Assembly: GCA_021498125.1 (NCBI GenBank)
Contig: JAIZWL010000003.1
Span: 124,457-188,456 of the forward strand
DNA length: 64,000 nucleotides
Direction: 5' to 3'
Source of the DNA: Candidatus Thorarchaeota archaeon
GTDB taxonomy: Archaea; Asgardarchaeota; Thorarchaeia; Thorarchaeales; Thorarchaeaceae
In this document: piece after piece, positions 1 through 64,000 of the stretch
Numbering within the stretch: position 1 is the stretch's first letter
Layout: every line of letters begins with the position of its first letter
The notes under the pieces: generated by a model
Databases searched by the model: none
What the model saw: the letters and a program-made list of their open reading frames with translations, nothing else
What the model was told of the DNA's origin: nothing
Made by a program: the position numbers and the translations under genes

Positions 1-242
1 AAGTCTGCGTTCTCAAGTGCCTTGAGCACATCATCATCACTTGCCCCTTCTTTGATGTCAATTTTGAGAGTTAAGGGCTCAAGATGACGTATATTACAGC
101 TTCGCCGTCTGACACCATTGATCTTCTTCGGACCAGTTATCATGACGAACTTACCATTCATCTGCTGGATCACAACACAGTAGCTTCCAGCCTCTCGACC
201 CATTGTCTTTACGCAAACGCGTCCAGTTTCATACAATGTCAT
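1..242 (-). CDS. rpl14e: Ribosomal protein eL14 (L14e), 3' end outside window
   Basis: This is the N-terminal 80 residues of archaeal eL14, a large-subunit protein with a KOW/SH3-like fold; the rest lies beyond base 1. The translation from ATG at 242 reads MTLYETGRVCVKTMGREAG, followed by an ITGPKKINGVRRR segment typical of the family. A GAGGTGA Shine-Dalgarno site sits about 8 bases upstream of the ATG. It is the last visible gene of a minus-strand series adk, EMC3-like, eL34, cmk, eL14, the usual archaeal order downstream of secY. Identification is confident; only the truncation limits it. Confidence 0.9.
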   Translation of the reverse strand, partial: MTLYETGRVCVKTMGREAGSYCVVIQQMNGKFVMITGPKKINGVRRRSCNIRHLEPLTLKIDIKEGASDDDVLKALENAD

Positions 243-248
243 TTCCTT

Positions 249-386
249 TCACCTCAACATGTCCCGGTCAAGCGAGATATCACAAGTCGCCTCAAGACTC
301 TCATCCCGACGGACCATGAGAATGTGCGGTGGTCTTCTGTGAAACCAATAAGAGCCTTCCGCTATTGCCAGTTGACGAGTGATCAT
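249..386 (-). CDS. 45-residue ORF translationally coupled to cmk
   Basis: A short ORF fills nearly the whole gap between cmk and eL14. Its ATG overlaps the cmk TGA stop as ATGA, and its own TGA is embedded in the GAGGTGA ribosome binding site of eL14. The protein begins MITRQLAIAEGSYWFHRRPP and has no predicted membrane segment or motif that I recognise. The tight overlaps on both sides are typical of a translated operon member, but a chance ORF cannot be excluded. No function is assigned. Confidence 0.5.
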   Translation of the reverse strand: MITRQLAIAEGSYWFHRRPPHILMVRRDESLEATCDISLDRDMLR

Positions 387-928
387 GCCTCTTTAGAGGA
401 AAATAGTCTCTGCAGAGCTGTTCTGATTATGCTATAGACCCCTTCGAGGTCAAACTTCTCAGTATTGATCACAAGGTCGTAGATCGAGAGATCTGTGATG
501 TCGATTCCATAATACCGTTTATACCGTTCGCGTTCGATCTCCTCACGGGTCTTGGTCTCATGAAGCGCCTCCTCGTAATCGCGCCCATCTCGACTGGCTA
601 TTCGTCTCACGCGAACCTCTAATGGTGCAGTCAGGAGGATCTTGAGGTCTGCATGTTTTCCGGCCATCCACGATGCCAGCTGCCCGTCGATGACCACATT
701 ACCTTTTTCGGCCTCTTCTCTTAGTCTATCATCAAGCATCTTGTCGATAAGTGGGTCTTCCTTTGCCAGCTTGCTGAACTCTTCAAGAGTCATACCTCTC
801 TCTTTGGCAAGCCCTCGAAAAATCGCTCCGGCCGAGGTCCGTCTCATGTCAAACTCACTTGCTATCAGATCTGCAACGGAGCTCTTTCCAGTGCCGTGCA
901 GGCCGCCCAGGGTGATCACATGGTTCAT
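383..928 (-). CDS. cmk: Cytidylate kinase (archaeal type)
   Basis: A CMP/dCMP kinase of 181 residues, transferring phosphate from ATP to CMP in pyrimidine nucleotide metabolism. It has an N-terminal P-loop (GGLHGTGKSS, about residues 8-17), an acceptor-binding region around VIDGQLASWM, and an Arg-rich lid region (RVRRIASRDGRDYEEA). The length suits archaeal Cmk. It lies 4 bases downstream of eL34 and overlaps a 45-residue ORF at its 3' end, so it is part of a co-transcribed ribosomal unit. The call is confident; adenylate kinase is excluded because a separate adk lies upstream. Confidence 0.9.
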   Translation of the reverse strand: MNHVITLGGLHGTGKSSVADLIASEFDMRRTSAGAIFRGLAKERGMTLEEFSKLAKEDPLIDKMLDDRLREEAEKGNVVIDGQLASWMAGKHADLKILLTAPLEVRVRRIASRDGRDYEEALHETKTREEIERERYKRYYGIDITDLSIYDLVINTEKFDLEGVYSIIRTALQRLFSSKEA

Positions 929-932
929 TTTC

Positions 933-1199
933 TTATTCTCGGACTGACTTGATTATCCCACGTTTAAGGGCCCGGGCAGTCATATATCCACCGAATGGGC
1001 GGTTCGGGCGTTTGGTTGATTTGCTGGCCTTTCGGCTTCGGCCATGTTTGGCACTGCGTGGGACCTGCAGGCGCTTTCCGGTAATGGCACAATGGCCCTT
1101 TGTCCTGTAGATCTTACGTCGGTGGATCACAAGTCTTCCACCGGGGGTCTTGACAGCTCGATTTGCTCTTGATCTTGTAAGTTGACCCGGTCTTGGCAT
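933..1199 (-). CDS. rpl34e: Ribosomal protein eL34 (L34e)
   Basis: A basic 88-residue large-subunit protein starting MPRPGQLTRSRANRAVKTPG, characteristic of eL34. I chose the ATG at 1199, three codons inside the longest frame, because archaeal eL34 begins MP-R and an AGGTG site (CAAGGTGAAT) precedes it. It contains a CAITGKRL segment where other eL34 proteins carry a zinc-binding Cys pair; only one Cys remains here. It precedes cmk by 4 bases. A TATA-like element at 1244-1252 could give an internal promoter. Confidence 0.92.
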   Translation of the reverse strand: MPRPGQLTRSRANRAVKTPGGRLVIHRRKIYRTKGHCAITGKRLQVPRSAKHGRSRKASKSTKRPNRPFGGYMTARALKRGIIKSVRE

Positions 1200-1242
1200 A
1201 ATATTCACCTTGGGCTGTTACTTTGCGGACTCCATTCTCTGT

Positions 1243-1253
1243 GCTTTTAAGCT
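1243..1253 (-). promoter_or_regulatory. TATA-like box upstream of eL34
   Basis: On the minus strand the 98-base gap between the EMC3-like gene and eL34 contains GCTTAAAAGC, a plausible archaeal TATA box. A start about 25 bases downstream would fall near 1220, leaving a leader of about 20 bases before the eL34 ATG. Inferred from spacing only. Confidence 0.35.
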
Positions 1254-1297
1254 CAACGGTCTATCAGCTATTGTTGTCTTTCAAGCGATTCTCTCTT

Positions 1298-1849
1298 CTA
1301 TGTCAGTGAAGTGCCCATGACTCTCTGGAGCATCTGGCCTAATCCCAGTCCCACTAACATATAGAATCCAAAGAAGTACATTCCAAAACCACCGGCCACT
1401 GGAGTTCCAACCCAGCCGATGAGAAATGGTATCAGCTTTTCAATGTGAAACGGAATGACCGCTACGATGATGGGGGTTCCTCCCGCACCTATGTAAAAGC
1501 CATTAAGAAACGAGAAGATGAGCATGAATGGAATGATGAAAAACATGTATGGTTTACACCGTGCAGTCATCATCTCTTTCTGAATACGGTCAATATAGGG
1601 TTTGCGACGCTTCACCTTTCGTAGCAGCTTCTCATTCCCTGCCTCGTTTGCCTTCTTTGACAGCTCTTGGTACGCCTTGATCTCCGCCTGATATCTCTTC
1701 AGTCGTCGAACATCTGAGAATTTTAGCATGGCGAGGTTGCTGATGAAGGTGATCCCCACCGACACCGCCATGATTAGAATCGCCGACATTGGCGGATCTT
1801 TGAAGTATAATGTGAACCAATCGGTAAGAGCCGCAAAGATGTCCTGCAT
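1298..1849 (-). CDS. EMC3/TMCO1-like membrane protein insertase (DUF106, Oxa1 superfamily)
   Basis: A 183-residue membrane protein of the archaeal DUF106 family, a member of the YidC/Oxa1/GET1/EMC3 superfamily that inserts membrane proteins. It has one membrane segment near residues 20-42, a basic coiled-coil hairpin (about 43-95, rich in Lys, Arg and Glu), then two further hydrophobic segments (about 100-120 and 145-175). This TM1, cytosolic coiled coil, TM2-3 layout is diagnostic. It follows adk by 6 bases. Its place beside eL34, cmk and eL14 is the conserved archaeal context downstream of secY, although secY itself is 42 kb away here. Confidence 0.85.
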   Translation of the reverse strand: MQDIFAALTDWFTLYFKDPPMSAILIMAVSVGITFISNLAMLKFSDVRRLKRYQAEIKAYQELSKKANEAGNEKLLRKVKRRKPYIDRIQKEMMTARCKPYMFFIIPFMLIFSFLNGFYIGAGGTPIIVAVIPFHIEKLIPFLIGWVGTPVAGGFGMYFFGFYMLVGLGLGQMLQRVMGTSLT

Positions 1850-1855
1850 ACGAGT

Positions 1856-2443
1856 CTACTCCATTAATGTATCATACAGTTGGGTCGCGGCCGTTTCAAC
1901 CTGTCCTTGGCGGTTCTTAATGATTCGTACCGTCGCTCCGGTGAGTGTTGCTGCTGCGACCGCTGCTGCTCTACACATCTGCTGATGGGTATCGATCTCC
2001 TCAACAGCCTGTGCATCCCGCTCACGAGTCGCATCATCGCTCCGGCGTCGTGCAATATTTTCAGGATCCGCCTCTACCAGTACGATGGTCTTTGGTTGTA
2101 TTGCCCTAATGACCCATTCAGGCAGTCCGATGAGAAAACCATTGGGTGTTGCAATCAATGTGTGTGTGTCAACTATCACGCGCGCAGACTCTGCCTGTTT
2201 GGCTATGGCCTCACCTGCCAACTGTTGTATCTTGCGCTGTGTGGCTGTTGGTAACTTTCGCATCTCATCACGGTGTTTGACAAGACCCTCCTTTGAGGCA
2301 ACTTCAAACATTGCCGTTCCAAAGTTGAGCACCTGTACATCTTCGCCATGTTTATCCTTGACCATATCCACGGCTGTGGTGATCACGGTCGTCTTTCCAA
2401 CACCTGGGATTCCTGTGACTATGACTGCATTCCTTTCACTCAT
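1856..2443 (-). CDS. adkA: Adenylate kinase (archaeal AdkA type)
   Basis: Archaeal adenylate kinase, 195 residues, interconverting 2 ADP with ATP and AMP. The P-loop GIPGVGKTT is at residues 11-19, followed by a VLNFGTAMFEVA segment and an IVDTHTLIATPNGFLIGLP nucleotide-binding region of this archaeal subtype. I chose ATG 2443 (MSERN) over the upstream in-frame codon at 2467 because GAGGTG lies 9 bases before it. It begins the minus-strand unit adk, EMC3-like, eL34, cmk, eL14, with a strong TATA box at 2490-2503. Confidence 0.9.
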   Translation of the reverse strand: MSERNAVIVTGIPGVGKTTVITTAVDMVKDKHGEDVQVLNFGTAMFEVASKEGLVKHRDEMRKLPTATQRKIQQLAGEAIAKQAESARVIVDTHTLIATPNGFLIGLPEWVIRAIQPKTIVLVEADPENIARRRSDDATRERDAQAVEEIDTHQQMCRAAAVAAATLTGATVRIIKNRQGQVETAATQLYDTLME

Positions 2444-2489
2444 GCCAGACTGCACCTCTACTGTCAAGTTGCTTCGAATTCATGCTGGT

Positions 2490-2503
2490 TCTTTTATATA
2501 CTA
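2490..2503 (-). promoter_or_regulatory. TATA box of the adk-EMC3-eL34-cmk-eL14 unit
   Basis: The minus strand carries GTATATAAAAGAA between the methyltransferase gene and adk, a near-ideal archaeal TATA box. A transcription start around 2473 would leave a leader of about 30 bases containing the GAGGTG site of adk. Confidence 0.6.
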
Positions 2504-2526
2504 TTCTGTGGCTCGTAGGAACGTCA

Positions 2527-3132
2527 CTATTGTCTTGTTTCCTCTCGTATTCTTCGAAATTTAGGAAGAATGAACCCTGCCCTCCTTCGATATGCTAGGT
2601 ATGTCTGTCCATATGCTCCAATCAGTTTTCTCTCCTCTAGATATGCTCCAATGAGAGTATATACAGACATTGCCAAGCCGAATAGTGCAATATGCGGCTC
2701 CATGTAGAGCGGGATGATCGCAAGCAGCACCAGTATTGTGGCCAGATAGAGTGGATGACGGATGCTTGCATAGATTCCCTCAGTGATGAGCTCGGGTTCT
2801 CTCTCTGTTCGCATATCCGCAACTGTACTGATTGAGATGACCTTAGACGCACGTAGTGCAACGATTACACCGAGTCCTCCCATCATGATGGCAATAATGA
2901 AAAATGGCCAGTCAATTGTGGACGGATCAATAAGGACTGAAAACCAACGCCTGTAATCAGTTGCGAAAACTGCAATCAAGAAAGCGATAGTACTGCATCC
3001 TGTAAATATGTACGAGTATGCTTTTTTCCCCCATCTGTCAATGATCCTGTTCTTTACCCGATGAGCGGCAAGGCCACTGTGTTGCAGTCCAAATATTCCC
3101 GTAGTGATCACTATCATCAGGTAGTCTATCAT
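2527..3132 (-). CDS. Membrane methyltransferase-like protein (ICMT/PEMT/NnrU fold)
   Basis: A 201-residue integral membrane protein with about five hydrophobic segments. The C-terminal half has the signature of isoprenylcysteine carboxyl methyltransferase and phospholipid methyltransferase families: ITEGIYASIRHPLYLA followed by EERKLIGAYGQTYLAYRRR, residues that form the SAM site. The N-terminal QHSGLAAHR is seen in NnrU-like relatives. The substrate is unknown. A second protein with the same C-terminal signature is encoded at 25085-25738. It ends about 80 bases from the adk start; a possible TATA element (ATACTTAAG) lies near 3165-3173. Confidence 0.75.
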   Translation of the reverse strand: MIDYLMIVITTGIFGLQHSGLAAHRVKNRIIDRWGKKAYSYIFTGCSTIAFLIAVFATDYRRWFSVLIDPSTIDWPFFIIAIMMGGLGVIVALRASKVISISTVADMRTEREPELITEGIYASIRHPLYLATILVLLAIIPLYMEPHIALFGLAMSVYTLIGAYLEERKLIGAYGQTYLAYRRRAGFILPKFRRIREETRQ

Positions 3133-3255
3133 CCTTCACATCATCTCGACTCGAACCTCTCTCACGGCTTAAGTATTCAGGTCATACCACACGGGCGTGG
3201 TATCACGACATCTTTATTGACCTTTCATTATTCTATGATGATACAATCTTTCGTA

Positions 3256-3386
3256 AATGCTTAAATTTATTAGGCGGCGATGAGGCGATTCGCCAGCGTC
3301 TCCTATGGAACGTGGTTTTGCCCACTGTTTGTAGGCTTCAGGTGGTAGACCACATCCCGAGGTGACGGAATAAAAGGTGAACAAAT
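3256..3386 (+). promoter_or_regulatory. Promoter and structured leader of tfb1
   Basis: The 254-base gap between the two divergent genes holds a TATA-like CTTAAATTTATT at about 3260-3271. The predicted leader of about 95-100 bases before the TFB ATG contains two short perfect hairpins: GGCGA (3276-3280) with TCGCC (3290-3294), and GTGGT (3342-3346) with ACCAC (3349-3353), the latter just upstream of the AGGTGA ribosome binding site. The hairpins are visible directly; a regulatory role is inference. Confidence 0.4.
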
Positions 3387-4331
3387 ATGGCGAAACCAGT
3401 CCGGGCTATGGCCGAACGACGACAAGGTACACAAGCATGTTCAATTTGTGGAGGCACTGAATTCTATGAAGACCAGACCCGCGGCGAATACATCTGCGTG
3501 TCCTGTGGATGTGTCATTGATGAGAAGATCATGGACACAGGACCTGAGTGGAGAGCATTCACCGCTGAGGAACGAAATGCGAGGGCGAGGACTGGTTCAC
3601 CACTGACTCTTACTATGGCTGATAAGGGCCTAGCTACTACCTTAGGCTGGAGCGACAGGGATGCCAATGGCCGAGCAATTGCTGCAAGCAATCGTGCTGC
3701 TATCTATCGGATGCGTAAATGGCAGATCCGGACACTGGTCCACAGTTCTCAGCACAGGAATCTCAGTATCGCAATGAGCGAACTTGACCGGCTGACCTCT
3801 CAACTTGGCGTTCCCAGTGAGACTAAGGAGACCTCTGCTCTCATTTACAGGAAAGCGCTCAGTCGCAGACTGGTCCGGGGGCGAAGCATAGAGGGCATGG
3901 TAGCTGCATCCGTCTATCTCTCATGCAGAATCCATAGGATTCCCCGACAGCTTGATGAGATCGTGACTGAGGCCCGCGTCAACCGCAAGGAACTCGGTCA
4001 GTGTGTCAGGCTTATCCTTCGTAATGTTCGTATCAATGTTCCAATTCCTTCGGCAAATGATCTCATGCCACGAATCTCTGCGGATCTCGGTCTTGATGGG
4101 CAAACAGTTCAGAAGGCCATGGAGATCATTAATGAGGCTCGTGAGCGCGGAATAACTGCTGGAAAAGATCCTGGTGGTCTTGCAGCCGCTGCGCTCTATA
4201 TTGCTGGTATCATCACTGATGATCGGCGAACTCAGCGAGAGATTGCAGAGGCCTCAAATGTGACAGAGGTCACTGTGCGGAATCGTTACAAGGACCTTGC
4301 AACAAGCCTTCAGATCACTATTCGTCCATAG
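3387..4331 (+). CDS. tfb: Transcription initiation factor TFB (TFIIB homologue), copy 1
   Basis: TFB, 314 residues, bridges TBP at the TATA box and RNA polymerase. The N-terminal zinc ribbon uses C18, C21, C37 and C40; a B-finger/B-reader stretch follows (TGPEWRAFTAEERNARARTG), then two cyclin-fold repeats (about 115-205 and 210-305), the second ending in the conserved TVRNRYKDL helix. The start ATG has AGGTGA seven bases upstream. A paralogue with the same layout is at 21546-22580. A GC-rich hairpin terminator follows. Confidence 0.93.
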   Translation: MAKPVRAMAERRQGTQACSICGGTEFYEDQTRGEYICVSCGCVIDEKIMDTGPEWRAFTAEERNARARTGSPLTLTMADKGLATTLGWSDRDANGRAIAASNRAAIYRMRKWQIRTLVHSSQHRNLSIAMSELDRLTSQLGVPSETKETSALIYRKALSRRLVRGRSIEGMVAASVYLSCRIHRIPRQLDEIVTEARVNRKELGQCVRLILRNVRINVPIPSANDLMPRISADLGLDGQTVQKAMEIINEARERGITAGKDPGGLAAAALYIAGIITDDRRTQREIAEASNVTEVTVRNRYKDLATSLQITIRP

Positions 4332-4352
4332 ACTTTCCACTAGTGCTATTCT

Positions 4353-4390
4353 CGGGGCTCTCCGCCCCGGGATGGCCGTAAACTCCTTTT
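4353..4390 (+). terminator. Hairpin terminator after tfb1
   Basis: CGGGGC (4353-4358) and GCCCCG (4364-4369) form a perfect 6-bp stem with a 5-base loop, 21 bases after the TFB stop. A short T tract (CTCCTTTT, 4383-4390) follows. Probably contributes to termination before the PSTK gene. Confidence 0.45.
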
Positions 4391-4420
4391 AGACTGTTGT
4401 ACTTGATTATGTGACATACT

Positions 4421-5176
4421 TTGATACCTTTCCTACTCACTCTCTGTGGTCTTCCCGCATCAGGAAAGACGACTTTTGCGCACGCACTCCGAGACAGTCT
4501 TCTCGAGTCCATGCAAGTGATGGTTGTCAGTACAGATGATCTGCGTGATACCGATTACTATCGCAATTTCCAACCCGAGCGTGAGCGTCATGTGCGTATG
4601 GCCTCATTGCAACAGGCTGCATCCCTAGTCAGACAGGGCATCTCTGTCATTTTTGATGACACAAATTACTATACCAGTATGCGCCATGAACTGATGGATA
4701 TTGCGCGGAGTGCTCACGTGAGGTTTGGCATTGTTCATATTTCCACACCCTTGGAGGTGGCTCTCCTATGGAACCAGCAACGTGTCGGACCTGTGCCTGA
4801 TATGGTGGTGGAACGAATAGCTCAACGGTTCGACCCCCCGGGAAGGCGTTATTCTTGGGATGTCCCCCTATTAGATATTGATCTGTCGCGTAGGTCTATT
4901 GACGACGCTGTTGACCTGACCATTGAGCACTTGGGTGAACTACCTCTGCTAACGGTTGGAAGAGATGATCCTTCGGATGATGATGAGAACCTCTCCCTGT
5001 ACGATGTGATCACACGACAGGCGGTCACTGCATACTTGGTCGAGCACCCTGAGCGGAGAGGGTCACCCATGGTCTCACGGATTCGACGTAAATCTCTTAG
5101 ACTGGCAATAGACGGCAAGTTGTCGCGCGATGAGACCGAAGTTTTGCTACGTCAAATGTTAGACGCTGGCGAATAG
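4421..5176 (+). CDS. pstK: L-seryl-tRNA(Sec) kinase (PSTK)
   Basis: A 251-residue kinase that phosphorylates Ser-tRNA(Sec) to Sep-tRNA(Sec), the first committed step of archaeal and eukaryotic selenocysteine synthesis. The P-loop is GLPASGKTT (residues 10-18); VVSTDDLR and VIFDDTNYY match the catalytic motifs of PSTK-type kinases, and the length equals the usual archaeal size. The start is TTG with no strong Shine-Dalgarno site. The assignment is reinforced by the convergent tRNA-Sec gene 8 bases beyond its stop and by SepSecS and SelB next door. A generic P-loop kinase would be the alternative without this context. Confidence 0.9.
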   Translation: MIPFLLTLCGLPASGKTTFAHALRDSLLESMQVMVVSTDDLRDTDYYRNFQPERERHVRMASLQQAASLVRQGISVIFDDTNYYTSMRHELMDIARSAHVRFGIVHISTPLEVALLWNQQRVGPVPDMVVERIAQRFDPPGRRYSWDVPLLDIDLSRRSIDDAVDLTIEHLGELPLLTVGRDDPSDDDENLSLYDVITRQAVTAYLVEHPERRGSPMVSRIRRKSLRLAIDGKLSRDETEVLLRQMLDAGE

Positions 5177-5184
5177 AATAGTTA

Positions 5185-5275
5185 TGGCGGCTCCCTAAGA
5201 GAATCGAACTCTCATCGCTTGCACGATCACGGGTTTGAAGCCCGCGGGACTGGACCACCAATCCTGTAGGGAGCC
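5185..5275 (-). tRNA. tRNA-Sec (anticodon UCA)
   Basis: A 91-base selenocysteine tRNA with encoded CCA (5185-5187) and discriminator G (5188). The acceptor stem has nine perfect pairs (GGCTCCCTA with TAGGGAGCC). The D arm has an unusual 7-bp stem (GGATTGG with CCAGTCC, one G-U) and a 4-base loop. The anticodon stem has 6 bp with loop CTTCAAA, giving anticodon TCA. A variable arm with ATCG/CGAT stem follows, then a 4-bp T stem (GAGA/TCTC) around GTTCGAT. This 9+4 architecture is that of archaeal and eukaryotic tRNA-Sec and is not found in ordinary elongator tRNAs. It lies between PSTK and the SepSecS-SelB genes. Confidence 0.96.
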
Positions 5276-5312
5276 ACGTCTGTTGGTTTGCCTCTTATTC
5301 GATAACTTCCAC

Positions 5313-5963
5313 TCAGAGAAAGCGGCTGATGAATGCGATGGTCTCCTTTTTCCATTCAACGGATTTTTTGGCTATCTCCGCAGCCACTCCACCTGGCAGT
5401 GCCTCATCTCGTGGCAGTGATTCGATTTTTGACAACCATGCGCTAGTGGTCAATGATACTGGTGAGACCTCTTCGCCCTCAGTAGCCTTGATGATCATTT
5501 CACGGCCATGTGCTAACTGCACGTATATGTCACTCAAGGGCGCTTTTCTGAAGATGTCAGCCACAAGCTTGTCCCAGCAAGCTTTCGCAATGAGGGCTCG
5601 TGTCAGGCGTTGTCTTCGATCATCGTCGAGCGACTTGAATTTGTTGAAGGCTTTTTGTATCTCGCTCAATGTGTTATCGATATACGTTTTCAAAACAGAT
5701 TCGTTCTCGCCCCATGCATTAAGAACTAGATTAGGAGGCTCCTCTTCTACTATGACTTGCACCTTTATGTTCGTGTCATCAAGATCGACATGAAATAAGG
5801 CGCTGGCCTCAAAAATGCGGCTCTCGGCCTCTGTGTATTCCTTGAGAAGAATTCCTGGCTTTGAGGCAATAATGTACCATGCAATTCTGAAGGCGGCAGA
5901 TGGATCCACTCTCTCGTAGTCTATAGATCGTGATATCTTGGTTTGATCGTCAGCCTCAGTCAC
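5313..5963 (-). CDS. Unknown protein between tRNA-Sec and SepSecS
   Basis: A soluble 216-residue protein with no membrane segment or motif that I recognise. The N-terminal half (about 15-105) reads as alternating strands and helices, including VQVIVEEEPPNLVLNAWG; the C-terminal half is helical and charged. It starts 27 bases downstream of the SepSecS stop on the same strand and ends 37 bases before the tRNA-Sec gene, so it is probably co-transcribed with selB and SepSecS. Context suggests, but does not prove, a link to selenocysteine synthesis. I assign no function. Confidence 0.75.
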   Translation of the reverse strand: MTEADDQTKISRSIDYERVDPSAAFRIAWYIIASKPGILLKEYTEAESRIFEASALFHVDLDDTNIKVQVIVEEEPPNLVLNAWGENESVLKTYIDNTLSEIQKAFNKFKSLDDDRRQRLTRALIAKACWDKLVADIFRKAPLSDIYVQLAHGREMIIKATEGEEVSPVSLTTSAWLSKIESLPRDEALPGGVAAEIAKKSVEWKKETIAFISRFL

Positions 5964-5990
5964 GCAAATACCTTCTTCTCAAGTTTGTTC

Positions 5991-7307
5991 TTATAACTTC
6001 GAAACCACCTTAAAGAGTTTCGTAACTGCCTCTTCCACGTCTCTCTGGCGCGCTCCGATGGCTGCGTTCATTACAATGTAACTGTGAGGATAGTCCTCAA
6101 TACATGAACCGGGCTCCCCTTTAGCAACCGCTCTTGGGCCTGTCACTCGGCGATTATAGAGCATTGCACCAATCTTGTGGGCATCATGTCCATCAAGGGT
6201 GATCGCGCTGGAGACCTCATTTGTAGTCTCAAGTACTCGTTGATCGATTTCTTCTGCAAGCTCTCTTAGACGTGCATCCAGTAGTCTACGATTAGTCATC
6301 TGTTCTTCTCGGAGCTGCTGGTATCTCTCCAGTCCCATGGTTGTCAGGGCGGCCAGCAATTGCACAACGGGGGCTGCGGTGGCTCGCCCAGCATAGGTCT
6401 CAGCCACCCATTCGATCTCATCACTACTTGGCGAGACTACAATCGAACCCCCCACTGGTGTGAGAAAGTTTTTGTCAGTACTCTGGATGATAAAGTCCAC
6501 ACGGCCTGCATCAATGGCCGATCTTATTGATTTCATGATCTTTTCAGACTGAACCCCATATGCATTATTGATCACCAAGGGCACATCATGATCCGCACAG
6601 AGTCGCGCAATCTCTTTAATCGGGTCCGCCTCCCTTGGTGGAAAGAAGGTCGTGGTCGCAAGAACCGCGGTATCCTCCGCGGCCAGAATCTCTCTCTCCA
6701 GAGTGCTCATGTCTGTCACAACGGCATCATCGGCAAGTGTTGTCGGAATCGTAGTGACCTCCATTCCTGCTAATGCCAGCCCTCTTAGAGGTGAGGTATG
6801 ATCTATTCGTGGATAGAGTACTCTGCGAGTCTTTAACTCACGATGAAGTGCACCGAATGTGAGGGCAATGCTCATTCCTGTCGAGAGGGGTAGTACTATT
6901 CCACGTTTGACATTCGGAGTCCCAAGTCGGCGAATGGCATCTGTGGCCATCGTATTGCAGACCTGTTGCATCAGGGACGCTCCTGCGGCTTTTGGTTGTG
7001 GTGCTGTGACATGCCCACTACGACCAATACCATGATTAAATCCCGCTGCAAGCCGTGCTATAAGTGGCGACGCCACACGTGCCTCTCGTTCGCCGACACG
7101 AATCGCCTTTGGATCTTTATCGGTATCAAGGGATGATAGTACTTGGAGCATCCATTCCACTTGAAGTTCGGTCAGTGGTCTGAGTGGGAACTGTCGCCGG
7201 TTCAGAATGTCCCTGATTGGATTGATTATCGAGTCAAGAGTGATGAGACCTCGCTCGACCATGTTGTTGGGTATGAGCTCCAGTAATCGCTTTTCTAATT
7301 TATCCAC
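5991..7307 (-). CDS. spcS: O-phosphoseryl-tRNA(Sec):selenocysteinyl-tRNA synthase (SepSecS)
   Basis: A PLP enzyme of 438 residues that converts Sep-tRNA(Sec) to Sec-tRNA(Sec) using selenophosphate. Family landmarks include the phosphate-binding GIGRSGHVTAPQPKAAGAS loop (about 93-111), LPLSTGMS, VINNAYG and the PLP-binding lysine K279 in STDKNFLTPVGGS. The length matches archaeal SepSecS. It starts with GTG immediately after the SelB stop (TAG then GTG), with a GAGG site inside the selB 3' end, so the two are translationally coupled. Confidence 0.95.
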   Translation of the reverse strand: MDKLEKRLLELIPNNMVERGLITLDSIINPIRDILNRRQFPLRPLTELQVEWMLQVLSSLDTDKDPKAIRVGEREARVASPLIARLAAGFNHGIGRSGHVTAPQPKAAGASLMQQVCNTMATDAIRRLGTPNVKRGIVLPLSTGMSIALTFGALHRELKTRRVLYPRIDHTSPLRGLALAGMEVTTIPTTLADDAVVTDMSTLEREILAAEDTAVLATTTFFPPREADPIKEIARLCADHDVPLVINNAYGVQSEKIMKSIRSAIDAGRVDFIIQSTDKNFLTPVGGSIVVSPSSDEIEWVAETYAGRATAAPVVQLLAALTTMGLERYQQLREEQMTNRRLLDARLRELAEEIDQRVLETTNEVSSAITLDGHDAHKIGAMLYNRRVTGPRAVAKGEPGSCIEDYPHSYIVMNAAIGARQRDVEEAVTKLFKVVSKL

Positions 7308-8708
7308 CTACATCCTCTCCTCAACAAACCTGTCATAATAGACCATAGTGCCCTCTGCAACTGGGCCTTTGAACGATACCGCCACCACGCCCTTTGTGCC
7401 AAAGGCGGCCTGAACAACTCCAAGATCGCCCTGTTCTGTTGATACCTGCACCCCCTTCATCTGTTGAGCCATCTCCTTGTGTGATGCAAGGCCCTCCACA
7501 AGCACATCGTTCTCTCGGACTCTAGTGACGACCCCTGTACGTCGCTTCCGGCGATAGACCACAAGTGACTCACTTAGTTCTAATATCTCTCCATGTCCAA
7601 TAATCCGCATCTCTGTGGGGCCAAGGTCCGTTCTCAGAAGGAGCACCTTGGTTCCAATCTCTGAGGCAATCGGCCTCTGGCAATGGAGTACAAGTTCGTA
7701 ATCGTCAGCCTCTGTGTGAGGTATGAGAACTCGGTGACCGTTGACCTGTTCAAATGGGTATGCTTCGCATATGACCGCAGACATTCCGATGTGCGCACTT
7801 AGTATCATGGCCTTTGTAAGGGGCCGTTTGTACAGCGGATTTCTTTTGATACGAACGATCAGGATTGAGGCCGTGGTCAGCGAGTCCTGTTCGCACAGAT
7901 AGTCCCCTCTGCTGATCATTTTGGGGTCGATATCGGGAACATTGATTCCGACCCTGTCTCCTGCTTGGGCCTTCTCTCTCTCATTCCCAAATGTCTGGAT
8001 GCTCCTCACTCGGGCTAATGTCTTGTGAGGCATGAGTTGGACGGTATCGCCGACCTGAACGTGTCCTCGCAATATTGTTCCTGTGGTGACCGTACCATGG
8101 CCTCGTACATGAAATGCGTGGTCTATTGGCATGAGAAAAGTTCCATCGATATTGCGTGGTCGTGGGGTCAACACTCGTAAGAGGGCCTCTCGAAGATTAT
8201 CGATTCCCTCTCTGGTCTTTGCTGAGACTCTGACAACTTCAGTTCTCTTGAAATTTATCTCTCCGATGATCTTCTCAATCTGTGCTTCCACCTTTCTCAA
8301 TTGGGTCTCATCTACGAGATCGATTTTTGTGATTGCCACGACAACAGTGTCAATCCCCATCGCCTCAAGTACTATGATGTGTTCCCCGGTCTGAACTTTT
8401 GGGCCCTCGTCAGCAGCCACCGTCAAGATGGCTGCATCGATGATATTCGCTCCGGCTACAACACTGCGAATTAGATCGGCATGGCCTGGTGCGTCTACCA
8501 GTGTCACCAGAAACCCCTCCAGCTGGAACATGGTGAATCCAAGATCTATCGTGATTCCACGTGCTTTCGATTGTGGGTGTTTGTCAAGACCAGCCGTGAA
8601 CACTCCCTCACTTAGTACGCTGGCTAATGCTGTCTTTCCATGATCTATATGACCCATGAGACCTACATGAACTGGAGTCGGTTCTTTCATTTGTTTCGCC
8701 AGTGTCAT
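7308..8708 (-). CDS. selB: Selenocysteine-specific elongation factor SelB
   Basis: A 466-residue translational GTPase that delivers Sec-tRNA(Sec) to UGA codons. G motifs are GHIDHGKT (19-26), DAPGHAD (72-78) and TKID (127-130). Domain II (HVRGHGTVTTGTI) and domain III follow, then a short domain IV; the total length is like aSelB of methanogens and lacks the winged-helix array of bacterial SelB. eIF2-gamma is the nearest alternative, but the ARGITIDLGF switch region and the neighbouring SepSecS, tRNA-Sec and PSTK genes settle it. The ATG is 76 bases from the divergent pilin-like gene. Confidence 0.94.
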   Translation of the reverse strand: MTLAKQMKEPTPVHVGLMGHIDHGKTALASVLSEGVFTAGLDKHPQSKARGITIDLGFTMFQLEGFLVTLVDAPGHADLIRSVVAGANIIDAAILTVAADEGPKVQTGEHIIVLEAMGIDTVVVAITKIDLVDETQLRKVEAQIEKIIGEINFKRTEVVRVSAKTREGIDNLREALLRVLTPRPRNIDGTFLMPIDHAFHVRGHGTVTTGTILRGHVQVGDTVQLMPHKTLARVRSIQTFGNEREKAQAGDRVGINVPDIDPKMISRGDYLCEQDSLTTASILIVRIKRNPLYKRPLTKAMILSAHIGMSAVICEAYPFEQVNGHRVLIPHTEADDYELVLHCQRPIASEIGTKVLLLRTDLGPTEMRIIGHGEILELSESLVVYRRKRRTGVVTRVRENDVLVEGLASHKEMAQQMKGVQVSTEQGDLGVVQAAFGTKGVVAVSFKGPVAEGTMVYYDRFVEERM

Positions 8709-8751
8709 ATTGATGCCACGTTATAACTTTCCCCACATCACAAAATAGAGG

Positions 8752-8761
8752 GGTTTATTGC
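8752..8761 (+). promoter_or_regulatory. TATA-like box for a probably leaderless gene
   Basis: GTTTATTGCC lies 23-32 bases before the ATG at 8784. The usual TATA-to-start spacing places the transcription start at or next to the ATG, and no Shine-Dalgarno site is visible, so the message is probably leaderless. Confidence 0.35.
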
Positions 8762-8783
8762 CTGCCATGGGCCACACCAAGAC

Positions 8784-9191
8784 ATGGTTTCGCGTTCACT
8801 TGAGAAGATGATGTTAATTGCTGTTGGGTTGACCACCGTTGTTCTAGTGGGAGTGCCCGTGCTTCTCTACTCGATCAATACTCTGCAAGCCGTGTCTCAG
8901 TATGAGCAGGCTCAGATGTTTGCCCACCAATTACATAATGCGACCGCCAAGGTCGATGGCCTTCAAACAGAGTCTATGTCCCTTGAACTGATTCTACCTG
9001 AGGGTGTTGAGGTTTCGGCCGCCGGTCAGGTATTGACGGTCTCCTATACTGCGCAGGATAGCACGACCAAGACATGGACTATCTCTTACAATCATACGAT
9101 AGATCTCACTCCACCTGATTTATGTGCTACCTACATAGTGACGATTAGCCTAAAGAGCGATGTCCTCGAGATAATCTTCACCGCAGTATGA
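8784..9191 (+). CDS. Small pilin-like or membrane-anchored extracytoplasmic protein
   Basis: A 135-residue protein with a short basic N-terminus (MVSRSLEKM), one hydrophobic segment (about 10-33), then an amphipathic helix rich in Gln and Ala and a beta-rich domain. This is the layout of archaeal type IV pilin-like or monotopic surface proteins; I see no clear prepilin peptidase site. It is divergent from selB and followed by a polyferredoxin membrane protein 80 bases on. Function unknown. Confidence 0.65.
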   Translation: MVSRSLEKMMLIAVGLTTVVLVGVPVLLYSINTLQAVSQYEQAQMFAHQLHNATAKVDGLQTESMSLELILPEGVEVSAAGQVLTVSYTAQDSTTKTWTISYNHTIDLTPPDLCATYIVTISLKSDVLEIIFTAV

Positions 9192-9273
9192 GTCGGCCTC
9201 AATCCAGCACAATGTTTTTAATCATGGCTCAGGTCTTCGCGGTTCAATACGCCAGTGGCGAGGATTGATTCTC

Positions 9274-10335
9274 ATGGCTGAAGATGCCGAACGGTCTGAG
9301 GTGGATGAAGTCCCAGAGGAAACAAGACCATCTGAGACCAAAGAGACCACAACGCCAGAGCCCAAAAAGGCTGAGAAGAAAAAGAAATCATTGAAGTTGA
9401 GAAATCCAGTGGGTTTCATATTCAACATTCGAATGCTGCGGAGGATCGTTCAGATACTGTTCTTCCTAGGCATCAATGGGTACATCTTTGCAGCCTGGTG
9501 GGGAAATGATGCTATTACTGCTTTCTGGGAGAGCTTCCGTAATGTACTTCCGACTCTGCCCATTCTTGCACCTCTTGAGGCGCCATTTGGGGTGATCGCG
9601 GGTTCCTTTGACACAATGCAACGGGAACTCAGCTCTGGATTCTTCCCATTCTTCACACTGGGTGCAATGATCATCATTTTGACTGTGCTTGGTCGAGTGG
9701 CCTGTGGTTGGATCTGTCCTATTGGTACAATTCAGGACTTTGCGACTTTGCCAAAACGTACCAAGATTCGTCCAGCACCTAATACCGAGAAGGAGATGCG
9801 TCGAGTTAAAGGTTACATCTTTATCATCGTGTTCTTTCTGATGGCATGGGTTGGAATTACAAGGCTACTAGGAACGTCGGATGACCTTGTTGCGGTCTTG
9901 GGTATATTTGCAGATGCAGCCTTTGATCCGTTCAATCCCGCCTACATACTCTTTGTTGTCATTCCTCAGCAGGTCTGGCCTACTGGTGTTGATACACTCT
10001 GGTACCTCTCACTCTGGCCCACGACCGTGTGGTTGCAGATTGGCTTTGTGAGCTTTGTGTTCATCGTGTCCATCTGGTTCCCACGTTGGTTCTGCCGCTG
10101 GCTCTGTCCTGCCGGATGGTTGTATGGACTCTTCTCCCGTGACGCATTGATAGGTATCGGCCGGAACCCAGCACGATGCACTCCGGACACATGTAATGTC
10201 TGTGAGGTCGTCTGCCCCATGAATATTCGAATCCGCGACTTTCCATATGATCACATGTATAGTGCTGATTGCATTCTTTGTCTTGAGTGCAAGAGTCATT
10301 GTCCAAACAAAGCAATCGAGTTGCGGTTCTCCTAA
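9274..10335 (+). CDS. 4Fe-4S membrane polyferredoxin (NapH/MauN-like)
   Basis: A 353-residue inner-membrane electron carrier. After an acidic and Lys-rich cytoplasmic N-terminus come about five membrane segments. Two membrane-associated cluster motifs, CGWICPIGTIQDF and CRWLCPAGWLYG, are of the NapH/RnfB-like 4Fe-4S binding type. A C-terminal ferredoxin domain has CNVCEVVCP (with an upstream Cys) and CILCLECKSHCP. It probably passes electrons between quinol or ferredoxin and an unknown partner. ATG 9274 was chosen over TTG 9265 because GAGGAT lies 9 bases upstream. A ModE-like regulator gene converges on it. Confidence 0.85.
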   Translation: MAEDAERSEVDEVPEETRPSETKETTTPEPKKAEKKKKSLKLRNPVGFIFNIRMLRRIVQILFFLGINGYIFAAWWGNDAITAFWESFRNVLPTLPILAPLEAPFGVIAGSFDTMQRELSSGFFPFFTLGAMIIILTVLGRVACGWICPIGTIQDFATLPKRTKIRPAPNTEKEMRRVKGYIFIIVFFLMAWVGITRLLGTSDDLVAVLGIFADAAFDPFNPAYILFVVIPQQVWPTGVDTLWYLSLWPTTVWLQIGFVSFVFIVSIWFPRWFCRWLCPAGWLYGLFSRDALIGIGRNPARCTPDTCNVCEVVCPMNIRIRDFPYDHMYSADCILCLECKSHCPNKAIELRFS

Positions 10336-10362
10336 TACTGCCAATGCAGTTCAAGACCGCCT

Positions 10363-10719
10363 TCAACCATGTTTGGAGGCGGCTCTCTCGAACTCCTTAT
10401 TTACTTGAGCAAATAGCTTCATCATTTCTAATCCTTCGGTTGTGACATGGGCTCCGCCTCCGCCAACAGATCCTCCGCGAAATGTTTCCACGATCTTTAC
10501 TCCGATCTTTCTCTCAATCTTCTTTATGACACCCCACGCATAGCGATACGACATTCCGATTTTTTTAGCGGCTGCGGTGAGGCTCCCAGACTCATGAATC
10601 GCACTCAAAAGAGAATAGGCACCAGGACCTAAAACATAGACACCATCTTTTTCTAACCAAATCTTCCACTTGGGTTGTAAGGTCTGAGCAATTGAGATTT
10701 TATCATCCAATACGTTCAC
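10363..10719 (-). CDS. ModE-like winged-helix transcriptional regulator
   Basis: A 118-residue protein matching the N-terminal DNA-binding domain of ModE: GAYSLLSAIHESGSLTAAAKKIGMSYRYAWGVI is the winged helix-turn-helix, followed by a wing (GGSVGGGGAHVT) and the dimerisation helix. The molybdate-binding TOBE domain of full ModE is absent, as in many archaeal short ModE proteins. It may control molybdenum or tungsten genes; MobA is encoded 17 kb away. It converges on the polyferredoxin gene with a gap of 27 bases. Confidence 0.85.
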   Translation of the reverse strand: MNVLDDKISIAQTLQPKWKIWLEKDGVYVLGPGAYSLLSAIHESGSLTAAAKKIGMSYRYAWGVIKKIERKIGVKIVETFRGGSVGGGGAHVTTEGLEMMKLFAQVNKEFERAASKHG

Positions 10720-10749
10720 CTCTTTGATGGTGTCATACCTTCTATGGTC

Positions 10750-10980
10750 CTAGTGTCCCCAACGCATTCGTTCAGCCTTAGTTTCTTTTTTGAACGCCTT
10801 CTTCACTATCTTCCAGTGGTCTGCACAGAGATACGTCTTGCGTGCACGGGCGTCCTTTAGACGAAGGCCTTTTGCAGCAACACTCTCGCCAATTCGCGAT
10901 GTGGCAAATGATCTCTTGGATGGTTTATCGCATCCAACTATACTGCATATTTTCTTTTCAGACTTTGACACCTTGGCCAC
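10750..10980 (-). CDS. Small basic Cys/His protein, unknown
   Basis: A 76-residue basic protein with CSIVGCDKPS near residues 12-21 and a C-x2-H pair (LCADHWK) near 52-55, spacing compatible with one zinc site. The rest is Lys- and Arg-rich (RLKDARARKTY), suggesting nucleic-acid binding. It sits between the ModE-like and PurM-like genes on the same strand. I do not recognise the family. Confidence 0.7.
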   Translation of the reverse strand: MAKVSKSEKKICSIVGCDKPSKRSFATSRIGESVAAKGLRLKDARARKTYLCADHWKIVKKAFKKETKAERMRWGH

Positions 10981-11027
10981 TTCACAGAAACAATTTGGTG
11001 AAGTGATTTAACTATGACGGCTACATG

Positions 11028-12020
11028 TCACTCCTGTTGTCCTCTGGGAGTCAATAGTGGGCCATTGCGAAAGTCAAAGAGGCTCTCCTCCTGACCCTGG
11101 AACCGTAATCTCATTACACTTGACCTGTCAACCGTCCCGATTGCCACAGCAAAGAGACCATGTTGTCCGGCGGTTTCTGTGATCTCTCTCAGAGATGCGC
11201 TGTCAGCAGCAACAAGGAAGCCTAGTGCTATGAACATACGTAGCCAATCCTCGATTTCTATCTCTTGTGGCCGTGTCCGGTCTAGCGCATCTATGTCTAT
11301 AGTCGCCCCCATCCCGGAATATTCGATCATCATACCTGCTGTGCCTATGACTCCAGCTGTTGAGATGTCCTTGGCCGCCGTGAGCAGGTGTCGTTGGGCC
11401 AGATCGTTCATCACGGACAGCCTGCGAACATTATCTTCGGCGCTTCTGTCTGTAACAGTGTCCCAGCCCATTTTGTAGTATTTTCCTCGGTGGCCTTGAA
11501 CATCAAAGAGTAAGATCAGGATGTCATTCTCTAAGGCGCCACCCGCAGATAGCACATCGCTCTTTTTGACAGTCCCCGTGGCCGAACCTACAATATACGT
11601 TGAGCTTGCTGAGGGACTGGTATGCCCCCGTACAACGGGCACATTGAATGCATGTGAACCATCAATGACTCCCTGAAGCAGTTGTTCTCCGATCTTGTCC
11701 TCAGAGTAAGATAATGCCACAGCGAAAGAAGTCGGTGTTCCTCCAGCAGCATAGATGTCCATTATATTTGCCAAGACCGCATTAAATCCTGCCGCCCGGG
11801 GATGGGCCAGGCAGAACTCTTGCATGACTGAATCGGTGGTGAGCAGAACAAAGTCTCCGGAGTCTGTGCCAATTGTGGCCGAATCTTCTCCAAGAGAATG
11901 TGGCATACCTCCTTGATATGAGGACTCGCGTAGACGCCGTATTATCTCGGGTATGACATACTTACGGGTTATCCCCTCAAAGTTCTGAAGAAGATGAATG
12001 ATCTCTCCAATGCGTGACAC
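11028..12020 (-). CDS. AIR synthase-related protein (PurM/SelD/ThiL fold)
   Basis: A 330-residue protein of the PurM superfamily of ATP-dependent enzymes. It has the GEDSATIG phosphate-binding segment, TTDSVM, and ANIMDIYAAGGTP corresponding to the conserved helix that shapes the ATP site; KDISTAGVIGTAGMM is the C-terminal glycine-rich loop. The opening NFEGITRK resembles methanogenesis-marker-2 proteins. The catalytic Cys/Sec-containing loop of canonical SelD is absent, so selenophosphate synthase activity should not be assumed despite the selenocysteine genes 2.3 kb away. The substrate is unknown. Confidence 0.8.
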   Translation of the reverse strand: MSRIGEIIHLLQNFEGITRKYVIPEIIRRLRESSYQGGMPHSLGEDSATIGTDSGDFVLLTTDSVMQEFCLAHPRAAGFNAVLANIMDIYAAGGTPTSFAVALSYSEDKIGEQLLQGVIDGSHAFNVPVVRGHTSPSASSTYIVGSATGTVKKSDVLSAGGALENDILILLFDVQGHRGKYYKMGWDTVTDRSAEDNVRRLSVMNDLAQRHLLTAAKDISTAGVIGTAGMMIEYSGMGATIDIDALDRTRPQEIEIEDWLRMFIALGFLVAADSASLREITETAGQHGLFAVAIGTVDRSSVMRLRFQGQEESLFDFRNGPLLTPRGQQE

Positions 12021-12048
12021 TTGAGACCACTCTTTCTGTTATGCGATC

Positions 12049-12174
12049 CTACGGTGGACCAAGAAAATTAATGGCAAAATCAGCCTGATTGAGAATGATC
12101 CCTATACCAAGGAATGAGAGCCCGATCATGAGAAAGATGAGCGCTCGCATTTCAGGTCGCATCTCGTCGAACAC
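12049..12174 (-). CDS. 41-residue membrane microprotein
   Basis: From GTG at 12174 the frame encodes MFDEMRPEMRALIFLM, then a hydrophobic stretch to ILNQADFAINFLGPP: a charged N-terminus and one membrane segment (about 11-29). An AAGGTGA site lies 7 bases before the GTG. It ends 28 bases before the PurM-like gene on the same strand, so the two are probably co-transcribed; a TATA-like CTCTATAAG lies near 12213-12220. Size, ribosome binding site and promoter support a real gene; function unknown. Confidence 0.6.
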   Translation of the reverse strand: MFDEMRPEMRALIFLMIGLSFLGIGIILNQADFAINFLGPP

Positions 12175-12370
12175 TTCATAGTCACCTTACAGGTTAGGTG
12201 GTTCGGGTCTCTCTTATAGAGATTGCGCAAGTCTCTCTCGTGGTTGAACTTTGCCTCTTCACGCCACAGATGTATTCATTGGTCTTTTCTGAACTGATTC
12301 AATAGTATCACCATCCGAGAACTTGGTCCCAGAGGTTTACTATTGGCTCTGGGGTGATGATGACCTGCAT
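12175..12370. other. Intergenic region with promoter of the microprotein/PurM-like unit
   Basis: About 196 bases without a gene. The minus strand contains CTCTATAAGAG at about 12211-12221, a plausible TATA box serving the microprotein and PurM-like genes. I see no RNA gene, repeat or further ORF here. Confidence 0.4.
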
Positions 12371-12679
12371 CTATCGCCCCTTGATTCGTATCTTCTTTGC
12401 GATTTCCTCCGGAATGTCATCTGGATCCACAAAATCATCGTCATCGACGGGAACACGTGGTCTTGGAGTCGGAGCGGACTTCTTGCATTTGCCATCAGCA
12501 GTCATCTTGAGCTCCTTACAGACTCCAAACTGGCACCAGGGGCCATCGCATTCATCATCGACCCATGTGCACCAGATGACTTTCTTTCCGCCCTTACGAA
12601 TGATCTTTAGGGCCGAGGGCCGTCGATCACAACGGAAGCTCTTGCAGAGCGGAGTACAATCGGACAGTTTTGAAGTCAT
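12371..12679 (-). CDS. Cys-rich small protein with acidic C-terminus, unknown
   Basis: A 102-residue protein with eight cysteines in the first two-thirds (C8, C12, C17, C37, C44, C49, C54, C65), arranged as CTPLCKSFRC and CDGPWCQFGVC groups, consistent with zinc or iron-sulfur binding or disulfides. The C-terminal third is low-complexity: Pro-rich, then an Asp run (VPVDDDDFVDPDD). It follows a zinc-ribbon coiled-coil gene by 21 bases. No known family recognised. Confidence 0.7.
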   Translation of the reverse strand: MTSKLSDCTPLCKSFRCDRRPSALKIIRKGGKKVIWCTWVDDECDGPWCQFGVCKELKMTADGKCKKSAPTPRPRVPVDDDDFVDPDDIPEEIAKKIRIKGR

Positions 12680-12700
12680 GACACTTCACCTTGTTGTTGT

Positions 12701-13534
12701 TCAAGTCTTTTCTGCGAATTTCACTATTTTTTCTAATAATTCGATTCCACCTAAGAGTACGTGAAGACTTCTCTCAGTCTGTGTTCGCTGTGTCTCATAC
12801 TGAGCCGTAGAAATCTCCCCGATTTTGTGTTTTGCCTCAAGTCGGTTGATCTCGCGTTCAATCACACGCTGTTTTTTCCGCATTGCCTTAAGCCATGTAT
12901 GTGCCAGCTTGATCTCACGTTTGACCTCTCGTTTGAGAGATTTGATTCTCTCAGATAATTCTCTCTGTTGTTCCCGATAGACTTGGGGGTCAACCGTTGA
13001 AGATATTTTTTCCAACTTTGCGAGTTTCGTCTTTTCGGAACGTAAGTTGCTTGCCAGATCTTGGAGTGGAACACTCAACCTGACACGTAATAATTCATTC
13101 TTCCGTGCCTTTGTACGTTCAAGAGCAAGCTTTAGTTCCTCGGCGCGTGCGGCGAGTACCTGTTTGTCCGCATGATCCAAAGACAAAGCCTGTCGAGTGG
13201 CACGAATCTTGTCGATCAACCTGTCAAGATCACTATTGAGAATGGTCAGTTCGGATTGGGTCAGAAGATAGGTCAGGACCAGATAGTCCATATCTTCCAC
13301 AGTAACAGGAAGCTTCGGTAGATGCCCTTCATCTATGGGTGCCGCAGTAGTCGTTGCTTCAACTGATGGTGATGCTTCTGGCGGTATAGTTTCCTCCATC
13401 TGTTCTTCTTCCACTGGTTCATCTTTGATTACGAGCTCGAGGTCTGGTATCAAGGGGTTTCCACAGGAACTACAATAGCGGTCTAAAGGAACCTCTGCGC
13501 CGCAGGTCGGACAAATAACTAGTGGCTTTGTCAT
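12701..13534 (-). CDS. Zinc-ribbon plus coiled-coil protein
   Basis: A 277-residue protein starting MTKPLVICPTCGAEVPLDRY; the CPTC...CSSC pair forms a short zinc ribbon (about residues 8-26). An acidic Pro/Thr linker (about 32-75) follows, then about 180 residues of charged heptad-like helix (LKLALERTKARKNEL; ELSERIKSLKREVK). The C-terminus reads IGEISTAQYETQRTQTERSL, like short SHOCT-type helices. I chose the internal ATG at 13534 because the ribbon begins there. It may be a scaffold; function unknown. The Cys-rich gene follows on the same strand. Confidence 0.75.
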   Translation of the reverse strand: MTKPLVICPTCGAEVPLDRYCSSCGNPLIPDLELVIKDEPVEEEQMEETIPPEASPSVEATTTAAPIDEGHLPKLPVTVEDMDYLVLTYLLTQSELTILNSDLDRLIDKIRATRQALSLDHADKQVLAARAEELKLALERTKARKNELLRVRLSVPLQDLASNLRSEKTKLAKLEKISSTVDPQVYREQQRELSERIKSLKREVKREIKLAHTWLKAMRKKQRVIEREINRLEAKHKIGEISTAQYETQRTQTERSLHVLLGGIELLEKIVKFAEKT

Positions 13535-13599
13535 AGAACACTCCGCCAAAAAATAATGCAATAAGGCCGACTGGCCTTACTCTCAATAGAACCTCACAC

Positions 13600-13920
13600 T
13601 CATGATACTAACGAAGCTAGACGACCGGCTGCCTCATCCAGCTTGGCCTTTGATGTGACTATCGAGTCTGCTCCATACGTTGGAAGCACTTTTAGTTCTT
13701 CAACAAGGAGCGCAATAGCCTTTACTGCATCAATCTCCTTCTTGTCTAAGGATCCGTCCGGAAATGTGATTGATGCCTCGATCCATTTTTCTTTTGTTTC
13801 ATCGGCTGGGTAGAGGCAGTAGATGTAATCATCGTTACTACAAATGAATGAGGGAGTATGCTCCCACGCCTCAGCAAGTACAGCTCCAAAGGCCTTTGCG
13901 TTTTCTGCCTTATTTGACAT
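13600..13920 (-). CDS. Conserved-looking small soluble protein, unknown
   Basis: A 106-residue acidic alpha/beta protein (MSNKAENAKAFGAVLAEAWE) with mixed strands (YIYCLYPADE, WIEASITFPDG) and C-terminal helices. No catalytic motif or membrane segment is visible. It lies between the zinc-ribbon coiled-coil gene and the tRNA endonuclease on the same strand. Function not assigned. Confidence 0.7.
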   Translation of the reverse strand: MSNKAENAKAFGAVLAEAWEHTPSFICSNDDYIYCLYPADETKEKWIEASITFPDGSLDKKEIDAVKAIALLVEELKVLPTYGADSIVTSKAKLDEAAGRLASLVS

Positions 13921-14004
13921 TCATATTCACCATCAAGCTAGATGAGATTACTTGACTTCTATTAGGTTATGCCTTATTTGTTTTGCTGGTAGGACACATT
14001 ACTC

Positions 14005-14574
14005 TCAGGGCCGGAACCATACAAATGAGTAATAGACGATTTCTCCATTCTCTTTTACTGTTGCAATGATGAATTTTTTGCGAACTGAAGTGGCAAGTCT
14101 TCCTGCACGCACGATATCTAATGGGAGGACCCCCTTTCGTTGTGGGATGACATGCACTAAGAATGGTGCATGATCCAGACCCGGGCCTCGCTCGTAGACT
14201 GCAAAATCGGTCCCGAATTTCAGTCCTGGACGAATAATGTACTCTCGTTCTCTGAGATGTTTATACACGAGAAACTTGTCCCAGTACTCGTCAGACCGTT
14301 CAAGGCCTATCTTGATCAGGTCTTTAGACGTGAGAAATCGATCTGTGACCGGATCGTGGACCCTGATACGGTCCTGTTCTAACAGATATGTGCACTCCAA
14401 TAATGACAGTTCCAGTGGCTTGTCAAATATTGGGGACTTTGGTTTTCTAATCCCCACAGGCTGGCCAAAGTACCCCTCAGCATAGAGCCTCATTCCATCT
14501 TCTGGATTCCACACAACGGCTCTATCGCCAAGAAATTCTGCCTCTGGGACCTCGTCTGTCTGTTGTTCTGTCAA
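14005..14574 (-). CDS. endA: tRNA-splicing endonuclease
   Basis: A 189-residue archaeal tRNA intron endonuclease that cuts the bulge-helix-bulge motif of pre-tRNAs. The C-terminal catalytic domain carries the triad: Y127 in FAVYERGPG, H135 in HAPFLVHV and K166/K167 in SVRKKFIIA. The N-terminal domain (about 12-85) has the usual YFGQPVG segment. The size fits the homotetrameric form. It ends the minus-strand run that starts at the DUF47 gene (18-base gap). Confidence 0.93.
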   Translation of the reverse strand: MTEQQTDEVPEAEFLGDRAVVWNPEDGMRLYAEGYFGQPVGIRKPKSPIFDKPLELSLLECTYLLEQDRIRVHDPVTDRFLTSKDLIKIGLERSDEYWDKFLVYKHLREREYIIRPGLKFGTDFAVYERGPGLDHAPFLVHVIPQRKGVLPLDIVRAGRLATSVRKKFIIATVKENGEIVYYSFVWFRP

Positions 14575-14592
14575 CCACTTTCACCAACACTT

Positions 14593-15255
14593 CTACGTGT
14601 TGAGCGTGAGTGAGAGACCTCTGATCGTATTTGATGCATCCTCTGCAAAGTTACTGCCTTCTTCAAGTGCATTGACAAAATCTCTGACTCGCAAAATTAT
14701 CTCGATGGGAAGTTTCATCGGATAGAGCAGCGCCCAAATGTCTCTCATTAATACATCAATCGTTTTTTCCACGTTGCAAATCTCATACGTCTTTGCAAGT
14801 GCCTTTTCCATGTCGAGAGAGAGGAATCTTATGGCCTTTCGCTGGTGGGTCACGATCTCTAGATATTTCTCTCCAAGTTCTACGATTTTCTCTTTTAATG
14901 TGCCTTCCGGCTTCCATGACCCCATAAATGCAGCAAGATGATAGCACGCGATCTCTGACGCATCAATTAATTTGTCATTATAGTGGACTAGTCTCAAGAG
15001 GTCCTCTCTTTGAAGAAGCGTGTTCGCTCTGGCTAATTCACTTAGAATCGCCCGCTTTAACTCATTACCTTTTTCCTCAAGATGAGTCACCTTGGATAGG
15101 TCATCCTCACCGAGCACCTCTCCATTCTCCATCCATTGTAAGACGGCACTAGAAACCATTTTGGCTGCTGAGAAGGCTGCTCTGAAATGTTCGTCAAGCA
15201 TCTGCGTGACGTTTGCCAGTTCACTTGTGAGGAATCGCCCATTGTCAAGTACCAT
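14593..15255 (-). CDS. PhoU-like/DUF47 protein
   Basis: A 220-residue all-helical protein of the DUF47/PhoU family, often linked to Pit-type phosphate transport. Diagnostic features are VTHLEEKGNELKRAILSEL, REDLLRLVHYNDKLIDASE and a C-terminal LRVRDFVNALEEGSNFAEDA helix. I chose ATG 15255 (MVLDNGRFL), preceded by AAAGGATG, rather than the longer frame to 15357, which would overlap the start of the divergent UppP-like gene. The divergent pairing with a phosphatase suggests a role in phosphate or lipid-phosphate metabolism; this is inference. Confidence 0.8.
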   Translation of the reverse strand: MVLDNGRFLTSELANVTQMLDEHFRAAFSAAKMVSSAVLQWMENGEVLGEDDLSKVTHLEEKGNELKRAILSELARANTLLQREDLLRLVHYNDKLIDASEIACYHLAAFMGSWKPEGTLKEKIVELGEKYLEIVTHQRKAIRFLSLDMEKALAKTYEICNVEKTIDVLMRDIWALLYPMKLPIEIILRVRDFVNALEEGSNFAEDASNTIRGLSLTLNT

Positions 15256-15342
15256 ATCTGCACATCCTTTGGATGCGTCGTTCCATTGATGACCAGTTTT
15301 AAATCTTCGCAGCTGCGAGTTTTCATCAAAGAAGGTGCATTT

Positions 15343-16134
15343 ATGGAACCTTGGCAATTGATTGTAGCATTAATTCAGGGTCTTGTAGAATGGTTACCAA
15401 TTAGCAGCGAGGGGCAAGCAATCCTCTTTGTTTATAATTTTAGTTCAGTACCTTCATCAGCATTAGTATCGGTGGTCATATGGCTTCATCTTGGTACCGC
15501 TCTTGCTGTGATTGTGCGCTATCCTCGCGATTTCTGGCGAATTATAACACTGAAAGATCGCAATCTGTTCAGGCTACTTATGATTGCAACAATTGCTACA
15601 GCTGTAGCAGGTATTCCTCTCTATTTCTTCCTGAAGGGCAGTATCACCGCGTTTCATGGTGAGATTATCAATATGTTAGTTGGAGGTATGCTGTTCGCTA
15701 CAGCTCTTATTCTCTATCTGCCTACACGACACAACCCCGATGAAGTGCTACATACTGAAGAAGTCGATGACAAGAAGGCAGGGTTCACGGGACTTGTGCA
15801 GGGGTTCTCTGTGTTACCCGGACTGAGCAGATCTGGAGTGACAATGTCTGCTCTGCTAATGCAACATGTAGACAAAGAAAAGGCGCTCTGGTTTAGTTTC
15901 TTAATGAGCGTCCCGGCTGTCATTGCTGCTGTGATGCTTGATGTCTTGACTGGTGAGGTAGTGACGATTACTATCCCATTGGGTGAACTCATAATTATGG
16001 AGGCAATAGTCTTTGTTGTGGGTCTTGCGTCAATGGAGGCATTGCTACGATTGGCGCGAAAGATAGAATTCTGGAAACTTTGCGTAGTGTTAGGTACTGT
16101 TGCTATTGTATTTGGCATACCCGCCTTACTCTGA
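15343..16134 (+). CDS. uppP: Undecaprenyl-diphosphatase family protein (UppP/BacA-like)
   Basis: A 263-residue membrane protein with about seven hydrophobic segments. The two catalytic motifs are present: QGLVEWLPISSEGQ near residue 10-23 and PGLSRSGVTMSALL near 160. The enzyme dephosphorylates polyprenyl diphosphates to recycle lipid carriers for glycan assembly; in archaea the substrate would be a dolichyl-type diphosphate. ATG 15343 (MEPWQLIVAL) begins the first motif region and was preferred over the longer upstream frame. The 3' end overlaps the convergent gene by 9 bases. Confidence 0.88.
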   Translation: MEPWQLIVALIQGLVEWLPISSEGQAILFVYNFSSVPSSALVSVVIWLHLGTALAVIVRYPRDFWRIITLKDRNLFRLLMIATIATAVAGIPLYFFLKGSITAFHGEIINMLVGGMLFATALILYLPTRHNPDEVLHTEEVDDKKAGFTGLVQGFSVLPGLSRSGVTMSALLMQHVDKEKALWFSFLMSVPAVIAAVMLDVLTGEVVTITIPLGELIIMEAIVFVVGLASMEALLRLARKIEFWKLCVVLGTVAIVFGIPALL

Positions 16135-16848
16135 TAGCTCCTCATGCTTTTGAAACATGATGGCGATAGGTGCATTAGCCTTTCGCCATTCAGCTAATTT
16201 TCCCTCGTAGTTCAGCGGTACTGGATGACGGCCATGATTTCCGACTACTACAAAGAGGGTTCCTATACGTGATTGACGGTACAACACTTTGATCCAGTTG
16301 TCTGCTCTCTTGACGATCTTTGAGAGTAGCTTCTCTGGTGGTGTCTGGTGCCCATATTGAGCATATAGGCTCTCGAAGTCAAGAAAATGGACGAACATAA
16401 GTTCGCTCTTGAATACATGTCTTGTTGCTTCTATATAGGATGTCATGTCATCTCGTGTTGGAATCGTATAGCCAGGGTCGAATCCGAAGGTGTCCATGTC
16501 ATCACCACGACAGATGACCCTGACGAATTTGCCGTATTGTTGTACATAGTCGATTAAATGGAATGCTGGTCCTCGAAGTAATGACCGAATCAGAGGGACC
16601 GCATAAGGATCGGGTGTGTCTAAGAGGGCTAACACTTCAAGTTTCTTGATGATGAACTCTGGCTTGTATACGACCGCCTCAAAAAGCCCGAAATTATCAA
16701 TTGATATTATGACCACGGCTCGTGGATTGAATCGTTCAATTAGATCCGCATTTGGTGCTGGTAATCTATCAGGAATCTCGATGTCCATCATACCTAGGAT
16801 TGATGATGGGAATTCGTGTGCAGAAACCGATATCTGTGGAAATGACAT
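16126..16848 (-). CDS. Alkaline-phosphatase-superfamily-like protein
   Basis: A 240-residue soluble protein whose pattern resembles the alkaline phosphatase/phosphopentomutase superfamily: a strand VVIISIDNFG near the start, FVHFLDFESLYAQYGH in the middle (position of the metal-binding DxxxH), and LFVVVGNHGRHPVP near the end, where the family usually has a DHG motif; here it is NHG. It converges on the UppP-like gene with a 9-base overlap. The start at 16848 (MSFPQIS) has AGGA 8 bases upstream. Substrate unknown; the superfamily call is moderate. Confidence 0.55.
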   Translation of the reverse strand: MSFPQISVSAHEFPSSILGMMDIEIPDRLPAPNADLIERFNPRAVVIISIDNFGLFEAVVYKPEFIIKKLEVLALLDTPDPYAVPLIRSLLRGPAFHLIDYVQQYGKFVRVICRGDDMDTFGFDPGYTIPTRDDMTSYIEATRHVFKSELMFVHFLDFESLYAQYGHQTPPEKLLSKIVKRADNWIKVLYRQSRIGTLFVVVGNHGRHPVPLNYEGKLAEWRKANAPIAIMFQKHEELSE

Positions 16849-16934
16849 CTGATACATCCTGCTCGTAGTCAGAGCCCGTTGCACAAATGAATTCTTTCAC
16901 ACTTAAAGGTCTTAATACTGTGTTATTAATGCAA

Positions 16935-17085
16935 CCTGCATATCGGCTCTGTGTGAAAAGTCAGTGAAATAGTGATCATGAGAAGTATGAACACCATTTT
17001 GCGATCGAATCCAAAACGTTTCGGGATCCATTCTGACTTGAACGATCTATGTCTGTGGACTTTTCACACAGCTCCCTGCATATCG
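16935..17085. mobile_element. MITE-like insertion, 129 bp, with flanking direct repeats
   Basis: An 11-base direct repeat CCTGCATATCG occurs at 16935-16945 and 17075-17085. Between them is a 129-base segment whose ends carry inverted repeats: CTGTGTGAAAAGTC at 16949-16962 and its reverse complement at 17058-17071. The arrangement (target duplication, terminal inverted repeats, no coding capacity) is that of a miniature transposable element. The right repeat abuts a TATA-like box (17091-17097) for the GET3 gene. The transposon family was not identified. Confidence 0.65.
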
Positions 17086-17087
17086 AA

Positions 17088-17098
17088 GCATTAAAAGA
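17088..17098 (+). promoter_or_regulatory. TATA-like box of the GET3 gene
   Basis: GCATTAAAAGA lies 22-32 bases before the GTG start at 17120, giving a transcription start at or just before the start codon. The right target duplication of the MITE-like element ends only three bases upstream, in the region where a BRE would lie. Confidence 0.4.
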
Positions 17099-17119
17099 GC
17101 AATAGCGTGGAGTCTCGAT

Positions 17120-18094
17120 GTGTTTACGATGAACCTTCGAGATATCATTTACGATAAGGATATCAAATTTATCCTCTCTGGCGGTAAGGGTGGTGTTGGT
17201 AAGACAAGCTGCGCCGGAGCCATTGCTGTTCTCTCAGCCGAATACGGGCTGCGCACACTTGTGATCTCTACAGATCCGGCTCACAGCCTCAGTGATAGCA
17301 TTGATCAGAACCTCTCTGGTGGCGATGTTATCAAGGTCGAAGGCATCGATAATCTATGGGGGATGGAGATTAACACCGAAAAAGGGATGCGTGAGTTCCA
17401 AGAGAACCTTGGCCAGATGCAAGGACCTGAGGTCGAGATGGCATCACAATTAATGGGTGGAATGGATAGTATGCCCCCCCCCGGCTCAGATGAGGCCATG
17501 GCCTTTGGAAAGATGCTGGAGTTCATAGGCGACCCCAATTATGATCGGGTGGTCTTCGATACTGCACCTACTGGGCATACTCTCAAACTGCTTGAGCTAC
17601 CCGACCTATTGGACAGCTGGCTGGGTAAGATGTTGACTCTTAGGCAGCGTATCAGTTCTATGATGTCTGGTTTCAAGGCATTCCTTGGTGGTGCTGCTCC
17701 TGAGGAGGATGACTCGTGGAAGATGTTGCAACAGACCAAAGAGAAGATCCGTGCTGCAAGCGTCATGCTGGCCGATGAAAAGCTGACGCAGTTTGTTGTT
17801 GTCATGATCCCCGAGGCGATGGCAGTCTTTGAGACCCAGCGTCTTCTCTCCAGTCTGAATAAATGGAGCATCCCCGTGAGCAATATCATCGTCAATCAGC
17901 TTGTTCCAGAGAACCCATCGTGTCCCTTCTGTACAAGTCGGCGACGTATGCAACAGTCCAACCTTGTCGATATCAGGGAGTTGTATCATGACCTCCATGT
18001 CACAGAGGTACCGCTCTTTGACCATGAGATCCGAGGAATAGATGAACTTAGAAGGCTCGGGCACATACTAATCAACGAGGAGACCACACAATGA
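17120..18094 (+). CDS. get3: GET3/ArsA-type ATPase
   Basis: A 324-residue deviant-Walker ATPase. The P-loop GGKGGVGKTS (21-30) has the signature lysine; switch I STDPAHSLSDS (50-60) and switch II DTAPTGHTLKLLELP (147-161) are those of GET3/TRC40. A CPFC pair (C268, C271) corresponds to the zinc-binding, dimerising CxxC of tail-anchored-protein targeting factors, favouring GET3 over arsenite-pump ArsA. The Met-rich stretch (MASQLMGGMDSMPPPG) fits a hydrophobic client groove. GTG 17120 has GGAG 7 bases upstream. Its stop overlaps a 32-residue membrane microprotein. Confidence 0.9.
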   Translation: MFTMNLRDIIYDKDIKFILSGGKGGVGKTSCAGAIAVLSAEYGLRTLVISTDPAHSLSDSIDQNLSGGDVIKVEGIDNLWGMEINTEKGMREFQENLGQMQGPEVEMASQLMGGMDSMPPPGSDEAMAFGKMLEFIGDPNYDRVVFDTAPTGHTLKLLELPDLLDSWLGKMLTLRQRISSMMSGFKAFLGGAAPEEDDSWKMLQQTKEKIRAASVMLADEKLTQFVVVMIPEAMAVFETQRLLSSLNKWSIPVSNIIVNQLVPENPSCPFCTSRRRMQQSNLVDIRELYHDLHVTEVPLFDHEIRGIDELRRLGHILINEETTQ

Positions 18095-18189
18095 GATACG
18101 CGGTTCGAAAAAAGATCCTATCCTTTCTCTTCCTGTTACTGTTCATTGCATCTCTTGTTGCAGCAGCCTACCTTGTATTCAAAGGTTAA
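18091..18189 (+). CDS. 32-residue single-span membrane microprotein coupled to GET3
   Basis: The ATG overlaps the GET3 TGA stop as ATGA. The product starts MRYAVRKKI, followed by a hydrophobic helix (about residues 10-29) and ends in KG, so it is a basic N-terminus plus a single C-terminal membrane span: a minimal tail-anchored topology. It is too short for standard gene callers. The four-base overlap makes translation by coupling likely. It could be a client, regulator or membrane receptor of GET3; none of these is proven. Confidence 0.65.
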   Translation: MRYAVRKKILSFLFLLLFIASLVAAAYLVFKG

Positions 18190-18222
18190 TCCATGCTTGT
18201 GAGACGTAAACGAAGAGTCGTC

Positions 18223-18243
18223 CCCACCGTTGTGTGCGGTGGT
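18223..18243 (+). terminator. Hairpin after the GET3 unit
   Basis: CCACCG and CGGTGG form a perfect 6-bp stem with a 7-base loop (TTGTGTG) about 35 bases after the microprotein stop. No strong T tract follows, so it may be an mRNA 3' end structure rather than a full terminator. Confidence 0.35.
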
Positions 18244-18356
18244 GTGATTCAACTATCCCCTTGACTCTCTTAACGGTAGAGAATGAACCTCTTTCGATTA
18301 TATGCCGAATTCCTTTATATCTTGGACTTGTTATTGGAACTTAGGGGACGCGAGTT

Positions 18357-19205
18357 TTGAATATAGATGCCAATAAAATGTGGTTCCTTTTCATCCTTGG
18401 TGCAGGTCTGCTTATAGGACTGATTCCAATCCTCATCATACTATTTGGTGGGATCGATTGGTTCTATCTGACACAACTCCAGTTCTGGCCGCTCTTGGTC
18501 ATATATGTGATAATCGGCTACTTCCTGTTTTGGTTTGGGCTGACTTTACTGTCTGCTGCTCCATGGATCGATGACAAAAAAGTCGCCAGCGTTAGTACCT
18601 ACATCATTTCCATTTTCAAGGCTATTATTTTAATAATGCTTCTCTATGGTCTGTTCAGAGGACTTGTTCCTGATGATGTGTTTGTGATTGGGACAACATA
18701 CGTGATATTATTAATAATTAGTGGGACTGCTAATCTGGCAATCCCGCGAAGGCGAGAGAAAATGATTCGTGATCAAAGTAAAACGGCTCGCAAAAAAGTG
18801 TTAAAATTAATAAACCAGGCAGATAACAATCTCAAGAAAAAGGACTTCAAGAATTTCTATATGGATCTCACTCGCGCACTAGAGCAGACATTCAGGAACA
18901 TAGATGCGAGCCGGTATAGGTTTTCTTTTACAACTCAGTTGCTTATGTGGCGAACTTGGTTTGATGACACGCTCGCTAACAATCTCGAAACGGCAAAACG
19001 ATTCTTCTCTGCAAAGAAGCTAGGCATCAATAAACAAAAGCTCAAGCGTTTGTGGAACTCGACAGATGATCTACGTAAAGCTCGGAATATCGCCGCTCAT
19101 AAAGATAAACTCGGTAAACTTCGAACTTCACCTGAATCAATATTTGATGATGTACGCCTACTGATCACATCTATTGAGAATTGGCGTTCAAAAAATATTA
19201 GGTGA
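18357..19205 (+). CDS. Four-span membrane protein with C-terminal HEPN-like domain
   Basis: A 282-residue protein. Four hydrophobic segments (about 8-30, 43-68, 82-102, 107-128) are followed by a basic cytoplasmic helical domain (133-282). In that domain RNIAAH gives R243 and H248, the Rx4H signature of HEPN ribonuclease-like domains, with the flanking helices expected. TTG 18357 is preceded by AGGGGA at good spacing and a TATA-like TTTATATC at about 18312. It is AT-rich relative to its neighbours. A membrane-tethered HEPN RNase or a DUF4129/DUF4145-like protein are the alternatives; the HEPN reading is by motif only. Confidence 0.6.
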   Translation: MNIDANKMWFLFILGAGLLIGLIPILIILFGGIDWFYLTQLQFWPLLVIYVIIGYFLFWFGLTLLSAAPWIDDKKVASVSTYIISIFKAIILIMLLYGLFRGLVPDDVFVIGTTYVILLIISGTANLAIPRRREKMIRDQSKTARKKVLKLINQADNNLKKKDFKNFYMDLTRALEQTFRNIDASRYRFSFTTQLLMWRTWFDDTLANNLETAKRFFSAKKLGINKQKLKRLWNSTDDLRKARNIAAHKDKLGKLRTSPESIFDDVRLLITSIENWRSKNIR

Positions 19206-19265
19206 TACGAGTCTTTGCTGTCTAAACTCATCATATGTCTAGGTCTTGTATGATGATGATTATTA

Positions 19266-19409
19266 TTATACACCCTTGACTCTCTTGACGACAGGGGGTC
19301 GGATCTTGTAGAGGATTCTCCCACCACAATGAGGGCACTTGACACCAGGGAGCTGCTTTAGATCCTCTTTTTGAACTTCAGCGTGACAGAAGTGACAGAT
19401 ATACGTCAT
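19266..19409 (-). CDS. rpoP: RNA polymerase subunit P (RpoP/Rpb12)
   Basis: A 47-residue zinc-ribbon subunit of archaeal RNA polymerase. It reads MTYICHFCHAEVQKEDL with CxxC at residues 5-8, then VKCPHCGGRILYK with the second CxxC and the family's GGRILYK/RPP ending. The longer frame to 19505 has no support; ATG 19409 gives the normal length. It lies 61 bases after the radical SAM gene on the same strand. Confidence 0.92.
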   Translation of the reverse strand: MTYICHFCHAEVQKEDLKQLPGVKCPHCGGRILYKIRPPVVKRVKGV

Positions 19410-19470
19410 TTGACCACCGAACATTATCCTCAAAAGTTTGCCATATGAAGCTTTGCCTATCGCTGCATTC

Positions 19471-21051
19471 TCAGTGAACGACTCTCCCCAGAAGCAGGCC
19501 TGCACTCAGGACCTTGGTGATCTTGACCGTCAACAGCGTGCCCGCAGAATAGCCACCCGGTACTGTCATGATCGGCCCTTCACTTAATGGGTACACCATA
19601 GTATATCCTCTATGGGTCAGAGAGGGTTCGGCGGCAATCCCCTTGATGGTTGTATTCAGATACCGATCTTTCTTTCCGCGATTGATCTTCTCGGCTGCAT
19701 CTCGTAATCGTTTTCCTAACGGATCATTGAACGAGGCAGGTGGGAAGTCTGCAAACGCGGAGCCCGGGAGTGGTTGGAACCCGTAGAGTATTATTCTCTC
19801 TGCACCCGCCTTACTGAGTTTCATCATTAGTCTGATCGATTCCTCAACGGTTTCGGAGGTCTCCCCGGGCAGTCCATATATCAGATATACAAATGGGCTC
19901 ATGTTGAATTTGTGAGCCACTCGCACGGCATTGAGCACATCAGTGGGGGTTCCGCTCTTACCTATCTTTTCTATATGCTCTGAGGAGCCTGATTCGAGAC
20001 CTATGTTTGGAGAGGTATCGTGAGCATATTGTGTGATGGCCTGTGCAACCTCTTCCGTAAAGAGGCAGGCCTTCATATTCTCTATCGCGAGATGGGCAGT
20101 TCCCTCCTCGAATTGTGGCAAGGCAGTGATGTCTGCAAGTAGTTCCTTGATCGCATCGATATTTGCTGTAGGACTACATGGATCTGTGAGTGGATACGGT
20201 CCTCTCTCATAATCAAGAAAGTCGGGTGCCTCCAAGACGATCCTGTGCACCTCTAGGTCCAGAAGGTCTCGTACCTCCTCAACTATTGTGCTCTGTTTTC
20301 GTGAACGAGGTGCTCCCCATGTTGCTGGGACGCTGCAGAAGCCACAACCCGGTGGAATGTCCTCTGGGCAATAGATCCGCGCCTTATAGTCTGGTGAGTC
20401 ACAGTTTCCGCAGTCGGTGCATGCCCTTCCATCCGGCAGTGGAATTGTGGGTCTTCGAAAATTCGAGCAACCGCGAATGACTTCCACGTACACTCTACTT
20501 GCCTGATATGCCGGATAGTCCATCACTCGTTGGATGGAGGGTCTGAAGCGATCCATCTCTTCAGGTGTTAGCAGAGGGCGTGGCTCGGTAATGGTCGGGG
20601 TCTTATCGGCCATATACCCAACCCCTCTGATATCTGCAAGGTCACATTCTCCCTCGAAGAATCCCTTGTCCAGCAGTTCTGACAGGGTGGCCTCCCCTTC
20701 CCCAATCACGATCGCATCAGACCTGAGATCGGTTAGGACTGACTTACCTCCTGAGGCAATAGGCCCACCGAGAAGAACGCGCCCTCTATGATGTCTTCTC
20801 CAAGAACGGATGACCTTGGATATTGCTGGTCGGTCCATGCTCATTGCACTTATTGCCACATGTTCGAATTCACGAAGGCGTGCCTTTCCATGGAGGATAT
20901 CTTCCACTCTCTTGATCCTGCACTGATATCCTCTCTCCTCCAAGATACCAGCTATTGATCTGGGACCACAACCAATGGCATCACGTGATGTGATTCGTTT
21001 ACCACTTCCTGCACTCAATGCATCAACGATCAATATCCGGTGGTCTGTCAT
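19471..21051 (-). CDS. Radical SAM protein with B12-binding-like N-terminus and C-terminal TRAM-like domain
   Basis: A 526-residue protein. Residues 1-130 resemble a cobalamin-binding Rossmann domain (ILIVDALSAGSGKR, VLLGGPIAS, VIGEGEATLSELL). The radical SAM core follows with a split cluster motif: RGC (C195), then an insertion of about 40 residues with an extra CxxCxxC (C211, C214, C217) and C228, then GCGFC (C236, C239). NIGLESGS and YLIYGLPGETSE are standard core motifs. The last 65 residues read like a TRAM RNA-binding domain. The reaction is unknown; RNA modification is plausible. It is divergent from aIF1. Confidence 0.82.
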   Translation of the reverse strand: MTDHRILIVDALSAGSGKRITSRDAIGCGPRSIAGILEERGYQCRIKRVEDILHGKARLREFEHVAISAMSMDRPAISKVIRSWRRHHRGRVLLGGPIASGGKSVLTDLRSDAIVIGEGEATLSELLDKGFFEGECDLADIRGVGYMADKTPTITEPRPLLTPEEMDRFRPSIQRVMDYPAYQASRVYVEVIRGCSNFRRPTIPLPDGRACTDCGNCDSPDYKARIYCPEDIPPGCGFCSVPATWGAPRSRKQSTIVEEVRDLLDLEVHRIVLEAPDFLDYERGPYPLTDPCSPTANIDAIKELLADITALPQFEEGTAHLAIENMKACLFTEEVAQAITQYAHDTSPNIGLESGSSEHIEKIGKSGTPTDVLNAVRVAHKFNMSPFVYLIYGLPGETSETVEESIRLMMKLSKAGAERIILYGFQPLPGSAFADFPPASFNDPLGKRLRDAAEKINRGKKDRYLNTTIKGIAAEPSLTHRGYTMVYPLSEGPIMTVPGGYSAGTLLTVKITKVLSAGLLLGRVVH

Positions 21052-21084
21052 TACTGTTCATGTCTACAATAGCATGCTTCAGTT

Positions 21085-21097
21085 TAACTTATATGCT
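21085..21097 (+). promoter_or_regulatory. TATA-like box of the aIF1 gene
   Basis: AACTTATATGCTC precedes the aIF1 coding region; a start near 21115 gives a leader of about 38 bases that contains AGGAG at 21138-21142. Confidence 0.45.
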
Positions 21098-21152
21098 CGA
21101 CTGGGGCAAAGTAAGTAGCATTAAAGTAACAATCAACAGGAGAACGTGAAAC

Positions 21153-21494
21153 CTGTCAGACGAAGACGGAATATGTCCAAATTGTGGTCTCCCCAAAGAC
21201 CTCTGTGTCTGCGAGACCATCGCACAAGAAGAGGCGCGAATAACAGTCACCGTTGAACGACGCAAATGGGGTCGGCTCACAACGGTTGTTTCTGGTTTTG
21301 ACAAGAATATCGATCTCAACGATATGGCGACCAAGCTCAAAAGTAAGCTTGCCTGTGGTGGCGCTGCAAAGCGCGGGCATGTAGAGCTTCAGGGCGACCA
21401 TCGTGGTGTGATCAAGGATGTCTTGAGTAAACTGGGGTTCCCTGAAGAGTCCATCCACATCGATTGGTCGTTCAAAAGATCCGGTCGAAGGTAA
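21153..21494 (+). CDS. Translation initiation factor aIF1 (SUI1), apparent CTG start
   Basis: The frame encodes a 113-residue SUI1/eIF1 protein: an N-terminal zinc-knuckle-like CPNCGLPKDLCVC, then the SUI1 domain (LTTVVSGFD, LKSKLACGGAAKRG, VELQGDH, LGFPEESI). It promotes start-codon selection on the 30S subunit. No ATG, GTG or TTG exists in frame before the conserved region: an in-frame TGA at 21147 is followed by AAC, CTG, TCA, and homologues begin M-S-x-x, so CTG at 21153 is the only sensible start. AGGAG lies 10 bases upstream. Domain identity is sure; the start depends on the sequence being correct. Confidence 0.88.
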   Translation: MSDEDGICPNCGLPKDLCVCETIAQEEARITVTVERRKWGRLTTVVSGFDKNIDLNDMATKLKSKLACGGAAKRGHVELQGDHRGVIKDVLSKLGFPEESIHIDWSFKRSGRR

Positions 21495-21527
21495 GTAACT
21501 CTTACGCGCTGCTTGTCGTGCGAGGCG

Positions 21528-21543
21528 AGAGCGGTCACGCTCT
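21528..21543. terminator. Hairpin between aIF1 and tfb2
   Basis: AGAGCG and CGCTCT form a perfect 6-bp stem with loop GTCA between the convergent aIF1 and TFB genes. It could act as a bidirectional terminator, although the flanking T tracts are weak. Confidence 0.35.
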
Positions 21544-21545
21544 AG

Positions 21546-22580
21546 CTAGTTCAGTGTATCTACGGAATCGATACGGAGAACTCGTACTATCTCTTTGTAT
21601 CGATTTCTGACGGTTACCTCTGTTACTCGTGCGACTTCAGCGATTTCGCGTTGTGTTCTGCGCTCATCCAATAGAATTGATGCCACATAGATCGCTGCCG
21701 CTGCAAGACCTAGCGGATCTCTGCCTATCGTGAGACCCATCTCTCTGCTCTTTCGTAGTATTTCTACAGTTCTTATCTGTACAGGACTGGAGAGTGATAG
21801 ATCGGATGCAAATCGGGGGATGTAGTCAATTGGATTGGAAAGTGGTATCTTGACCTTGAGGCTTCGTAAGAGCAGTCTATAACATTGCCCCAATTTTTTC
21901 TTATCGACTCGTGACGCATCAGCCACCTCGTCAAGAGGTCGGGGCTTTTGTCGAATCCTGCATGCTGCATAGAGTGTTGCGGCGACCATCGCCTCTATTG
22001 ATCGTCCCCGTACTAATTTCTTGATTATTGACTTGCGGTAGAGCACTGCTGCAAGTTCTCGGATGGATTTTGGCAGGGACAGCTGGGATGCCAGTCTCTC
22101 AAGTTCTGACATGGCCTGTGCAAGATTTCTGTCGATTGATCCATGCACCCGTGAACGGATCTGCCACTTTCGTAATCGATAGATCTCGGACCTGCGTGAG
22201 GGACTCAGCTTTCGCCCTGAAGTATCCCGATCTCGCCAATCAATCATTGTCGAGAGGCCCTTGTCATGGATCGTGTAGCGCATTGGTGCTCCCACACGAC
22301 TTCGTGCATCAGCCTCTTCTGCACTGAATGCCCTCCATTCTGCGCCTGTATCAATCCTGTGATCTGATAGGACCAGCCCGCATCCCGCACAGATGCGTTC
22401 ACCACGTGCAAGGTCTTCTACGACCTGAGTTGACCCACATTCGGGACATACAATCTGTTGTATACTACTCCCCTCTGGTAAATCCCGTTCTGCATTGCTC
22501 TGCGAACCTTCCACACATTTCCTCCCCTGTACAGGTTGGCGGGTGTCTCGAAGCAAGAAATCGTTGACAGCACGAGGCAT
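21546..22580 (-). CDS. tfb: Transcription initiation factor TFB (TFIIB homologue), copy 2
   Basis: A 344-residue TFB paralogue. The zinc ribbon uses C45, C48, C64 and C67, preceded by a 40-residue extension absent from copy 1. The B-finger TGAEWRAFSAEEADARSRVG and two cyclin repeats match copy 1 closely, including the terminal TVRNRYKEI helix. Both copies keep all four zinc ligands, so both should be functional; they may direct different promoters. It converges on aIF1. A TATA-like element (minus-strand ATTATAC, about 22617-22624) precedes it. Confidence 0.92.
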   Translation of the reverse strand: MPRAVNDFLLRDTRQPVQGRKCVEGSQSNAERDLPEGSSIQQIVCPECGSTQVVEDLARGERICAGCGLVLSDHRIDTGAEWRAFSAEEADARSRVGAPMRYTIHDKGLSTMIDWRDRDTSGRKLSPSRRSEIYRLRKWQIRSRVHGSIDRNLAQAMSELERLASQLSLPKSIRELAAVLYRKSIIKKLVRGRSIEAMVAATLYAACRIRQKPRPLDEVADASRVDKKKLGQCYRLLLRSLKVKIPLSNPIDYIPRFASDLSLSSPVQIRTVEILRKSREMGLTIGRDPLGLAAAAIYVASILLDERRTQREIAEVARVTEVTVRNRYKEIVRVLRIDSVDTLN

Positions 22581-22776
22581 CGTAGTGTACTAGGCCCGAG
22601 AATTGCCCAATGTTGATTGTATAATGTTGAACAAGTTGTCCAATCTTTCTGTTGCTGCTTGCAACCCACCTCATATCATATCCACAAAGACGCATTTAAT
22701 GATTGTGGGAAGACTATTACGGTCTGTTAGATGCATATTTCAACGGGAAAGCGCTATTTTTGTAGAACTTGATCCT
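22581..22776. other. Intergenic region between map and tfb2
   Basis: A 196-base gap between two minus-strand genes. It contains a minus-strand TATA-like ATTATACAA near 22617-22625 and a short imperfect repeat of AATGTTGA (about 22611 and 22625) that overlaps it. I see no ORF or RNA gene. Confidence 0.3.
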
Positions 22777-23718
22777 CTAGGTGGTCTGTTCGTGGCCGTC
22801 TTCTGTGATGATTATGGTGTGTTCGTGCTGAGCCACAAGTTCTCCCTTTTCCTCTGCTAGGATATGATGCGAGATGAGGGCCCCGTTCTGTTGTAGTTCT
22901 CTGATCGCCATCTTCAACGCGGCATGTTTCATACGCTTGGCCAACCATCGTTCGGCAAATGGGAACTCTTTGTATTCGCGTCGAGCGATCCCAAGAAATT
23001 GTTTTGACCCCTTGAAGCGGACAGGCACTCGTATTGGGAGAAGTTGATAGATCACCGGGTTGGGCAGATCACTGATGTTTCCAGAGCCCGTACTTGCAAA
23101 GGTCTCAACGGCATAGAACTCACCCGCCTCTACCTTGACCTCCGCCTTCCCCGATACACAAGGTACTTGTTTATCACTGTGTAGAACCCAGCGTTCAAGT
23201 TGGTGTCCCGTCAATTGTTTGATGGGTTCAAATCCTGCGCTTCGGATCGTGTCTTCTATGAGTGCACCAATCGTGTTGAGTTTTGCTCCCGGCCTCATTA
23301 ACTCGATAGCTACTGTCGTAGCCTCTTGGGCCGCCTTGACCAGGCTCTCATGTTCCGGGTTAAGGGCTTTAGTGAATGCGGTGTCAGAGATATACCCATC
23401 AATATGTGCACCACAATCGACAGTGACAAGATCTCCCTCTTGGATGACCGTTTCATCATTCAGGGGTGAGGTGTAGTGTGCTGCAATATTGTTGATCGAC
23501 ACGTTGCAAGGGAATGACGTGCCGTCCGCATGTTCTAGAATATATCCCTCCACAGCCTCGACAATGTCGATCACTTTGGTACCGGGCTTGATCATGGGGC
23601 GAGCAATATCAAGTGCTTCTCTTGCCACCACGCCCGCGCGACGCCATTTATCTAGTGGGTCTTCATTCTCATCATTCTCTTTGGTCTCTTTGTCGGGGGT
23701 TGGTTTTTTGTCTGACAA
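22777..23718 (-). CDS. map: Methionine aminopeptidase, type II
   Basis: A 313-residue metalloprotease removing N-terminal methionine. Substrate and metal residues are visible: H81 (NIAAHYTSP), D101 and D112 (VDCGAHIDGYISD), H172 (TGHQLE), E205 (AVETFAS) and E299 (QHEHT). The roughly 60-residue helical insertion between about 225 and 285 marks type II, the archaeal and eukaryotic form. The charged N-terminal extension (KPTPDKETKENDENED) is longer than in most archaea. The start is TTG with AGGTGA upstream. Confidence 0.95.
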   Translation of the reverse strand: MSDKKPTPDKETKENDENEDPLDKWRRAGVVAREALDIARPMIKPGTKVIDIVEAVEGYILEHADGTSFPCNVSINNIAAHYTSPLNDETVIQEGDLVTVDCGAHIDGYISDTAFTKALNPEHESLVKAAQEATTVAIELMRPGAKLNTIGALIEDTIRSAGFEPIKQLTGHQLERWVLHSDKQVPCVSGKAEVKVEAGEFYAVETFASTGSGNISDLPNPVIYQLLPIRVPVRFKGSKQFLGIARREYKEFPFAERWLAKRMKHAALKMAIRELQQNGALISHHILAEEKGELVAQHEHTIIITEDGHEQTT

Positions 23719-23792
23719 ATCGATTCACCTGTGATATGGCCGTATGGAGGCAATGGACTCCTTTGATAAAAGTGTTGGAATGTGATATTCTC

Positions 23793-24185
23793 TCACAGGA
23801 TAGATGCGATCTTGTTTGCTACACGAGTCATCATGAAGAACATGTACCCAAGGTTGACCTTCTTACTTGTGAGCGTGCAGAGCAATGCATCTTCTCCCGC
23901 ATTACAGATGATAATGTACCCCTTCTCGCCCTCCACAAGCATTCTGACCAACTCGCCACGCTTCAGCTGTTTGAATACCTTGCGTGTGGACATGTCGATC
24001 TGAGTCGTCCTTCCTGCAATGATATCCTCATCTGGAACATCACTACCCGGTTTTCCATCGGGGTAATGGGAACAGATTGTTAGTCCCTGTGACTTCGATA
24101 TGATTAAACTGGCCTGAACATTTCCTTGGGAGGCTCTGCTCAGGTCCTCAAGCAGCTCGGTAAGCTTCTCTGTCTTACTGGACAA
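23793..24185 (-). CDS. Roadblock/LC7 domain protein
   Basis: A 130-residue Roadblock/LC7 (longin-like) protein: an N-terminal helix (LTELLEDLSRAS), ASLIISKSQGLTICSHYP as the first strands, a central helix, and GEKGYIIICNAGEDALLCTL. Such proteins regulate small GTPases (MglB, Ragulator) and are abundant in Asgard archaea. TTG 24185 is supported by GGGAGGTCA 8 bases upstream. It sits between map and GGGP synthase on the same strand; no GTPase gene is in the window. Confidence 0.8.
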   Translation of the reverse strand: MSSKTEKLTELLEDLSRASQGNVQASLIISKSQGLTICSHYPDGKPGSDVPDEDIIAGRTTQIDMSTRKVFKQLKRGELVRMLVEGEKGYIIICNAGEDALLCTLTSKKVNLGYMFFMMTRVANKIASIL

Positions 24186-24237
24186 TTACGGGTGACCTCC
24201 CTTAGGCGCGCACTATATTCAGGAAGAGCCTCACTAT

Positions 24238-25011
24238 TTAAACTCTCTTGGCGCCAGTCTCCTTTAGTGCTTTGACTATTTTGGTGAGACCTGTACCATT
24301 ATCTCTTATTGCCTGTTTCTCCACATACGTCCCTTGCACCACAATATGAGCTCCTGCCTCGACCGCATTTGTCACGGACTGAGCATCATTGAATCCGCCA
24401 CCTGTGATGATCGGGATGTCAGAGAACTGGGAGACGGTCGAGATGATCTGAATTGGTACTCCTCCGCCTTCCGCACCGCTCCCTGCCTCCAGATAGACAA
24501 GCTTGAATCCCATGAGCTCGGCAGCAAGTGCGTACATTAGTACCAGCTTGGGTTTATCTCGTGGAAATGGTTTGGCATCGCCGACCCATGCAGCCGTCTT
24601 CCCCGGTGCGATGAGCAAGTATGCCATCGGGATCGCCTCAAGACCTGACATCTTGACACGGGCCGCTGCAAGTGACTGCGCACCGACGATCCAGTATGGG
24701 TTTGTGCTGTTGAGAAGGCTCATGAAGAACATGGCATCAGCATACTCGGAGACCCCAGTGATATTGCCCGGAAAAAGAATGGTCGGGATATCAATCGCCT
24801 CTGAGATTGCCTTGACGGCCTCGTCGATGACTCCAAAGATGGTGCTTCCCCCTATCATGATTGCGTCAGTCCCTGCCTGCTCCGAGAGCTGGGCCAGTTT
24901 GACTACCGTGTCAGTGGACATCTGTAATGGATCGGGATCGAGTAGGGTAAAATGAAGTGCACCTTCGGTGTCTATCTTGTCCCTAATATACTTCCAGACT
25001 TTTTCGGACAT
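24238..25011 (-). CDS. Geranylgeranylglyceryl phosphate synthase
   Basis: A 257-residue TIM-barrel prenyltransferase making the first ether bond of archaeal lipids from sn-glycerol-1-phosphate and geranylgeranyl diphosphate. Family motifs: HFTLLDPDP near the N-terminus, MIGGSTIFG, ILFPGNITG, VYLEAGSGAEG (phosphate and G1P binding) and ITGGGFNDAQ with VVQGTYVEK. It matches the longer group II type. It gives direct evidence for archaeal ether lipids in this organism. Confidence 0.93.
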   Translation of the reverse strand: MSEKVWKYIRDKIDTEGALHFTLLDPDPLQMSTDTVVKLAQLSEQAGTDAIMIGGSTIFGVIDEAVKAISEAIDIPTILFPGNITGVSEYADAMFFMSLLNSTNPYWIVGAQSLAAARVKMSGLEAIPMAYLLIAPGKTAAWVGDAKPFPRDKPKLVLMYALAAELMGFKLVYLEAGSGAEGGGVPIQIISTVSQFSDIPIITGGGFNDAQSVTNAVEAGAHIVVQGTYVEKQAIRDNGTGLTKIVKALKETGAKRV

Positions 25012-25084
25012 GATTTTGTCTCCAGTGTATAACGAAGCTGCCTCATGGCTGGCTTTTTACAGTTTTGGTGATTGTGCTGCGTCA

Positions 25085-25738
25085 CTAGTTTGAGGCCCCG
25101 TTCTGATCGTTCCTGCTTCTTATGCGCGGAAGAAATCGTCCTGTTCTGTTCATATATTCGCGGTATGTATCTCCAAAGTGGTGCAAGAGGCCTCTCTCCT
25201 CAACAATAGCGATCTGATAGTATGCAGGGATCCCAGTGAGTAGTATCGCCGTCACGAGTGAGGGGAACATCAGAAACAGCCCCGCAAAACTCAACCAATA
25301 TGATAGGTATGAGGGATGCCTGACCTGCGAATACGGCCCCCTTGTGACAAGCCTGTGATCTTTAGGCATTAGCCACGAGCTAGCCCCTGCTCCGCGAACG
25401 GCTCGTGACCATAGATGGAGAAAGATGCCGCTCTCCAACAATGCAAAACCGACAATCCAGAGCCACATGGGAGAATCATATGATACTATGAGTACGAGTA
25501 ATAATAGCGTCATATTGTGCTGTAGCCATGCGACGGATATGACCAGGACCAATAGAAATGAGAGCAGTGTAGTGATTGTCACGATCCAAAGTACGTTTCG
25601 TGGAAGGTCCTCATTTGGTTCTTTTAATCCGGCGTTCTTCTGTCGCCTGATTTTTTTAATATCAAGATAGATATGCGTGATGACATCCACCGTTGTAAGT
25701 ATGCCCGTTACTGGGCCAATGATCTGAAGATCTATCAT
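25085..25738 (-). CDS. Membrane methyltransferase-like protein (ICMT/PEMT family), second copy
   Basis: A 217-residue protein with about five membrane segments and the C-terminal SAM-site signature: LVTRGPYSQVRHPSYLSYW and EERGLLHHFGDTYREYMNRTGRFLPR. This is closer to isoprenylcysteine methyltransferase and phospholipid N-methyltransferase than the protein at 2527-3132, which shares only the C-terminal motifs. The substrate is unknown; lying next to an ether-lipid enzyme, a lipid substrate is possible but not shown. Confidence 0.78.
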   Translation of the reverse strand: MIDLQIIGPVTGILTTVDVITHIYLDIKKIRRQKNAGLKEPNEDLPRNVLWIVTITTLLSFLLVLVISVAWLQHNMTLLLLVLIVSYDSPMWLWIVGFALLESGIFLHLWSRAVRGAGASSWLMPKDHRLVTRGPYSQVRHPSYLSYWLSFAGLFLMFPSLVTAILLTGIPAYYQIAIVEERGLLHHFGDTYREYMNRTGRFLPRIRSRNDQNGASN

Positions 25739-25854
25739 ACTGCGTCAGCACACCTATGAATTTTGAAGATACTATTGGATTTGTTCATTTGGTATCATGC
25801 AGATACACACTTTCGAACATATTTCACGAGCTGTATGACCGAAAATGGAACGTA

Positions 25855-25868
25855 ATCCTTTATTATTC
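25855..25868 (+). promoter_or_regulatory. TATA-like box of hdrA
   Basis: CCTTTATTATTCC lies about 90 bases before the hdrA ATG, in a gap between divergent genes. A start near 25888 would leave a leader of about 70 bases ending in a GAGGA ribosome binding site. Confidence 0.35.
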
Positions 25869-25955
25869 CTCTAGTGCATCGTTCCTCATAATATCGACAA
25901 CGGGGCTGTGCAGGTATGAACTGCAAAGCACGCTGTGCGCGACGAGGAATCGATC

Positions 25956-27935
25956 ATGCCTGAACCACGAATTGGAATTTTCATTTGTCATTGTGGTAGT
26001 AATATCGCAGGTGTCGTGGATATAGGCCGAGTACTAGATGAGGTGAAGAATCTTCCAAATGTCGTGCATGTGGAGGATTACAAGTATCTCTGTTCCAGAC
26101 CCGGCCAGCAGATCATCAAGGATAGAATCAATGAGATGCGTCTCGATCGAGTGGTCATTGGTTCCTGTTCTCCGCGGATGCATGAACTGACCTTTCGACA
26201 GACCATGCGAGAGGGTAATCTAAATCCGTTCCTTCTTGAGATTGCTAATCTACGTGAACAGAACAGCTGGATTCATCAGGAACACCCCGAGGCCGCTACC
26301 GAGAAGGCTATCGATCTCATCCGTATGGCAGTCGCGCGCGCAAGATTATTGGAGCCACTTGAAGAAACCGAAGTGGCCATTGAGAAATCCTCTCTGGTCA
26401 TTGGTGGCGGGATCGCAGGTATTTCAGCCGCCCTTGACATGGCCGATGCGGGATTCAAAGTATACATTGTCGAAAAGGAGCCCAGCATTGGCGGAAAGAT
26501 GGCCCGCTGGGACAAGACCTTCCCCACACTTGATTGTGCCTCCTGTATTCTGACCCCGCGAATGGCGGAGACCGGGTCTCATCCAAACATCGAGCTCTTG
26601 ACGATGGCCGAGGTCGATCAGGTGGAGGGCTTCGTTGGTAACTTTGAGGTGACCATCAAACAGCGACCACGTTATGTTGACATTGACAAGTGTACCAGTT
26701 GCGGTGACTGTTCTGATGTCTGCCCTGTTGATGTTCCCGCAGAGTTCGATGCAAATCTGACATATCGTAAGGCGATCTATATTCCCTTTGCGCAGGCAGT
26801 TCCCTCAGCCTACCTCTTGGACATGGACAACTGTCTTGGTGTTGATGCGGTACGCTGTGGCAAATGTAAGGAGGCCTGCGGTGCAGAGGCTATCAATTAT
26901 GACGATCAAGAGAAGACGATCAAGATCAAAGTCGGTACCATTATTGTAGCAACGGGCTTTGACCTCTTTGACGCCACAAAGAAAGAAGAGTACGGGTACG
27001 GCGAGTTTCCGAATGTGGTCAATATCGGCGAAGTGGAACGCATGCTCAGTTCAGCCGGACCGACACAAGGACATGTGGTCCGCCCCTCTGATCTGAAAGA
27101 GCCGAAACGTATCGTCTATGTCCAGTGTGTTGGCAGTCGGGATGAGCGTACGAACCGGTATTGTTCGCGTGTCTGTTGTATGACTGCAATCAAGCAGGCT
27201 CGAATGATCCGTGACAAGTTGGGTGCGGAGATCTACATCTTCTATATTGACCTTCGAACCTTCGGAAAGGGTTACGAGGAGTTCTATGAGTCAACAGCAG
27301 CGGCCGGTGTCAATTTCATTCGTGGCCGTGTTGGAGAGATCCTGCAAGATGACGAGACTCATAGTCTGACTGTGAGGGGTGAGGACACGCTTCTCGGGAA
27401 ACCCGTCAATCTGGATGACGTGGATCTTGTTGTTCTGTCTACCGGGGTCGTGCCTCCAGAGTCGGCAAAGAAGGTCCGTCATATTCTCAATCTTAGTCAG
27501 TCCCCTGATGGGTTCTTGCTTGAGGCGCATCCAAAGCTTCGCCCTGTTGATAGTTTTAATGATGGTATCTTTGTTGCAGGCATGGCTCAGGGTCCAAAGG
27601 ATATTCCCGATACTGTCGCTCAGGCCAAGGCTGCGGCAGCAGGTGCGATGGCACTAATGGGCAAGGGTAAGATCAGTATTGAGCCATACTATTCCATTGT
27701 TGACGAGAACAAGTGCTCTGGCTGCAGGGTCTGCGTCTCCGTCTGTCCCTACAATGCAATTACGATCAACGAACGCGAGAAGGCGAATGTCAATCCTGCG
27801 CTCTGCAAGGGCTGTGGAACCTGTACTGCGACCTGCCCTAGTGGAGCTATCACATCGCAGCACTATACCGATGGCCAGATTCTTGCAATGATCAACGAGT
27901 ATCTGTCCGGAACGATCGGGGCGCCACAGGAATAG
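25956..27935 (+). CDS. hdrA: Heterodisulfide reductase subunit A-like flavoprotein (HdrA)
   Basis: A 659-residue iron-sulfur flavoprotein, the electron-bifurcating core of Hdr complexes. In order: an N-terminal cluster motif (ICHCGSNIAGVVD); the FAD domain (GGGIAGISAALDMADAG) with CASCIL; an inserted ferredoxin (CTSCGDCSDVCP and CGKCKEACG); a second nucleotide-binding part with RYCSRVCCM; and two C-terminal 4Fe-4S motifs (CSGCRVCVSVCP, CKGCGTCTATCP). The positions that carry Sec in some methanogen HdrA proteins are Cys here. ATG 25956 is preceded by GAGGA. HdrB and HdrC are not adjacent, so the partner is unknown. Confidence 0.93.
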   Translation: MPEPRIGIFICHCGSNIAGVVDIGRVLDEVKNLPNVVHVEDYKYLCSRPGQQIIKDRINEMRLDRVVIGSCSPRMHELTFRQTMREGNLNPFLLEIANLREQNSWIHQEHPEAATEKAIDLIRMAVARARLLEPLEETEVAIEKSSLVIGGGIAGISAALDMADAGFKVYIVEKEPSIGGKMARWDKTFPTLDCASCILTPRMAETGSHPNIELLTMAEVDQVEGFVGNFEVTIKQRPRYVDIDKCTSCGDCSDVCPVDVPAEFDANLTYRKAIYIPFAQAVPSAYLLDMDNCLGVDAVRCGKCKEACGAEAINYDDQEKTIKIKVGTIIVATGFDLFDATKKEEYGYGEFPNVVNIGEVERMLSSAGPTQGHVVRPSDLKEPKRIVYVQCVGSRDERTNRYCSRVCCMTAIKQARMIRDKLGAEIYIFYIDLRTFGKGYEEFYESTAAAGVNFIRGRVGEILQDDETHSLTVRGEDTLLGKPVNLDDVDLVVLSTGVVPPESAKKVRHILNLSQSPDGFLLEAHPKLRPVDSFNDGIFVAGMAQGPKDIPDTVAQAKAAAAGAMALMGKGKISIEPYYSIVDENKCSGCRVCVSVCPYNAITINEREKANVNPALCKGCGTCTATCPSGAITSQHYTDGQILAMINEYLSGTIGAPQE

Positions 27936-27984
27936 AACGATACATATCGGAAGCATTTTCCGTAGGTCGTAGAGTGTAGTCGGT

Positions 27985-28614
27985 ATGACCGAACCGCAAC
28001 TGACAGTGGCAATTCTTGCTGGAGGCGATTCCACTCGCTTTACTACTGATAAGGCTCTGGCTCAGTTTCGTGGACGCCCCCTACTCCAGCATATGTTGGC
28101 TATTGCCCATCAAGTATCGTCTAATGTCATAGTTGTGGTCTCGAGCGAGGATCAGGCGGACCGATTCAGACCACTGGTGGGTTCGGTCAAGATAGTCTCC
28201 GACCCTGAGGGCACTGAGAAGTGTGCACTCACAGGGGCCTTGACCGCATTCGAGTATGTTGGTTCCCCGTTTACGCTCCTGCTTCCTGTAGACACGCCCT
28301 TGGCAAACGTGCCTCTTCTGAAGGCACTGTACGATCTTAGGGGCACGCATAGTGCTATTGTCCCCTCTTGGCCTGAGGGCTATGTTGAGCCTCTCCATGC
28401 GGTCTATCGTACAGAGACCGCCTATGCACGGGGTCTCGGCATCTTTGAACAGGGCGACCGGAAGATGCAGGCCCTTCTCGATGTCCTGCCTAATGTGCTC
28501 TACATATCCACACTGGTCCTCAAAGAATTTGATCCCGACTTGAGAACCTTTGCTAATATCAATACCGAACAAGATCTCAGGCGCCTTGAGAGGCATCGCG
28601 GCCGTGCAAGTTAG
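27985..28614 (+). CDS. mobA: Molybdenum cofactor guanylyltransferase (MobA-like)
   Basis: A 209-residue nucleotidyltransferase that attaches GMP to the molybdenum or tungsten cofactor. The GTP-binding N-terminus reads VAILAGGDSTRFTTDKALAQF, with the LAGG...DK pattern of MobA; LLPVDTPLANVPLL is the metal-binding region and NINTEQDLRRLE the family's C-terminal signature. It overlaps the convergent hypD by 4 bases and follows hdrA by 49 bases. Confidence 0.9.
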   Translation: MTEPQLTVAILAGGDSTRFTTDKALAQFRGRPLLQHMLAIAHQVSSNVIVVVSSEDQADRFRPLVGSVKIVSDPEGTEKCALTGALTAFEYVGSPFTLLLPVDTPLANVPLLKALYDLRGTHSAIVPSWPEGYVEPLHAVYRTETAYARGLGIFEQGDRKMQALLDVLPNVLYISTLVLKEFDPDLRTFANINTEQDLRRLERHRGRAS

Positions 28615-29690
28615 AGGTTCATGTTCAGATAACGTATTCTGCATGTTCCCTCATGACCGACCATACAGGGGCCGTAGGGTTCAGCGGCCGTGCACTGTTT
28701 TCCAAATAATGGGCAGTCTTCAGGGTCTAATATTCCAAGAATGACTTTGTGACATTGGCATCCGGGAAGAATATCTACAGACTCCATTGGTGGGAACTCG
28801 AACTTCTTACGGGCATCGTGATCCGCAAATCTCTCGTGTAGATAATATCCCGACTTCTTTATCACACCGAGACCTCGCCATGGAGCATCATCGATATAGA
28901 ATGCGTCCTCCAGCATCTTGAGAGCAACGGGGTTCCCCTCAGGACGGACCACTCTCCTGTACTCGTTTTCAGAGGTTGCGCGTCCCTCCTCGATCTGGAC
29001 CAGTATCATCCTTACTGCTTCGAGCACATCTAATGGCTCAAACCCTGCTGCAACACAGGGAACATGATGCTTCTCCGCAAGTGGTTCGTAGACCTTCGTA
29101 CCAATGATCGTGCTCACATGACCTGGAGTTATGAAGCCATCAACAGCAAACCCCTCGATATGCACAAGGATCTCCATTGCTGGAGGGATTACCTTTAGTG
29201 AGGTGAAGAGCGAGAAGTTCTCGGGAGGGCCTCTCAGTATCTCTACTGCGAATGTTGGAGCAGTGGTCTCAAAACCCGCTCCCATGAAAATGACCTCTCT
29301 GTCGGGGTTCTCGCGGGCTATCTCAACGGCATCGTTGATTCCATATACGACTCGCACATCAGCCCCTTTCATCCGTTCCTTTTCAAGCGACGAGGTGGTC
29401 GAGGGAACCTGTATCATGTCACCAAATGTTGTAATGATATGTCCCTGTCGTGCAAGTTCTACGATCTTATCGACATCTTCGGCAGCACAGACACAGACTG
29501 GGCATCCCGGACCCGCAACGAGTGAGATGTTTTCAGGAAGAAGCGCCCGGAGACCATTACTACTGATCGTGTCCTCGTGAGTGCCACAGACATGGACGAT
29601 TCGAATCTTTTTCCCTTTGGAGCGACGTTGGATCTCTCGAACAATTGCCTCTGCATAATGAGGATCACGGAATTTCTTGAAGTCGAGCAT
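28611..29690 (-). CDS. hypD: Hydrogenase maturation factor HypD
   Basis: A 359-residue iron-sulfur protein that with HypC assembles the Fe(CN)2CO group of [NiFe] hydrogenases. Signatures: VHVCGTHEDTI, GPGCPVCVC (catalytic Cys pair), GFETTAPTFA and the C-terminal 4Fe-4S region (ILPGCQCHKVILG, CPLFGKQC, GPCMVGHEGTC). It implies a [NiFe] hydrogenase elsewhere in the genome; the other hyp genes are not in this window. It converges on mobA. Confidence 0.95.
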   Translation of the reverse strand: MLDFKKFRDPHYAEAIVREIQRRSKGKKIRIVHVCGTHEDTISSNGLRALLPENISLVAGPGCPVCVCAAEDVDKIVELARQGHIITTFGDMIQVPSTTSSLEKERMKGADVRVVYGINDAVEIARENPDREVIFMGAGFETTAPTFAVEILRGPPENFSLFTSLKVIPPAMEILVHIEGFAVDGFITPGHVSTIIGTKVYEPLAEKHHVPCVAAGFEPLDVLEAVRMILVQIEEGRATSENEYRRVVRPEGNPVALKMLEDAFYIDDAPWRGLGVIKKSGYYLHERFADHDARKKFEFPPMESVDILPGCQCHKVILGILDPEDCPLFGKQCTAAEPYGPCMVGHEGTCRIRYLNMNL

Positions 29691-29761
29691 TCTGTTTCAG
29701 GGCCTCGTCGCGTCTGATGTTGTGAGGCCATAAAAGAGCCATGATATGGCCGTGACGGATC

Positions 29762-30088
29762 TCAAGTGGTCTTCGAGTGTGCCTCATCTAAAAGTACCAA
29801 GGCCTCCCCGATCGATATTGAGAGGCGACCCGCCAGCTCACGCGGTGAAATGTCTGGTCTCTCTGGCAATATGTGTGCCTGCAAATAGCTTGCAAGACCC
29901 GGATAAAGAGGATTCCTTCGAGTGGTCTCTACAAGAATGGGCCAGAGCGGATTGTTTTTGACATCCCCTAAGTCTTCATCAAAGAGGGGTCCTATAAAGA
30001 CTGGTCGTCCTATTGAAGATGTGTTCGTCTTTGAGAGTGGAGTTGCTGGTTCAAAATGATCCGTCAATCTCTTCTGTTTCATCTGCAT
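29762..30088 (-). CDS. Small protein with N-terminal PIP-box-like motif
   Basis: A 108-residue protein. Residues 5-12 are QKRLTDHF, matching the PCNA-interacting-peptide consensus Q-x-x-[ILM]-x-x-[FHY]-[FY] at the extreme N-terminus. A low-complexity linker follows, then a short helical domain ending RPDISPRELAGRLSISIGEALVLLDEAH, which looks like a helix-turn-helix. The start could be the ATG at 30088 or the one two codons later, which has better spacing to GAAGGG. No family recognised; a PCNA-bound regulator is a hypothesis. Confidence 0.6.
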   Translation of the reverse strand: MQMKQKRLTDHFEPATPLSKTNTSSIGRPVFIGPLFDEDLGDVKNNPLWPILVETTRRNPLYPGLASYLQAHILPERPDISPRELAGRLSISIGEALVLLDEAHSKTT

Positions 30089-30215
30089 CCCTTCAGGTAG
30101 TGCATCCCGGCGTGGACTGAGTCCAAGGATAGTATTCTCAAGAATGTTTTAAACATTGAGGGAGATGAACTGGACATTAGCCAATTTAGTAAGCTTTAAC
30201 TAGATGCTTCTGAGT

Positions 30216-30227
30216 GGTCTAATAGTA
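30216..30227 (+). promoter_or_regulatory. TATA-like box of the DUF211 gene
   Basis: AATAGTATAAGA lies about 50 bases before the TTG start at 30273 in the 184-base divergent intergenic region. Predicted from sequence and spacing only. Confidence 0.35.
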
Positions 30228-30272
30228 TAAGATTACTGGCCTCGAGCCAGCAACCTGGGGAATGATTACCAA

Positions 30273-30569
30273 TTGCCACACGGCATCCGTAGAATAGTTT
30301 TGGACGTTTTGAAACCGCACACACCACGAATCACCGACCTTGCGTTGATGATCTCGCGGGATGAGCGGGTGAACGGTATTAATCTCTCTCTCAAAGAGGT
30401 TGATCAGAATACAGAGTCAATTTCGGTGACAATTGAGGGTGATGACCTCGACTTTGAATCGATCAAGGAGATTCTTGAGCAAGCAGGTGCTGTCATCCAT
30501 TCAATTGATCAAGTAGTCGCTGGAAAGCGATTCGTGGAAGAGGTCACTCTTCAACCAGAGAATAGCTGA
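30273..30569 (+). CDS. DUF211 family protein
   Basis: A 98-residue archaeal DUF211 protein with a ferredoxin-like fold. It begins [17 protein letters not shown], continues [27 protein letters not shown] and ends [17 protein letters not shown], the family landmarks. Start is TTG with GGGGA upstream. Members form ring oligomers and may bind metal; the physiological role is not known. It converges on a cyclin-fold-like gene. Confidence 0.88.
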
Positions 30570-30582
30570 TGTCTGTTGAGAG

Positions 30583-31191
30583 TCAATGGTCAAGTTCTTT
30601 GACCAGTCGTTGACTCTCGACCTCGATCTTTCTTTTTACGATTCCAAGTAGTTCCTGCTCAAATACCGTTGGAATTATTTTCACGACATTACAGAGCCTG
30701 TCTACGATGCGTTCCGCAAGTGCGGCTGGCGATACTGCTCCGCCCCGTACGATACTCAGTACGACTTCTTCTCCAACGCTTGATTTCACAATCGAATTTA
30801 TCACGCTAGCGATTGTGCCATTCGGGTCTGCAAAGAAGGGTAACTGTGTCCTGTCGCGGAAGACAAGGAATCCCAAGGTCTCAACTATGCTATCCGTATA
30901 CCATTCGAGGCTCGATTCTTTCAATCTGAGTCGCATGGCAAACTCATTCTTTGTCAGTGGGTTGGGGTGGCTCCAAGGATGTCGTGAGACAATGTATAAT
31001 GCTGCACCAAAAAGGGAGTCTGCCTCTCGTGGGGCACCCATTTGGGAGATGTATCGTCTGACCAAGTCCAACGCTACTGACTGATAGCGTTCGTCAACCC
31101 TGTTCTCCTCGTAAAATCCGTGAGCATCGCGCACAAAATTCACTACTACTTGCGGGTTGACAACCATTTCCGTGTTCTCGCTATGATACAC
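30583..31191 (-). CDS. Possible cyclin-fold (TFB-like) protein
   Basis: A 202-residue helical protein. Residues about 38-110 (ALDLVRRYIS, FGAALYIVSRHPW, NEFAMRLRLKESSLEWYTDSIV, LGFLVF) follow the spacing of a cyclin box as in TFB core repeats, but without a zinc ribbon and with low similarity to the two TFBs here. The C-terminal 90 residues are helical with no motif. A minus-strand TATA-like GTTTATATTC lies near 31244-31253. The cyclin reading is tentative. Confidence 0.5.
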   Translation of the reverse strand: MYHSENTEMVVNPQVVVNFVRDAHGFYEENRVDERYQSVALDLVRRYISQMGAPREADSLFGAALYIVSRHPWSHPNPLTKNEFAMRLRLKESSLEWYTDSIVETLGFLVFRDRTQLPFFADPNGTIASVINSIVKSSVGEEVVLSIVRGGAVSPAALAERIVDRLCNVVKIIPTVFEQELLGIVKRKIEVESQRLVKELDH

Positions 31192-31317
31192 GATGCTCTC
31201 TCCTGCCGTCTCTAACCGACAGCCATGTTCTCTCGGGGATTTTCTGAATATAAACCATTTTGCATGCGAAGTTGAGGTGAGGGGATTCCGCGCGCTGCCG
31301 TTTTTCGACGTTTTTGC

Positions 31318-31977
31318 CTATCGTTTTGTGTAAACCTTTTCCAAGGCCCATCGTAGCGCACGCTGAATCTCTTCCAATCGTGCCTTTGTTCCATAATTTT
31401 TAATGATTATCTCCTTCAAGAATCCCTCTTCATCACTCACGTTGAAGTCGAAGACCTGATCCCATGTGATCTCGCCATTCTCGACCCTATGACGATCCTC
31501 CTGCTGGAACTTGCCGAGTATTCGTTCTACAAAGAACCTTGCAAATGCACCTCGCTTGATGTCATAGAGTGCATCCTCAGCAGGGGTGATCACGAGCGTG
31601 CCATTCTCGTTCTGTATCGTGGCCAAGAGAGTCGTTCGTGATTTATTGAAGACCTCTATGGTCTTGGGGGTCTCGGGTGCAGCGGTCTCCGGTGTCCTCT
31701 GCACTGTGGCTGTTGGTTGTGTGGTATCGACCTTTCCAAGGGCCGTATCGGCAGTGGCAAAGCTCCCAACGCCTATAGTATTATCCAGTGCCTGACGGTA
31801 TGCTCGGATCTTTTCTAACCGTGCACTGAGTCTCTCGTATTCTTCATCAAGTTCTTTTCTCAATTCTAAGAGAATTCGTATGCGAGGATCTTCCAGTGCA
31901 TGCACCACCTTTTCAAAGACTTGCCCGAGCAGGTAAGTCTTCCTGCACTTGTATATCTTCGCTTGTATTATATTCAC
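31318..31977 (-). CDS. Coiled-coil protein coupled to ferredoxin, unknown
   Basis: A 219-residue protein: an N-terminal charged coiled coil (about 20-70, LRKELDEEYERLSARLEKI), a Thr/Pro/Ala-rich linker (75-105), and a C-terminal alpha/beta domain (LLATIQNENGTLVITP, FFVERILGKFQ, GFLKEIIIKNYG). Its GTG start overlaps the TGA of the upstream ferredoxin as GTGA, so the two are translationally coupled. I do not recognise the family. Confidence 0.7.
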   Translation of the reverse strand: MNIIQAKIYKCRKTYLLGQVFEKVVHALEDPRIRILLELRKELDEEYERLSARLEKIRAYRQALDNTIGVGSFATADTALGKVDTTQPTATVQRTPETAAPETPKTIEVFNKSRTTLLATIQNENGTLVITPAEDALYDIKRGAFARFFVERILGKFQQEDRHRVENGEITWDQVFDFNVSDEEGFLKEIIIKNYGTKARLEEIQRALRWALEKVYTKR

Positions 31978-32195
31978 GTATCTTCGATGACCCTGATAGC
32001 GAAATCAGGGCATTCCATCTCACATATGTGACATACAACGCAAGCTTCGAGATCGGCAACTACAGGCAGGTAAAACCCTCTATTATCAACTTTGTCGGCC
32101 TGTGCAAGAACATCATGAGGACAGACCGAGATACATATCCCACATCCTTTGCACAACTTACCGTCAACGGCTATTTCCTTCGCTTTTCGAGGCAC
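31974..32195 (-). CDS. 2[4Fe-4S] ferredoxin (2-oxoacid oxidoreductase delta-subunit-like)
   Basis: A 73-residue ferredoxin with two cluster motifs, CKGCGICISVCP and CVVCHICEMECP, separated by a longer loop (RGFYLPVVADLEA) typical of KorD/PorD-like delta subunits. No other oxidoreductase subunit is nearby, so it may act as a free electron carrier or serve an enzyme encoded elsewhere. It is the first gene of a two-gene minus-strand unit. Confidence 0.88.
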   Translation of the reverse strand: MPRKAKEIAVDGKLCKGCGICISVCPHDVLAQADKVDNRGFYLPVVADLEACVVCHICEMECPDFAIRVIEDT

Positions 32196-32307
32196 TGACT
32201 AGTCACCACTCTGGGCCTCAGGCGTCCCCGATATAATGCTTGGCATTCGGCGGCCGAGAGTGTCAATTAAATACACAGATTACTGAGAGTTGATTGGAGT
32301 TCGCACG

Positions 32308-33018
32308 ATGAAACAGTATCTTGTCTTCATGTGCCCTCGATGTAGGCACTACACAAACGCACCAGTCGGTCAGAAACGCAGGGTCTGTAGCTACTGTGGA
32401 AAGATCATCGACATCTCAAAGGCTGCAACTGCTCTCTTTGATGACTCGCATGCTGCGGCCGAGGCCGTCAAGCAGTTCAATGCCGGTAAGGATCACGATT
32501 TCGAGGAGGTTGTGCGGGAGTCCCGTGAGAAGATCCTTCGGTTGTTACCTCCTTCCCGCCTCAAGGTGGGGGACGTTGCTGATGATGTCAAAGGAGAGAC
32601 GCTACCGACTGGGAAGACTCGTCGGCTCATGATGCTTCTTGAACGCTTGGCTCTTGATCAACCCTGCACTATTGGTGAGTTGGAGGACGCATGCAAAAAG
32701 TATGGTCTTCAATGGTCTTGGGCTGAGGCTCAACTGGAGAAGCTCTTTGCTGCTGGTGAAGTCTTTTATCCAACCCCTTGGAAGATTCGTTACATTGGTG
32801 CGCATGCGGACAAGAAGAAGCCCAGCACGATTGTGGATATCACGAACGAATTGCTGGCCTATCTGCGGAAACATGATGAAGAGGTTTCTGTTAAAGATTT
32901 GTACGCTCACTATGCGCAACATGGGGTATCTGAGGAGTCGGTTGATGCGGCACTTGAACGTCTGATGCGACAGAATGAGATCTATCAGCCTAAGCCAAAC
33001 TACGTGCGTGCGTTGTGA
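32308..33018 (+). CDS. Zinc-ribbon plus winged-helix protein
   Basis: A 236-residue protein. The N-terminus MKQYLVFMCPRCRHYTNAP...CSYCGKII is a zinc ribbon of the DUF1922/DUF5817 kind (archaeal). Two helical wHTH-like modules follow: LMMLLERLALDQPCTIGELEDACKKYG region and TNELLAYLRKHDEEVSVKDLYAHYAQHGVSEESVDAALERL region. This resembles the C-terminal winged helix of MCM and archaeal DNA-binding proteins. The ATG has GGAG 8 bases upstream. Probably DNA-binding; the role is unknown. Confidence 0.72.
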   Translation: MKQYLVFMCPRCRHYTNAPVGQKRRVCSYCGKIIDISKAATALFDDSHAAAEAVKQFNAGKDHDFEEVVRESREKILRLLPPSRLKVGDVADDVKGETLPTGKTRRLMMLLERLALDQPCTIGELEDACKKYGLQWSWAEAQLEKLFAAGEVFYPTPWKIRYIGAHADKKKPSTIVDITNELLAYLRKHDEEVSVKDLYAHYAQHGVSEESVDAALERLMRQNEIYQPKPNYVRAL

Positions 33019-33093
33019 TTCCCGAGAGCTTAAATGAAAAGGTTCAGAGAGTGACTAAGGTAACAAGAGAATAAGAAAGGGACGCCAAAGAGA

Positions 33094-33483
33094 ATGCCGA
33101 TAGTTGAGTTGGTCGCCAAGAAGATTCTGAGATATTCCCCTGATATAGGCCTCAACATAATCGATCTAATTGTCCTACTGTGGCTATACTCGAATCCGTA
33201 TGAGAGCAAACGCAGACAACTCTCCAGTATGAAGAATGTTCTGCGCATGACTGAGAGCATTCAGTCCCCTGATGGGGGCGTTCCAATAACCGATGACGAA
33301 CTGACCCAGATTGTACTTGGCAGCCTTGATCGGTTGAAACGGAAAGGGCTTGCCTATATCAGGTCGTCCGGGCATCTCTTCGTCAAAGGAACGTTAACCG
33401 AAAAGGGAGTGCGTCTTGTTGAGGGGACAATTGATACACCCTCCTTGAGGCGTGTGACTGCCGAGTTTGGAAATAATCCATAG
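33094..33483 (+). CDS. Winged-helix-like small protein
   Basis: A 129-residue protein. Residues 10-60 include a hydrophobic helix (IGLNIIDLIVLLWLYSNPY), then ITDDELTQIVLGSLDRLKRKGLAYI with a following beta wing (GHLFVKGTLTEKG), the layout of a winged helix-turn-helix. It follows the zinc-ribbon gene by 75 bases on the same strand. Family not recognised. Confidence 0.6.
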   Translation: MPIVELVAKKILRYSPDIGLNIIDLIVLLWLYSNPYESKRRQLSSMKNVLRMTESIQSPDGGVPITDDELTQIVLGSLDRLKRKGLAYIRSSGHLFVKGTLTEKGVRLVEGTIDTPSLRRVTAEFGNNP

Positions 33484-33671
33484 ACCGAATTGAATCACGC
33501 TATAAAAAGCATCTATTATATTATTATTTATCTCTGCTTCTCCGAATACGGGACCGTTTTATTCCCGCATGGCCCCTCGAATACGGCAAAAATACATTCA
33601 ACATTAGAGATCTGAAATATTACAGATGTGCTTTGAATAACAGGTTCCAAGAAGTGATAGTGGCCTACTTT

Positions 33672-33706
33672 TTCTATAAAATGGTCGAGTGATAAGGTTT
33701 AAATGA
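33672..33706 (+). promoter_or_regulatory. Two TATA-like boxes before the ribosomal operon
   Basis: CTATAAAA at 33674-33681 and TTTAAATG at 33698-33705 are both plausible TATA boxes. They place transcription starts near 33703 and 33727, about 190-215 bases before the uL22 ATG. No other strong promoter is visible between here and uL22. Confidence 0.5.
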
Positions 33707-33722
33707 TAATCCCTGCGGTGGG

Positions 33723-33938
33723 CTGGTATCCCTTTACGGAATAGCTGTTTCAAGACCGAAGGAAGCAGTACAGGCATTGACTTCTGCTCGCGGAACCGCC
33801 TGTATACGTGTGCCGGAGCGTCTTGGGGTGGTTATTGAGGGAAAACGACCGATTAGTCAGGCTCACAATAGTGAGAGACTTGGCCACGCCATGTCATTAG
33901 CACCGGAAGTGTGGTACCATGCCATCATACCGATATAG
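33723..33938 (+). CDS. Possible 71-codon leader ORF before uL22, no standard start codon
   Basis: The frame from CTG 33723 to TAG 33936-33938 is open, ends inside uL22 (20-base overlap), and reads like protein: YGIAVSRPKEAVQALTSARG, then IRVPERLGVVIEGKRPISQA. First codon positions are rich in G, as in true genes. No ATG, GTG or TTG follows the upstream in-frame TAA until TTG 33777. It may be a short gene with a CTG start, a gene remnant, or a structured leader of the ribosomal operon. I do not recognise the product. Confidence 0.4.
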   Translation: MVSLYGIAVSRPKEAVQALTSARGTACIRVPERLGVVIEGKRPISQAHNSERLGHAMSLAPEVWYHAIIPI

Positions 33939-34383
33939 CATAATAGGCATTGACCCGGATAAGACCGCCATAGCAAGCGGCAGGAATATGAGATGTTCCC
34001 CGAAACAAAGCAGAGAAGTCTGTAAAGCGATCAAAGGCATGATGCTCGATAAGGCAATTGAGCTTCTCGAGAGTGTGATCGAGGAAAAGGCATGGATCCC
34101 CTACAGACGACACAAAAAGAAACGCGGTCATCATGCAGGAATGAAGAAGTGGGCTGCAGGAGGCCATCCGGTAAAGGCATCAAAGATGATTCTGAAGGTC
34201 CTCAAGAATGCAGAGGCAAACGCCGATGACAAGGGCCTTGATATCGATCGCCTGAAGATTGTACATGCCGCAACCCAGAAGGGCCGGACATACAAACAAT
34301 TCATTGAACGAGCCTTCGGTCGGAGTTCGCCTTACTTCGAGATCACATCACATGTTGAGATTGTAGTTGAAGAGGTGGCCTAA
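33919..34383 (+). CDS. rpl22: Ribosomal protein uL22
   Basis: A 154-residue uL22 of archaeal type, lining the exit tunnel. It reads RNMRCSPKQSREVCKAIKGM, the LESVIEEKAWIPYRRHKKKRGHH region and the IDRLKIVHAATQKGRTYKQF extension. It opens the operon here; the usual upstream S10-cluster members (uL3, uL4, uL23, uL2, uS19) are absent. uS3 follows with its GTG directly after the stop codon. Confidence 0.95.
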   Translation: MPSYRYSIIGIDPDKTAIASGRNMRCSPKQSREVCKAIKGMMLDKAIELLESVIEEKAWIPYRRHKKKRGHHAGMKKWAAGGHPVKASKMILKVLKNAEANADDKGLDIDRLKIVHAATQKGRTYKQFIERAFGRSSPYFEITSHVEIVVEEVA

Positions 34384-35316
34384 GTGTCGGCAGTCAAATA
34401 TTTTATTGAACAAAATGCCCGGCGATTGAGAATTGATGAGTTCTTAGCAATGGAACTCAACTCGGCAGGCTATGGTGGTGTCGAGATTCGCAAGATGCCC
34501 ACTCGTACCGAGGTCATTATTCATGCCTCTCGACCGGGTGTTGTTATTGGTCGTCGCGGCTCAAAGATTCGTGAGCTCACAGACATCTTGGACCACGACT
34601 TTGGCATTCGGAATGTACAGGTGGAAGTTGCAGAAATCGAGAACCCATGGCTCAGCGCGCAGGTGATGGCCTCACGATTGGCACGCCAGCTTGAGCGTGG
34701 TGTACGATTTCGTAGGATGGCCTACTGGATTCTGCGTCGTGTCATGCGTGCAGGAGCATTGGGCTGCGAGATTATAGTCAAAGGTAAACTGTCAAGCCGG
34801 CGAGCACGTTATCAGAAATTCAGGCAGGCAACTATCGCCAAGACTGGGCGTCCTGCCGAAGTCTTTGTTGATGAGGCTGATGACATTGCGGTTCTCAAAC
34901 CCGGTGTCATTGGTGTTAAAGTTCGAATTATGAAACCCGATGCTAAACTGCCAGGCGTCATTACGGTCAAGAAACCAAAGGTGAAGAAGGTCAAAGAGCG
35001 TGAACTGATCAAGGCCCCTGAAGAACCCACTGAAGAAGAGGTCACAGAGGCTGAGGCTATCGAGGAAGAACTCGAAGGTATCACCGATATCGACGAGCTT
35101 CGCGAGCTTGAAGAATTGGACGCCTTGGATCTTGTCGAGGACACTCCCACAGAACCCACATCAAGTGAGCCTGTGACTGATACAGACTCCACACAACCTG
35201 CTGAGGAGCCCTCTACGGAGAAGACCGCCGAGGCTGAAAAACCAGTGGAAGAGGGTCCGACCGATGTGGATCTCTCAGAGCTCGACGCACTGGACAAGAT
35301 TGAAGGAGATGAGTAA
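34384..35316 (+). CDS. rps3: Ribosomal protein uS3 with long acidic C-terminus
   Basis: A 310-residue uS3 starting GTG immediately after the uL22 stop. The KH domain contains GVVIGRRGSKIRELT; the C-terminal domain (RRVMRAGALGCEIIVKGKLSSRRAR) is standard to about residue 205. Residues 215-310 form an acidic Glu/Asp/Thr tail (LEELDALDLVED, DVDLSELDALDKIEGDE) about 95 residues longer than typical archaeal uS3. uL29 starts two bases after the stop. Confidence 0.95.
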   Translation: MSAVKYFIEQNARRLRIDEFLAMELNSAGYGGVEIRKMPTRTEVIIHASRPGVVIGRRGSKIRELTDILDHDFGIRNVQVEVAEIENPWLSAQVMASRLARQLERGVRFRRMAYWILRRVMRAGALGCEIIVKGKLSSRRARYQKFRQATIAKTGRPAEVFVDEADDIAVLKPGVIGVKVRIMKPDAKLPGVITVKKPKVKKVKERELIKAPEEPTEEEVTEAEAIEEELEGITDIDELRELEELDALDLVEDTPTEPTSSEPVTDTDSTQPAEEPSTEKTAEAEKPVEEGPTDVDLSELDALDKIEGDE

Positions 35317-35318
35317 TC

Positions 35319-35531
35319 ATGGCACGACTTACTGCTAAGGACATTCGAAGTCTTACTGATGCCGAGCGTAAGAAAAAGCTCGATGATCTCTATGACGAGC
35401 TTTCCACTGTGAGAATACAACTTGCAACTGGTGGTGGCACCGAGAACCCCTACAAGATCCGCGGTGTGCGAAGAGCCATTGCTCGAATTCTCACTATTCA
35501 ACGCGAATCGGAGTTGGAGGCCCTCAAATGA
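35319..35531 (+). CDS. rpl29: Ribosomal protein uL29
   Basis: A 70-residue helical-hairpin protein at the tunnel exit (MARLTAKDIRSLTDAERKKK ... RRAIARILTIQRESE). Its stop overlaps the next gene's ATG by 4 bases. Length and sequence are typical of archaea. Confidence 0.93.
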   Translation: MARLTAKDIRSLTDAERKKKLDDLYDELSTVRIQLATGGGTENPYKIRGVRRAIARILTIQRESELEALK

Positions 35532-35812
35532 CAATCACACCTGAATCTCTCGTGAAGCATGAGATTACGGGGTTACACGCCCATATCGTTGATGCTCGTG
35601 ATCCTGGCCTTGTATGCAGAGAGGGTACTATCATCGGGGAAACTCGGAACATGGTCTATCTTGAGACCCTCTCCGGGCTTGTAAAAGTCCCCAAGTCAGT
35701 ATCTGTATTTGATATGCAATTGCCAAATGATACAGTTGTCAGGGTTGACGGACACCTTCTTGCGGGTCGTCCGGAAGACAGGCTAAAGAGGCCCATCAAG
35801 AGGAGATGGTAA
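35528..35812 (+). CDS. rnp1: RNase P protein component 1 (Rpp29/Pop4)
   Basis: A 94-residue archaeal homologue of Rpp29, an Sm-like beta-barrel that binds RNase P RNA in tRNA 5' maturation. It contains HEITGLHAHIVDARDPGLV, EGTIIGETRNMVYLETLSG and an ending RPEDRLKRPIKRRW. Its position between uL29 and uS17 is the conserved archaeal one. The start overlaps the uL29 stop as ATGA. Confidence 0.93.
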   Translation: MTITPESLVKHEITGLHAHIVDARDPGLVCREGTIIGETRNMVYLETLSGLVKVPKSVSVFDMQLPNDTVVRVDGHLLAGRPEDRLKRPIKRRW

Positions 35813-35813
35813 A

Positions 35814-36179
35814 ATGAGTAAGAGTAAGGTCAAGGTGCGCAATATTGGCATCCCTAATGTAACGCCACCTGAAAAGACATGTGAAGATCCGAACTGCCCC
35901 TTCCACGGAAGTCTTCCTGTTCGTGGTCGGATCATGGAGGGAGTGGTCACAAGTACTCGAATGCATAAGGCCTGTACGTTTCAACAGGACTATCTGAGTC
36001 TCGTCAAGAAATACTCACGATACGAAAGACGCAGATCAAAAAAGCATGCACATGTTCCCGATTGCATGGAGGTACGGGTTGGAGATACAGTCAGAGTTGT
36101 AGAATGCCGCCCACTCAGCAAGACGGTTTCGTGCGTTGTTATTGAAGTGAAACACCCCGAGGTTGGTCAGGAGGAGTAA
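35814..36179 (+). CDS. rps17: Ribosomal protein uS17
   Basis: A 121-residue OB-fold small-subunit protein: N-terminal archaeal extension with CEDPNCPFHG, then VRGRIMEGVVTSTRMHKACT and a long SRYERRRSKKHAHVPDC loop and DTVRVVECRPLSKT. Follows Rpp29 by one base. The CEDPNCPFHG segment carries a Cys pair common in archaeal uS17. Confidence 0.94.
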   Translation: MSKSKVKVRNIGIPNVTPPEKTCEDPNCPFHGSLPVRGRIMEGVVTSTRMHKACTFQQDYLSLVKKYSRYERRRSKKHAHVPDCMEVRVGDTVRVVECRPLSKTVSCVVIEVKHPEVGQEE

Positions 36180-36182
36180 TCA

Positions 36183-36605
36183 ATGTCGAGGAAGCTAAGC
36201 AGAGGAATTAGAAAGTTCATTCCGAGGATGTCCCGTGGTCTGCCTATTGGTGCCACACTCGTCTGTGCAGACAACTCTGGTGCCAAGGAGCTCAGACTGA
36301 TCACAGTCCTCGGTTACAAGGGTAAGCTGCGCAAGCTTGGCAAGGCAGGTATAGGTGACAGAGTCAATGTTGCAGTAACCAAAGGCAAGCAGGAATTGAG
36401 AAAACAAGTCCTTACAGCAGTCATCGTCCGCCAGCGCAAAGCCTACAGACGACCCGATGGCACATGGATGCAGTTCGAAGACAACGCTGCGGTCCTCATC
36501 AAACCAGGTGGTGAACCACAAGGTTCTGAGATGCGCGGTCCAATGGCTCGTGAGGTCACTCTGAAATGGCCCCGTGTAGCAGCCATTGCTTCAAAGATAG
36601 TATGA
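36183..36605 (+). CDS. rpl14: Ribosomal protein uL14
   Basis: A 140-residue beta-barrel protein at the subunit interface, with ATLVCADNSGAKELRLITVLGY, AGIGDRVNVAVTKGKQEL and DNAAVLIKPGGEPQGSEMRG matching uL14. The Shine-Dalgarno site GGAGGAG overlaps the uS17 stop codon region. Confidence 0.95.
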   Translation: MSRKLSRGIRKFIPRMSRGLPIGATLVCADNSGAKELRLITVLGYKGKLRKLGKAGIGDRVNVAVTKGKQELRKQVLTAVIVRQRKAYRRPDGTWMQFEDNAAVLIKPGGEPQGSEMRGPMAREVTLKWPRVAAIASKIV

Positions 36606-36616
36606 GGTCGAGAAAG

Positions 36617-37006
36617 ATGACAAAAAAGCCGAGTAGCAAGTCTCCCCGCAAGCAGCGACGACGTATATCCCCCCAGACCCCCTTGCACACGCACAAGAAA
36701 CTGCTCAGGTGTAAACTTGACGAGTTGCTCAGAGAGGAATATGGCGTAAGATCGATGGTTGTCAGAAAGGGCGATCTTGTTCGTATCATGCGTGGTCAAT
36801 TTCGTGACACTGAGGCTAAGGTGACAAATGTAGACTATAGACATGTTCGAGTCTATGTCGATGCCGCAACTACAGCAAAGGCAGACGGCAAGGAGGCACC
36901 AGTTCCTCTGCACCCATCGAACCTCATGATTGTCAAGATGGAACTCGATAATGAACGAAAGCAGATTCTTCAACGCAGAGCTGCTACATTAATGGAGGAT
37001 GAGTAG
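36617..37006 (+). CDS. rpl24: Ribosomal protein uL24
   Basis: A 129-residue KOW-domain large-subunit protein: basic N-terminus (KPSSKSPRKQRRRIS), LLREEYGVRSMVVRKGDLVRIM and VDYRHVRVYVD. I chose ATG 36617 because GAGGTCGAG lies 7-12 bases before it; an in-frame ATG at 36602 overlapping the uL14 stop is an alternative. Confidence 0.92.
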   Translation: MTKKPSSKSPRKQRRRISPQTPLHTHKKLLRCKLDELLREEYGVRSMVVRKGDLVRIMRGQFRDTEAKVTNVDYRHVRVYVDAATTAKADGKEAPVPLHPSNLMIVKMELDNERKQILQRRAATLMEDE

Positions 37007-37007
37007 A

Positions 37008-37763
37008 GTGGCGCGACGAGGACAAAAGAAGCATCTCAAACGACTGCCAGCACCTAAACACTGGCCAATTCAACGAAAACATGGTAAGTTTGCGACCCGA
37101 GTGATTCCGGGGCCACACCCCAAAGAAGAGTCACTCACTCTCGCTATACTTCTCAGAGAGGTCTTGGGTTACGCCGAGACGATGCGAGAAGTGAAGAGTA
37201 TCCTCAACTCGCGTCAGATCTTAGTGGATGGCAGAGTGAGAACTGAGCCTCGATTCCCAGTAGGTGTCATGGATGTTATAGAGATCACCTCTTCAGGCGA
37301 ACGGTTCCGACTTCTACCAAAGACCCGTGGCGGTCTTCGACTTGTTCAGATTGATGATAGCGAGGCGACCATCAAGCTCTGTCGTATAGAGCGAAAGATG
37401 ATGGTGTCTGGAGGAAAGCTCCAGATGACCCTTCATGATGGTCGTAACATCCTTCTACCTGAGGGTAGAAATGCATCCGAGTTTAAGACACTCGATACGA
37501 TTAAGATCACAGTTCCCGATCAGAAACTTCTCGAGTCATATCCTCTCAAGGAGGGCGCCTATGCAGTAATCACTCAGGGCAAGAACGTCGGTATCGAGGG
37601 GCGAATCATTGCTATTGAGCGACGGTTCGGCACTCATGCCAGTACGGTCACTCTTGAGGATCCAAATGGCACGCGCGTCCAGACAGCACTTGAATACGTC
37701 TTTGTTGTGGGCAGCGATCACCCAGAGGTCAGACTTGAGTCAACTGGAGGTGTTGCAGCATGA
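37008..37763 (+). CDS. rps4e: Ribosomal protein eS4 (S4e)
   Basis: A 251-residue eS4 with an N-terminal region (ARRGQKKHLKRLPAPKHWPI), an S4 RNA-binding domain (VKSILNSRQILVDGRVRTEPRFP), a central domain and a C-terminal KOW motif (GKNVGIEGRIIAIERRFG). GTG 37008 is preferred to ATG 36999: homologues begin MARG-KKHLKR, and the GGAGG site lies 9 bases before the GTG but directly abuts the ATG. Confidence 0.93.
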   Translation: MARRGQKKHLKRLPAPKHWPIQRKHGKFATRVIPGPHPKEESLTLAILLREVLGYAETMREVKSILNSRQILVDGRVRTEPRFPVGVMDVIEITSSGERFRLLPKTRGGLRLVQIDDSEATIKLCRIERKMMVSGGKLQMTLHDGRNILLPEGRNASEFKTLDTIKITVPDQKLLESYPLKEGAYAVITQGKNVGIEGRIIAIERRFGTHASTVTLEDPNGTRVQTALEYVFVVGSDHPEVRLESTGGVAA

Positions 37764-38353
37764 CCGCTGTAGAAGAGACTCTTACACCCCATGAAGATGT
37801 CATTGTCAAGGAATGGGAAGCATATCCCATGCGCCGGCCTTTCATCTCAAAGGTCATTGTCGATATGTGTACAGGCGGTGGAGAACCGTTGAAGCGCGCA
37901 TCAACTATCCTTGAGCAATTGACGGGGCAGACTCCTGTTCAGAGTCGCGCGAAGCAGACAATTCGTGATTTCGGCATCAGAAAGAGAGAGGCAATCGCAG
38001 TCCGTGTGACTCTTCGTCATGAGCGGGCCAAAGACTTTCTCAAGAGAGCATTAGAAGCCAAGGAGCATGTCCTTCTGATCAAGAACTGGGATGAAGACGG
38101 TAATTTTGCCTTCGGAATAAAAGAACACATCGATATTCCCGGAGTCAAATATGATCCACAGCTTGGAATTCAAGGCATGAACATAACCGTGGTCTTGGAA
38201 CGGCCAGGCTTCAGAGTCAAGAGACGCCGTAGACGTAAGAACAAGGTTCCTTGGCGCCATAGGCTTACTCGTGAAGAGAGCATGGTGTTCGTCAAGAACG
38301 AGTTTGGAGTCGAGATTCTGGAGAAGGAGCGTGAACGCACGTATCTGTTCTAG
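37760..38353 (+). CDS. rpl5: Ribosomal protein uL5
   Basis: A 197-residue 5S-rRNA-binding protein: RRPFISKVIVDMCTGGGEPL, QTPVQSRAKQTIRDFGIRKRE, GNFAFGIKEHIDIPGVKYDP and PGFRVKRRRRRKNKVP match archaeal uL5. The ATG overlaps the eS4 TGA by 4 bases. Confidence 0.95.
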   Translation: MTAVEETLTPHEDVIVKEWEAYPMRRPFISKVIVDMCTGGGEPLKRASTILEQLTGQTPVQSRAKQTIRDFGIRKREAIAVRVTLRHERAKDFLKRALEAKEHVLLIKNWDEDGNFAFGIKEHIDIPGVKYDPQLGIQGMNITVVLERPGFRVKRRRRRKNKVPWRHRLTREESMVFVKNEFGVEILEKERERTYLF

Positions 38354-38365
38354 AGGTGATTAATG

Positions 38366-38536
38366 ATGAGTAGTAAAGGACGAGAACGTGATAAGAAGCG
38401 CAAGATGGGAAAGGGAAGCAGGACGTGCACCCGGTGTGGAACGCACCGCGCAATCATCCGCTCCTATGGTCTCAACATGTGCCGCCGCTGTTTCAGGGAA
38501 ACTGCGGAGAAGATGGGATTCCGCAAATACAGGTAG
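38366..38536 (+). CDS. rps14: Ribosomal protein uS14 (zinc-binding type)
   Basis: A 56-residue small-subunit protein, below usual ORF length cut-offs. It contains [22 protein letters not shown] split as CxxC and CxxC, the zinc-binding form of uS14, and ends FRKYR. ATG 38366 has better spacing to GAGGTGA than the adjacent ATG 38363. It lies between uL5 and uS8 as expected. Confidence 0.94.
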
Positions 38537-38551
38537 GGAGGTCTTGAAAGA

Positions 38552-38944
38552 ATGACGCTACTAGATCCACTGGCTGATGCAATGTCAAGCATCTACAACA
38601 GCGAGATCATCGGCAGATCTGAGGTGGTAATCGCACCTGCCTCCAGCCTCATTGAGCGTGTACTGCATGTGATGCAGATAAAAGGCTACATTGGCGAGTT
38701 CGAGAGAATCGACGATGGAAAGGCTGGCCGGTTCCGGATTCAACTCATGGGCCGGACCAATAAATGCGGTGTGATCAAACCACGCTACCCTGTCAAACGA
38801 GATGGCTTTGAAAAGTTCGAGAAACGATTCCTTCCAGCCTATAACTATGGTATCCTCATTGTTACCACCCCGCAAGGAGTGATGACCCACGAGGAGGCCA
38901 AGAAACGCGGGATTGGAGGACGGCTCCTCGCTTACGTGTATTAA
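38552..38944 (+). CDS. rps8: Ribosomal protein uS8
   Basis: A 130-residue uS8: [40 protein letters not shown] and the C-terminal [20 protein letters not shown] are family signatures. It binds helix 21 of 16S rRNA and in many prokaryotes regulates its own operon. GGGAGG precedes it. Confidence 0.95.
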
Positions 38945-38959
38945 TGGAGGTCAAAGATA

Positions 38960-39523
38960 ATGCCCAAAGAAGCACTCTATGAGAAGCGTATTGAAGTTCC
39001 CAGTGAATGTCAAGTCGAGGTTGATGATAAGACAGTGAAAGTGACTGGGCCAAAGGGCACCCTTGAGAGGGTTTTCCCTGAGCCTTACACCGAGATCCGT
39101 CTTGACGGGAATGAGATAGTGGCCTCCACAAATATCTCACGTAAACGCACACGTGCCCTAGTCGGTACGATCATTGCACATCTTAGAAACATGTTCATCG
39201 GTGTAGTTCATGGGTACACCTATGAGATGAAGATTGTGTTCTCACACTTCCCAATCACTGCGGAACAGCGTGGTCAAGAGATCATTATCAAGAATTTCAT
39301 CGGTGAACGAGGAATACGAAAGGCCCGCCTCATTGGCGATGTGGAAGTGAAGATTACGGAGGATGATATCATCATCAGCGGGATCAACATTGAACACGTC
39401 TCCCAGAGCGCGGCGAATATCCAGCTCGCCTGCAAGATTCGTGACAAAGACCGCCGAGTCTTCTTGGATGGTATCTATGTCATCCGGAAACGGAAGGGCG
39501 AGGAAGTAAAGTCCATTGTATAA
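38960..39523 (+). CDS. rpl6: Ribosomal protein uL6
   Basis: A 187-residue uL6 with two similar domains: VDDKTVKVTGPKGTLERVFP and, later, NFIGERGIRKARLIGDVEVK, as in archaeal uL6. TGGAGGTC precedes the ATG. eL32 follows by 13 bases. Confidence 0.95.
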   Translation: MPKEALYEKRIEVPSECQVEVDDKTVKVTGPKGTLERVFPEPYTEIRLDGNEIVASTNISRKRTRALVGTIIAHLRNMFIGVVHGYTYEMKIVFSHFPITAEQRGQEIIIKNFIGERGIRKARLIGDVEVKITEDDIIISGINIEHVSQSAANIQLACKIRDKDRRVFLDGIYVIRKRKGEEVKSIV

Positions 39524-39536
39524 GGAGGAGTAATTG

Positions 39537-40511
39537 ATGTCAGAGAAGTCGAAGACGACCAAGTCAAAGACGAAGAAGACCGAAGACACTCCAAAGGAGC
39601 CAAAGAAGACAACCACCAAGAAGACAACCACCAAGAAGACAACCACCAAGAAGACAACCACCAAGAAGACGACCGCGAAGAAGGCCGAGGCGGCTCCAAA
39701 GAGCAAGACGTCCTCCAAGAAGACGACTACCAAGAAGAAGACGACTGCAAAGAAGTCTGAGGCAAAGGAAGAGAAGCCAAAGGCGGCCAAGAAGAAGACG
39801 ACTGCAAAGAAGTCTGAGGCAAAGGAAGAGAAGCCAAAGGCGGCCAAGAAGAAGACGACTACCAAAAAGTCAACCAAGGCAGAGGCTGCAAAACCAAAGA
39901 AGGCCCCCGCAAAGAAGACAAAGGCCAAGGAAGAGAAGCCAAAGGCGGCAGCCAAAAAGACAACAGCCAAGGCAAAGACCACAACCAAGACCAAGCCGAA
40001 AAAGAAGGCTTCCGCCAAGGCAAAGCCTAAGGCTAAACCCAAGGGCCCGCTCACACGTGAGATGGTCCTCAAGTCAAGAGAATTTCGTATTGCTCAGGCA
40101 ATGCGCCATCGACAGCCCGCTTTCAGACATGATCAAGCACACCGCTGGATTCGTGTCAAAGACTCGTGGCGTAAGGTTCGAGGAATAGACAGTCCTACTC
40201 GGCAGAAGCGTCGCGGCCGTATCGCTATGGTCGAGGCCGGATTCCGCAAGCCCAAACTGGTCAGGGGCCTCCACCCCTCAGGTTTCGTTGAAGTGCTTGT
40301 GTACAGACCTGCCGATCTTGATGGTCTCAATCCTGATATCCATGCAGTCCGAATTGCTAGGACCGTGGGAAGTCGTAAGCGTCAAGATATCATCAAGAAG
40401 GCTGAGACCATGATGATTCGGGTGCTCAATGCTGGTACTCCGGAGAGCATCATGGAAGAAGACCTCTTTACAGAGCTAGATGGCATTGACATGGAGGTCG
40501 GAACACGATGA
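39537..40511 (+). CDS. rpl32e: Ribosomal protein eL32 with about 170-residue Lys/Thr-rich N-terminal tail
   Basis: A 324-residue fusion-like protein. The C-terminal 150 residues are normal eL32 (FRHDQAHRWIRVKDSWRKVRG, RRGRIAMVEAGFRKPK, SGFVEVLVYRPADL). The N-terminal 170 residues are almost only Lys, Thr, Ala, Pro and Glu, made of tandem repeats: four perfect copies of a 15-base KKTTT unit (39603-39662) and two copies of a 57-base unit (about 39741-39854). The tail resembles histone H1 C-termini and is far longer than in most archaeal eL32. ATG 39537 has GGAGGAG upstream. Confidence 0.93.
   Translation: MSEKSKTTKSKTKKTEDTPKEPKKTTTKKTTTKKTTTKKTTTKKTTAKKAEAAPKSKTSSKKTTTKKKTTAKKSEAKEEKPKAAKKKTTAKKSEAKEEKPKAAKKKTTTKKSTKAEAAKPKKAPAKKTKAKEEKPKAAAKKTTAKAKTTTKTKPKKKASAKAKPKAKPKGPLTREMVLKSREFRIAQAMRHRQPAFRHDQAHRWIRVKDSWRKVRGIDSPTRQKRRGRIAMVEAGFRKPKLVRGLHPSGFVEVLVYRPADLDGLNPDIHAVRIARTVGSRKRQDIIKKAETMMIRVLNAGTPESIMEEDLFTELDGIDMEVGTR
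39603..39854 (+). repeat. Tandem repeats coding the eL32 tail
   Basis: A 15-base unit (AAGAAGACAACCACC) occurs four times perfectly at 39603-39662, with a fifth degenerate copy to 39677. A 57-base (19-codon) unit occurs twice from about 39741 to 39854. Both are in frame and look like recent slippage or unequal crossing-over. Confidence 0.85.
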
Positions 40512-40960
40512 AATTGAGTACACAGAAGCGACTTGCTGCACAGGTCATGAAAGTAGGCAGGTCTCGTGTCTGGATAGATCCAGAGTTTATCGATGAAGTA
40601 TCTCTTGCAATTACAAAAGAGGACATTCGTCGGCTTATTGATGAGGGTGCAATTCAAAGGCATCAAAAGAAAGGTGTCAGTCGAGGCCGTGCCCGTTATG
40701 TGATGCGACAAAAACGGAAAGGGCAGCGAAAGGGGCCTGGTCATCGAAAAGGCAAGGCCACTGCAAAGCTCTCCGGTAAGGAACGCTGGATGCGCAAGAT
40801 CCGACCCATGCGACATGAGCTCAGACGACTTCGTGATGAGGGACGGATCACTCGGAGCACCTACCGCGAGCTTTACCTCAAGGCAAAGGGCAATGCTTTC
40901 CGTAACACAGCGCACCTCAAGACCTACATTGCGGAACACAAGTTGGAGGTGTCCAAGTAA
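40508..40960 (+). CDS. rpl19e: Ribosomal protein eL19
   Basis: A 150-residue eL19: STQKRLAAQVMKVGRSRVWI, ITKEDIRRLIDEGAIQ, SRGRARYVMRQKRKGQRKGP and the long C-terminal helix are diagnostic. The ATG overlaps the eL32 stop by 4 bases; uL18 begins immediately after. Confidence 0.95.
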   Translation: MKLSTQKRLAAQVMKVGRSRVWIDPEFIDEVSLAITKEDIRRLIDEGAIQRHQKKGVSRGRARYVMRQKRKGQRKGPGHRKGKATAKLSGKERWMRKIRPMRHELRRLRDEGRITRSTYRELYLKAKGNAFRNTAHLKTYIAEHKLEVSK

Positions 40961-41725
40961 ATGGCCCATGGACCGACATATCGAGTCAAGTTTAGACGAC
41001 GCAGAGAAGGTAAGACAGACTATTACAGGCGTCGACGTCTGCTTCTGTCAAGGCTCCCGCGTCTTGTTGTTAGAAAGACGAACACTCAGATCATAGTACA
41101 AGTGGTGAGTGCCCATGTACAAGGCGATTCGACGATTGCGTCGGCTGTGTCCACTGAGTTGAAGAACTATGGCTGGGATGCCAGCACTGCAAATCTCCCT
41201 GCAGCGTATCTGACAGGACTCCTTGCAGCACGACGAGCAAAGGCACGAGGCACTGGTAAGGCCATCTTGGACATTGGACTCAATCCGCCCATTCGTGGCT
41301 CCAAGGTCTTTGCCGCACTCAAGGGTGCTCTGGATGGCGAGCTTGACGTACCACATGATCCAGAGATCCTGCCTCCTGATGAGAGGATCTCCGGGCAACA
41401 CATTGTGGCAGCGTACAAGCATTTCAGCGAGATCTCAGGCACCACCCAGTTCTCAAAACTTGGTGTGAAAAAGACGACGCTCACCTCACTACCAAAGAAG
41501 TTCGAAACAGTCAAGAAGGCACTTCTTGATATTCCTCCGGCTGACCTGAAACGAAAGAAAAAGAAAAAGGCTCCAGCTAAGGCCAAGTCCGCTGCGGCCA
41601 AGAAGGCCAAGCCCAAACGGGAACGACTTGAGGTTCGGGCGCCACGTGCAGTCCCACGCAAGCCTAAGCCCAAGAAGCTGATTGCCCGTAGTAAAGGCAA
41701 GAAGGGCAAGAAAAAGAAGAAGTAG
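40961..41725 (+). CDS. rpl18: Ribosomal protein uL18 with Lys-rich C-terminal tail
   Basis: A 254-residue uL18, a 5S rRNA binder: YRVKFRRRREGKTDYYRRRR, LPRLVVRKTNTQIIVQVVSA, AAYLTGLLAARRAKARGTGK. After about residue 195 comes a 55-residue tail of Lys, Ala and Pro (KRKKKKKAPAKAKSAAAKKA, ending KGKKGKKKKK) not found in standard archaeal uL18. Together with eL32 it adds two basic tails to the large subunit. Confidence 0.94.
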   Translation: MAHGPTYRVKFRRRREGKTDYYRRRRLLLSRLPRLVVRKTNTQIIVQVVSAHVQGDSTIASAVSTELKNYGWDASTANLPAAYLTGLLAARRAKARGTGKAILDIGLNPPIRGSKVFAALKGALDGELDVPHDPEILPPDERISGQHIVAAYKHFSEISGTTQFSKLGVKKTTLTSLPKKFETVKKALLDIPPADLKRKKKKKAPAKAKSAAAKKAKPKRERLEVRAPRAVPRKPKPKKLIARSKGKKGKKKKK

Positions 41726-41738
41726 GGGATGAATGATA

Positions 41739-42413
41739 ATGAGTAAACAGAGAAGACGACGCACACCCCGATCCGACTATGACCCACTTCAAGACTGGGT
41801 TCCAAAGACCAGTCTCGGCCGCATGGTCAAAGAGGGTCACATTAACTCTCTTGAAGAGATATTCCTGAACAACTTCCGCATTCGTGAGCCAGAGGTTGTG
41901 GATGTTCTCTTTCCCGATCTTCGGCAGGAAGTTGTCGATGTGACTATGGTCCAGCGACAGTCGGATAGTGGTCAGCAAAAGAGTTTCAGGGTCACGGTCG
42001 TTGTCGGAAACGGTGAGGGCGTTATAGGTATAGGTGTTGGAAAGGCACCAGAATTCGTTCCTGCTGTCCGTGCGGCCGAATCGCGAGCGAAACTCAATAT
42101 TACTGTCTTCAGACGTGGTTGCGGCTCTTGGGAATGCCGTTGTGGCGAACCCCACAGTATACCCTTCCAAGTATCTGGGCGTTCAGGTTCTGTAAAGGTC
42201 ACGCTTCGTCCTGCACCTAAGGGTACTGGACTTGTGACGGCAGACGTGGGCAAGATCGTGCTCCGTATCGCCGGACTTAATGATGTCTGGTCAATCACAA
42301 AGGGACGATCACGCACATCCTCCAACTTTGCAAAGGCATTCGTCAATGCATTGTCCAAGACTTACAAGATGCTGCCACCTCAAGAATGGACCACACCAGG
42401 AGTGTATGAGTAA
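41739..42413 (+). CDS. rps5: Ribosomal protein uS5
   Basis: A 224-residue archaeal uS5: dsRNA-binding domain with RQSDSGQQKSFRVTVVVGNG and VIGIGVGKAPEFVPAVRAAE, then PAPKGTGLVTADVGKIVLRIAG. ATG 41739 (MSKQ) is preferred over ATG 41733 because of spacing to GGGGATGA. The CGCGEPH region (about residue 130) is an archaeal insertion. Confidence 0.94.
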   Translation: MSKQRRRRTPRSDYDPLQDWVPKTSLGRMVKEGHINSLEEIFLNNFRIREPEVVDVLFPDLRQEVVDVTMVQRQSDSGQQKSFRVTVVVGNGEGVIGIGVGKAPEFVPAVRAAESRAKLNITVFRRGCGSWECRCGEPHSIPFQVSGRSGSVKVTLRPAPKGTGLVTADVGKIVLRIAGLNDVWSITKGRSRTSSNFAKAFVNALSKTYKMLPPQEWTTPGVYE

Positions 42414-42895
42414 TGAGTGCAGAAGAGCCAGTAGTTCTTGCAATTCGACTACGTGGGACCGTCAGTGTACGCCCTCAGATCGAAGACACACTCAACAAGC
42501 TACATCTTGTTCGGCTTCATCATGCGGTAATCCTCAAGCTCACGCCAAGTCTGCGTGGGATGATCACGAAATCAAAGGATTATATCACATGGGGCGAAGT
42601 TGATGCGGAAACCGCTGAACTGCTTCTTACAAAGCGAGGACGCTTGCCCGGTGGCGAACGCCTCACAGATGCATATGTGAAGAAGCATTCTGACTACAGC
42701 AGTATCAAGGCCTTTGCAAAAGATCTTGCAGCGGGCAAAGCAAGTGTCAAGGATGTTGAGGGTCTCAAACCCGTATTTCGGCTCACCCCTCCAACAGGAG
42801 GCTTCAAAGGCAAACGCCATCTGCCGGTTGGAATGGGCGGAGTCAATGGCTATAGAGGTAAGGGTATAAACGAATTTGCTAAGAAGATGATATGA
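42413..42895 (+). CDS. rpl30: Ribosomal protein uL30
   Basis: A 160-residue archaeal uL30: AIRLRGTVSVRPQIEDTLNK, VILKLTPSLRGMITKSKDYI and FRLTPPTGGFKGKR. The ATG overlaps the uS5 stop codon (TAATG). The long C-terminus is usual in archaea. It is followed by an Hsp20 gene instead of uL15. Confidence 0.95.
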   Translation: MSAEEPVVLAIRLRGTVSVRPQIEDTLNKLHLVRLHHAVILKLTPSLRGMITKSKDYITWGEVDAETAELLLTKRGRLPGGERLTDAYVKKHSDYSSIKAFAKDLAAGKASVKDVEGLKPVFRLTPPTGGFKGKRHLPVGMGGVNGYRGKGINEFAKKMI

Positions 42896-42913
42896 ACATA
42901 AGAGGTGTGCCAA

Positions 42914-43456
42914 ATGTCATGGGACGACCCATTTGATGATTCGGATGATCCGCGAAAGGCCCTGCGTAAATGGTTCGGGGACTTTCTTCCAGACGAGGTC
43001 TTCCAGAATCTAGAAGAGATGATGGACCAGATCTTTCGAGAGGTGGCAGAGGGTGGTGTCTTTGATCCCAAACGCATGGACGATCTCATGCGAACCTCGG
43101 GCAACATCAGCCCCTTTGTCTTTGGGTTCTCTGTCAAGGTCGGCCCAGATGGCAAGCCTGTAATTCAGCGATTCGGAAATAGGCCTGCACCCGACGGGCC
43201 TAGAATGACTCCCGAGCTGGAACCACTTGTTGATGTGATTGAAGAAAACGATGAGATCATAGTGGTTGCTGAGCTACCCGGTGTCGAACACGATCAGGTC
43301 AAAGTCAAGGTCAAAGGGAAGACGCTGACCATTGATGTGACAAATCCTGAACGACCTTACCACAAGAGTATCGAATTGCCAAAGAAAGTCAAGAAAGAAC
43401 AGGCCAAGTCCGCCATGAGAAATGGAGTATTAGAAGTCCGTCTAAAGAAGGCATAG
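42914..43456 (+). CDS. hsp20: Hsp20/alpha-crystallin small heat shock protein
   Basis: A 180-residue small heat shock protein. The alpha-crystallin domain covers about 100-180: PLVDVIEENDEIIVVAELPG, QVKVKVKGKTLTIDV, and the closing AMRNGVLEVRLKK. The N-terminal arm is acidic and helical (WDDPFDDSDDPRKAL). No C-terminal IxI motif is visible. ATG 42914 has GAGGTG 6 bases upstream. It is embedded between uL30 and uL15, an unusual place for a chaperone, and should be expressed with the ribosome. Confidence 0.92.
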   Translation: MSWDDPFDDSDDPRKALRKWFGDFLPDEVFQNLEEMMDQIFREVAEGGVFDPKRMDDLMRTSGNISPFVFGFSVKVGPDGKPVIQRFGNRPAPDGPRMTPELEPLVDVIEENDEIIVVAELPGVEHDQVKVKVKGKTLTIDVTNPERPYHKSIELPKKVKKEQAKSAMRNGVLEVRLKKA

Positions 43457-43474
43457 AATGAGGAGTGACATCAG

Positions 43475-43924
43475 ATGCAAAATCGAAGACCAAAACGAAT
43501 CACAAAGCTGAGAGGGCGAAGAACCGCAGGTTACGGCCGTATCAAGGGTCATCGCGCCTCTGGTCAACGTGGTGGTAAGGGCAATGCAGGCTCTAAGAAG
43601 CACCACTACATTAAGGTCATGATGGAGAATCCCCGATACTTCGGCAAATGGGGGTTCAAACGCCCTGCAAGGCTCGTTGAGGAGGTTCGAATCCTCAATA
43701 TCGGTGAGATCGACCAAAAAGTCGACCGATACGTAGACCGCGGAATTGCAAGCAAGAAGGGCGCCCGATATGTTGTTGATGTTTCCAAGCTAGGAGTCGA
43801 TAAGATTCTTGGTGGAGGAAAGGTCAAACACAAGCTGGACCTGATAGGTGTGAAGGCTATCAGCGAGAGTGCGAGAACTAAGGTCACCGAGGTCGGTGGA
43901 ACATTAGATCTCCCAGCCGCTTGA
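43475..43924 (+). CDS. rpl15: Ribosomal protein uL15
   Basis: A 149-residue archaeal uL15: KLRGRRTAGYGRIKGHRASG, GGKGNAGSKKHHYIKVM, and a C-terminal KLDLIGVKAISESARTKV domain. It is the last gene of the operon: a hairpin terminator follows and secY has its own TATA box. Confidence 0.95.
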   Translation: MQNRRPKRITKLRGRRTAGYGRIKGHRASGQRGGKGNAGSKKHHYIKVMMENPRYFGKWGFKRPARLVEEVRILNIGEIDQKVDRYVDRGIASKKGARYVVDVSKLGVDKILGGGKVKHKLDLIGVKAISESARTKVTEVGGTLDLPAA

Positions 43925-43947
43925 TCTCTTCGCGTACGTATGATCGT

Positions 43948-43997
43948 CTGAACAGGACCGCAGTTTTGTTCTGTTCAGGCATTCTCTACTTTTTCTT
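43948..43997 (+). terminator. Terminator of the ribosomal protein operon
   Basis: CTGAACAG (43948-43955) and CTGTTCAG (43971-43978) form a perfect 8-bp stem, followed by ACTTTTTCTT at 43988-43997. This hairpin plus T tract lies 24 bases after uL15. Confidence 0.7.
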
Positions 43998-44040
43998 ATG
44001 ACTATCATTAGCAAAAGCTGCTAGATACGAGTCCACTAAT

Positions 44041-44051
44041 TCTCTATAAAT
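44041..44051 (+). promoter_or_regulatory. TATA box of secY
   Basis: TCTCTATAAAT lies about 45-50 bases before the secY ATG at 44094, after the operon terminator, so secY appears to be transcribed on its own. A start near 44072 leaves a short leader. Confidence 0.55.
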
Positions 44052-44093
44052 CACCATCGCGAAGCGACCACTATCTTTAAAGGTCAAACCCAG

Positions 44094-45632
44094 ATGGAAC
44101 CACAAAAAACCTGCAGGAGACATTGGGTCTTGCCATCTAAGTTTCTAAAAGCCCTGTCACCTCTCGTTCGGATAATGCCTGAGGTCAAGGCACCTGACAG
44201 AGAGGTTTCATTTCGAGAAAAGGTCATCTGGACCATTGTGGTCCTGATAATATTCTTGGTCATGTCACATATGCCACTCTATGGTGTTGACAAGACAGCT
44301 GGAACCGACTATCTCTGGGCCATGCGAGTCATTCTTGCAAGCACCAGAGGTACACTCATGGAGCTCGGAATTGGACCAATAGTCACTGCAGGTCTTGTGA
44401 TGCAGCTCCTCTCCGGTTCGAAGATCATAGATGTGGACTACAGCGATTCTGAGGATCGAGCCCTGTTCACTGGTGGTCAGAAAGTCCTTGCAATGTTGAT
44501 GACTGCCTTTCAGGCCATTGCATACATTCTCGGCAATGCCTACGGTCAGCTCACACCAAACCAGCAGGTCTTGGTGTTTATTCAGCTCTTCGCCTCTGGT
44601 GTCATTGTCATCCTCATGGACGAACTGATCCAGAAGGGTTGGGGCCTTGGTTCAGGAGTCTCACTCTTCATCATGACCAATGTTGCTGGTCGTGTCATGT
44701 GGAACTCCTTCAACTTGCTTGAACTCGAGTCCGCCGCACCTGATGGTTACACTGGTCCTGGTGGCACACGGCTGCCCAAGGGGATCATTGCAGCAATAGT
44801 TGTCAACATTCTCCGATGGTTTGGTATTGGTACACAGACAAACCCCGCCGTTGACGCTGTTTGGCTGTTCTTCAGGAATGGCTACGATCCGAGTATCTTT
44901 GCGCTGATTGTCACCTTTGGCATATTTTTTGCAGTATTGTGGATGGAGTCCGTCCGTGTTGAGATCCCGCTTCAATATGCAAAGTATAGGGGCATGAAGG
45001 CGCGTTACCCGATCAAGTTGCTCTATACCTCAAATATTCCTGTCATTCTCGCACAGGCTCTGTATGCGAACATCCTCTTCTTTGGGCAGATCGTCTATAA
45101 CAACTGGAACTCTGATCGAAGCAATCCATTCCTCAATCTTCTTGGGACGTTCACGCAACAGGAAGGTAGTAGTAGGATGATTGCGGATGGAGGTCTCGCC
45201 CGCTATATCACTCCTCCACAGGGGCTCATGGTCTTTCAGCAACCTGATGGGATATTACATATCATCATCTACGCGCTTCTTATGATCCTCCTCTGTTGGG
45301 GCTTCAGTGTGATTTGGGTCGATATCAGCGGGATCGCACCACGTGATGTGGCACAGCAGCTCCTCAGCTCTGGTTACATTGTTCCAGGGTTCAGACGAAG
45401 CGAGAAGGTCCTCCAGCGATTGTTGGATCGCTACATCCCCATAGTTGCAGGCCTTGGTGGATTCCTTATTGGTATCTTAGCCGCAGTTGCGGATATCATG
45501 GGTGCTCTGGCGAGTGGCACGGGTATCTTGCTGATGGTATCTATCATCAAGCAATACTACGAGCAGATTGCTAAGGAGCAGCTTGCAGGCATGGGCGGCG
45601 AAGGCATGGCCGGCCTGCTTGGAATCATGTAG
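44094..45632 (+). CDS. secY: Preprotein translocase subunit SecY
   Basis: The 512-residue channel subunit of the Sec61/SecY translocon, with about ten membrane segments. Recognisable parts: the amphipathic N-terminus and PLYG plug region, GIGPIVTAGLVMQLLSGSKI, ALFTGGQKVLAM, KGWGLGSGVSLFI, VRVEIPLQYAKYRGMKARYP (cytosolic ribosome-binding loop) and IPGFRRSEKV-like loop (IVPGFRRSEKVLQRLL). The start may be ATG 44094 or the internal ATG 44175 (MPEVKAPDREVSF). Its usual downstream partners adk and EMC3-like are at the other end of the window on the opposite strand. Confidence 0.95.
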   Translation: MEPQKTCRRHWVLPSKFLKALSPLVRIMPEVKAPDREVSFREKVIWTIVVLIIFLVMSHMPLYGVDKTAGTDYLWAMRVILASTRGTLMELGIGPIVTAGLVMQLLSGSKIIDVDYSDSEDRALFTGGQKVLAMLMTAFQAIAYILGNAYGQLTPNQQVLVFIQLFASGVIVILMDELIQKGWGLGSGVSLFIMTNVAGRVMWNSFNLLELESAAPDGYTGPGGTRLPKGIIAAIVVNILRWFGIGTQTNPAVDAVWLFFRNGYDPSIFALIVTFGIFFAVLWMESVRVEIPLQYAKYRGMKARYPIKLLYTSNIPVILAQALYANILFFGQIVYNNWNSDRSNPFLNLLGTFTQQEGSSRMIADGGLARYITPPQGLMVFQQPDGILHIIIYALLMILLCWGFSVIWVDISGIAPRDVAQQLLSSGYIVPGFRRSEKVLQRLLDRYIPIVAGLGGFLIGILAAVADIMGALASGTGILLMVSIIKQYYEQIAKEQLAGMGGEGMAGLLGIM

Positions 45633-45657
45633 ATCAATTATAGGCTGTCCGGTGTTC

Positions 45658-45712
45658 CTTCGGGAAGCACGTTCTCCCGAAGGCCCCGGCCTATTCTCTC
45701 TCTTTTTCTTTA
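45658..45712 (+). terminator. Terminator of secY
   Basis: CCTTCGGGA (45658-45666) pairs perfectly with TCCCGAAGG (45676-45684), extended by flanking G/C pairing, followed by a pyrimidine- and T-rich tract (45692-45712, ending TTTTTCTTT). It lies 26 bases after the secY stop. Confidence 0.75.
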
Positions 45713-45811
45713 GATTGTCAATTTCTTGTAATTGACTGCAAAATTAGTGCAAACTCTCTATGGCGTGAATTATGCTGTCACTGATTGCTGAGACCTCTTC
45801 GGAGTGTTTCT

Positions 45812-46252
45812 TCACTTCGAGTCAAGCATATGTTGGATCTTCGAGAGGTGTCTTGAGCGTTTTACAGCCGTTGGGGTGATCTCAAAGACCTTCCCTCTCT
45901 CAACCACATAATGAGCGGTTTCGACTTCAGAAGTGAAATGGCGCTTAATGTCCTCAATGACATAATGGAGTTGTACACAATGAGGACTGCCATCCACGGT
46001 GAGAGCAGTCACTCGCTTGATCCCAGAATATCGAATTATGGATGCGATTTTGAATCCGGCATGGTTCACATGCATCTCTTCCATGCATACATCGAGAACG
46101 GCCTGGCCACCATCGCGTTCACGGAACTCTTTGACGATTTCTGGATATCGTGATCTCATACAGCTTCCTATCAATAATAAACGACCCGACTCACGGAGTC
46201 TTCGGTCGCCCACATTGATCCTCATAAGTGCCTCATCATGGTCGCATTCCAT
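45812..46252 (-). CDS. Unknown protein downstream of the aspartoacylase-like gene
   Basis: A 146-residue alpha/beta protein. It has RLLLIGSCMRSRYPEIVKEF, a central CMEEMHVNHAGFKIASIIRY and ALTVDGSPHCVQLHYVIEDIKRHF, suggesting a Rossmann-like or phosphatase-like fold with conserved Cys and His, and a helical C-terminus (KRSRHLSKIQHML). It starts 4 bases after the stop of the aspartoacylase-like gene and is surely co-transcribed with it. I do not recognise the family. Confidence 0.65.
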   Translation of the reverse strand: MECDHDEALMRINVGDRRLRESGRLLLIGSCMRSRYPEIVKEFRERDGGQAVLDVCMEEMHVNHAGFKIASIIRYSGIKRVTALTVDGSPHCVQLHYVIEDIKRHFTSEVETAHYVVERGKVFEITPTAVKRSRHLSKIQHMLDSK

Positions 46253-46256
46253 GGTC

Positions 46257-47198
46257 TTACCACTTCCTTCTCGGTGGTGAGGTCCTCTCTTCTTCTACGG
46301 GTGATGAGGCCCATCTATCAATGAGTGGAGATGCCACTTGTGCTATCACATCTCCCTCAAAGACATATGACATCCGACCAATACCAATCACTGCGCCTCC
46401 AAATGGGGATCGTACCTCTTTACGGTCTTGAATCTGCCCAATCACATCTTCGGGCGATACGACCTCACCGAGATTGATTGTTGGAATGAAGAACCCCTCT
46501 GCATCAACATTGATCTGTTGTAGTGACCCCATCATAGTGTTTGAGACCTCGATACTGTCACCCGGAATGATTCCCGTGATCCGTAGAAAGTTGGCGATTG
46601 CTTCTTTGACCTCCACAGCAGCCTGTGGATCAACTTCGCCTCTTCCCCCACGCATCTCGATGGTGACTGCGGGTATCCCCTCATGGGCAACTTCCACATG
46701 CATCGCGCCTCTTGTACCCGCGCTCTGTACAACAAAGGGGAGTGACAATTGTGAGGCAAGATTCCTGACGTGAATATAGTCCCGGTGCAGTGCGACAATG
46801 TGGCTGGTGCAGGAGAGATGACCCGTTCTTAGATGGATGACGTATTGCGCTTGTACGGCACGTCTCCAGATCGCCCAGGCCGTTCGTTCTGTCACGCTTC
46901 CACGTTCATTCCCCGGAAATGTGGAATCAATGTCTTTGGAATCGAGCGGTGAGACCTGCACACCTAGGCGGAATGGGAGCGGATTTGCAACGGGGAGCAC
47001 GGTCACCGATCCATCAATTCTGTCCAGTTCTTGCAGGTGCTTCATTATCAGATAGGCAGCATAGACATCTGTCGCCGAGACCCCGTTCATTCCTGCGACG
47101 ACTAGCACATTAGGTCTATCCTCACCATATGTATAGAATCCCAGAGTGCTGCCAGTCTTGAGATCAATATCTACTGCATCTACAGTCGGTTTGACCAT
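46257..47198 (-). CDS. Succinylglutamate desuccinylase/aspartoacylase-fold protein lacking zinc ligands
   Basis: A 313-residue protein of the AstE/AspA (M14-like) family: VLVVAGMNGVSATDVYAA, LPVANPLPFRLG, PLDSKDIDSTFPGNERGS, IHLRTG and VTIEMRGG align with the family's five blocks, and a C-terminal beta domain (IRSPFGGAVIG-like) follows. The zinc ligands are replaced: the usual GxHGxE reads GMNGVS (N38, S41), and DLHTG reads HLRTG (R124); the NR pair of DLNRxFPG is also changed (D91, S92). The Glu of TIEMRGG remains. ATG 47198 is preceded by AGAGGA. It is probably a non-hydrolytic or altered family member. Confidence 0.75.
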   Translation of the reverse strand: MVKPTVDAVDIDLKTGSTLGFYTYGEDRPNVLVVAGMNGVSATDVYAAYLIMKHLQELDRIDGSVTVLPVANPLPFRLGVQVSPLDSKDIDSTFPGNERGSVTERTAWAIWRRAVQAQYVIHLRTGHLSCTSHIVALHRDYIHVRNLASQLSLPFVVQSAGTRGAMHVEVAHEGIPAVTIEMRGGRGEVDPQAAVEVKEAIANFLRITGIIPGDSIEVSNTMMGSLQQINVDAEGFFIPTINLGEVVSPEDVIGQIQDRKEVRSPFGGAVIGIGRMSYVFEGDVIAQVASPLIDRWASSPVEEERTSPPRRKW

Positions 47199-47258
47199 TG
47201 ATGGTTCCTCTTCAGATCGGTATGCTCTCATTGCCATAATGCGATATTAACCGCTGTA

Positions 47259-47927
47259 TCACACAAACCAGTCTCTCTCACAGTTGAAGAGCAATACATC
47301 AGTCTTGAAATCACGTTTCAATAAAGAATCATGTCTTCCAATCGTGTATTGATTTGCGGCTCTTATGCACGAGTCTGTTCCATTATCCTTGCAGTATGAT
47401 AAAACAAGTTCAGGGTGACCGCATGCATCTGGTTGTCCAATCCATATGAGTGGGATTTTCTTTCTTACAATATCAATTGCATCCATTGATAGAAATGGTT
47501 CCCAACTCATTATGACCACTGATGGATCATACTTTTCGATTGATTCCAATGCCGTGATGGTCTCAACCTCTTTTGAGAATGCGATTCGGTACCTATCAGA
47601 TTTGGCATCGGTTGCTATGATTTTGTGGTCTACAAGTGGTGTGAGAAACTTCGTGAGAACCCCGTCCCCGCTCATGACCTCTACTATCGGGCCATGTCGG
47701 CCACATTTCTGGTTGATAGTATTAATCAGATTTGCCAGCTCGGACACAAACTCTCTACTGTATACCTGAAATATCCAGCGTCCTCCAAGGTTGGACCCGT
47801 TGAAGTACTTTTTCAAGTCCCACGTTCGCTCGACTGTTTCAAGGATTTCTTTTATCTCTGCAAATGGTCGAAGTCTATCGTGGATGTCGATGAATACGTT
47901 TCTGACTGTCATCCAGTCGGGAATCAT
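47259..47927 (-). CDS. Methyltransferase-like (Rossmann) protein
   Basis: About 222 residues from ATG 47927; an upstream in-frame codon at 47966 is possible. PIVEVMSGDGVLTKFLTPLV followed by KIIATDAKSD resembles motifs I and II of class I SAM-dependent methyltransferases, and DPSVVIMSWEPFLSMDA a motif IV region. The C-terminus reads IPLIWIGQPDACGHPELVLS. Similar proteins of unknown substrate occur in eukaryotes. It lies 22 bases from the upstream boundary of the aspartoacylase-like frame on the same strand. A GGAGGG site sits close to the chosen ATG. Confidence 0.6.
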   Translation of the reverse strand: MIPDWMTVRNVFIDIHDRLRPFAEIKEILETVERTWDLKKYFNGSNLGGRWIFQVYSREFVSELANLINTINQKCGRHGPIVEVMSGDGVLTKFLTPLVDHKIIATDAKSDRYRIAFSKEVETITALESIEKYDPSVVIMSWEPFLSMDAIDIVRKKIPLIWIGQPDACGHPELVLSYCKDNGTDSCIRAANQYTIGRHDSLLKRDFKTDVLLFNCERDWFV

Positions 47928-48078
47928 GACCCTCCAGTTCGCCTGCGCCTTATGATGATATTGCACAAGGCAAGCGATTTACGGATGTTTGTACATTGTC
48001 AAGTTTCTATCAATTGTCTTATTAGGTCATAATTCAATAGAACTTGTGAGTTAAGATTTCAAGTACTTGGTGATCATA

Positions 48079-48471
48079 ATGCTCTCCCCCGAAAGGCTCC
48101 GTGATATTCTTCTTGAACTCGGTGGTGAGAGTATTGATCTGATCATTCTATTTGGTTCTCGTGCTCGAGGAGATTCTCATCTTCATAGTGACACAGACAT
48201 AGCTATACACACAACATTGCCGGGTAAGGAGACACGTTGGAATCTTTTGCTTCAACTCACATCTGCTGTTAATGGTCCAAATTTTCATACAGACCTTGTC
48301 ATACTTGAGGATGTAGATTGGTCACTAAAATATCGAATTGCACGTGATGGCAAGGTCTTGTACGAGAGAGATCATGCTTGGGCCCGATTTAAGGCACGAG
48401 TGATGAAATACTACCCCGACTATCGTATTTTTGAGAAAAAGTATCTTGATATGGCACTGAGGGGACTATGA
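48079..48471 (+). CDS. mntA: MntA-type nucleotidyltransferase (antitoxin)
   Basis: A 130-residue minimal nucleotidyltransferase. LFGSRARGDSHLHSDTDIAI is the GSxRxG...SDxD catalytic signature, and a third acidic residue sits in FHTDLVILED. MntA antitoxins AMPylate the partner HepT near its active site. Its stop is one base before hepT, the standard type VII HEPN/MNT arrangement. ATG 48079 was chosen; GTG 48070 is possible. The pair lies in an AT-rich patch. Confidence 0.88.
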   Translation: MLSPERLRDILLELGGESIDLIILFGSRARGDSHLHSDTDIAIHTTLPGKETRWNLLLQLTSAVNGPNFHTDLVILEDVDWSLKYRIARDGKVLYERDHAWARFKARVMKYYPDYRIFEKKYLDMALRGL

Positions 48472-48472
48472 C

Positions 48473-48898
48473 ATGGCAATTGACTCTGTTGTTGTTCGTA
48501 GAAGAATATCTCATATTCTCTCTAAACTTGAATATTTGCGGCAGCAACTCCCTATTACGCTTGAAAAGCTTGAAGATTTGACGCTGCTACAGTCGATTGA
48601 GCGCTGTTTGGAAGTAATTGGCCAAGCCATAATTGATATCTCCGCCAGCATATTGGCTGAACTACACGAGCCAATTCCTAAAAGCTATAGGGAGACTGTG
48701 ATTGCTCTTGGTACGCGTAATATTATTGGCTCTGATCTAGCGCAACGCCTTGCGAATTTAGCAAGCATGAGAAATATACTTGTTCACGAATATCTCGAGG
48801 TTGATCTTGATATTATTGTTCGGACGGTGCCATTGGTCTTGGATGACGCGCATGAGTTTATTACTGCTGTAAATCGTCTGTTGAAAAAATCCGAATGA
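48473..48898 (+). CDS. hepT: HepT-type HEPN toxin
   Basis: A 141-residue all-helical HEPN ribonuclease. MRNILVHEYLEVD gives the catalytic Rx4HxY motif (R100, H105, Y107), intact. The toxin cleaves RNA, probably tRNA in characterised systems, unless modified by MntA. Its gene follows mntA by one base; the two form a complete toxin-antitoxin cassette. Confidence 0.9.
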   Translation: MAIDSVVVRRRISHILSKLEYLRQQLPITLEKLEDLTLLQSIERCLEVIGQAIIDISASILAELHEPIPKSYRETVIALGTRNIIGSDLAQRLANLASMRNILVHEYLEVDLDIIVRTVPLVLDDAHEFITAVNRLLKKSE

Positions 48899-49016
48899 GC
48901 ATGAATCGAAGACTATCAGAAGTGCAATGGTTAGATGGTGAATAGTATCTCACGCATTTGTTGATAGTGTAAATGCTGACCGAAACCACATGATTCCTTC
49001 TTTATCGCAATGGCTT

Positions 49017-49292
49017 TCATGTTGCATACCGCTTATCGACCTTTTTTGTTAGATACGGAAGTACAAAGGCCAATGTGATTGCATACCATATCAGGACTAT
49101 TCCAACTATTCCCCAGTAAGTCGGACCGTTTGGTTGTGGATTGATAGTTGACCTAATCCAATCGTCCACGAGTACAAGCAATATGAGTGGACCAAGAAGA
49201 AATACTACAATGATCACATACTTGATTAATTCCCTCGTTAGGGCGGTTTTGTTTATTGAAACCGAATATTCATCATCTTTTGATTCACTCAT
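49017..49292 (-). CDS. Small two-span membrane protein
   Basis: A 91-residue protein starting MSESKDDEYSVSINK, with two hydrophobic segments (about 24-45 and 62-82) and a basic end (KKVDKRYAT). ATG 49292 is supported by AAGGGG upstream and avoids the odd His-rich upstream extension. AT-rich like the adjoining toxin-antitoxin region. Function unknown. Confidence 0.6.
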   Translation of the reverse strand: MSESKDDEYSVSINKTALTRELIKYVIIVVFLLGPLILLVLVDDWIRSTINPQPNGPTYWGIVGIVLIWYAITLAFVLPYLTKKVDKRYAT

Positions 49293-49370
49293 GGTATGAC
49301 GCCCCTTCTCGTTGCTCTTGATGTGAATTAGTATATGATGACTTGTATTGCTCAAAATGTGATCGGATAA

Positions 49371-49427
49371 AGTAAATATATTTTATTACATTTACTGTGA
49401 ATTGTCCAAAGCTCTATAAGGGACAAT
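49371..49427. promoter_or_regulatory. Paired inverted repeats around a TATA-like element
   Basis: Two perfect inverted repeats lie side by side: AGTAAAT (49371-49377) with ATTTACT (49390-49396), and ATTGTCC (49401-49407) with GGACAAT (49421-49427). The second pair encloses CTCTATAAG, a TATA-like box on the plus strand. The layout looks like an operator. It sits in the 269-base gap between the small membrane protein and leuS; the regulated gene is not clear. Confidence 0.4.
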
Positions 49428-49497
49428 GACATGAGCAGGTTGCGAGAGTGAGCCAGGATGGATTGCGTTCTCAATTAATACCAGTTGCTTTTTCGAG

Positions 49498-49509
49498 GCC
49501 TTTATAGAG
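49498..49509 (+). promoter_or_regulatory. TATA-like box of leuS
   Basis: GCCTTTATAGAG lies about 55-60 bases before the leuS start at 49562; a transcription start near 49530 gives a leader of about 30 bases. Confidence 0.45.
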
Positions 49510-49561
49510 GGTACTCGTTTCGGCTCATTCGTCGGTCATTCAATAACTTGTACAGAGGTCA

Positions 49562-52483
49562 GTGAATTTGAGCGATAGTGAGAGTGAATTTGCAAAGATT
49601 GAGAAGAAGTGGCAGCGCCGCTGGGCCAAGGACAAGATCTTCGAGGCGGATCCAGACCCCAACCGACCGAAGTTCTTCCTTACAGTGCCCTATCCCTACA
49701 CGAATGGCGCGCTGCATATTGGGCATGGTAGGACCTATACGGTTGGAGACCTGATTGCCCGCTACAAGAGAATGCGTGGATACAATGTCCTCTTCCCGAT
49801 GGCCTCACACATGACCGGGACTCCCATTCTAGGGATGGTCGAGCGGATCAAAGTAGGTGACAAAAAGGCCATTGAACAATACAAACGTGACCTGCGGCTC
49901 TATCTGGATACTGAGGAGGAAGTGGATGCGCAGCTGGCCAAGTTCACTGACCCATGGACCACGGCCAAGTTCTTTGCAAATGCGATCTCTGCTGACTTCA
50001 AGGCTCTCGGGTATAGTATTGACTGGCGACGAAAGTTCACGACTGGCGATAAGGAGTATAATCAGTTTGTCAGTTGGCAATATCACAAGTTCAAAGACAA
50101 GGGCTACCTGAAACAGGGTGACTATCCACTACTCTATTGTCCAAACTGCGGAAACCCCGTTGGAGAAGACGACCTGCTGGAGGGTGCTACAGCCAAGATC
50201 AAGGAGTTCACCGCTATCAAGTTCGGATTCAAGGATGGCTACATAGTCCCTGCCACTCTACGCCCTGAGACCATCTTTGGCGTCACGAACATGTGGATCA
50301 ACCCAAAGGAGACCTATGTATGGGCACTGGTCAACGGGGAGAAGTGGCTGATCTCCGAGGCTGCGGCTGAAAAGCTCAGGCTTCAGGCCAAAACGGTTGA
50401 GATATTGGAGAAGTTCCCCGGGTCAGAGGTAGTCGGTCAAAAATTCTCTGCGATACATGATGATAGAGAACTGCCGATTCTCCCTGCTGACTTTGTTGAT
50501 CCCAACAATGCCACAGGTGTTGTCTATTCCGTTCCAGCCCATGCACCCTTCGACTACATTGCCCTACGAGACCTCTGGGAAGACCCCTCAGGTCTGGAGC
50601 AATACGGTATCTCGGCCGAGGATGTTCGTGGTATTCAGATGATCAGCATGATCGATATCGAGGGCTATAGCGAGTTCCCTGCAAAGGACGCAGTCGAAAA
50701 ACGCAATATCACGTCACAGGACGAAGACGAGGCATTGGAGGAGGCAACTCAGGAGATCTACAAGGCTGAGTTCTATAGTGGTATCATGAAGGACAACTGT
50801 GGCCAGTTCTCAGGGCGCCCTATCAAGGATGTCAAGGATGAGGTGGTCGCATGGATGAAGTCCATCAACAGATGCGATGTATTCTACGAGCCCGATCAGC
50901 GTCCTGTTGTCTGCAAGTGCGGTACTGATGTCCAAGTTGGTGTCTTTGCTGGTCAGTGGTTCCTCGACTATCTGGCTCCCGGCTGGAAGGACAATGCTCA
51001 CAAGGCACTCGACTCGATGGATATCGTGCCTGATCTATTCAGAAATCTCTTCGAGGCCACCTTTGATTGGCTGACGCAGAGACCGTGTGCGCGCAAGCGC
51101 GGGATTGGGACACGTCTGCCCTTCGACCCTGACTGGATCATCGAGTCGCTGTCTGATTCCACGATCTATATGGCCTACTACACGATCAGTCACAAGATCC
51201 GTGCGCACAAGTTAAAGCCAAAGCAGTTGACCGTTGGCTTCTTTGACTACGTGTTTCTGGGTAAGGGGAAGCCGGAGAAGGTATCAGAGGAGACCGGAAT
51301 AGATGCCACGATCTTGGAGGATCTGCGGTCAGAGTTTCTATACTGGTATCCAAATGACCAGAGGCATACTGCGCCCTCTCACATCACAAACCATCTGAGC
51401 TTTGCGATCTTTCATCATGTGGCTATCTTCCCCAAGAAGCACTGGTTGAAATGTATCAGCCTGAACGAGCACGTGATCAAAGAGGGAGCGAAGATGTCCA
51501 AGTCTAAGGGCAACGTGATCCCCCTCGTTGAAATCCCTCAGAAGTATGGGGCCGATGTCTATCGTACTTATGTCATCTCAGCAGCAGAGCCTGCAAGTCT
51601 GATGGACTGGCGAGAACGAGATGTGCCTGCTGTCCGAAATCGTCTGCGACGGTTTGCGGAAATCATGAAAAAGTACTCGCGTAAAGAACCACGAGTCTAT
51701 CGGAAGAAGGATCACCCCACCATGGTGACGCGATGGGTCCTCTCACGGGTCAATTCCATCGTGCGGGACTGCACAGAGTACCTCGACTCGTTCAAGCTCC
51801 GTGACTATGCCATTAACTCAATGACCGAGATGATCCGTGTCATCAACCACTACCTGCGCCGGAAGGAGGTTCCGAAGGAGGAACGTGAGAGTACGATGGC
51901 TTACGTCTGTGATATCTGGGTGCGCTTGGTAGCTCCGATGACTCCACATATTGCAGAAGAGTTCTGGTCAAAGATGAAGCGTGATGGCTATGTTTCTCTT
52001 GCGCAGTGGCCAAAATATGACAAGAAGCTGATCGATCCTGCTATCGAGAGCGCCTTTGATGTGGTCACCTCTACAATCGCAGACATACGTGAGATTAAAG
52101 GTCTATTGAAAGGTCAGAGTCCTACTCGGGTACATATCTATGTGGCCCCTCAGTGGAAGTTTGACCTGATGGACACGGTCAAGAAGGCAGATGTACCTCT
52201 GATAGTCGGTCAACTGATGAAATTGATCATGTCAAATCCGGACTTCAAAAAGTACGGAAAGGATGCACAGGCCCTCGTGACCAAGATCGTCAAGGAGAAT
52301 GGGCTATGGCCGCATGCTGCAAGTGCCCGTGCGGAGATGGAGGCGCTTCAGAGTTCTGCGGCCTATATGCAGGACGAACTGGGAATGGAGATTATCGTGC
52401 ATAAGGCAGAGAGACCTGACTATGATCCTCACAACAAGGCACGTTATGCGCGACCCGGTAAAGTGTCTCTTTTCCTCGAATAG
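49562..52483 (+). CDS. leuS: Leucyl-tRNA synthetase
   Basis: A 973-residue class I synthetase of the archaeal/eukaryotic type. NGALHIGHGRTYTVGD holds the HIGH motif (HIGH near residue 45), the CP1 editing domain follows (TLRPETIFGVTNMW, PATGVVYSVPAHAPFDY-like), CPNCGNPV and CKCGTDV mark zinc-ribbon segments, and KMSKSKGNVIPL the second signature. The anticodon-binding helical domain and a C-terminal alpha/beta domain complete it. GTG 49562 or the TTG two codons on may be the start. Confidence 0.95.
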   Translation: MNLSDSESEFAKIEKKWQRRWAKDKIFEADPDPNRPKFFLTVPYPYTNGALHIGHGRTYTVGDLIARYKRMRGYNVLFPMASHMTGTPILGMVERIKVGDKKAIEQYKRDLRLYLDTEEEVDAQLAKFTDPWTTAKFFANAISADFKALGYSIDWRRKFTTGDKEYNQFVSWQYHKFKDKGYLKQGDYPLLYCPNCGNPVGEDDLLEGATAKIKEFTAIKFGFKDGYIVPATLRPETIFGVTNMWINPKETYVWALVNGEKWLISEAAAEKLRLQAKTVEILEKFPGSEVVGQKFSAIHDDRELPILPADFVDPNNATGVVYSVPAHAPFDYIALRDLWEDPSGLEQYGISAEDVRGIQMISMIDIEGYSEFPAKDAVEKRNITSQDEDEALEEATQEIYKAEFYSGIMKDNCGQFSGRPIKDVKDEVVAWMKSINRCDVFYEPDQRPVVCKCGTDVQVGVFAGQWFLDYLAPGWKDNAHKALDSMDIVPDLFRNLFEATFDWLTQRPCARKRGIGTRLPFDPDWIIESLSDSTIYMAYYTISHKIRAHKLKPKQLTVGFFDYVFLGKGKPEKVSEETGIDATILEDLRSEFLYWYPNDQRHTAPSHITNHLSFAIFHHVAIFPKKHWLKCISLNEHVIKEGAKMSKSKGNVIPLVEIPQKYGADVYRTYVISAAEPASLMDWRERDVPAVRNRLRRFAEIMKKYSRKEPRVYRKKDHPTMVTRWVLSRVNSIVRDCTEYLDSFKLRDYAINSMTEMIRVINHYLRRKEVPKEERESTMAYVCDIWVRLVAPMTPHIAEEFWSKMKRDGYVSLAQWPKYDKKLIDPAIESAFDVVTSTIADIREIKGLLKGQSPTRVHIYVAPQWKFDLMDTVKKADVPLIVGQLMKLIMSNPDFKKYGKDAQALVTKIVKENGLWPHAASARAEMEALQSSAAYMQDELGMEIIVHKAERPDYDPHNKARYARPGKVSLFLE

Positions 52484-52551
52484 AGCAGATATTCCGCAAA
52501 ATCGTTATGAGATTGGGGCGGAGGCTAACACAGTTTCCGCATCCCTCTCTC

Positions 52552-52566
52552 GTAACATAAATATCC
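52552..52566 (+). promoter_or_regulatory. TATA-like box of the giant protease gene
   Basis: GTAACATAAATATCC lies about 115-130 bases before the ATG at 52681 and after the leuS stop. The predicted leader of about 95 bases contains GGAGG at 52669-52673. Confidence 0.35.
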
Positions 52567-52680
52567 CCTTTTGTCATTGATGCAAACGAATGTGACGCTT
52601 GCGGCGCTCTAAGAATCAAAGCCCCTGTTGCTACAAAGCGATGGTTTTCTTATTGTGCTGTGGATTGTGGAGGAACCTTA

Positions 52681-55600
52681 ATGCATTTGACGAAGCTCCG
52701 AATTGGACTTGTAGCTGGAGTTCTTTTGTTTATGTTTGTAGTGCAACTATTTCCACTGGCAAATAGTGGCGCATTGAACTGGTACGAACACGACGATCGA
52801 GCCATGGTTGTTGGTGACTATGGTCTAAACTCGCTTCTGCAACCTGTCGATCGGACTGTGGTCCCAGTGACGACTCCTAAACTCTCACCTGTGAAGATAG
52901 TGACGCCTTCCAATGTGATCGATTTTGAACAGAGAAAGGCCGAAATTTTTGCCTCTGTTGATCACAACTCTAACAAGATTCATGATTCTCTGGAGAAGAC
53001 GATTGCTCTTCGCGAATCTACTGGTTCTGTTGATGGTCCTGTGAGTGTGATCGTGGCTGTGCGGGATGGCGAGCTTGATGATGCGATCAACTATTTTGAG
53101 ATGCTTGGCGGCACTCTGACCCGGCGTCTTGAGGGCGCGTTCTATGGGCTGGCTGGAAACATCTCCGCCAGTAAAGTCGCAGACCTTGCTAATTTTGGAG
53201 ATGTTGAGCTTGTCGAGGAGAACCAGCAGATGGTCCGCCATATGGACACTGCTACGCTTCTCACGAATGTTAGAACGTACGTATGGGACACTCTAGGTTA
53301 CAGAGGTGATTCCAACAGTGCAATTGCAATTCTCGATACTGGTATCGACGACTCCCATACAATGCTCTCTCCATATGCCTCTGGTGATTTTACTAACGGA
53401 AAGATAGTAGGTTGGCATGATGCCACTTCTGATAACTCGGCCTCCCCTGAAGACATGAATAGTCATGGCAGTCATTGTGCGGGGATTGCAGCAGGCAAGG
53501 AGTATGACTCTCAGCTTCCTGATGGCCGAATCCGGACAACATGGGGGATCAAGTACTCGCTCTCCAGTAGTGCCTCTGGGTTCTTCTCGTATTATATTCA
53601 GGTCAAGGCTGCCGGTCGAATTGATATCATGACGCTGTGGAGCGGGGGCACAAACGTCGGTAGTTCGGAAGTCCGACTGGTGGCACCTAATGGCACAATT
53701 GTTGACTCTGTTGTCTCTACAGCATCCCAACGTAATCTCACGGCAACGATCAACTCCAATGAGACCGGGATCTGGTCCGTCAAGATACAGGTCTCCTATC
53801 CGTCTGGAGGTGGGGAGTTCCGTGCTGTCGGTATCAATGTCTATCCCTACTCCACACCGAGCGACTCGCATGGTCGATTTAGCGGAGTCGCACCTGATAC
53901 TAAATTAGTGAGCGTCAAGGTCTTTGACAATAGTGGCTCTGGTTCCTCTACCGATCTTGTTGATGGTCTTAACTGGGTCTATAACAATGCTCAGACCTAT
54001 CACATCACTGTTGCCTCAATGAGTCTTGGTTTTTCAAGCACTGTGGCCTCTGTAGATACTGCTACAGCAAACCTTGTGTCAAAAGGAATTGTCACAGCGG
54101 TCAGTGCAGGTAATGATGGTCAAGGTGCGAATCATATCAACACGCCTGGGCATGTGAATGAGGTGATCTGTGTCGCGGCATCTGGTGACCACAATCAGAT
54201 AACCGACTACTCCTCTGAGGGTCCCGGTCATCTCAATACTGCAAAACCCGATCTTGCAGCTCCCGGTGGCGTGTCCACTCAGGGCGCAATTCTCTCTGTT
54301 GACTCAAATGATCAAGAGGCGGATGGTGCTTTCTCAGAACAGCAGTCAAATGATATGGCTCTCATGCAGGGAACCTCTATGTCCTGTCCCTATGTTGCAG
54401 GACTGGCCGCTCTCTTAGTGGATGCCATGGGCGGCTACAGCAGCTGGACATACGATAGCACAGCCAAACCTTACACTGTGAAGCAGCTGCTTATGATGAC
54501 CAGCTATGAGATCGGAACGATCAATCGTGGCGGTAAGGACACTGTCGAGGGGTATGGTCGAGTGAACGCCGACGCAGCTCTGGAGGCCTATCTCTATGAA
54601 CACACGATTGGCACTTCCGAATCCGCCACCATTGTCACTGGTGATATTGGTCGGAAGGCTTGGGCCCGCCATCTCACTCTGACCAGCGGCACGACCTATA
54701 CATTCAATCTTGATGTCCCCGCTGGGGCCGACTTTGATCTCTATCTCTATGATGGTTCATATGACACCTATGGTGAGCCTATCTTACTCGCAAAATCGAT
54801 CAACTTTGCCACGGGTGCCTCCGAACATATCACGTTCACCCCATCTTCAACTGGTACGTACTATATCGTTGTCAAATACATCCGTGGAAGTGGTGGGACC
54901 TTTACTTTCTCCAGCCAGTCTGGAACATCATTTCCGTCTGTGAGTATCGTCACGCCTGCTGAGAACGCTCAGTTGACGGGCGAGTTCACAGTTCAGGTCT
55001 CTGCCAGTGGTACTGGTCTGTCCTCTGTCAGCCTGCGTTTCTGGAATGATACATGGATCGATCTCACTAACGATTACAACTCAGGTACTGGTTACTATGA
55101 GTACACAATGAATGTGTCCTGTCTTGAGTCAGGAAATGTGACCTTCCTTGCCAAGGCTATAGGTAGCGGTGGTACAAGCTATGACTCATCTAATGTCTGG
55201 GTTCAGACCTACAGCCCACAGATTCTTCTTGTCGATGATGACAATGGAGGCACTTTCGAAAAATATTATATTGCTGCATTGAATGCCTTAGGGTTTGCTG
55301 AAGGCTCCGGCTTTGATAGATGGACGGTCTCCAGTGATGGCTCTCCCTCATCCGCAACTCTCCAGTCCTATGAGATAGTGATCTGGTTCACCTCAAATGA
55401 CTATCAGACAACACTGACCTCCACAGACCAATCAAATCTACAGGCCTTTCTCACCAATGGTGGCAAGCTCTTCATCAGTGGTCAGGACATTGGTTACGAT
55501 TCTAACGGGTCTTGGGAAACTTGGCTTCAGACATATCTTCATGGTGACTATATCTCGGACGATACGAATGCTGGCCAAGTAAACGGTGTGGCAAGCGATC

Positions 55601-58600
55601 CCATCTTTGATGGTGTGAGCTATGCGTTAGGAGGAGGCGATGGTGGCGGTGATAATGGCTATCCCGATCAAATCTCACCAGTCAATGGTGGTGTCCAATG
55701 TCTCCAATATGCCGTTTCGGGATCACCTGGTGCTGCGGTTTCCTATTCTGGAAGCTATCGTGTGGTCTATTTCGGATTCAACTTTGAGGCTATCTCCTAT
55801 GCCGCGGATCGTGTGGACGCTCTTGATCGCATTCTGAACTTTCTGGGCGTTGATGCGGCTCCCACTCTCCATGTGACTTCCCCTGAACGGAACTCGTGGG
55901 TCTCTTCTCCGTTCACAGTAGTCTATTCAGCCTCGGATGATGTGTCTGTTTCATATGTGGAATTCTATTTGGATGGGCAGTATCAGGCTCGTGCGGTGAG
56001 TGACCCTGTCAATATCACCTCTGATGAGGGTGACCACACGCTGCGAGTCATTGCTGTAGACAGTCTTAAGCAGATCACGGTGCGACAGATTATACTACAT
56101 GTCGATAATACGGATCCAACAGTCACCTTTGTGACTCCAGATGCGGGGGCTGTTGTGACCAGTGGGACAACCGTGGATGTGGAGGTTTCCGACGCACATC
56201 TAGACACTGTGAATTATCACTGGGACTCTGACTCATGGCAGACTTTCGCCTCTCCATATGATACTCAGGTCCCTACAGGCGATGGGACTCATACGCTCTA
56301 CGTCCAAGCGACCGATCTTGCTGGTAATCAGGTCACGACCTCTCGTCAGTTTGTCTGTGATGATACCGCACCTACCATCACGCTTGTCAGCCCCGCAGAT
56401 GGCAGTGTCCAGCCAAGTGGTGCGACTGTGGATCTATCGATCTCCGATACCCATCTCAGTACAGTCTACTACCACTGGGATTCCGGCTCATGGGCAGTCC
56501 TCCCCTCTCCATATGATACGTCCATTCCCTCTGGCGATGGGTCTCACACGTTGTATGTGAATGCGACAGACGAGGCTGGGAACTATAGGCAAAGTTCCTA
56601 TTCCTTCACAACAGATGACACAGCTCCTACGATCACTCTGGTGTCGCCAGCGAATAATACGGAACAATCCGGTGGTACAACAGTCAACTTGGATATTTCT
56701 GATACGCATCTCAGTACCGTCTATTATAGATGGGATACTGGTTCTTGGGGTGTGCTGTCCGCCCCTTATGATACTCAGATTCCATCTAGCGAAGGCGCAC
56801 ACACTCTATATGTCAATGCCACCGATGAGGCTGGAAATAACGCGGTTCGCAAATATCTGTGGAACGTGTCATATTCAGGGTCAGCGCCTATTGTGAATCT
56901 TACCGCTCCGGCCGCAGGCGGTGTTCAGCCGAGTGGAACGACTATTTCTCTGAACATAACAGATCCAGATGGGGATCTCAGTACGGTCTATTACCGATGG
57001 GATACTGGTTCATGGGCAGTACTCCCCTCGCCATATGAAACGACCCTCCCCTCTGGTGATGGCAACCATACGTTGTATGTGAATGCGACGGACAGCCAAG
57101 GTCATATCACTCTACAGAACTTCTCATTTGTGACTGATGATACAAGCCCCACTATCACACTGAACTCTCCAGCGGATGGATCTGTGATTAACTCAGGAAC
57201 CGTCATCGATATTGGGATATCTGACGCGAACGCTCTGTCCTCTACTCTCTACAATTGGGACGGGGGGTCGAACTTGACCCTTAGTAGTCCGTACGATATC
57301 ACCGTCACTGGGCTGTCTGAAGGCAGTCATACCCTGTACGTCTATGCGCAGGATGAGGCTGGAAATTGGGGCGATGCATCCTATACCTTTGTGATAGATG
57401 ATACTGCTCCAGTGATCACTCTGAACTCCCCTTCAGATGGGTCCGAGATCCAGTCCGGTACGATGATCGATCTTGACGTTACTGATAGTCATTCTGTGGC
57501 ATCGGTCCTCTACAATTGGGACGGAGGTACTAATACAACCCTCTCCAGTCCGTATGATGTCGATACGAGCGGTCTATCCGATGGCTCGCATGTATTGAAC
57601 ATCTATGCACAGGACGAGGCTGGGAACTGGGCGCATGAGACCTACTCATTCACTATTGATGACACTTCACCTACGATCACACTGAACTCCCCTTCAGATG
57701 GGTCCGAGATCCAGTCTGGCACGACAATCGATCTCACAGTCACCGATGGACATACATTGTCTCAAGTGCTGTACAACTGGGACGGCACTTCCAATGCGAC
57801 TCTCGGAAGTCCGTATGATGTGACGACCACTGGGCTCTCAGAAGGAAGTCACACGTTACACGTTTACGCACAGGACGCGGCAGGTAATTGGGCCAGTGAG
57901 GATTATACGTTCGTGATTGATGACACAGCACCTACGATCACGCTGGACTCCCCTTCAGATGGTGCTGAGATTCAATCCGGGACAACGATTGATCTGAGCG
58001 TCACAGACAGTCACACCATTGCCCAAGTGCTGTACAACTGGGACGGCTCCTCTAATGCCACGCTCTCTGCTCCTTATGATGTGTCTACTGCGGGTCTCAG
58101 TGAGGCGACTCATACCCTCCACGTCTACGCACGAGATGCGGCAGGGAACTGGATCGGGACGACATACTCGTTCGTGATTGATGACACAGCACCTTCCATC
58201 GTTCTCAATGCACCTGCTGACGGTGCGGAGATCATCTCAGGTACTGTAATCGACCTCGACATAGTGGAAGCAAACACACTGTCAGATGTCCATTATCACT
58301 GGGATAGTAATACAAACACTCCCTTGAGCAGTCCTTATGATGTGAGTACTGCTGGACTATCTGAGGGTTCTCATTCTCTGACGGTCTATGCTCAGGATGC
58401 TGCTGGAAATTGGAATCAGCATGTGTACTCCTTTGTCATTGACGATACCGCGCCAGTGATCACACTTGTATCCCCCTCAAATGGGTCGCTCATTACCTCA
58501 AGCACAACCATTGATCTCAGCATTACCGATTCCAATACACTGAATCAGGTACTCTACAACTGGGATGAGACCTCAAATACAACATTGTCTTCTCCTTATG

Positions 58601-61600
58601 ATGTCACGGCCGCCGGACTCTCGGAGGGCACCCACTGGCTCTATGTCTATGCACAGGATGCAGCGGGCAATGAGGCCTCCTCAAAATATCAATTCACTGT
58701 GGATGATACTGCACCTGTGATACTGCTCAACAGCCCCTCTAATGGGTCCGAAATCCAGTCTGGGACACTGATTGATCTGTCGGTCACAGACTCTCACCTT
58801 GATTATGTGTGGTACAACTGGGATGGTGGAACTAACTCTACACTGACCAGTCCATTTGATATCTCAACATCCGGATTGGCTGAAGGAACCCACCTTCTTA
58901 CAGTCTATGCTCAGGACGAGGCAGGTAATCAGGCACAAGAAACCTATCCGTTCCTTATCGATGATACTTCACCCACCATTACTCTTCTCTCACCTGCGGA
59001 TGGGTCTGAAATCAAATCTGGTACGATTATATCCCTTAACATCTCCGAGAACAACACGTTAGAGACAACCCTCTACAACTGGGATGGTGGTTCCAACTCA
59101 TCACTGAGTTCGCCCTACGACGTTGGTACCAGTGGTCTTGCTGAAGGCACTCACACCCTTCATGTCTATGCTATTGATTGCGCAGGGAACGGGCAGCACT
59201 CTGTCTACACATTCATCATCGACGACACCGCCCCCACGATCACCCTAGAGAGTCCAAGTGATGGCTCTGAAATTCCCTCTGGTACCACTATTGACTTGAG
59301 TGTGACCGATGACAACACCATTGCAACAGTCCTCTATGCATGGGATGGAGATGCGAATGCGACCCTCTCCAGTCCATATGATGTCTCGACTTCTGGTCTG
59401 AGTGAGGGATCACATACACTGCACATCTACGCATCAGATGCTGCTGGCAATTGGGCAGGGAACACCTACTCCTTTGTGATCGACGACACACCGCCCACGA
59501 TTTCGCTTCTCTCCCCCTCAGATGGTTCTATAATTCAATCTGGGACTACTGTTGATCTGGATGTTTCTGAGACCAACACATTGGTCGAGACCCTATATGC
59601 ATGGGACAGTGATGCTAACTCATCACTCACAGCGCCATATGATGTTACTACAACTGGTCTTAGCGAGGCATCCCATACCCTCTATGTCTACGCACGAGAT
59701 GCGGCTGGCAACTGGGCCAAGAGCACTTACACATTCGTGATCGATGACACTGCTCCTCAAATCACCCTTGTCACTCCCACTAATGGCGCCGAGATCCAGT
59801 CTGGCACAACTATTGACCTTGACGTGTCAGACACACATGTCCTCTCTCAAGTCCTCTTTGCATGGGATGGCGGAGCAAACAGCTCTCTCCCATCACCTTA
59901 TGACATTGATACATCTGGACTGGCAGAAGGATCTCATACCCTTGATGTCTATGCATCTGACTCTGCTGGTAATTGGGCGCACGAGGTCTATTCGTTCCAA
60001 GTGGATGACACGGCCCCCACGATCACCCTGAACGCTCCTGCGAACAACTCAGTCGTTGCTACTGGCTCAGTGGTGGACTTGGATGTTAGTGATGCGAACA
60101 CACTCTCACTGGTTCAATACTCGTGGGACGGAGGCACCTTGACTGTACTCAGCAGCCCCTATGATATCACGATCAGTGGACTTGCAGAGGGTGGTCATAC
60201 CCTTGGTGTATACGCTAGTGATGCTGCCGGAAATAATGCGCATAGGCTCTACCAGTTTGTGGTGGATGATACTCCACCCACGATCTCATTGATCGGTCCG
60301 GCAAATAATACCCTCCAGCCGAGTGGCACAACTGTTGAGGTGTCCATTGTGGATGTTCATCTTGACATAGTCGGATACCATTGGGACAGCGATGCGTGGA
60401 ATATCTGGACCGCTCCGTATCACACACAGACCCCCTCCGGTGATGGTTCCCACTCATTGTACGTGGAGGCAACTGATGAGGCTGGTCATACCACTACAAC
60501 CACAATTGTGTATGTGATTGATGACACTCAGCCAGTAGTGGTCTTGAACGGTCCCGCCAATAATACACGGCATCATAGTGGAACACTTGTGGATGTGTCC
60601 GTGTCCGATCTTCATCTCAGCACGGTCTATTACCACTGGGACTCTGCGGCTTGGGCAGTCTGGTCCTCACCTTATGATACGAGCATGCCTGCTGGAGATG
60701 GCGATCACTCGTTATACGTCAATGCCACTGATGAGGCTGGTAACTGGCAATATGTCCACTACCTGTTCATCACTGACGATGCGACTCCTCTGGTGATTCT
60801 CCATTCCCCTGCTAATAATACGGTTCAGGTGAGCGGCACACTGGTCAATGTATCTGTGTCCGATAATGATCTCGACACGGTCCGCTATCACTGGGATGGA
60901 GATGATTGGAGTATCTGGCCAGCACCCTATGACACCTATGTTCCAACTGGTGATGGATCGCACACGCTCTACGTCTGGATCAATGACACTGCGGGGAATG
61001 AAGAGTCTGTACGATACACTTTCACAACTGACGACTCTGCTCCTGTTGTGGTGCTCATTGCTCCACTCAATACAACAGTTCATGTGAGTGGCACGACCAT
61101 AGACCTTGATGTGTCAGATGCGCACCTCTCTACTGTGTACCTTCAGTGGGATGGTGGTTCTTGGACACTTGTGGCAAGTCCATTCGATTCATTGTTGCCA
61201 GTAGGCGACGGTTCTCACACTCTTCTTGTCAATGCAACCGATGAAGTTGGCAACTCACAGATTGAGCAATTCGTCTTTGTGACCGATGATACTGCACCGG
61301 CTATTGATCTTGTCCATCTTCAGAATGGTACAGTTCATCAGTCAGGTATCTCGGTCGAGGTGTCAGTTACCGAGGCCAATGCTCATACGGTCGAATTCCG
61401 CTGGGATGGGGCCACATGGCAGGTATGGTCCACACCCTATGCAACCATCTTACCCTCAACGGACGGTTCACATACACTTGACATCCGGGCTACAGATGAG
61501 GCTGGCAATACTGCAACACGTACTTACGTGTTCTATGTAGATGACACTGATCCAGTGATCGAACTCGACTCCCCTGCGGATCACTCAGTTCAACCAAGTG

Positions 61601-62538
61601 GTACATCTGTGCAGTTCACTGTGACAGACACTCATCTTGATTATGTGGCTTGCAGTTGGGATGGTGAAACTTGGGTGAATCTGACTGCTCCTTACTCAAC
61701 AGCACTCCCATCAGGTGACGGTTCTCATACCCTCCAGATCAATGCCACAGATACTGCTGGCAACACTGTCACTGTCAAGTACATATTCACAGTTGATGAT
61801 ACCGCCCCTGTGCTCACTCTTGTATCACCCACCAATGGCACCATTCATCAGAGTGGTGTTGATATCAGTTTCTCGATCTTGGATGAGCATCTTGATTCTG
61901 TGCGTTTCCAGTGGGATGGTGGCTCATGGGTGCCTCTGTCCACGCCGTACACGATACAATTGCCTTCTGGTGACGGGTTTCATGCGCTGGTAGTGGAAGC
62001 CACTGATGCGGCTGGCCACACTGCAAATCTGCATGCGTCCTTTGTTACGGACGATCAAGCCCCCATTCTAGACACCCCTGATGATGTCGAGTATGTCGAG
62101 GGTACAACTGGGCACTCCGTTGAATGGACACCTCATGATCTCCACGCCGCGAACTATACGGTGTATCTTGATGGTGATGTCCTTGCACAAGGGCTATGGA
62201 CCGACTCTGAGGCGATCTCGGTATCAATCGATGGACTTGCACAAGGAACACACACATTGAGCATTGAACTTGAGGACGGAGCTGGAAATACTGTTTCAGA
62301 TGACCTAGTTGTTACTGTTACACCAATGTCCACTAGCACCACTACAACGACAACTGTGACCACAACAACCCCCATTACAACAGCAACCCCCACACCCACG
62401 ACTACTTCTAGCAGTGGCCTCCCAGACATACTTGGAATGAGCTTTGGTGTCTTTATCACAATGATCGGTACCAGTATTCTCATAGTGCTGGTAGTATTTT
62501 TCTTTGCAGTCCGACGTGGCGCTCCTGCTGGAAAATAA
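52681..62538 (+). CDS. Giant subtilisin-like (S8) surface protease with 23 Ig-like repeats
   Basis: About 3285 residues. A signal peptide (1-32, LRIGLVAGVLLFMFVVQLF) and an I9-like propeptide lead into an S8 domain with the catalytic triad D219 (AILDTGIDD), H262 (NSHGSHCAG) and S566 (GTSMSCP); VSAGNDGQ carries the oxyanion Asn. An inserted beta-sandwich of about 90 residues lies between H262 and S566. A PPC-like domain, a ThuA/GATase-like region (ILLVDDDNGG, about 850-1055) and 23 repeats of about 86 residues (from residue 1141) follow. The C-terminus has a Thr-rich linker, one membrane span and RRGAPAGK. ATG 52681 has GGAGG 7 bases upstream. Likely a cell-surface stalk with protease head. 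Confidence 0.93.
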   Translation: MHLTKLRIGLVAGVLLFMFVVQLFPLANSGALNWYEHDDRAMVVGDYGLNSLLQPVDRTVVPVTTPKLSPVKIVTPSNVIDFEQRKAEIFASVDHNSNKIHDSLEKTIALRESTGSVDGPVSVIVAVRDGELDDAINYFEMLGGTLTRRLEGAFYGLAGNISASKVADLANFGDVELVEENQQMVRHMDTATLLTNVRTYVWDTLGYRGDSNSAIAILDTGIDDSHTMLSPYASGDFTNGKIVGWHDATSDNSASPEDMNSHGSHCAGIAAGKEYDSQLPDGRIRTTWGIKYSLSSSASGFFSYYIQVKAAGRIDIMTLWSGGTNVGSSEVRLVAPNGTIVDSVVSTASQRNLTATINSNETGIWSVKIQVSYPSGGGEFRAVGINVYPYSTPSDSHGRFSGVAPDTKLVSVKVFDNSGSGSSTDLVDGLNWVYNNAQTYHITVASMSLGFSSTVASVDTATANLVSKGIVTAVSAGNDGQGANHINTPGHVNEVICVAASGDHNQITDYSSEGPGHLNTAKPDLAAPGGVSTQGAILSVDSNDQEADGAFSEQQSNDMALMQGTSMSCPYVAGLAALLVDAMGGYSSWTYDSTAKPYTVKQLLMMTSYEIGTINRGGKDTVEGYGRVNADAALEAYLYEHTIGTSESATIVTGDIGRKAWARHLTLTSGTTYTFNLDVPAGADFDLYLYDGSYDTYGEPILLAKSINFATGASEHITFTPSSTGTYYIVVKYIRGSGGTFTFSSQSGTSFPSVSIVTPAENAQLTGEFTVQVSASGTGLSSVSLRFWNDTWIDLTNDYNSGTGYYEYTMNVSCLESGNVTFLAKAIGSGGTSYDSSNVWVQTYSPQILLVDDDNGGTFEKYYIAALNALGFAEGSGFDRWTVSSDGSPSSATLQSYEIVIWFTSNDYQTTLTSTDQSNLQAFLTNGGKLFISGQDIGYDSNGSWETWLQTYLHGDYISDDTNAGQVNGVASDPIFDGVSYALGGGDGGGDNGYPDQISPVNGGVQCLQYAVSGSPGAAVSYSGSYRVVYFGFNFEAISYAADRVDALDRILNFLGVDAAPTLHVTSPERNSWVSSPFTVVYSASDDVSVSYVEFYLDGQYQARAVSDPVNITSDEGDHTLRVIAVDSLKQITVRQIILHVDNTDPTVTFVTPDAGAVVTSGTTVDVEVSDAHLDTVNYHWDSDSWQTFASPYDTQVPTGDGTHTLYVQATDLAGNQVTTSRQFVCDDTAPTITLVSPADGSVQPSGATVDLSISDTHLSTVYYHWDSGSWAVLPSPYDTSIPSGDGSHTLYVNATDEAGNYRQSSYSFTTDDTAPTITLVSPANNTEQSGGTTVNLDISDTHLSTVYYRWDTGSWGVLSAPYDTQIPSSEGAHTLYVNATDEAGNNAVRKYLWNVSYSGSAPIVNLTAPAAGGVQPSGTTISLNITDPDGDLSTVYYRWDTGSWAVLPSPYETTLPSGDGNHTLYVNATDSQGHITLQNFSFVTDDTSPTITLNSPADGSVINSGTVIDIGISDANALSSTLYNWDGGSNLTLSSPYDITVTGLSEGSHTLYVYAQDEAGNWGDASYTFVIDDTAPVITLNSPSDGSEIQSGTMIDLDVTDSHSVASVLYNWDGGTNTTLSSPYDVDTSGLSDGSHVLNIYAQDEAGNWAHETYSFTIDDTSPTITLNSPSDGSEIQSGTTIDLTVTDGHTLSQVLYNWDGTSNATLGSPYDVTTTGLSEGSHTLHVYAQDAAGNWASEDYTFVIDDTAPTITLDSPSDGAEIQSGTTIDLSVTDSHTIAQVLYNWDGSSNATLSAPYDVSTAGLSEATHTLHVYARDAAGNWIGTTYSFVIDDTAPSIVLNAPADGAEIISGTVIDLDIVEANTLSDVHYHWDSNTNTPLSSPYDVSTAGLSEGSHSLTVYAQDAAGNWNQHVYSFVIDDTAPVITLVSPSNGSLITSSTTIDLSITDSNTLNQVLYNWDETSNTTLSSPYDVTAAGLSEGTHWLYVYAQDAAGNEASSKYQFTVDDTAPVILLNSPSNGSEIQSGTLIDLSVTDSHLDYVWYNWDGGTNSTLTSPFDISTSGLAEGTHLLTVYAQDEAGNQAQETYPFLIDDTSPTITLLSPADGSEIKSGTIISLNISENNTLETTLYNWDGGSNSSLSSPYDVGTSGLAEGTHTLHVYAIDCAGNGQHSVYTFIIDDTAPTITLESPSDGSEIPSGTTIDLSVTDDNTIATVLYAWDGDANATLSSPYDVSTSGLSEGSHTLHIYASDAAGNWAGNTYSFVIDDTPPTISLLSPSDGSIIQSGTTVDLDVSETNTLVETLYAWDSDANSSLTAPYDVTTTGLSEASHTLYVYARDAAGNWAKSTYTFVIDDTAPQITLVTPTNGAEIQSGTTIDLDVSDTHVLSQVLFAWDGGANSSLPSPYDIDTSGLAEGSHTLDVYASDSAGNWAHEVYSFQVDDTAPTITLNAPANNSVVATGSVVDLDVSDANTLSLVQYSWDGGTLTVLSSPYDITISGLAEGGHTLGVYASDAAGNNAHRLYQFVVDDTPPTISLIGPANNTLQPSGTTVEVSIVDVHLDIVGYHWDSDAWNIWTAPYHTQTPSGDGSHSLYVEATDEAGHTTTTTIVYVIDDTQPVVVLNGPANNTRHHSGTLVDVSVSDLHLSTVYYHWDSAAWAVWSSPYDTSMPAGDGDHSLYVNATDEAGNWQYVHYLFITDDATPLVILHSPANNTVQVSGTLVNVSVSDNDLDTVRYHWDGDDWSIWPAPYDTYVPTGDGSHTLYVWINDTAGNEESVRYTFTTDDSAPVVVLIAPLNTTVHVSGTTIDLDVSDAHLSTVYLQWDGGSWTLVASPFDSLLPVGDGSHTLLVNATDEVGNSQIEQFVFVTDDTAPAIDLVHLQNGTVHQSGISVEVSVTEANAHTVEFRWDGATWQVWSTPYATILPSTDGSHTLDIRATDEAGNTATRTYVFYVDDTDPVIELDSPADHSVQPSGTSVQFTVTDTHLDYVACSWDGETWVNLTAPYSTALPSGDGSHTLQINATDTAGNTVTVKYIFTVDDTAPVLTLVSPTNGTIHQSGVDISFSILDEHLDSVRFQWDGGSWVPLSTPYTIQLPSGDGFHALVVEATDAAGHTANLHASFVTDDQAPILDTPDDVEYVEGTTGHSVEWTPHDLHAANYTVYLDGDVLAQGLWTDSEAISVSIDGLAQGTHTLSIELEDGAGNTVSDDLVVTVTPMSTSTTTTTTVTTTTPITTATPTPTTTSSSGLPDILGMSFGVFITMIGTSILIVLVVFFFAVRRGAPAGK
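56101..62049 (+). repeat. 23 tandem in-frame repeats of about 258 bp in two subtypes
   Basis: Each unit begins DDTAPxITLxSPxDG and ends HTLxVYAxDAAGNW or similar. Two classes are visible: type A (YHWDSGSWAVLPSPYDT, PSGDGSHTLYVNATDEAGN) and type B (LYNWDGGSNTTLSSPYDV, GLSEGSHTLHVYAQDAAGNW). In order they form four A, twelve B and seven A units. Several neighbouring B units are nearly identical at the DNA level (for example around 57420 and 57680). A divergent related unit precedes and another follows the array. Confidence 0.85.
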
Positions 62539-62551
62539 GTAAAATCCCGAG

Positions 62552-62597
62552 AAGGAGAGTATGTGCTATACATACGTCTCCTTTCTCTCCTTGTTTG
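62552..62597. terminator. Hairpin terminator between the protease and TauE genes
   Basis: AAGGAGA (62552-62558) pairs with TCTCCTT (62577-62583), with further internal pairing (TATGT with ACATA) in the loop, followed by a T-rich tract. It lies 13 bases after the protease stop, between convergent genes. Confidence 0.65.
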
Positions 62598-62618
62598 ATT
62601 TAGGCATCCCCGTTGAGA

Positions 62619-63443
62619 TTAGATTGGTAGTCCCAAAAATGAGAAGAGTCCTATCATCTTCAGGCCCATGTAAATCATCACTACGATGAAGATCCACTTC
62701 AGAACTTTCGGATTGACCTTATGGGCCGAATGAGCACCAAGCTGTGCCAGTGGTATGCTTGTCCCTGCAAGAAGGATCCACTGTAGAAGGTTCACGTATC
62801 CGATTGAGAACTCAGGCAGGCCTACTACCCCAAGACCTAAGATCATGTAGCTCAGTGCGCCTCCGGTAGCTGTAAAGATCATCATTGCAGTCGAGGTTCC
62901 CACTGCCTCGTGCATCTGGAAGTTGAGGAATAGTATCATGACCGGGATGACAAGAACCCCGCCACCAATACCAATGAGTCCCGTAACGAAACCTAAGACG
63001 ATTCCCCAGAACACGTAGGCTGCTGTACTCTGACTGACCTCACCTTCTGTTCTAATCGGCTTGGCCGTGATCATTCTCACCGAACCAAGCAGGATTGCCA
63101 AGCCAAAGATGAGCGTCAGGATATTTCCTGGTAGTTGTGATGCCACAAAGGCTCCAAAGAATCCTGCAACTGCCCCTACTACTCCCAACGTGATTGCGGG
63201 TTTCCACATGACGACCTCCTTCGTATGATGTCGAAATGCTCCACTCAGTGCTGTTGGCAAGACGACTAGTAGATTTGTTCCAAACGATACGCGTATCGCT
63301 ATTGTGGGGTCGATTCCACTGGCGAGGAGGATGTAGTACTGGACGGGGATCATGATGAAACATCCACCAACGCCCAGCATTCCTGAAATAAGTCCCACTG
63401 CCGCTCCCGTGATTAACAGGGCGATCATGAACATCGGATCCAT
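62619..63443 (-). CDS. TauE/SafE family sulfite/anion exporter
   Basis: A 274-residue membrane protein with about eight hydrophobic segments and two family repeats: GLISGMLGVGGCFIMIPVQY near the N-terminus and GFVTGLIGIGGGVLVIPVMI in the second half, both with the GxGGG-like loop of TauE/SafE. Such proteins move sulfite, sulfoacetate or other small anions. ATG 63443 (MDPMFM) has AGGTGA 5-6 bases upstream; the longer GTG start would overlap that site. Confidence 0.85.
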   Translation of the reverse strand: MDPMFMIALLITGAAVGLISGMLGVGGCFIMIPVQYYILLASGIDPTIAIRVSFGTNLLVVLPTALSGAFRHHTKEVVMWKPAITLGVVGAVAGFFGAFVASQLPGNILTLIFGLAILLGSVRMITAKPIRTEGEVSQSTAAYVFWGIVLGFVTGLIGIGGGVLVIPVMILFLNFQMHEAVGTSTAMMIFTATGGALSYMILGLGVVGLPEFSIGYVNLLQWILLAGTSIPLAQLGAHSAHKVNPKVLKWIFIVVMIYMGLKMIGLFSFLGLPI

Positions 63444-63452
63444 TCTTGTCAC

Positions 63453-63628
63453 CTACAATTCACTATGATTCTATATGGGTCCTTGAGCATAAGCTTTTAT
63501 CGCGACCCACGGCCCCGCAATTATACGGTATATTTGAATATGCCGATACATCATAAAAATCACGGTAAATAATTAGTAATTAGAAACCTCCTGTCATAAT
63601 TATCGATTTACATTACAATATAGTATAC
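63453..63628. other. AT-rich intergenic region
   Basis: A 176-base gap between two minus-strand genes, rich in A and T, with a TATA-like AAGCTTTTATCG near 63490 and AATTAGTAATTAG near 63568. No ORF or RNA gene seen. It may hold the TauE promoter. Confidence 0.3.
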
Positions 63629-64000
63629 CTACAACACGACTGTGTAATCTTCGGCCTGCAAAAGGTATAATGTTGCGTCACTACTAGGTTGTCCGTCACC
63701 GATCACGAGAGTCTGATTTTGTGTTAACTCTCTATCCGCAAAACCAAATGAATACCAATATGCTTTCCAACAAACGGTAACGACTAATTTGAAATGAAGC
63801 AAGTCATAATTATGGTTTTTTGCAATTTGATTCGGAATCCAAAGTTTTAATGTTGTAATAAAATCGGTTTCGTTTATACCTCCGGTATTACAGACTATTT
63901 GCAGTTGGCCAATATGGTAATACTGTGAATCTAAATCATCTGCACTGTTCCAGGATTTCATTACAAGTCGAGTAGTCTGACCAGACCATGTATCACGGAT
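63629..64000 (-). CDS. Unknown protein, N-terminus beyond window end
   Basis: A frame open from the window edge to a stop at 63629, at least 123 residues. Visible sequence includes QYYHIGQLQIVCNTGGINET, WIPNQIAKNHNYDL and QTLVIGDGQPSSDATLYLLQ, a beta-rich composition such as in secreted or surface proteins. It is clearly more AT-rich than most of the window. An internal ATG at 63961 exists, but the frame continues upstream without a stop. Function unknown. Confidence 0.6.
   Translation of the reverse strand: MRDTWSGQTTRLVMKSWNSADDLDSQYYHIGQLQIVCNTGGINETDFITTLKLWIPNQIAKNHNYDLLHFKLVVTVCWKAYWYSFGFADRELTQNQTLVIGDGQPSSDATLYLLQAEDYTVVL

Follow-up and report, generated by a model that had tools for sequence, protein, structure and literature searches.

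A tail-anchored-like membrane microprotein encoded directly after get3 in Thorarchaeota and two other Asgard families

Introduction

Is a protein of only 32 residues, encoded directly after get3 in a Thorarchaeota genome, a partner of Get3 at the membrane, one of its clients, or an unrelated neighbor? Archaea possess Get3 and insertases of the DUF106/EMC3 type. Get2, however, was not found in a published survey covering nine archaeal proteomes (PMC8675477); no membrane receptor of Get3 is accordingly known in archaea, and the route of Get3 to the membrane is in question. In Asgard archaea, which are relatives of eukaryotes, a membrane microprotein whose gene is fixed to get3 offers a concrete, testable candidate for a membrane partner of Get3. 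The pair lies in a stretch of 64,000 nucleotides, hereafter the window, in which the following features are relevant:

17120 to 18094, plus strand: get3, encoding a single-domain Get3/TRC40-type ATPase of 324 aa with a GTG start (Pfam, phmmer, Foldseek and motifs)
18076 to 18090, plus strand: end of the get3 coding sequence, aacgaggagaccaca, with an SD-like GAGGAG (position by direct reading)
18091 to 18189, plus strand: gene of a 32-aa tail-anchored-like membrane microprotein (ORF, conservation, purifying selection, AF2 helix and HMM search)
1298 to 1849, minus strand: DUF106/EMC3-type archaeal Oxa1 insertase gene (PF01956, E=3e-16), adjoining an adenylate-kinase-like gene

The get3 gene and its product

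The first gene of the pair encodes a true Get3-type ATPase, like the archaeal Get3/TRC40 proteins of known structure (3zq6, 3ug6/3ug7), as judged by sequence, fold, the CxxC motif and the TRC40 insert. The ORF map and the sequence place its stop codon, TGA, at 18092-18094; an alternative start is available at ATG 17129, and the alignment of relatives begins at residue 4. The protein matches PF02374 (ArsA_ATPase) in Pfam with E=4e-91, and the nearest solved archaeal chains found by phmmer are the Get3 proteins of M. thermautotrophicus (E=4e-76) and M. jannaschii (E=6e-70), the best overall sequence match being algal ArsA1, itself grouped with the Get3-like TA factors. A Foldseek search with the AF2 model returned archaeal Get3 3zq6 (E=3e-27) and 3ug7 as the best matches, followed by yeast Get3-TA complexes. 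The deviant Walker A motif is GGKGGVGKTS at residues 21-30. The CxxC motif, CPFC at residues 268-271, is invariant in Thorarchaeota and kept in nearly all Asgard rows of the alignment, the Zn-binding CxxC being a feature of most Get3s, not all. The TRC40 insert, with the helical client-binding subdomain, aligns with archaeal and human Get3; two segments modeled by AF2 as helices with low confidence (98-118 and 174-196) fall within this subdomain, a mobile part of the Get3s already known. A preliminary description of the locus, made from the sequence, had proposed a Get3 with a CxxC motif and a Met-rich groove. The Get3 identity is borne out by the Pfam and Foldseek matches, and the CxxC motif is present; the client groove in the helical subdomain is indeed Met-rich in Thorarchaeota, but this is not a general trait, as the Met content differs among Asgard families. 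The only other PF02374 match in the genome is weak and covers 38 residues, leaving get3 as the sole ArsA/Get3-type gene there. The window get3 is 92-93% identical to that of a Thorarchaeota MAG, and all its near relatives are from Thorarchaeota.

Anatomy of the microprotein

The ATG of the second gene (18091-18093) overlaps the get3 stop codon as ATGA, and the gene ends with TAA at 18187-18189. Its 32-aa product, MRYAVRKKILSFLFLLLFIASLVAAAYLVFKG, has a basic N-terminal stretch followed by a single transmembrane helix and a tail of two residues, and lacks a signal peptide. AF2 models a single helix over residues 4-30 with a pLDDT of 90, and the same anatomy is found across the homologues. The charges are distributed as R2, R6, K7 and K8 versus K31, basic character being conserved at positions 2, 6 and 8, and the positive-inside rule, used here as the only guide, predicts an N-in/C-out topology. 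K8 is invariant in all Thorarchaeota microproteins, and S21, like M1, is kept throughout Thorarchaeota and two further Asgard families, f9 and f12. The conserved positions other than the basic ones (11, 14, 17/18, 21, 25, 28 and 32) lie on one helix face, and conservation shows a periodicity near 105 degrees, a modest signal (shuffle P=0.02).

Regarding membrane insertion, the ribosome exit tunnel accommodates about 30-40 residues (PMC13261788). A chain of 32 residues, too short to exit the ribosome before termination, has no means of co-translational targeting through its own helix, and its insertion is necessarily post-translational. In its predicted structure, the microprotein fits a minimal tail-anchored protein, with a single transmembrane helix lying in the last 30-40 or so residues of the chain and no signal peptide, which agrees with the initial view of it as a basic head plus one membrane helix and as tail-anchored-like. 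Get3 is a candidate insertion route for it in archaea. The 27-aa E. coli protein YohP, which is inserted post-translationally by SRP (PMC7549839), resembles the microprotein in size class, single helix and obligatory post-translational insertion; the likeness is one of size and anatomy, with no sequence relation claimed, and the YohP gene, unlike that of the microprotein, is not linked to a targeting factor.

Searches for a described family of small proteins gave no Pfam match above the cut-off (best E 0.017-0.05, unrelated) and nothing above the cut-off in NCBIfam (best 0.039, in one member). Identities such as COX7a, suggested by sub-threshold Pfam and NCBIfam matches, were rejected, these matches being mostly to other single-helix proteins. 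No description of a membrane microprotein co-encoded with Get3 was found in the literature searched. Thus, the microprotein is undescribed as far as Pfam, NCBIfam and the searched literature reach, the GET pathway itself being already known.

Conservation in Thorarchaeota

The sample comprised 41 non-redundant Thorarchaeota get3 loci that were not cut at a contig end. A homologous ORF starts at -1 to +8 nt from the get3 stop codon in 41/41 of them, encoding mostly 32 aa (n=31) and otherwise 33 (n=5), 34 (n=3) or 36 aa (n=2), with ATG (23), TTG (10) or GTG (8) as the start codon. The preliminary description had emphasized the overlap of the get3 stop codon with the microprotein ATG. This ATGA arrangement is present in the window, but a start at -1 occurs in only 9/41 loci and the remainder start 2-8 nt past the get3 stop codon, showing that the exact overlap is not the conserved trait. 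An SD core precedes the microprotein in 39/41 loci, as GGAGGA in 24 and mostly 6-10 nt from the start. In 39 loci it falls within the final codons of get3, and the terminal Glu-Glu codons of many Thorarchaeota Get3s double as the SD. From this spacing and the SD, translational coupling of get3 and the microprotein gene is plausible. A programmed fusion or read-through from Get3 into the microprotein was rejected as a general mechanism because the frame relation varies (-1, +2, +3, +4, +5, +6 and +8). In most loci, the two genes are the sole co-directional pair, an isolated two-gene unit whose upstream neighbor is divergent and whose downstream neighbors are convergent.

The possibility that the ORF is an artefact in the 3' region of get3 draws on the finding that shuffled downstream DNA yields such an ORF in about 4.5% of cases, so that a single instance would be no proof. 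Its probability is negligible in view of conservation in more than 50 loci, the SD, purifying selection and the reading frame itself: frame 0 has no stop codon in any of the 41 loci, and the other two frames have stops in 41/41 and 13/41. In close pairs, the pN/pS of the ORF is 0.07-0.36; divergence at the three codon positions is 0.44/0.30/0.64, with the third position the highest; and nucleotide identity is 0.545 within the ORF versus 0.278 just downstream. A base rate drawn from gene ends in the window and the Thorarchaeota loci gave a comparable ORF after other genes at 1/172 ends, versus 36/36 get3 ends in the same loci. The selection and divergence data, together with these control ends, rule out a chance ORF; the microprotein gene is real, under purifying selection and far beyond chance. 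An HMM profile search detected the microprotein in 45/47 Thorarchaeota genomes. Of the two genomes with no profile match, get3 lies at a contig end in one and is absent from the other (G024).

Other Asgard families

Reading past get3 in other Asgard archaea revealed an ORF of the same kind in families f9 (6/6 loci) and f12 (3/3 loci). The initial description thus clearly withstood its own check, a search for a transmembrane microprotein after get3 in relatives, which found one in these families as well as in Thorarchaeota. The f9 and f12 microproteins have 32-38 aa, an SD before the start (GGTGA in many) and S21. They are likely to be homologous to those of Thorarchaeota, judging from length, position, K/R pattern and S21, features that in a hydrophobic sequence of 32 residues constitute no proof; the Thorarchaeota-only profile matches just one f9 copy (E=0.045). 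Across the three Asgard families, the microprotein gene is real, conserved, of membrane type and consistently tied to get3. It is absent after get3 in every other Asgard family inspected, and the majority of Asgard families have a Get3 but no microprotein. In the Get3 tree, Thorarchaeota, f9 and f12 are not sisters, and the presence of the microprotein needs three state changes. The association is either ancestral with losses or of repeated origin, and either way suggests a functional link of the microprotein to Get3. Outside Jordarchaeia, profile searches for the microprotein elsewhere in other Asgard genomes gave noise-level matches, mostly within long ORFs, and nothing consistent was seen among transmembrane microproteins upstream of get3 in other Asgard families.

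In Jordarchaeia (f11), a small ORF stands apart from get3, between a Ras-like GTPase gene and DUF763, in four genomes (L124, L125, L126 and L127 in G126, G127, G048 and G128, respectively). It encodes 27-29 aa with a single helix, has a TTG start and an SD, and shows a pN/pS of 0.08-0.39. Its sequence, M[RW]RKI(x)nLLF(I/L)G(S/T)..., has the K-x12-[ST] spacing of the microprotein, and it is a probable relocated homologue, unlinked from get3. Linkage to get3 would then not be obligatory, and no other finding indicates as strongly as this ORF that the microprotein can exist away from get3. Among the four genomes, G048 has no detectable get3 (99% complete, but in 540 contigs), and in another get3 reaches a contig end. 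Separately, a Jordarchaeia get3 (L069, G127:C81:17437-18366) contains an in-frame TGA and TAG in the assembly, which may reflect sequencing error, a frameshift or decay.

Possible functions of the microprotein

It is possible, and we tentatively hold, that the microprotein serves Get3 as a small membrane partner, which Get3 itself delivers and which then acts between Get3 and an insertase. In such a mechanism, get3 and the microprotein gene would form a two-gene operon, and the product would be a minimal tail-anchored protein with its basic N-terminus inside, its helix across the membrane and two to few residues outside. Once inserted, its basic head would recruit Get3, and the conserved helix face, K8-S11-F14-L17/F18-S21-A25-L28, would pack on a membrane protein, for which the archaeal DUF106/EMC3-EMC6 insertase is the most plausible choice. 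We infer the topology, the delivery by Get3, the docking role and the insertase contact. More doubtful is the specific form of this idea, that of a dedicated archaeal Get3 receptor or adaptor, a one-helix functional counterpart of Get2 that is self-inserted and hands Get3-TA to DUF106/EMC3-EMC6.

In the literature searched, no membrane microprotein was found to be co-encoded with known Get3/TRC40 systems, unlike in the Thorarchaeota pair. The basic cytosolic N-terminus at the membrane may be likened to the RERR motif of Get2/CAML in recruiting Get3; however, Get2 has three transmembrane helices and a long cytosolic domain, in contrast to a single helix and a cytosolic part of about 8 residues in the microprotein. 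No search run detected homology to Get2/CAML, and the likeness is a functional analogy only. In yeast, the "DELYED" surface of Get3 binds Get1 and the Get2 RERR motif (PMC11594295). This surface is kept in Thorarchaeota Get3 as ...IRELYHDLH (RELYHD in the window), but an acidic surface resembling the Get2-docking site is equally kept in Asgard Get3s with no microprotein and is thus non-discriminating; among the regions compared, no Get3 surface correlated with the presence of the microprotein. The archaeal insertase subunits DUF106/EMC3 and EMC6 have been proposed as relatives of Get1/Get2 (PMC8675477, PMC8887752). They span the membrane several times, have no sequence relation to the microprotein, which does not match the Oxa1-superfamily three-TM core PF01956, and are encoded by separate genes; they are candidate membrane partners, and the same genome carries two DUF106/EMC3 genes (the second on another contig) and one EMC6 homologue.

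The presence of these insertase genes and the absence of Get2 from the nine-proteome survey count for the adaptor, as do the complete linkage in Thorarchaeota against 1/172 control ends, its occurrence in non-sister families, the isolated unit, S21 and K8, and the periodicity. Against it count the many Asgard Get3s with no microprotein, the probable Jordarchaeia homologue located off get3, the G048 genome with no get3, a cytosolic head far below the Get2 cytosolic domain in size, and the modesty of the periodicity signal. A Get3 that comes with no microprotein in most Asgard families, and a probable unlinked homologue in Jordarchaeia, would equally suit an operon passenger, namely a conserved small membrane protein unrelated to Get3 and adjacent by chance or for shared expression. 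This is unlikely given the linkage in three families that are non-sister in the Get3 tree, the isolated two-gene unit and the Thorarchaeota genome (G024) in which both genes are missing.

The microprotein could also be a dedicated client, that is, TA cargo co-expressed with its chaperone Get3 and serving as a small subunit of another membrane complex. The minimal TA anatomy and the necessarily post-translational insertion suit this reading, the operon would couple chaperone with cargo, S21 and the helix-face conservation would reflect contact with its real complex, and the standalone probable homologue in Jordarchaeia agrees with it. Yet it is not obvious why a targeting factor that serves many clients should stay locked to one of them for so long, and the get3-microprotein unit contains no second conserved partner gene; we regard it as rather unlikely. 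Both the client and the passenger are nevertheless serious rivals to a membrane partner. If it is a client only, the microprotein would still supply archaeal Get3 with a built-in reporter substrate. A translationally coupled pseudo-client, occupying the Get3 groove until released at the insertase and thereby reporting insertion capacity or keeping client-free Get3 closed, is distinctly improbable. The overlapping or abutting start and the SD within get3 would provide stoichiometry with Get3, and a single hydrophobic helix of this length suits the groove; such a ligand, however, needs hydrophobicity and not an invariant mid-helix Ser plus a fixed basic head. The conserved polar residue within the helix points to contact with another protein in the membrane and speaks against a purely hydrophobic plug, and S21 together with the conserved face suggests a specific partner, beyond the needs of a generic client. 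The initial description had offered a membrane receptor, a built-in substrate and an inhibitor as options. On this pattern of residues, the helix face and the basic head appear to favor a specific membrane partner over a mere client or inhibitor. The microprotein may also offer a natural minimal client for reconstituting the archaeal GET pathway, and it illustrates how a gene of some 32 codons, of a size that annotation readily overlooks, can belong universally to an Asgard operon.

Gene neighborhood and minor observations

The gene order in Thorarchaeota is endA-like (minus), DUF47/PhoU-like (minus), BacA (plus), phosphodiesterase/PglZ-like (minus), get3 (plus) and microprotein (plus), followed by rpoP (minus), radical SAM (minus), SUI1 (plus) and TFIIB (minus), the names other than BacA and get3 having been assigned by eye from the sequences. 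The phosphodiesterase/PglZ-like neighbor upstream of get3 has no Pfam match. The surroundings include a conserved information-processing neighborhood (endA-like, rpoP, SUI1 and TFIIB; loci L036-L071), and a SUI1-like gene, a conserved neighbor in Thorarchaeota, is also located about 500 nt downstream in f9 loci L079 and L083. The window contains an extra membrane ORF of 282 aa between the microprotein gene and rpoP (18357-19205, plus strand), with no Pfam match and no relative at the corresponding place in other Thorarchaeota loci. In genome G221, the get3-microprotein pair is followed after about 600 nt by a second, possibly degenerate copy of the microprotein (L131, 882-1007, minus strand).

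A MITE-like element of 129 bp occupies positions 16946-17074 of the window, 45 nt upstream of the get3 start; none was found upstream of get3 in other Thorarchaeota loci. It is bounded by 14-bp perfect terminal inverted repeats and flanked by an 11-bp target duplication, CCTGCATATCG, at 16935-16945 and 17075-17085. About 33 substantial copies are present genome-wide, several of them 97-100% identical, and these near-identical copies imply recent movement of the element.
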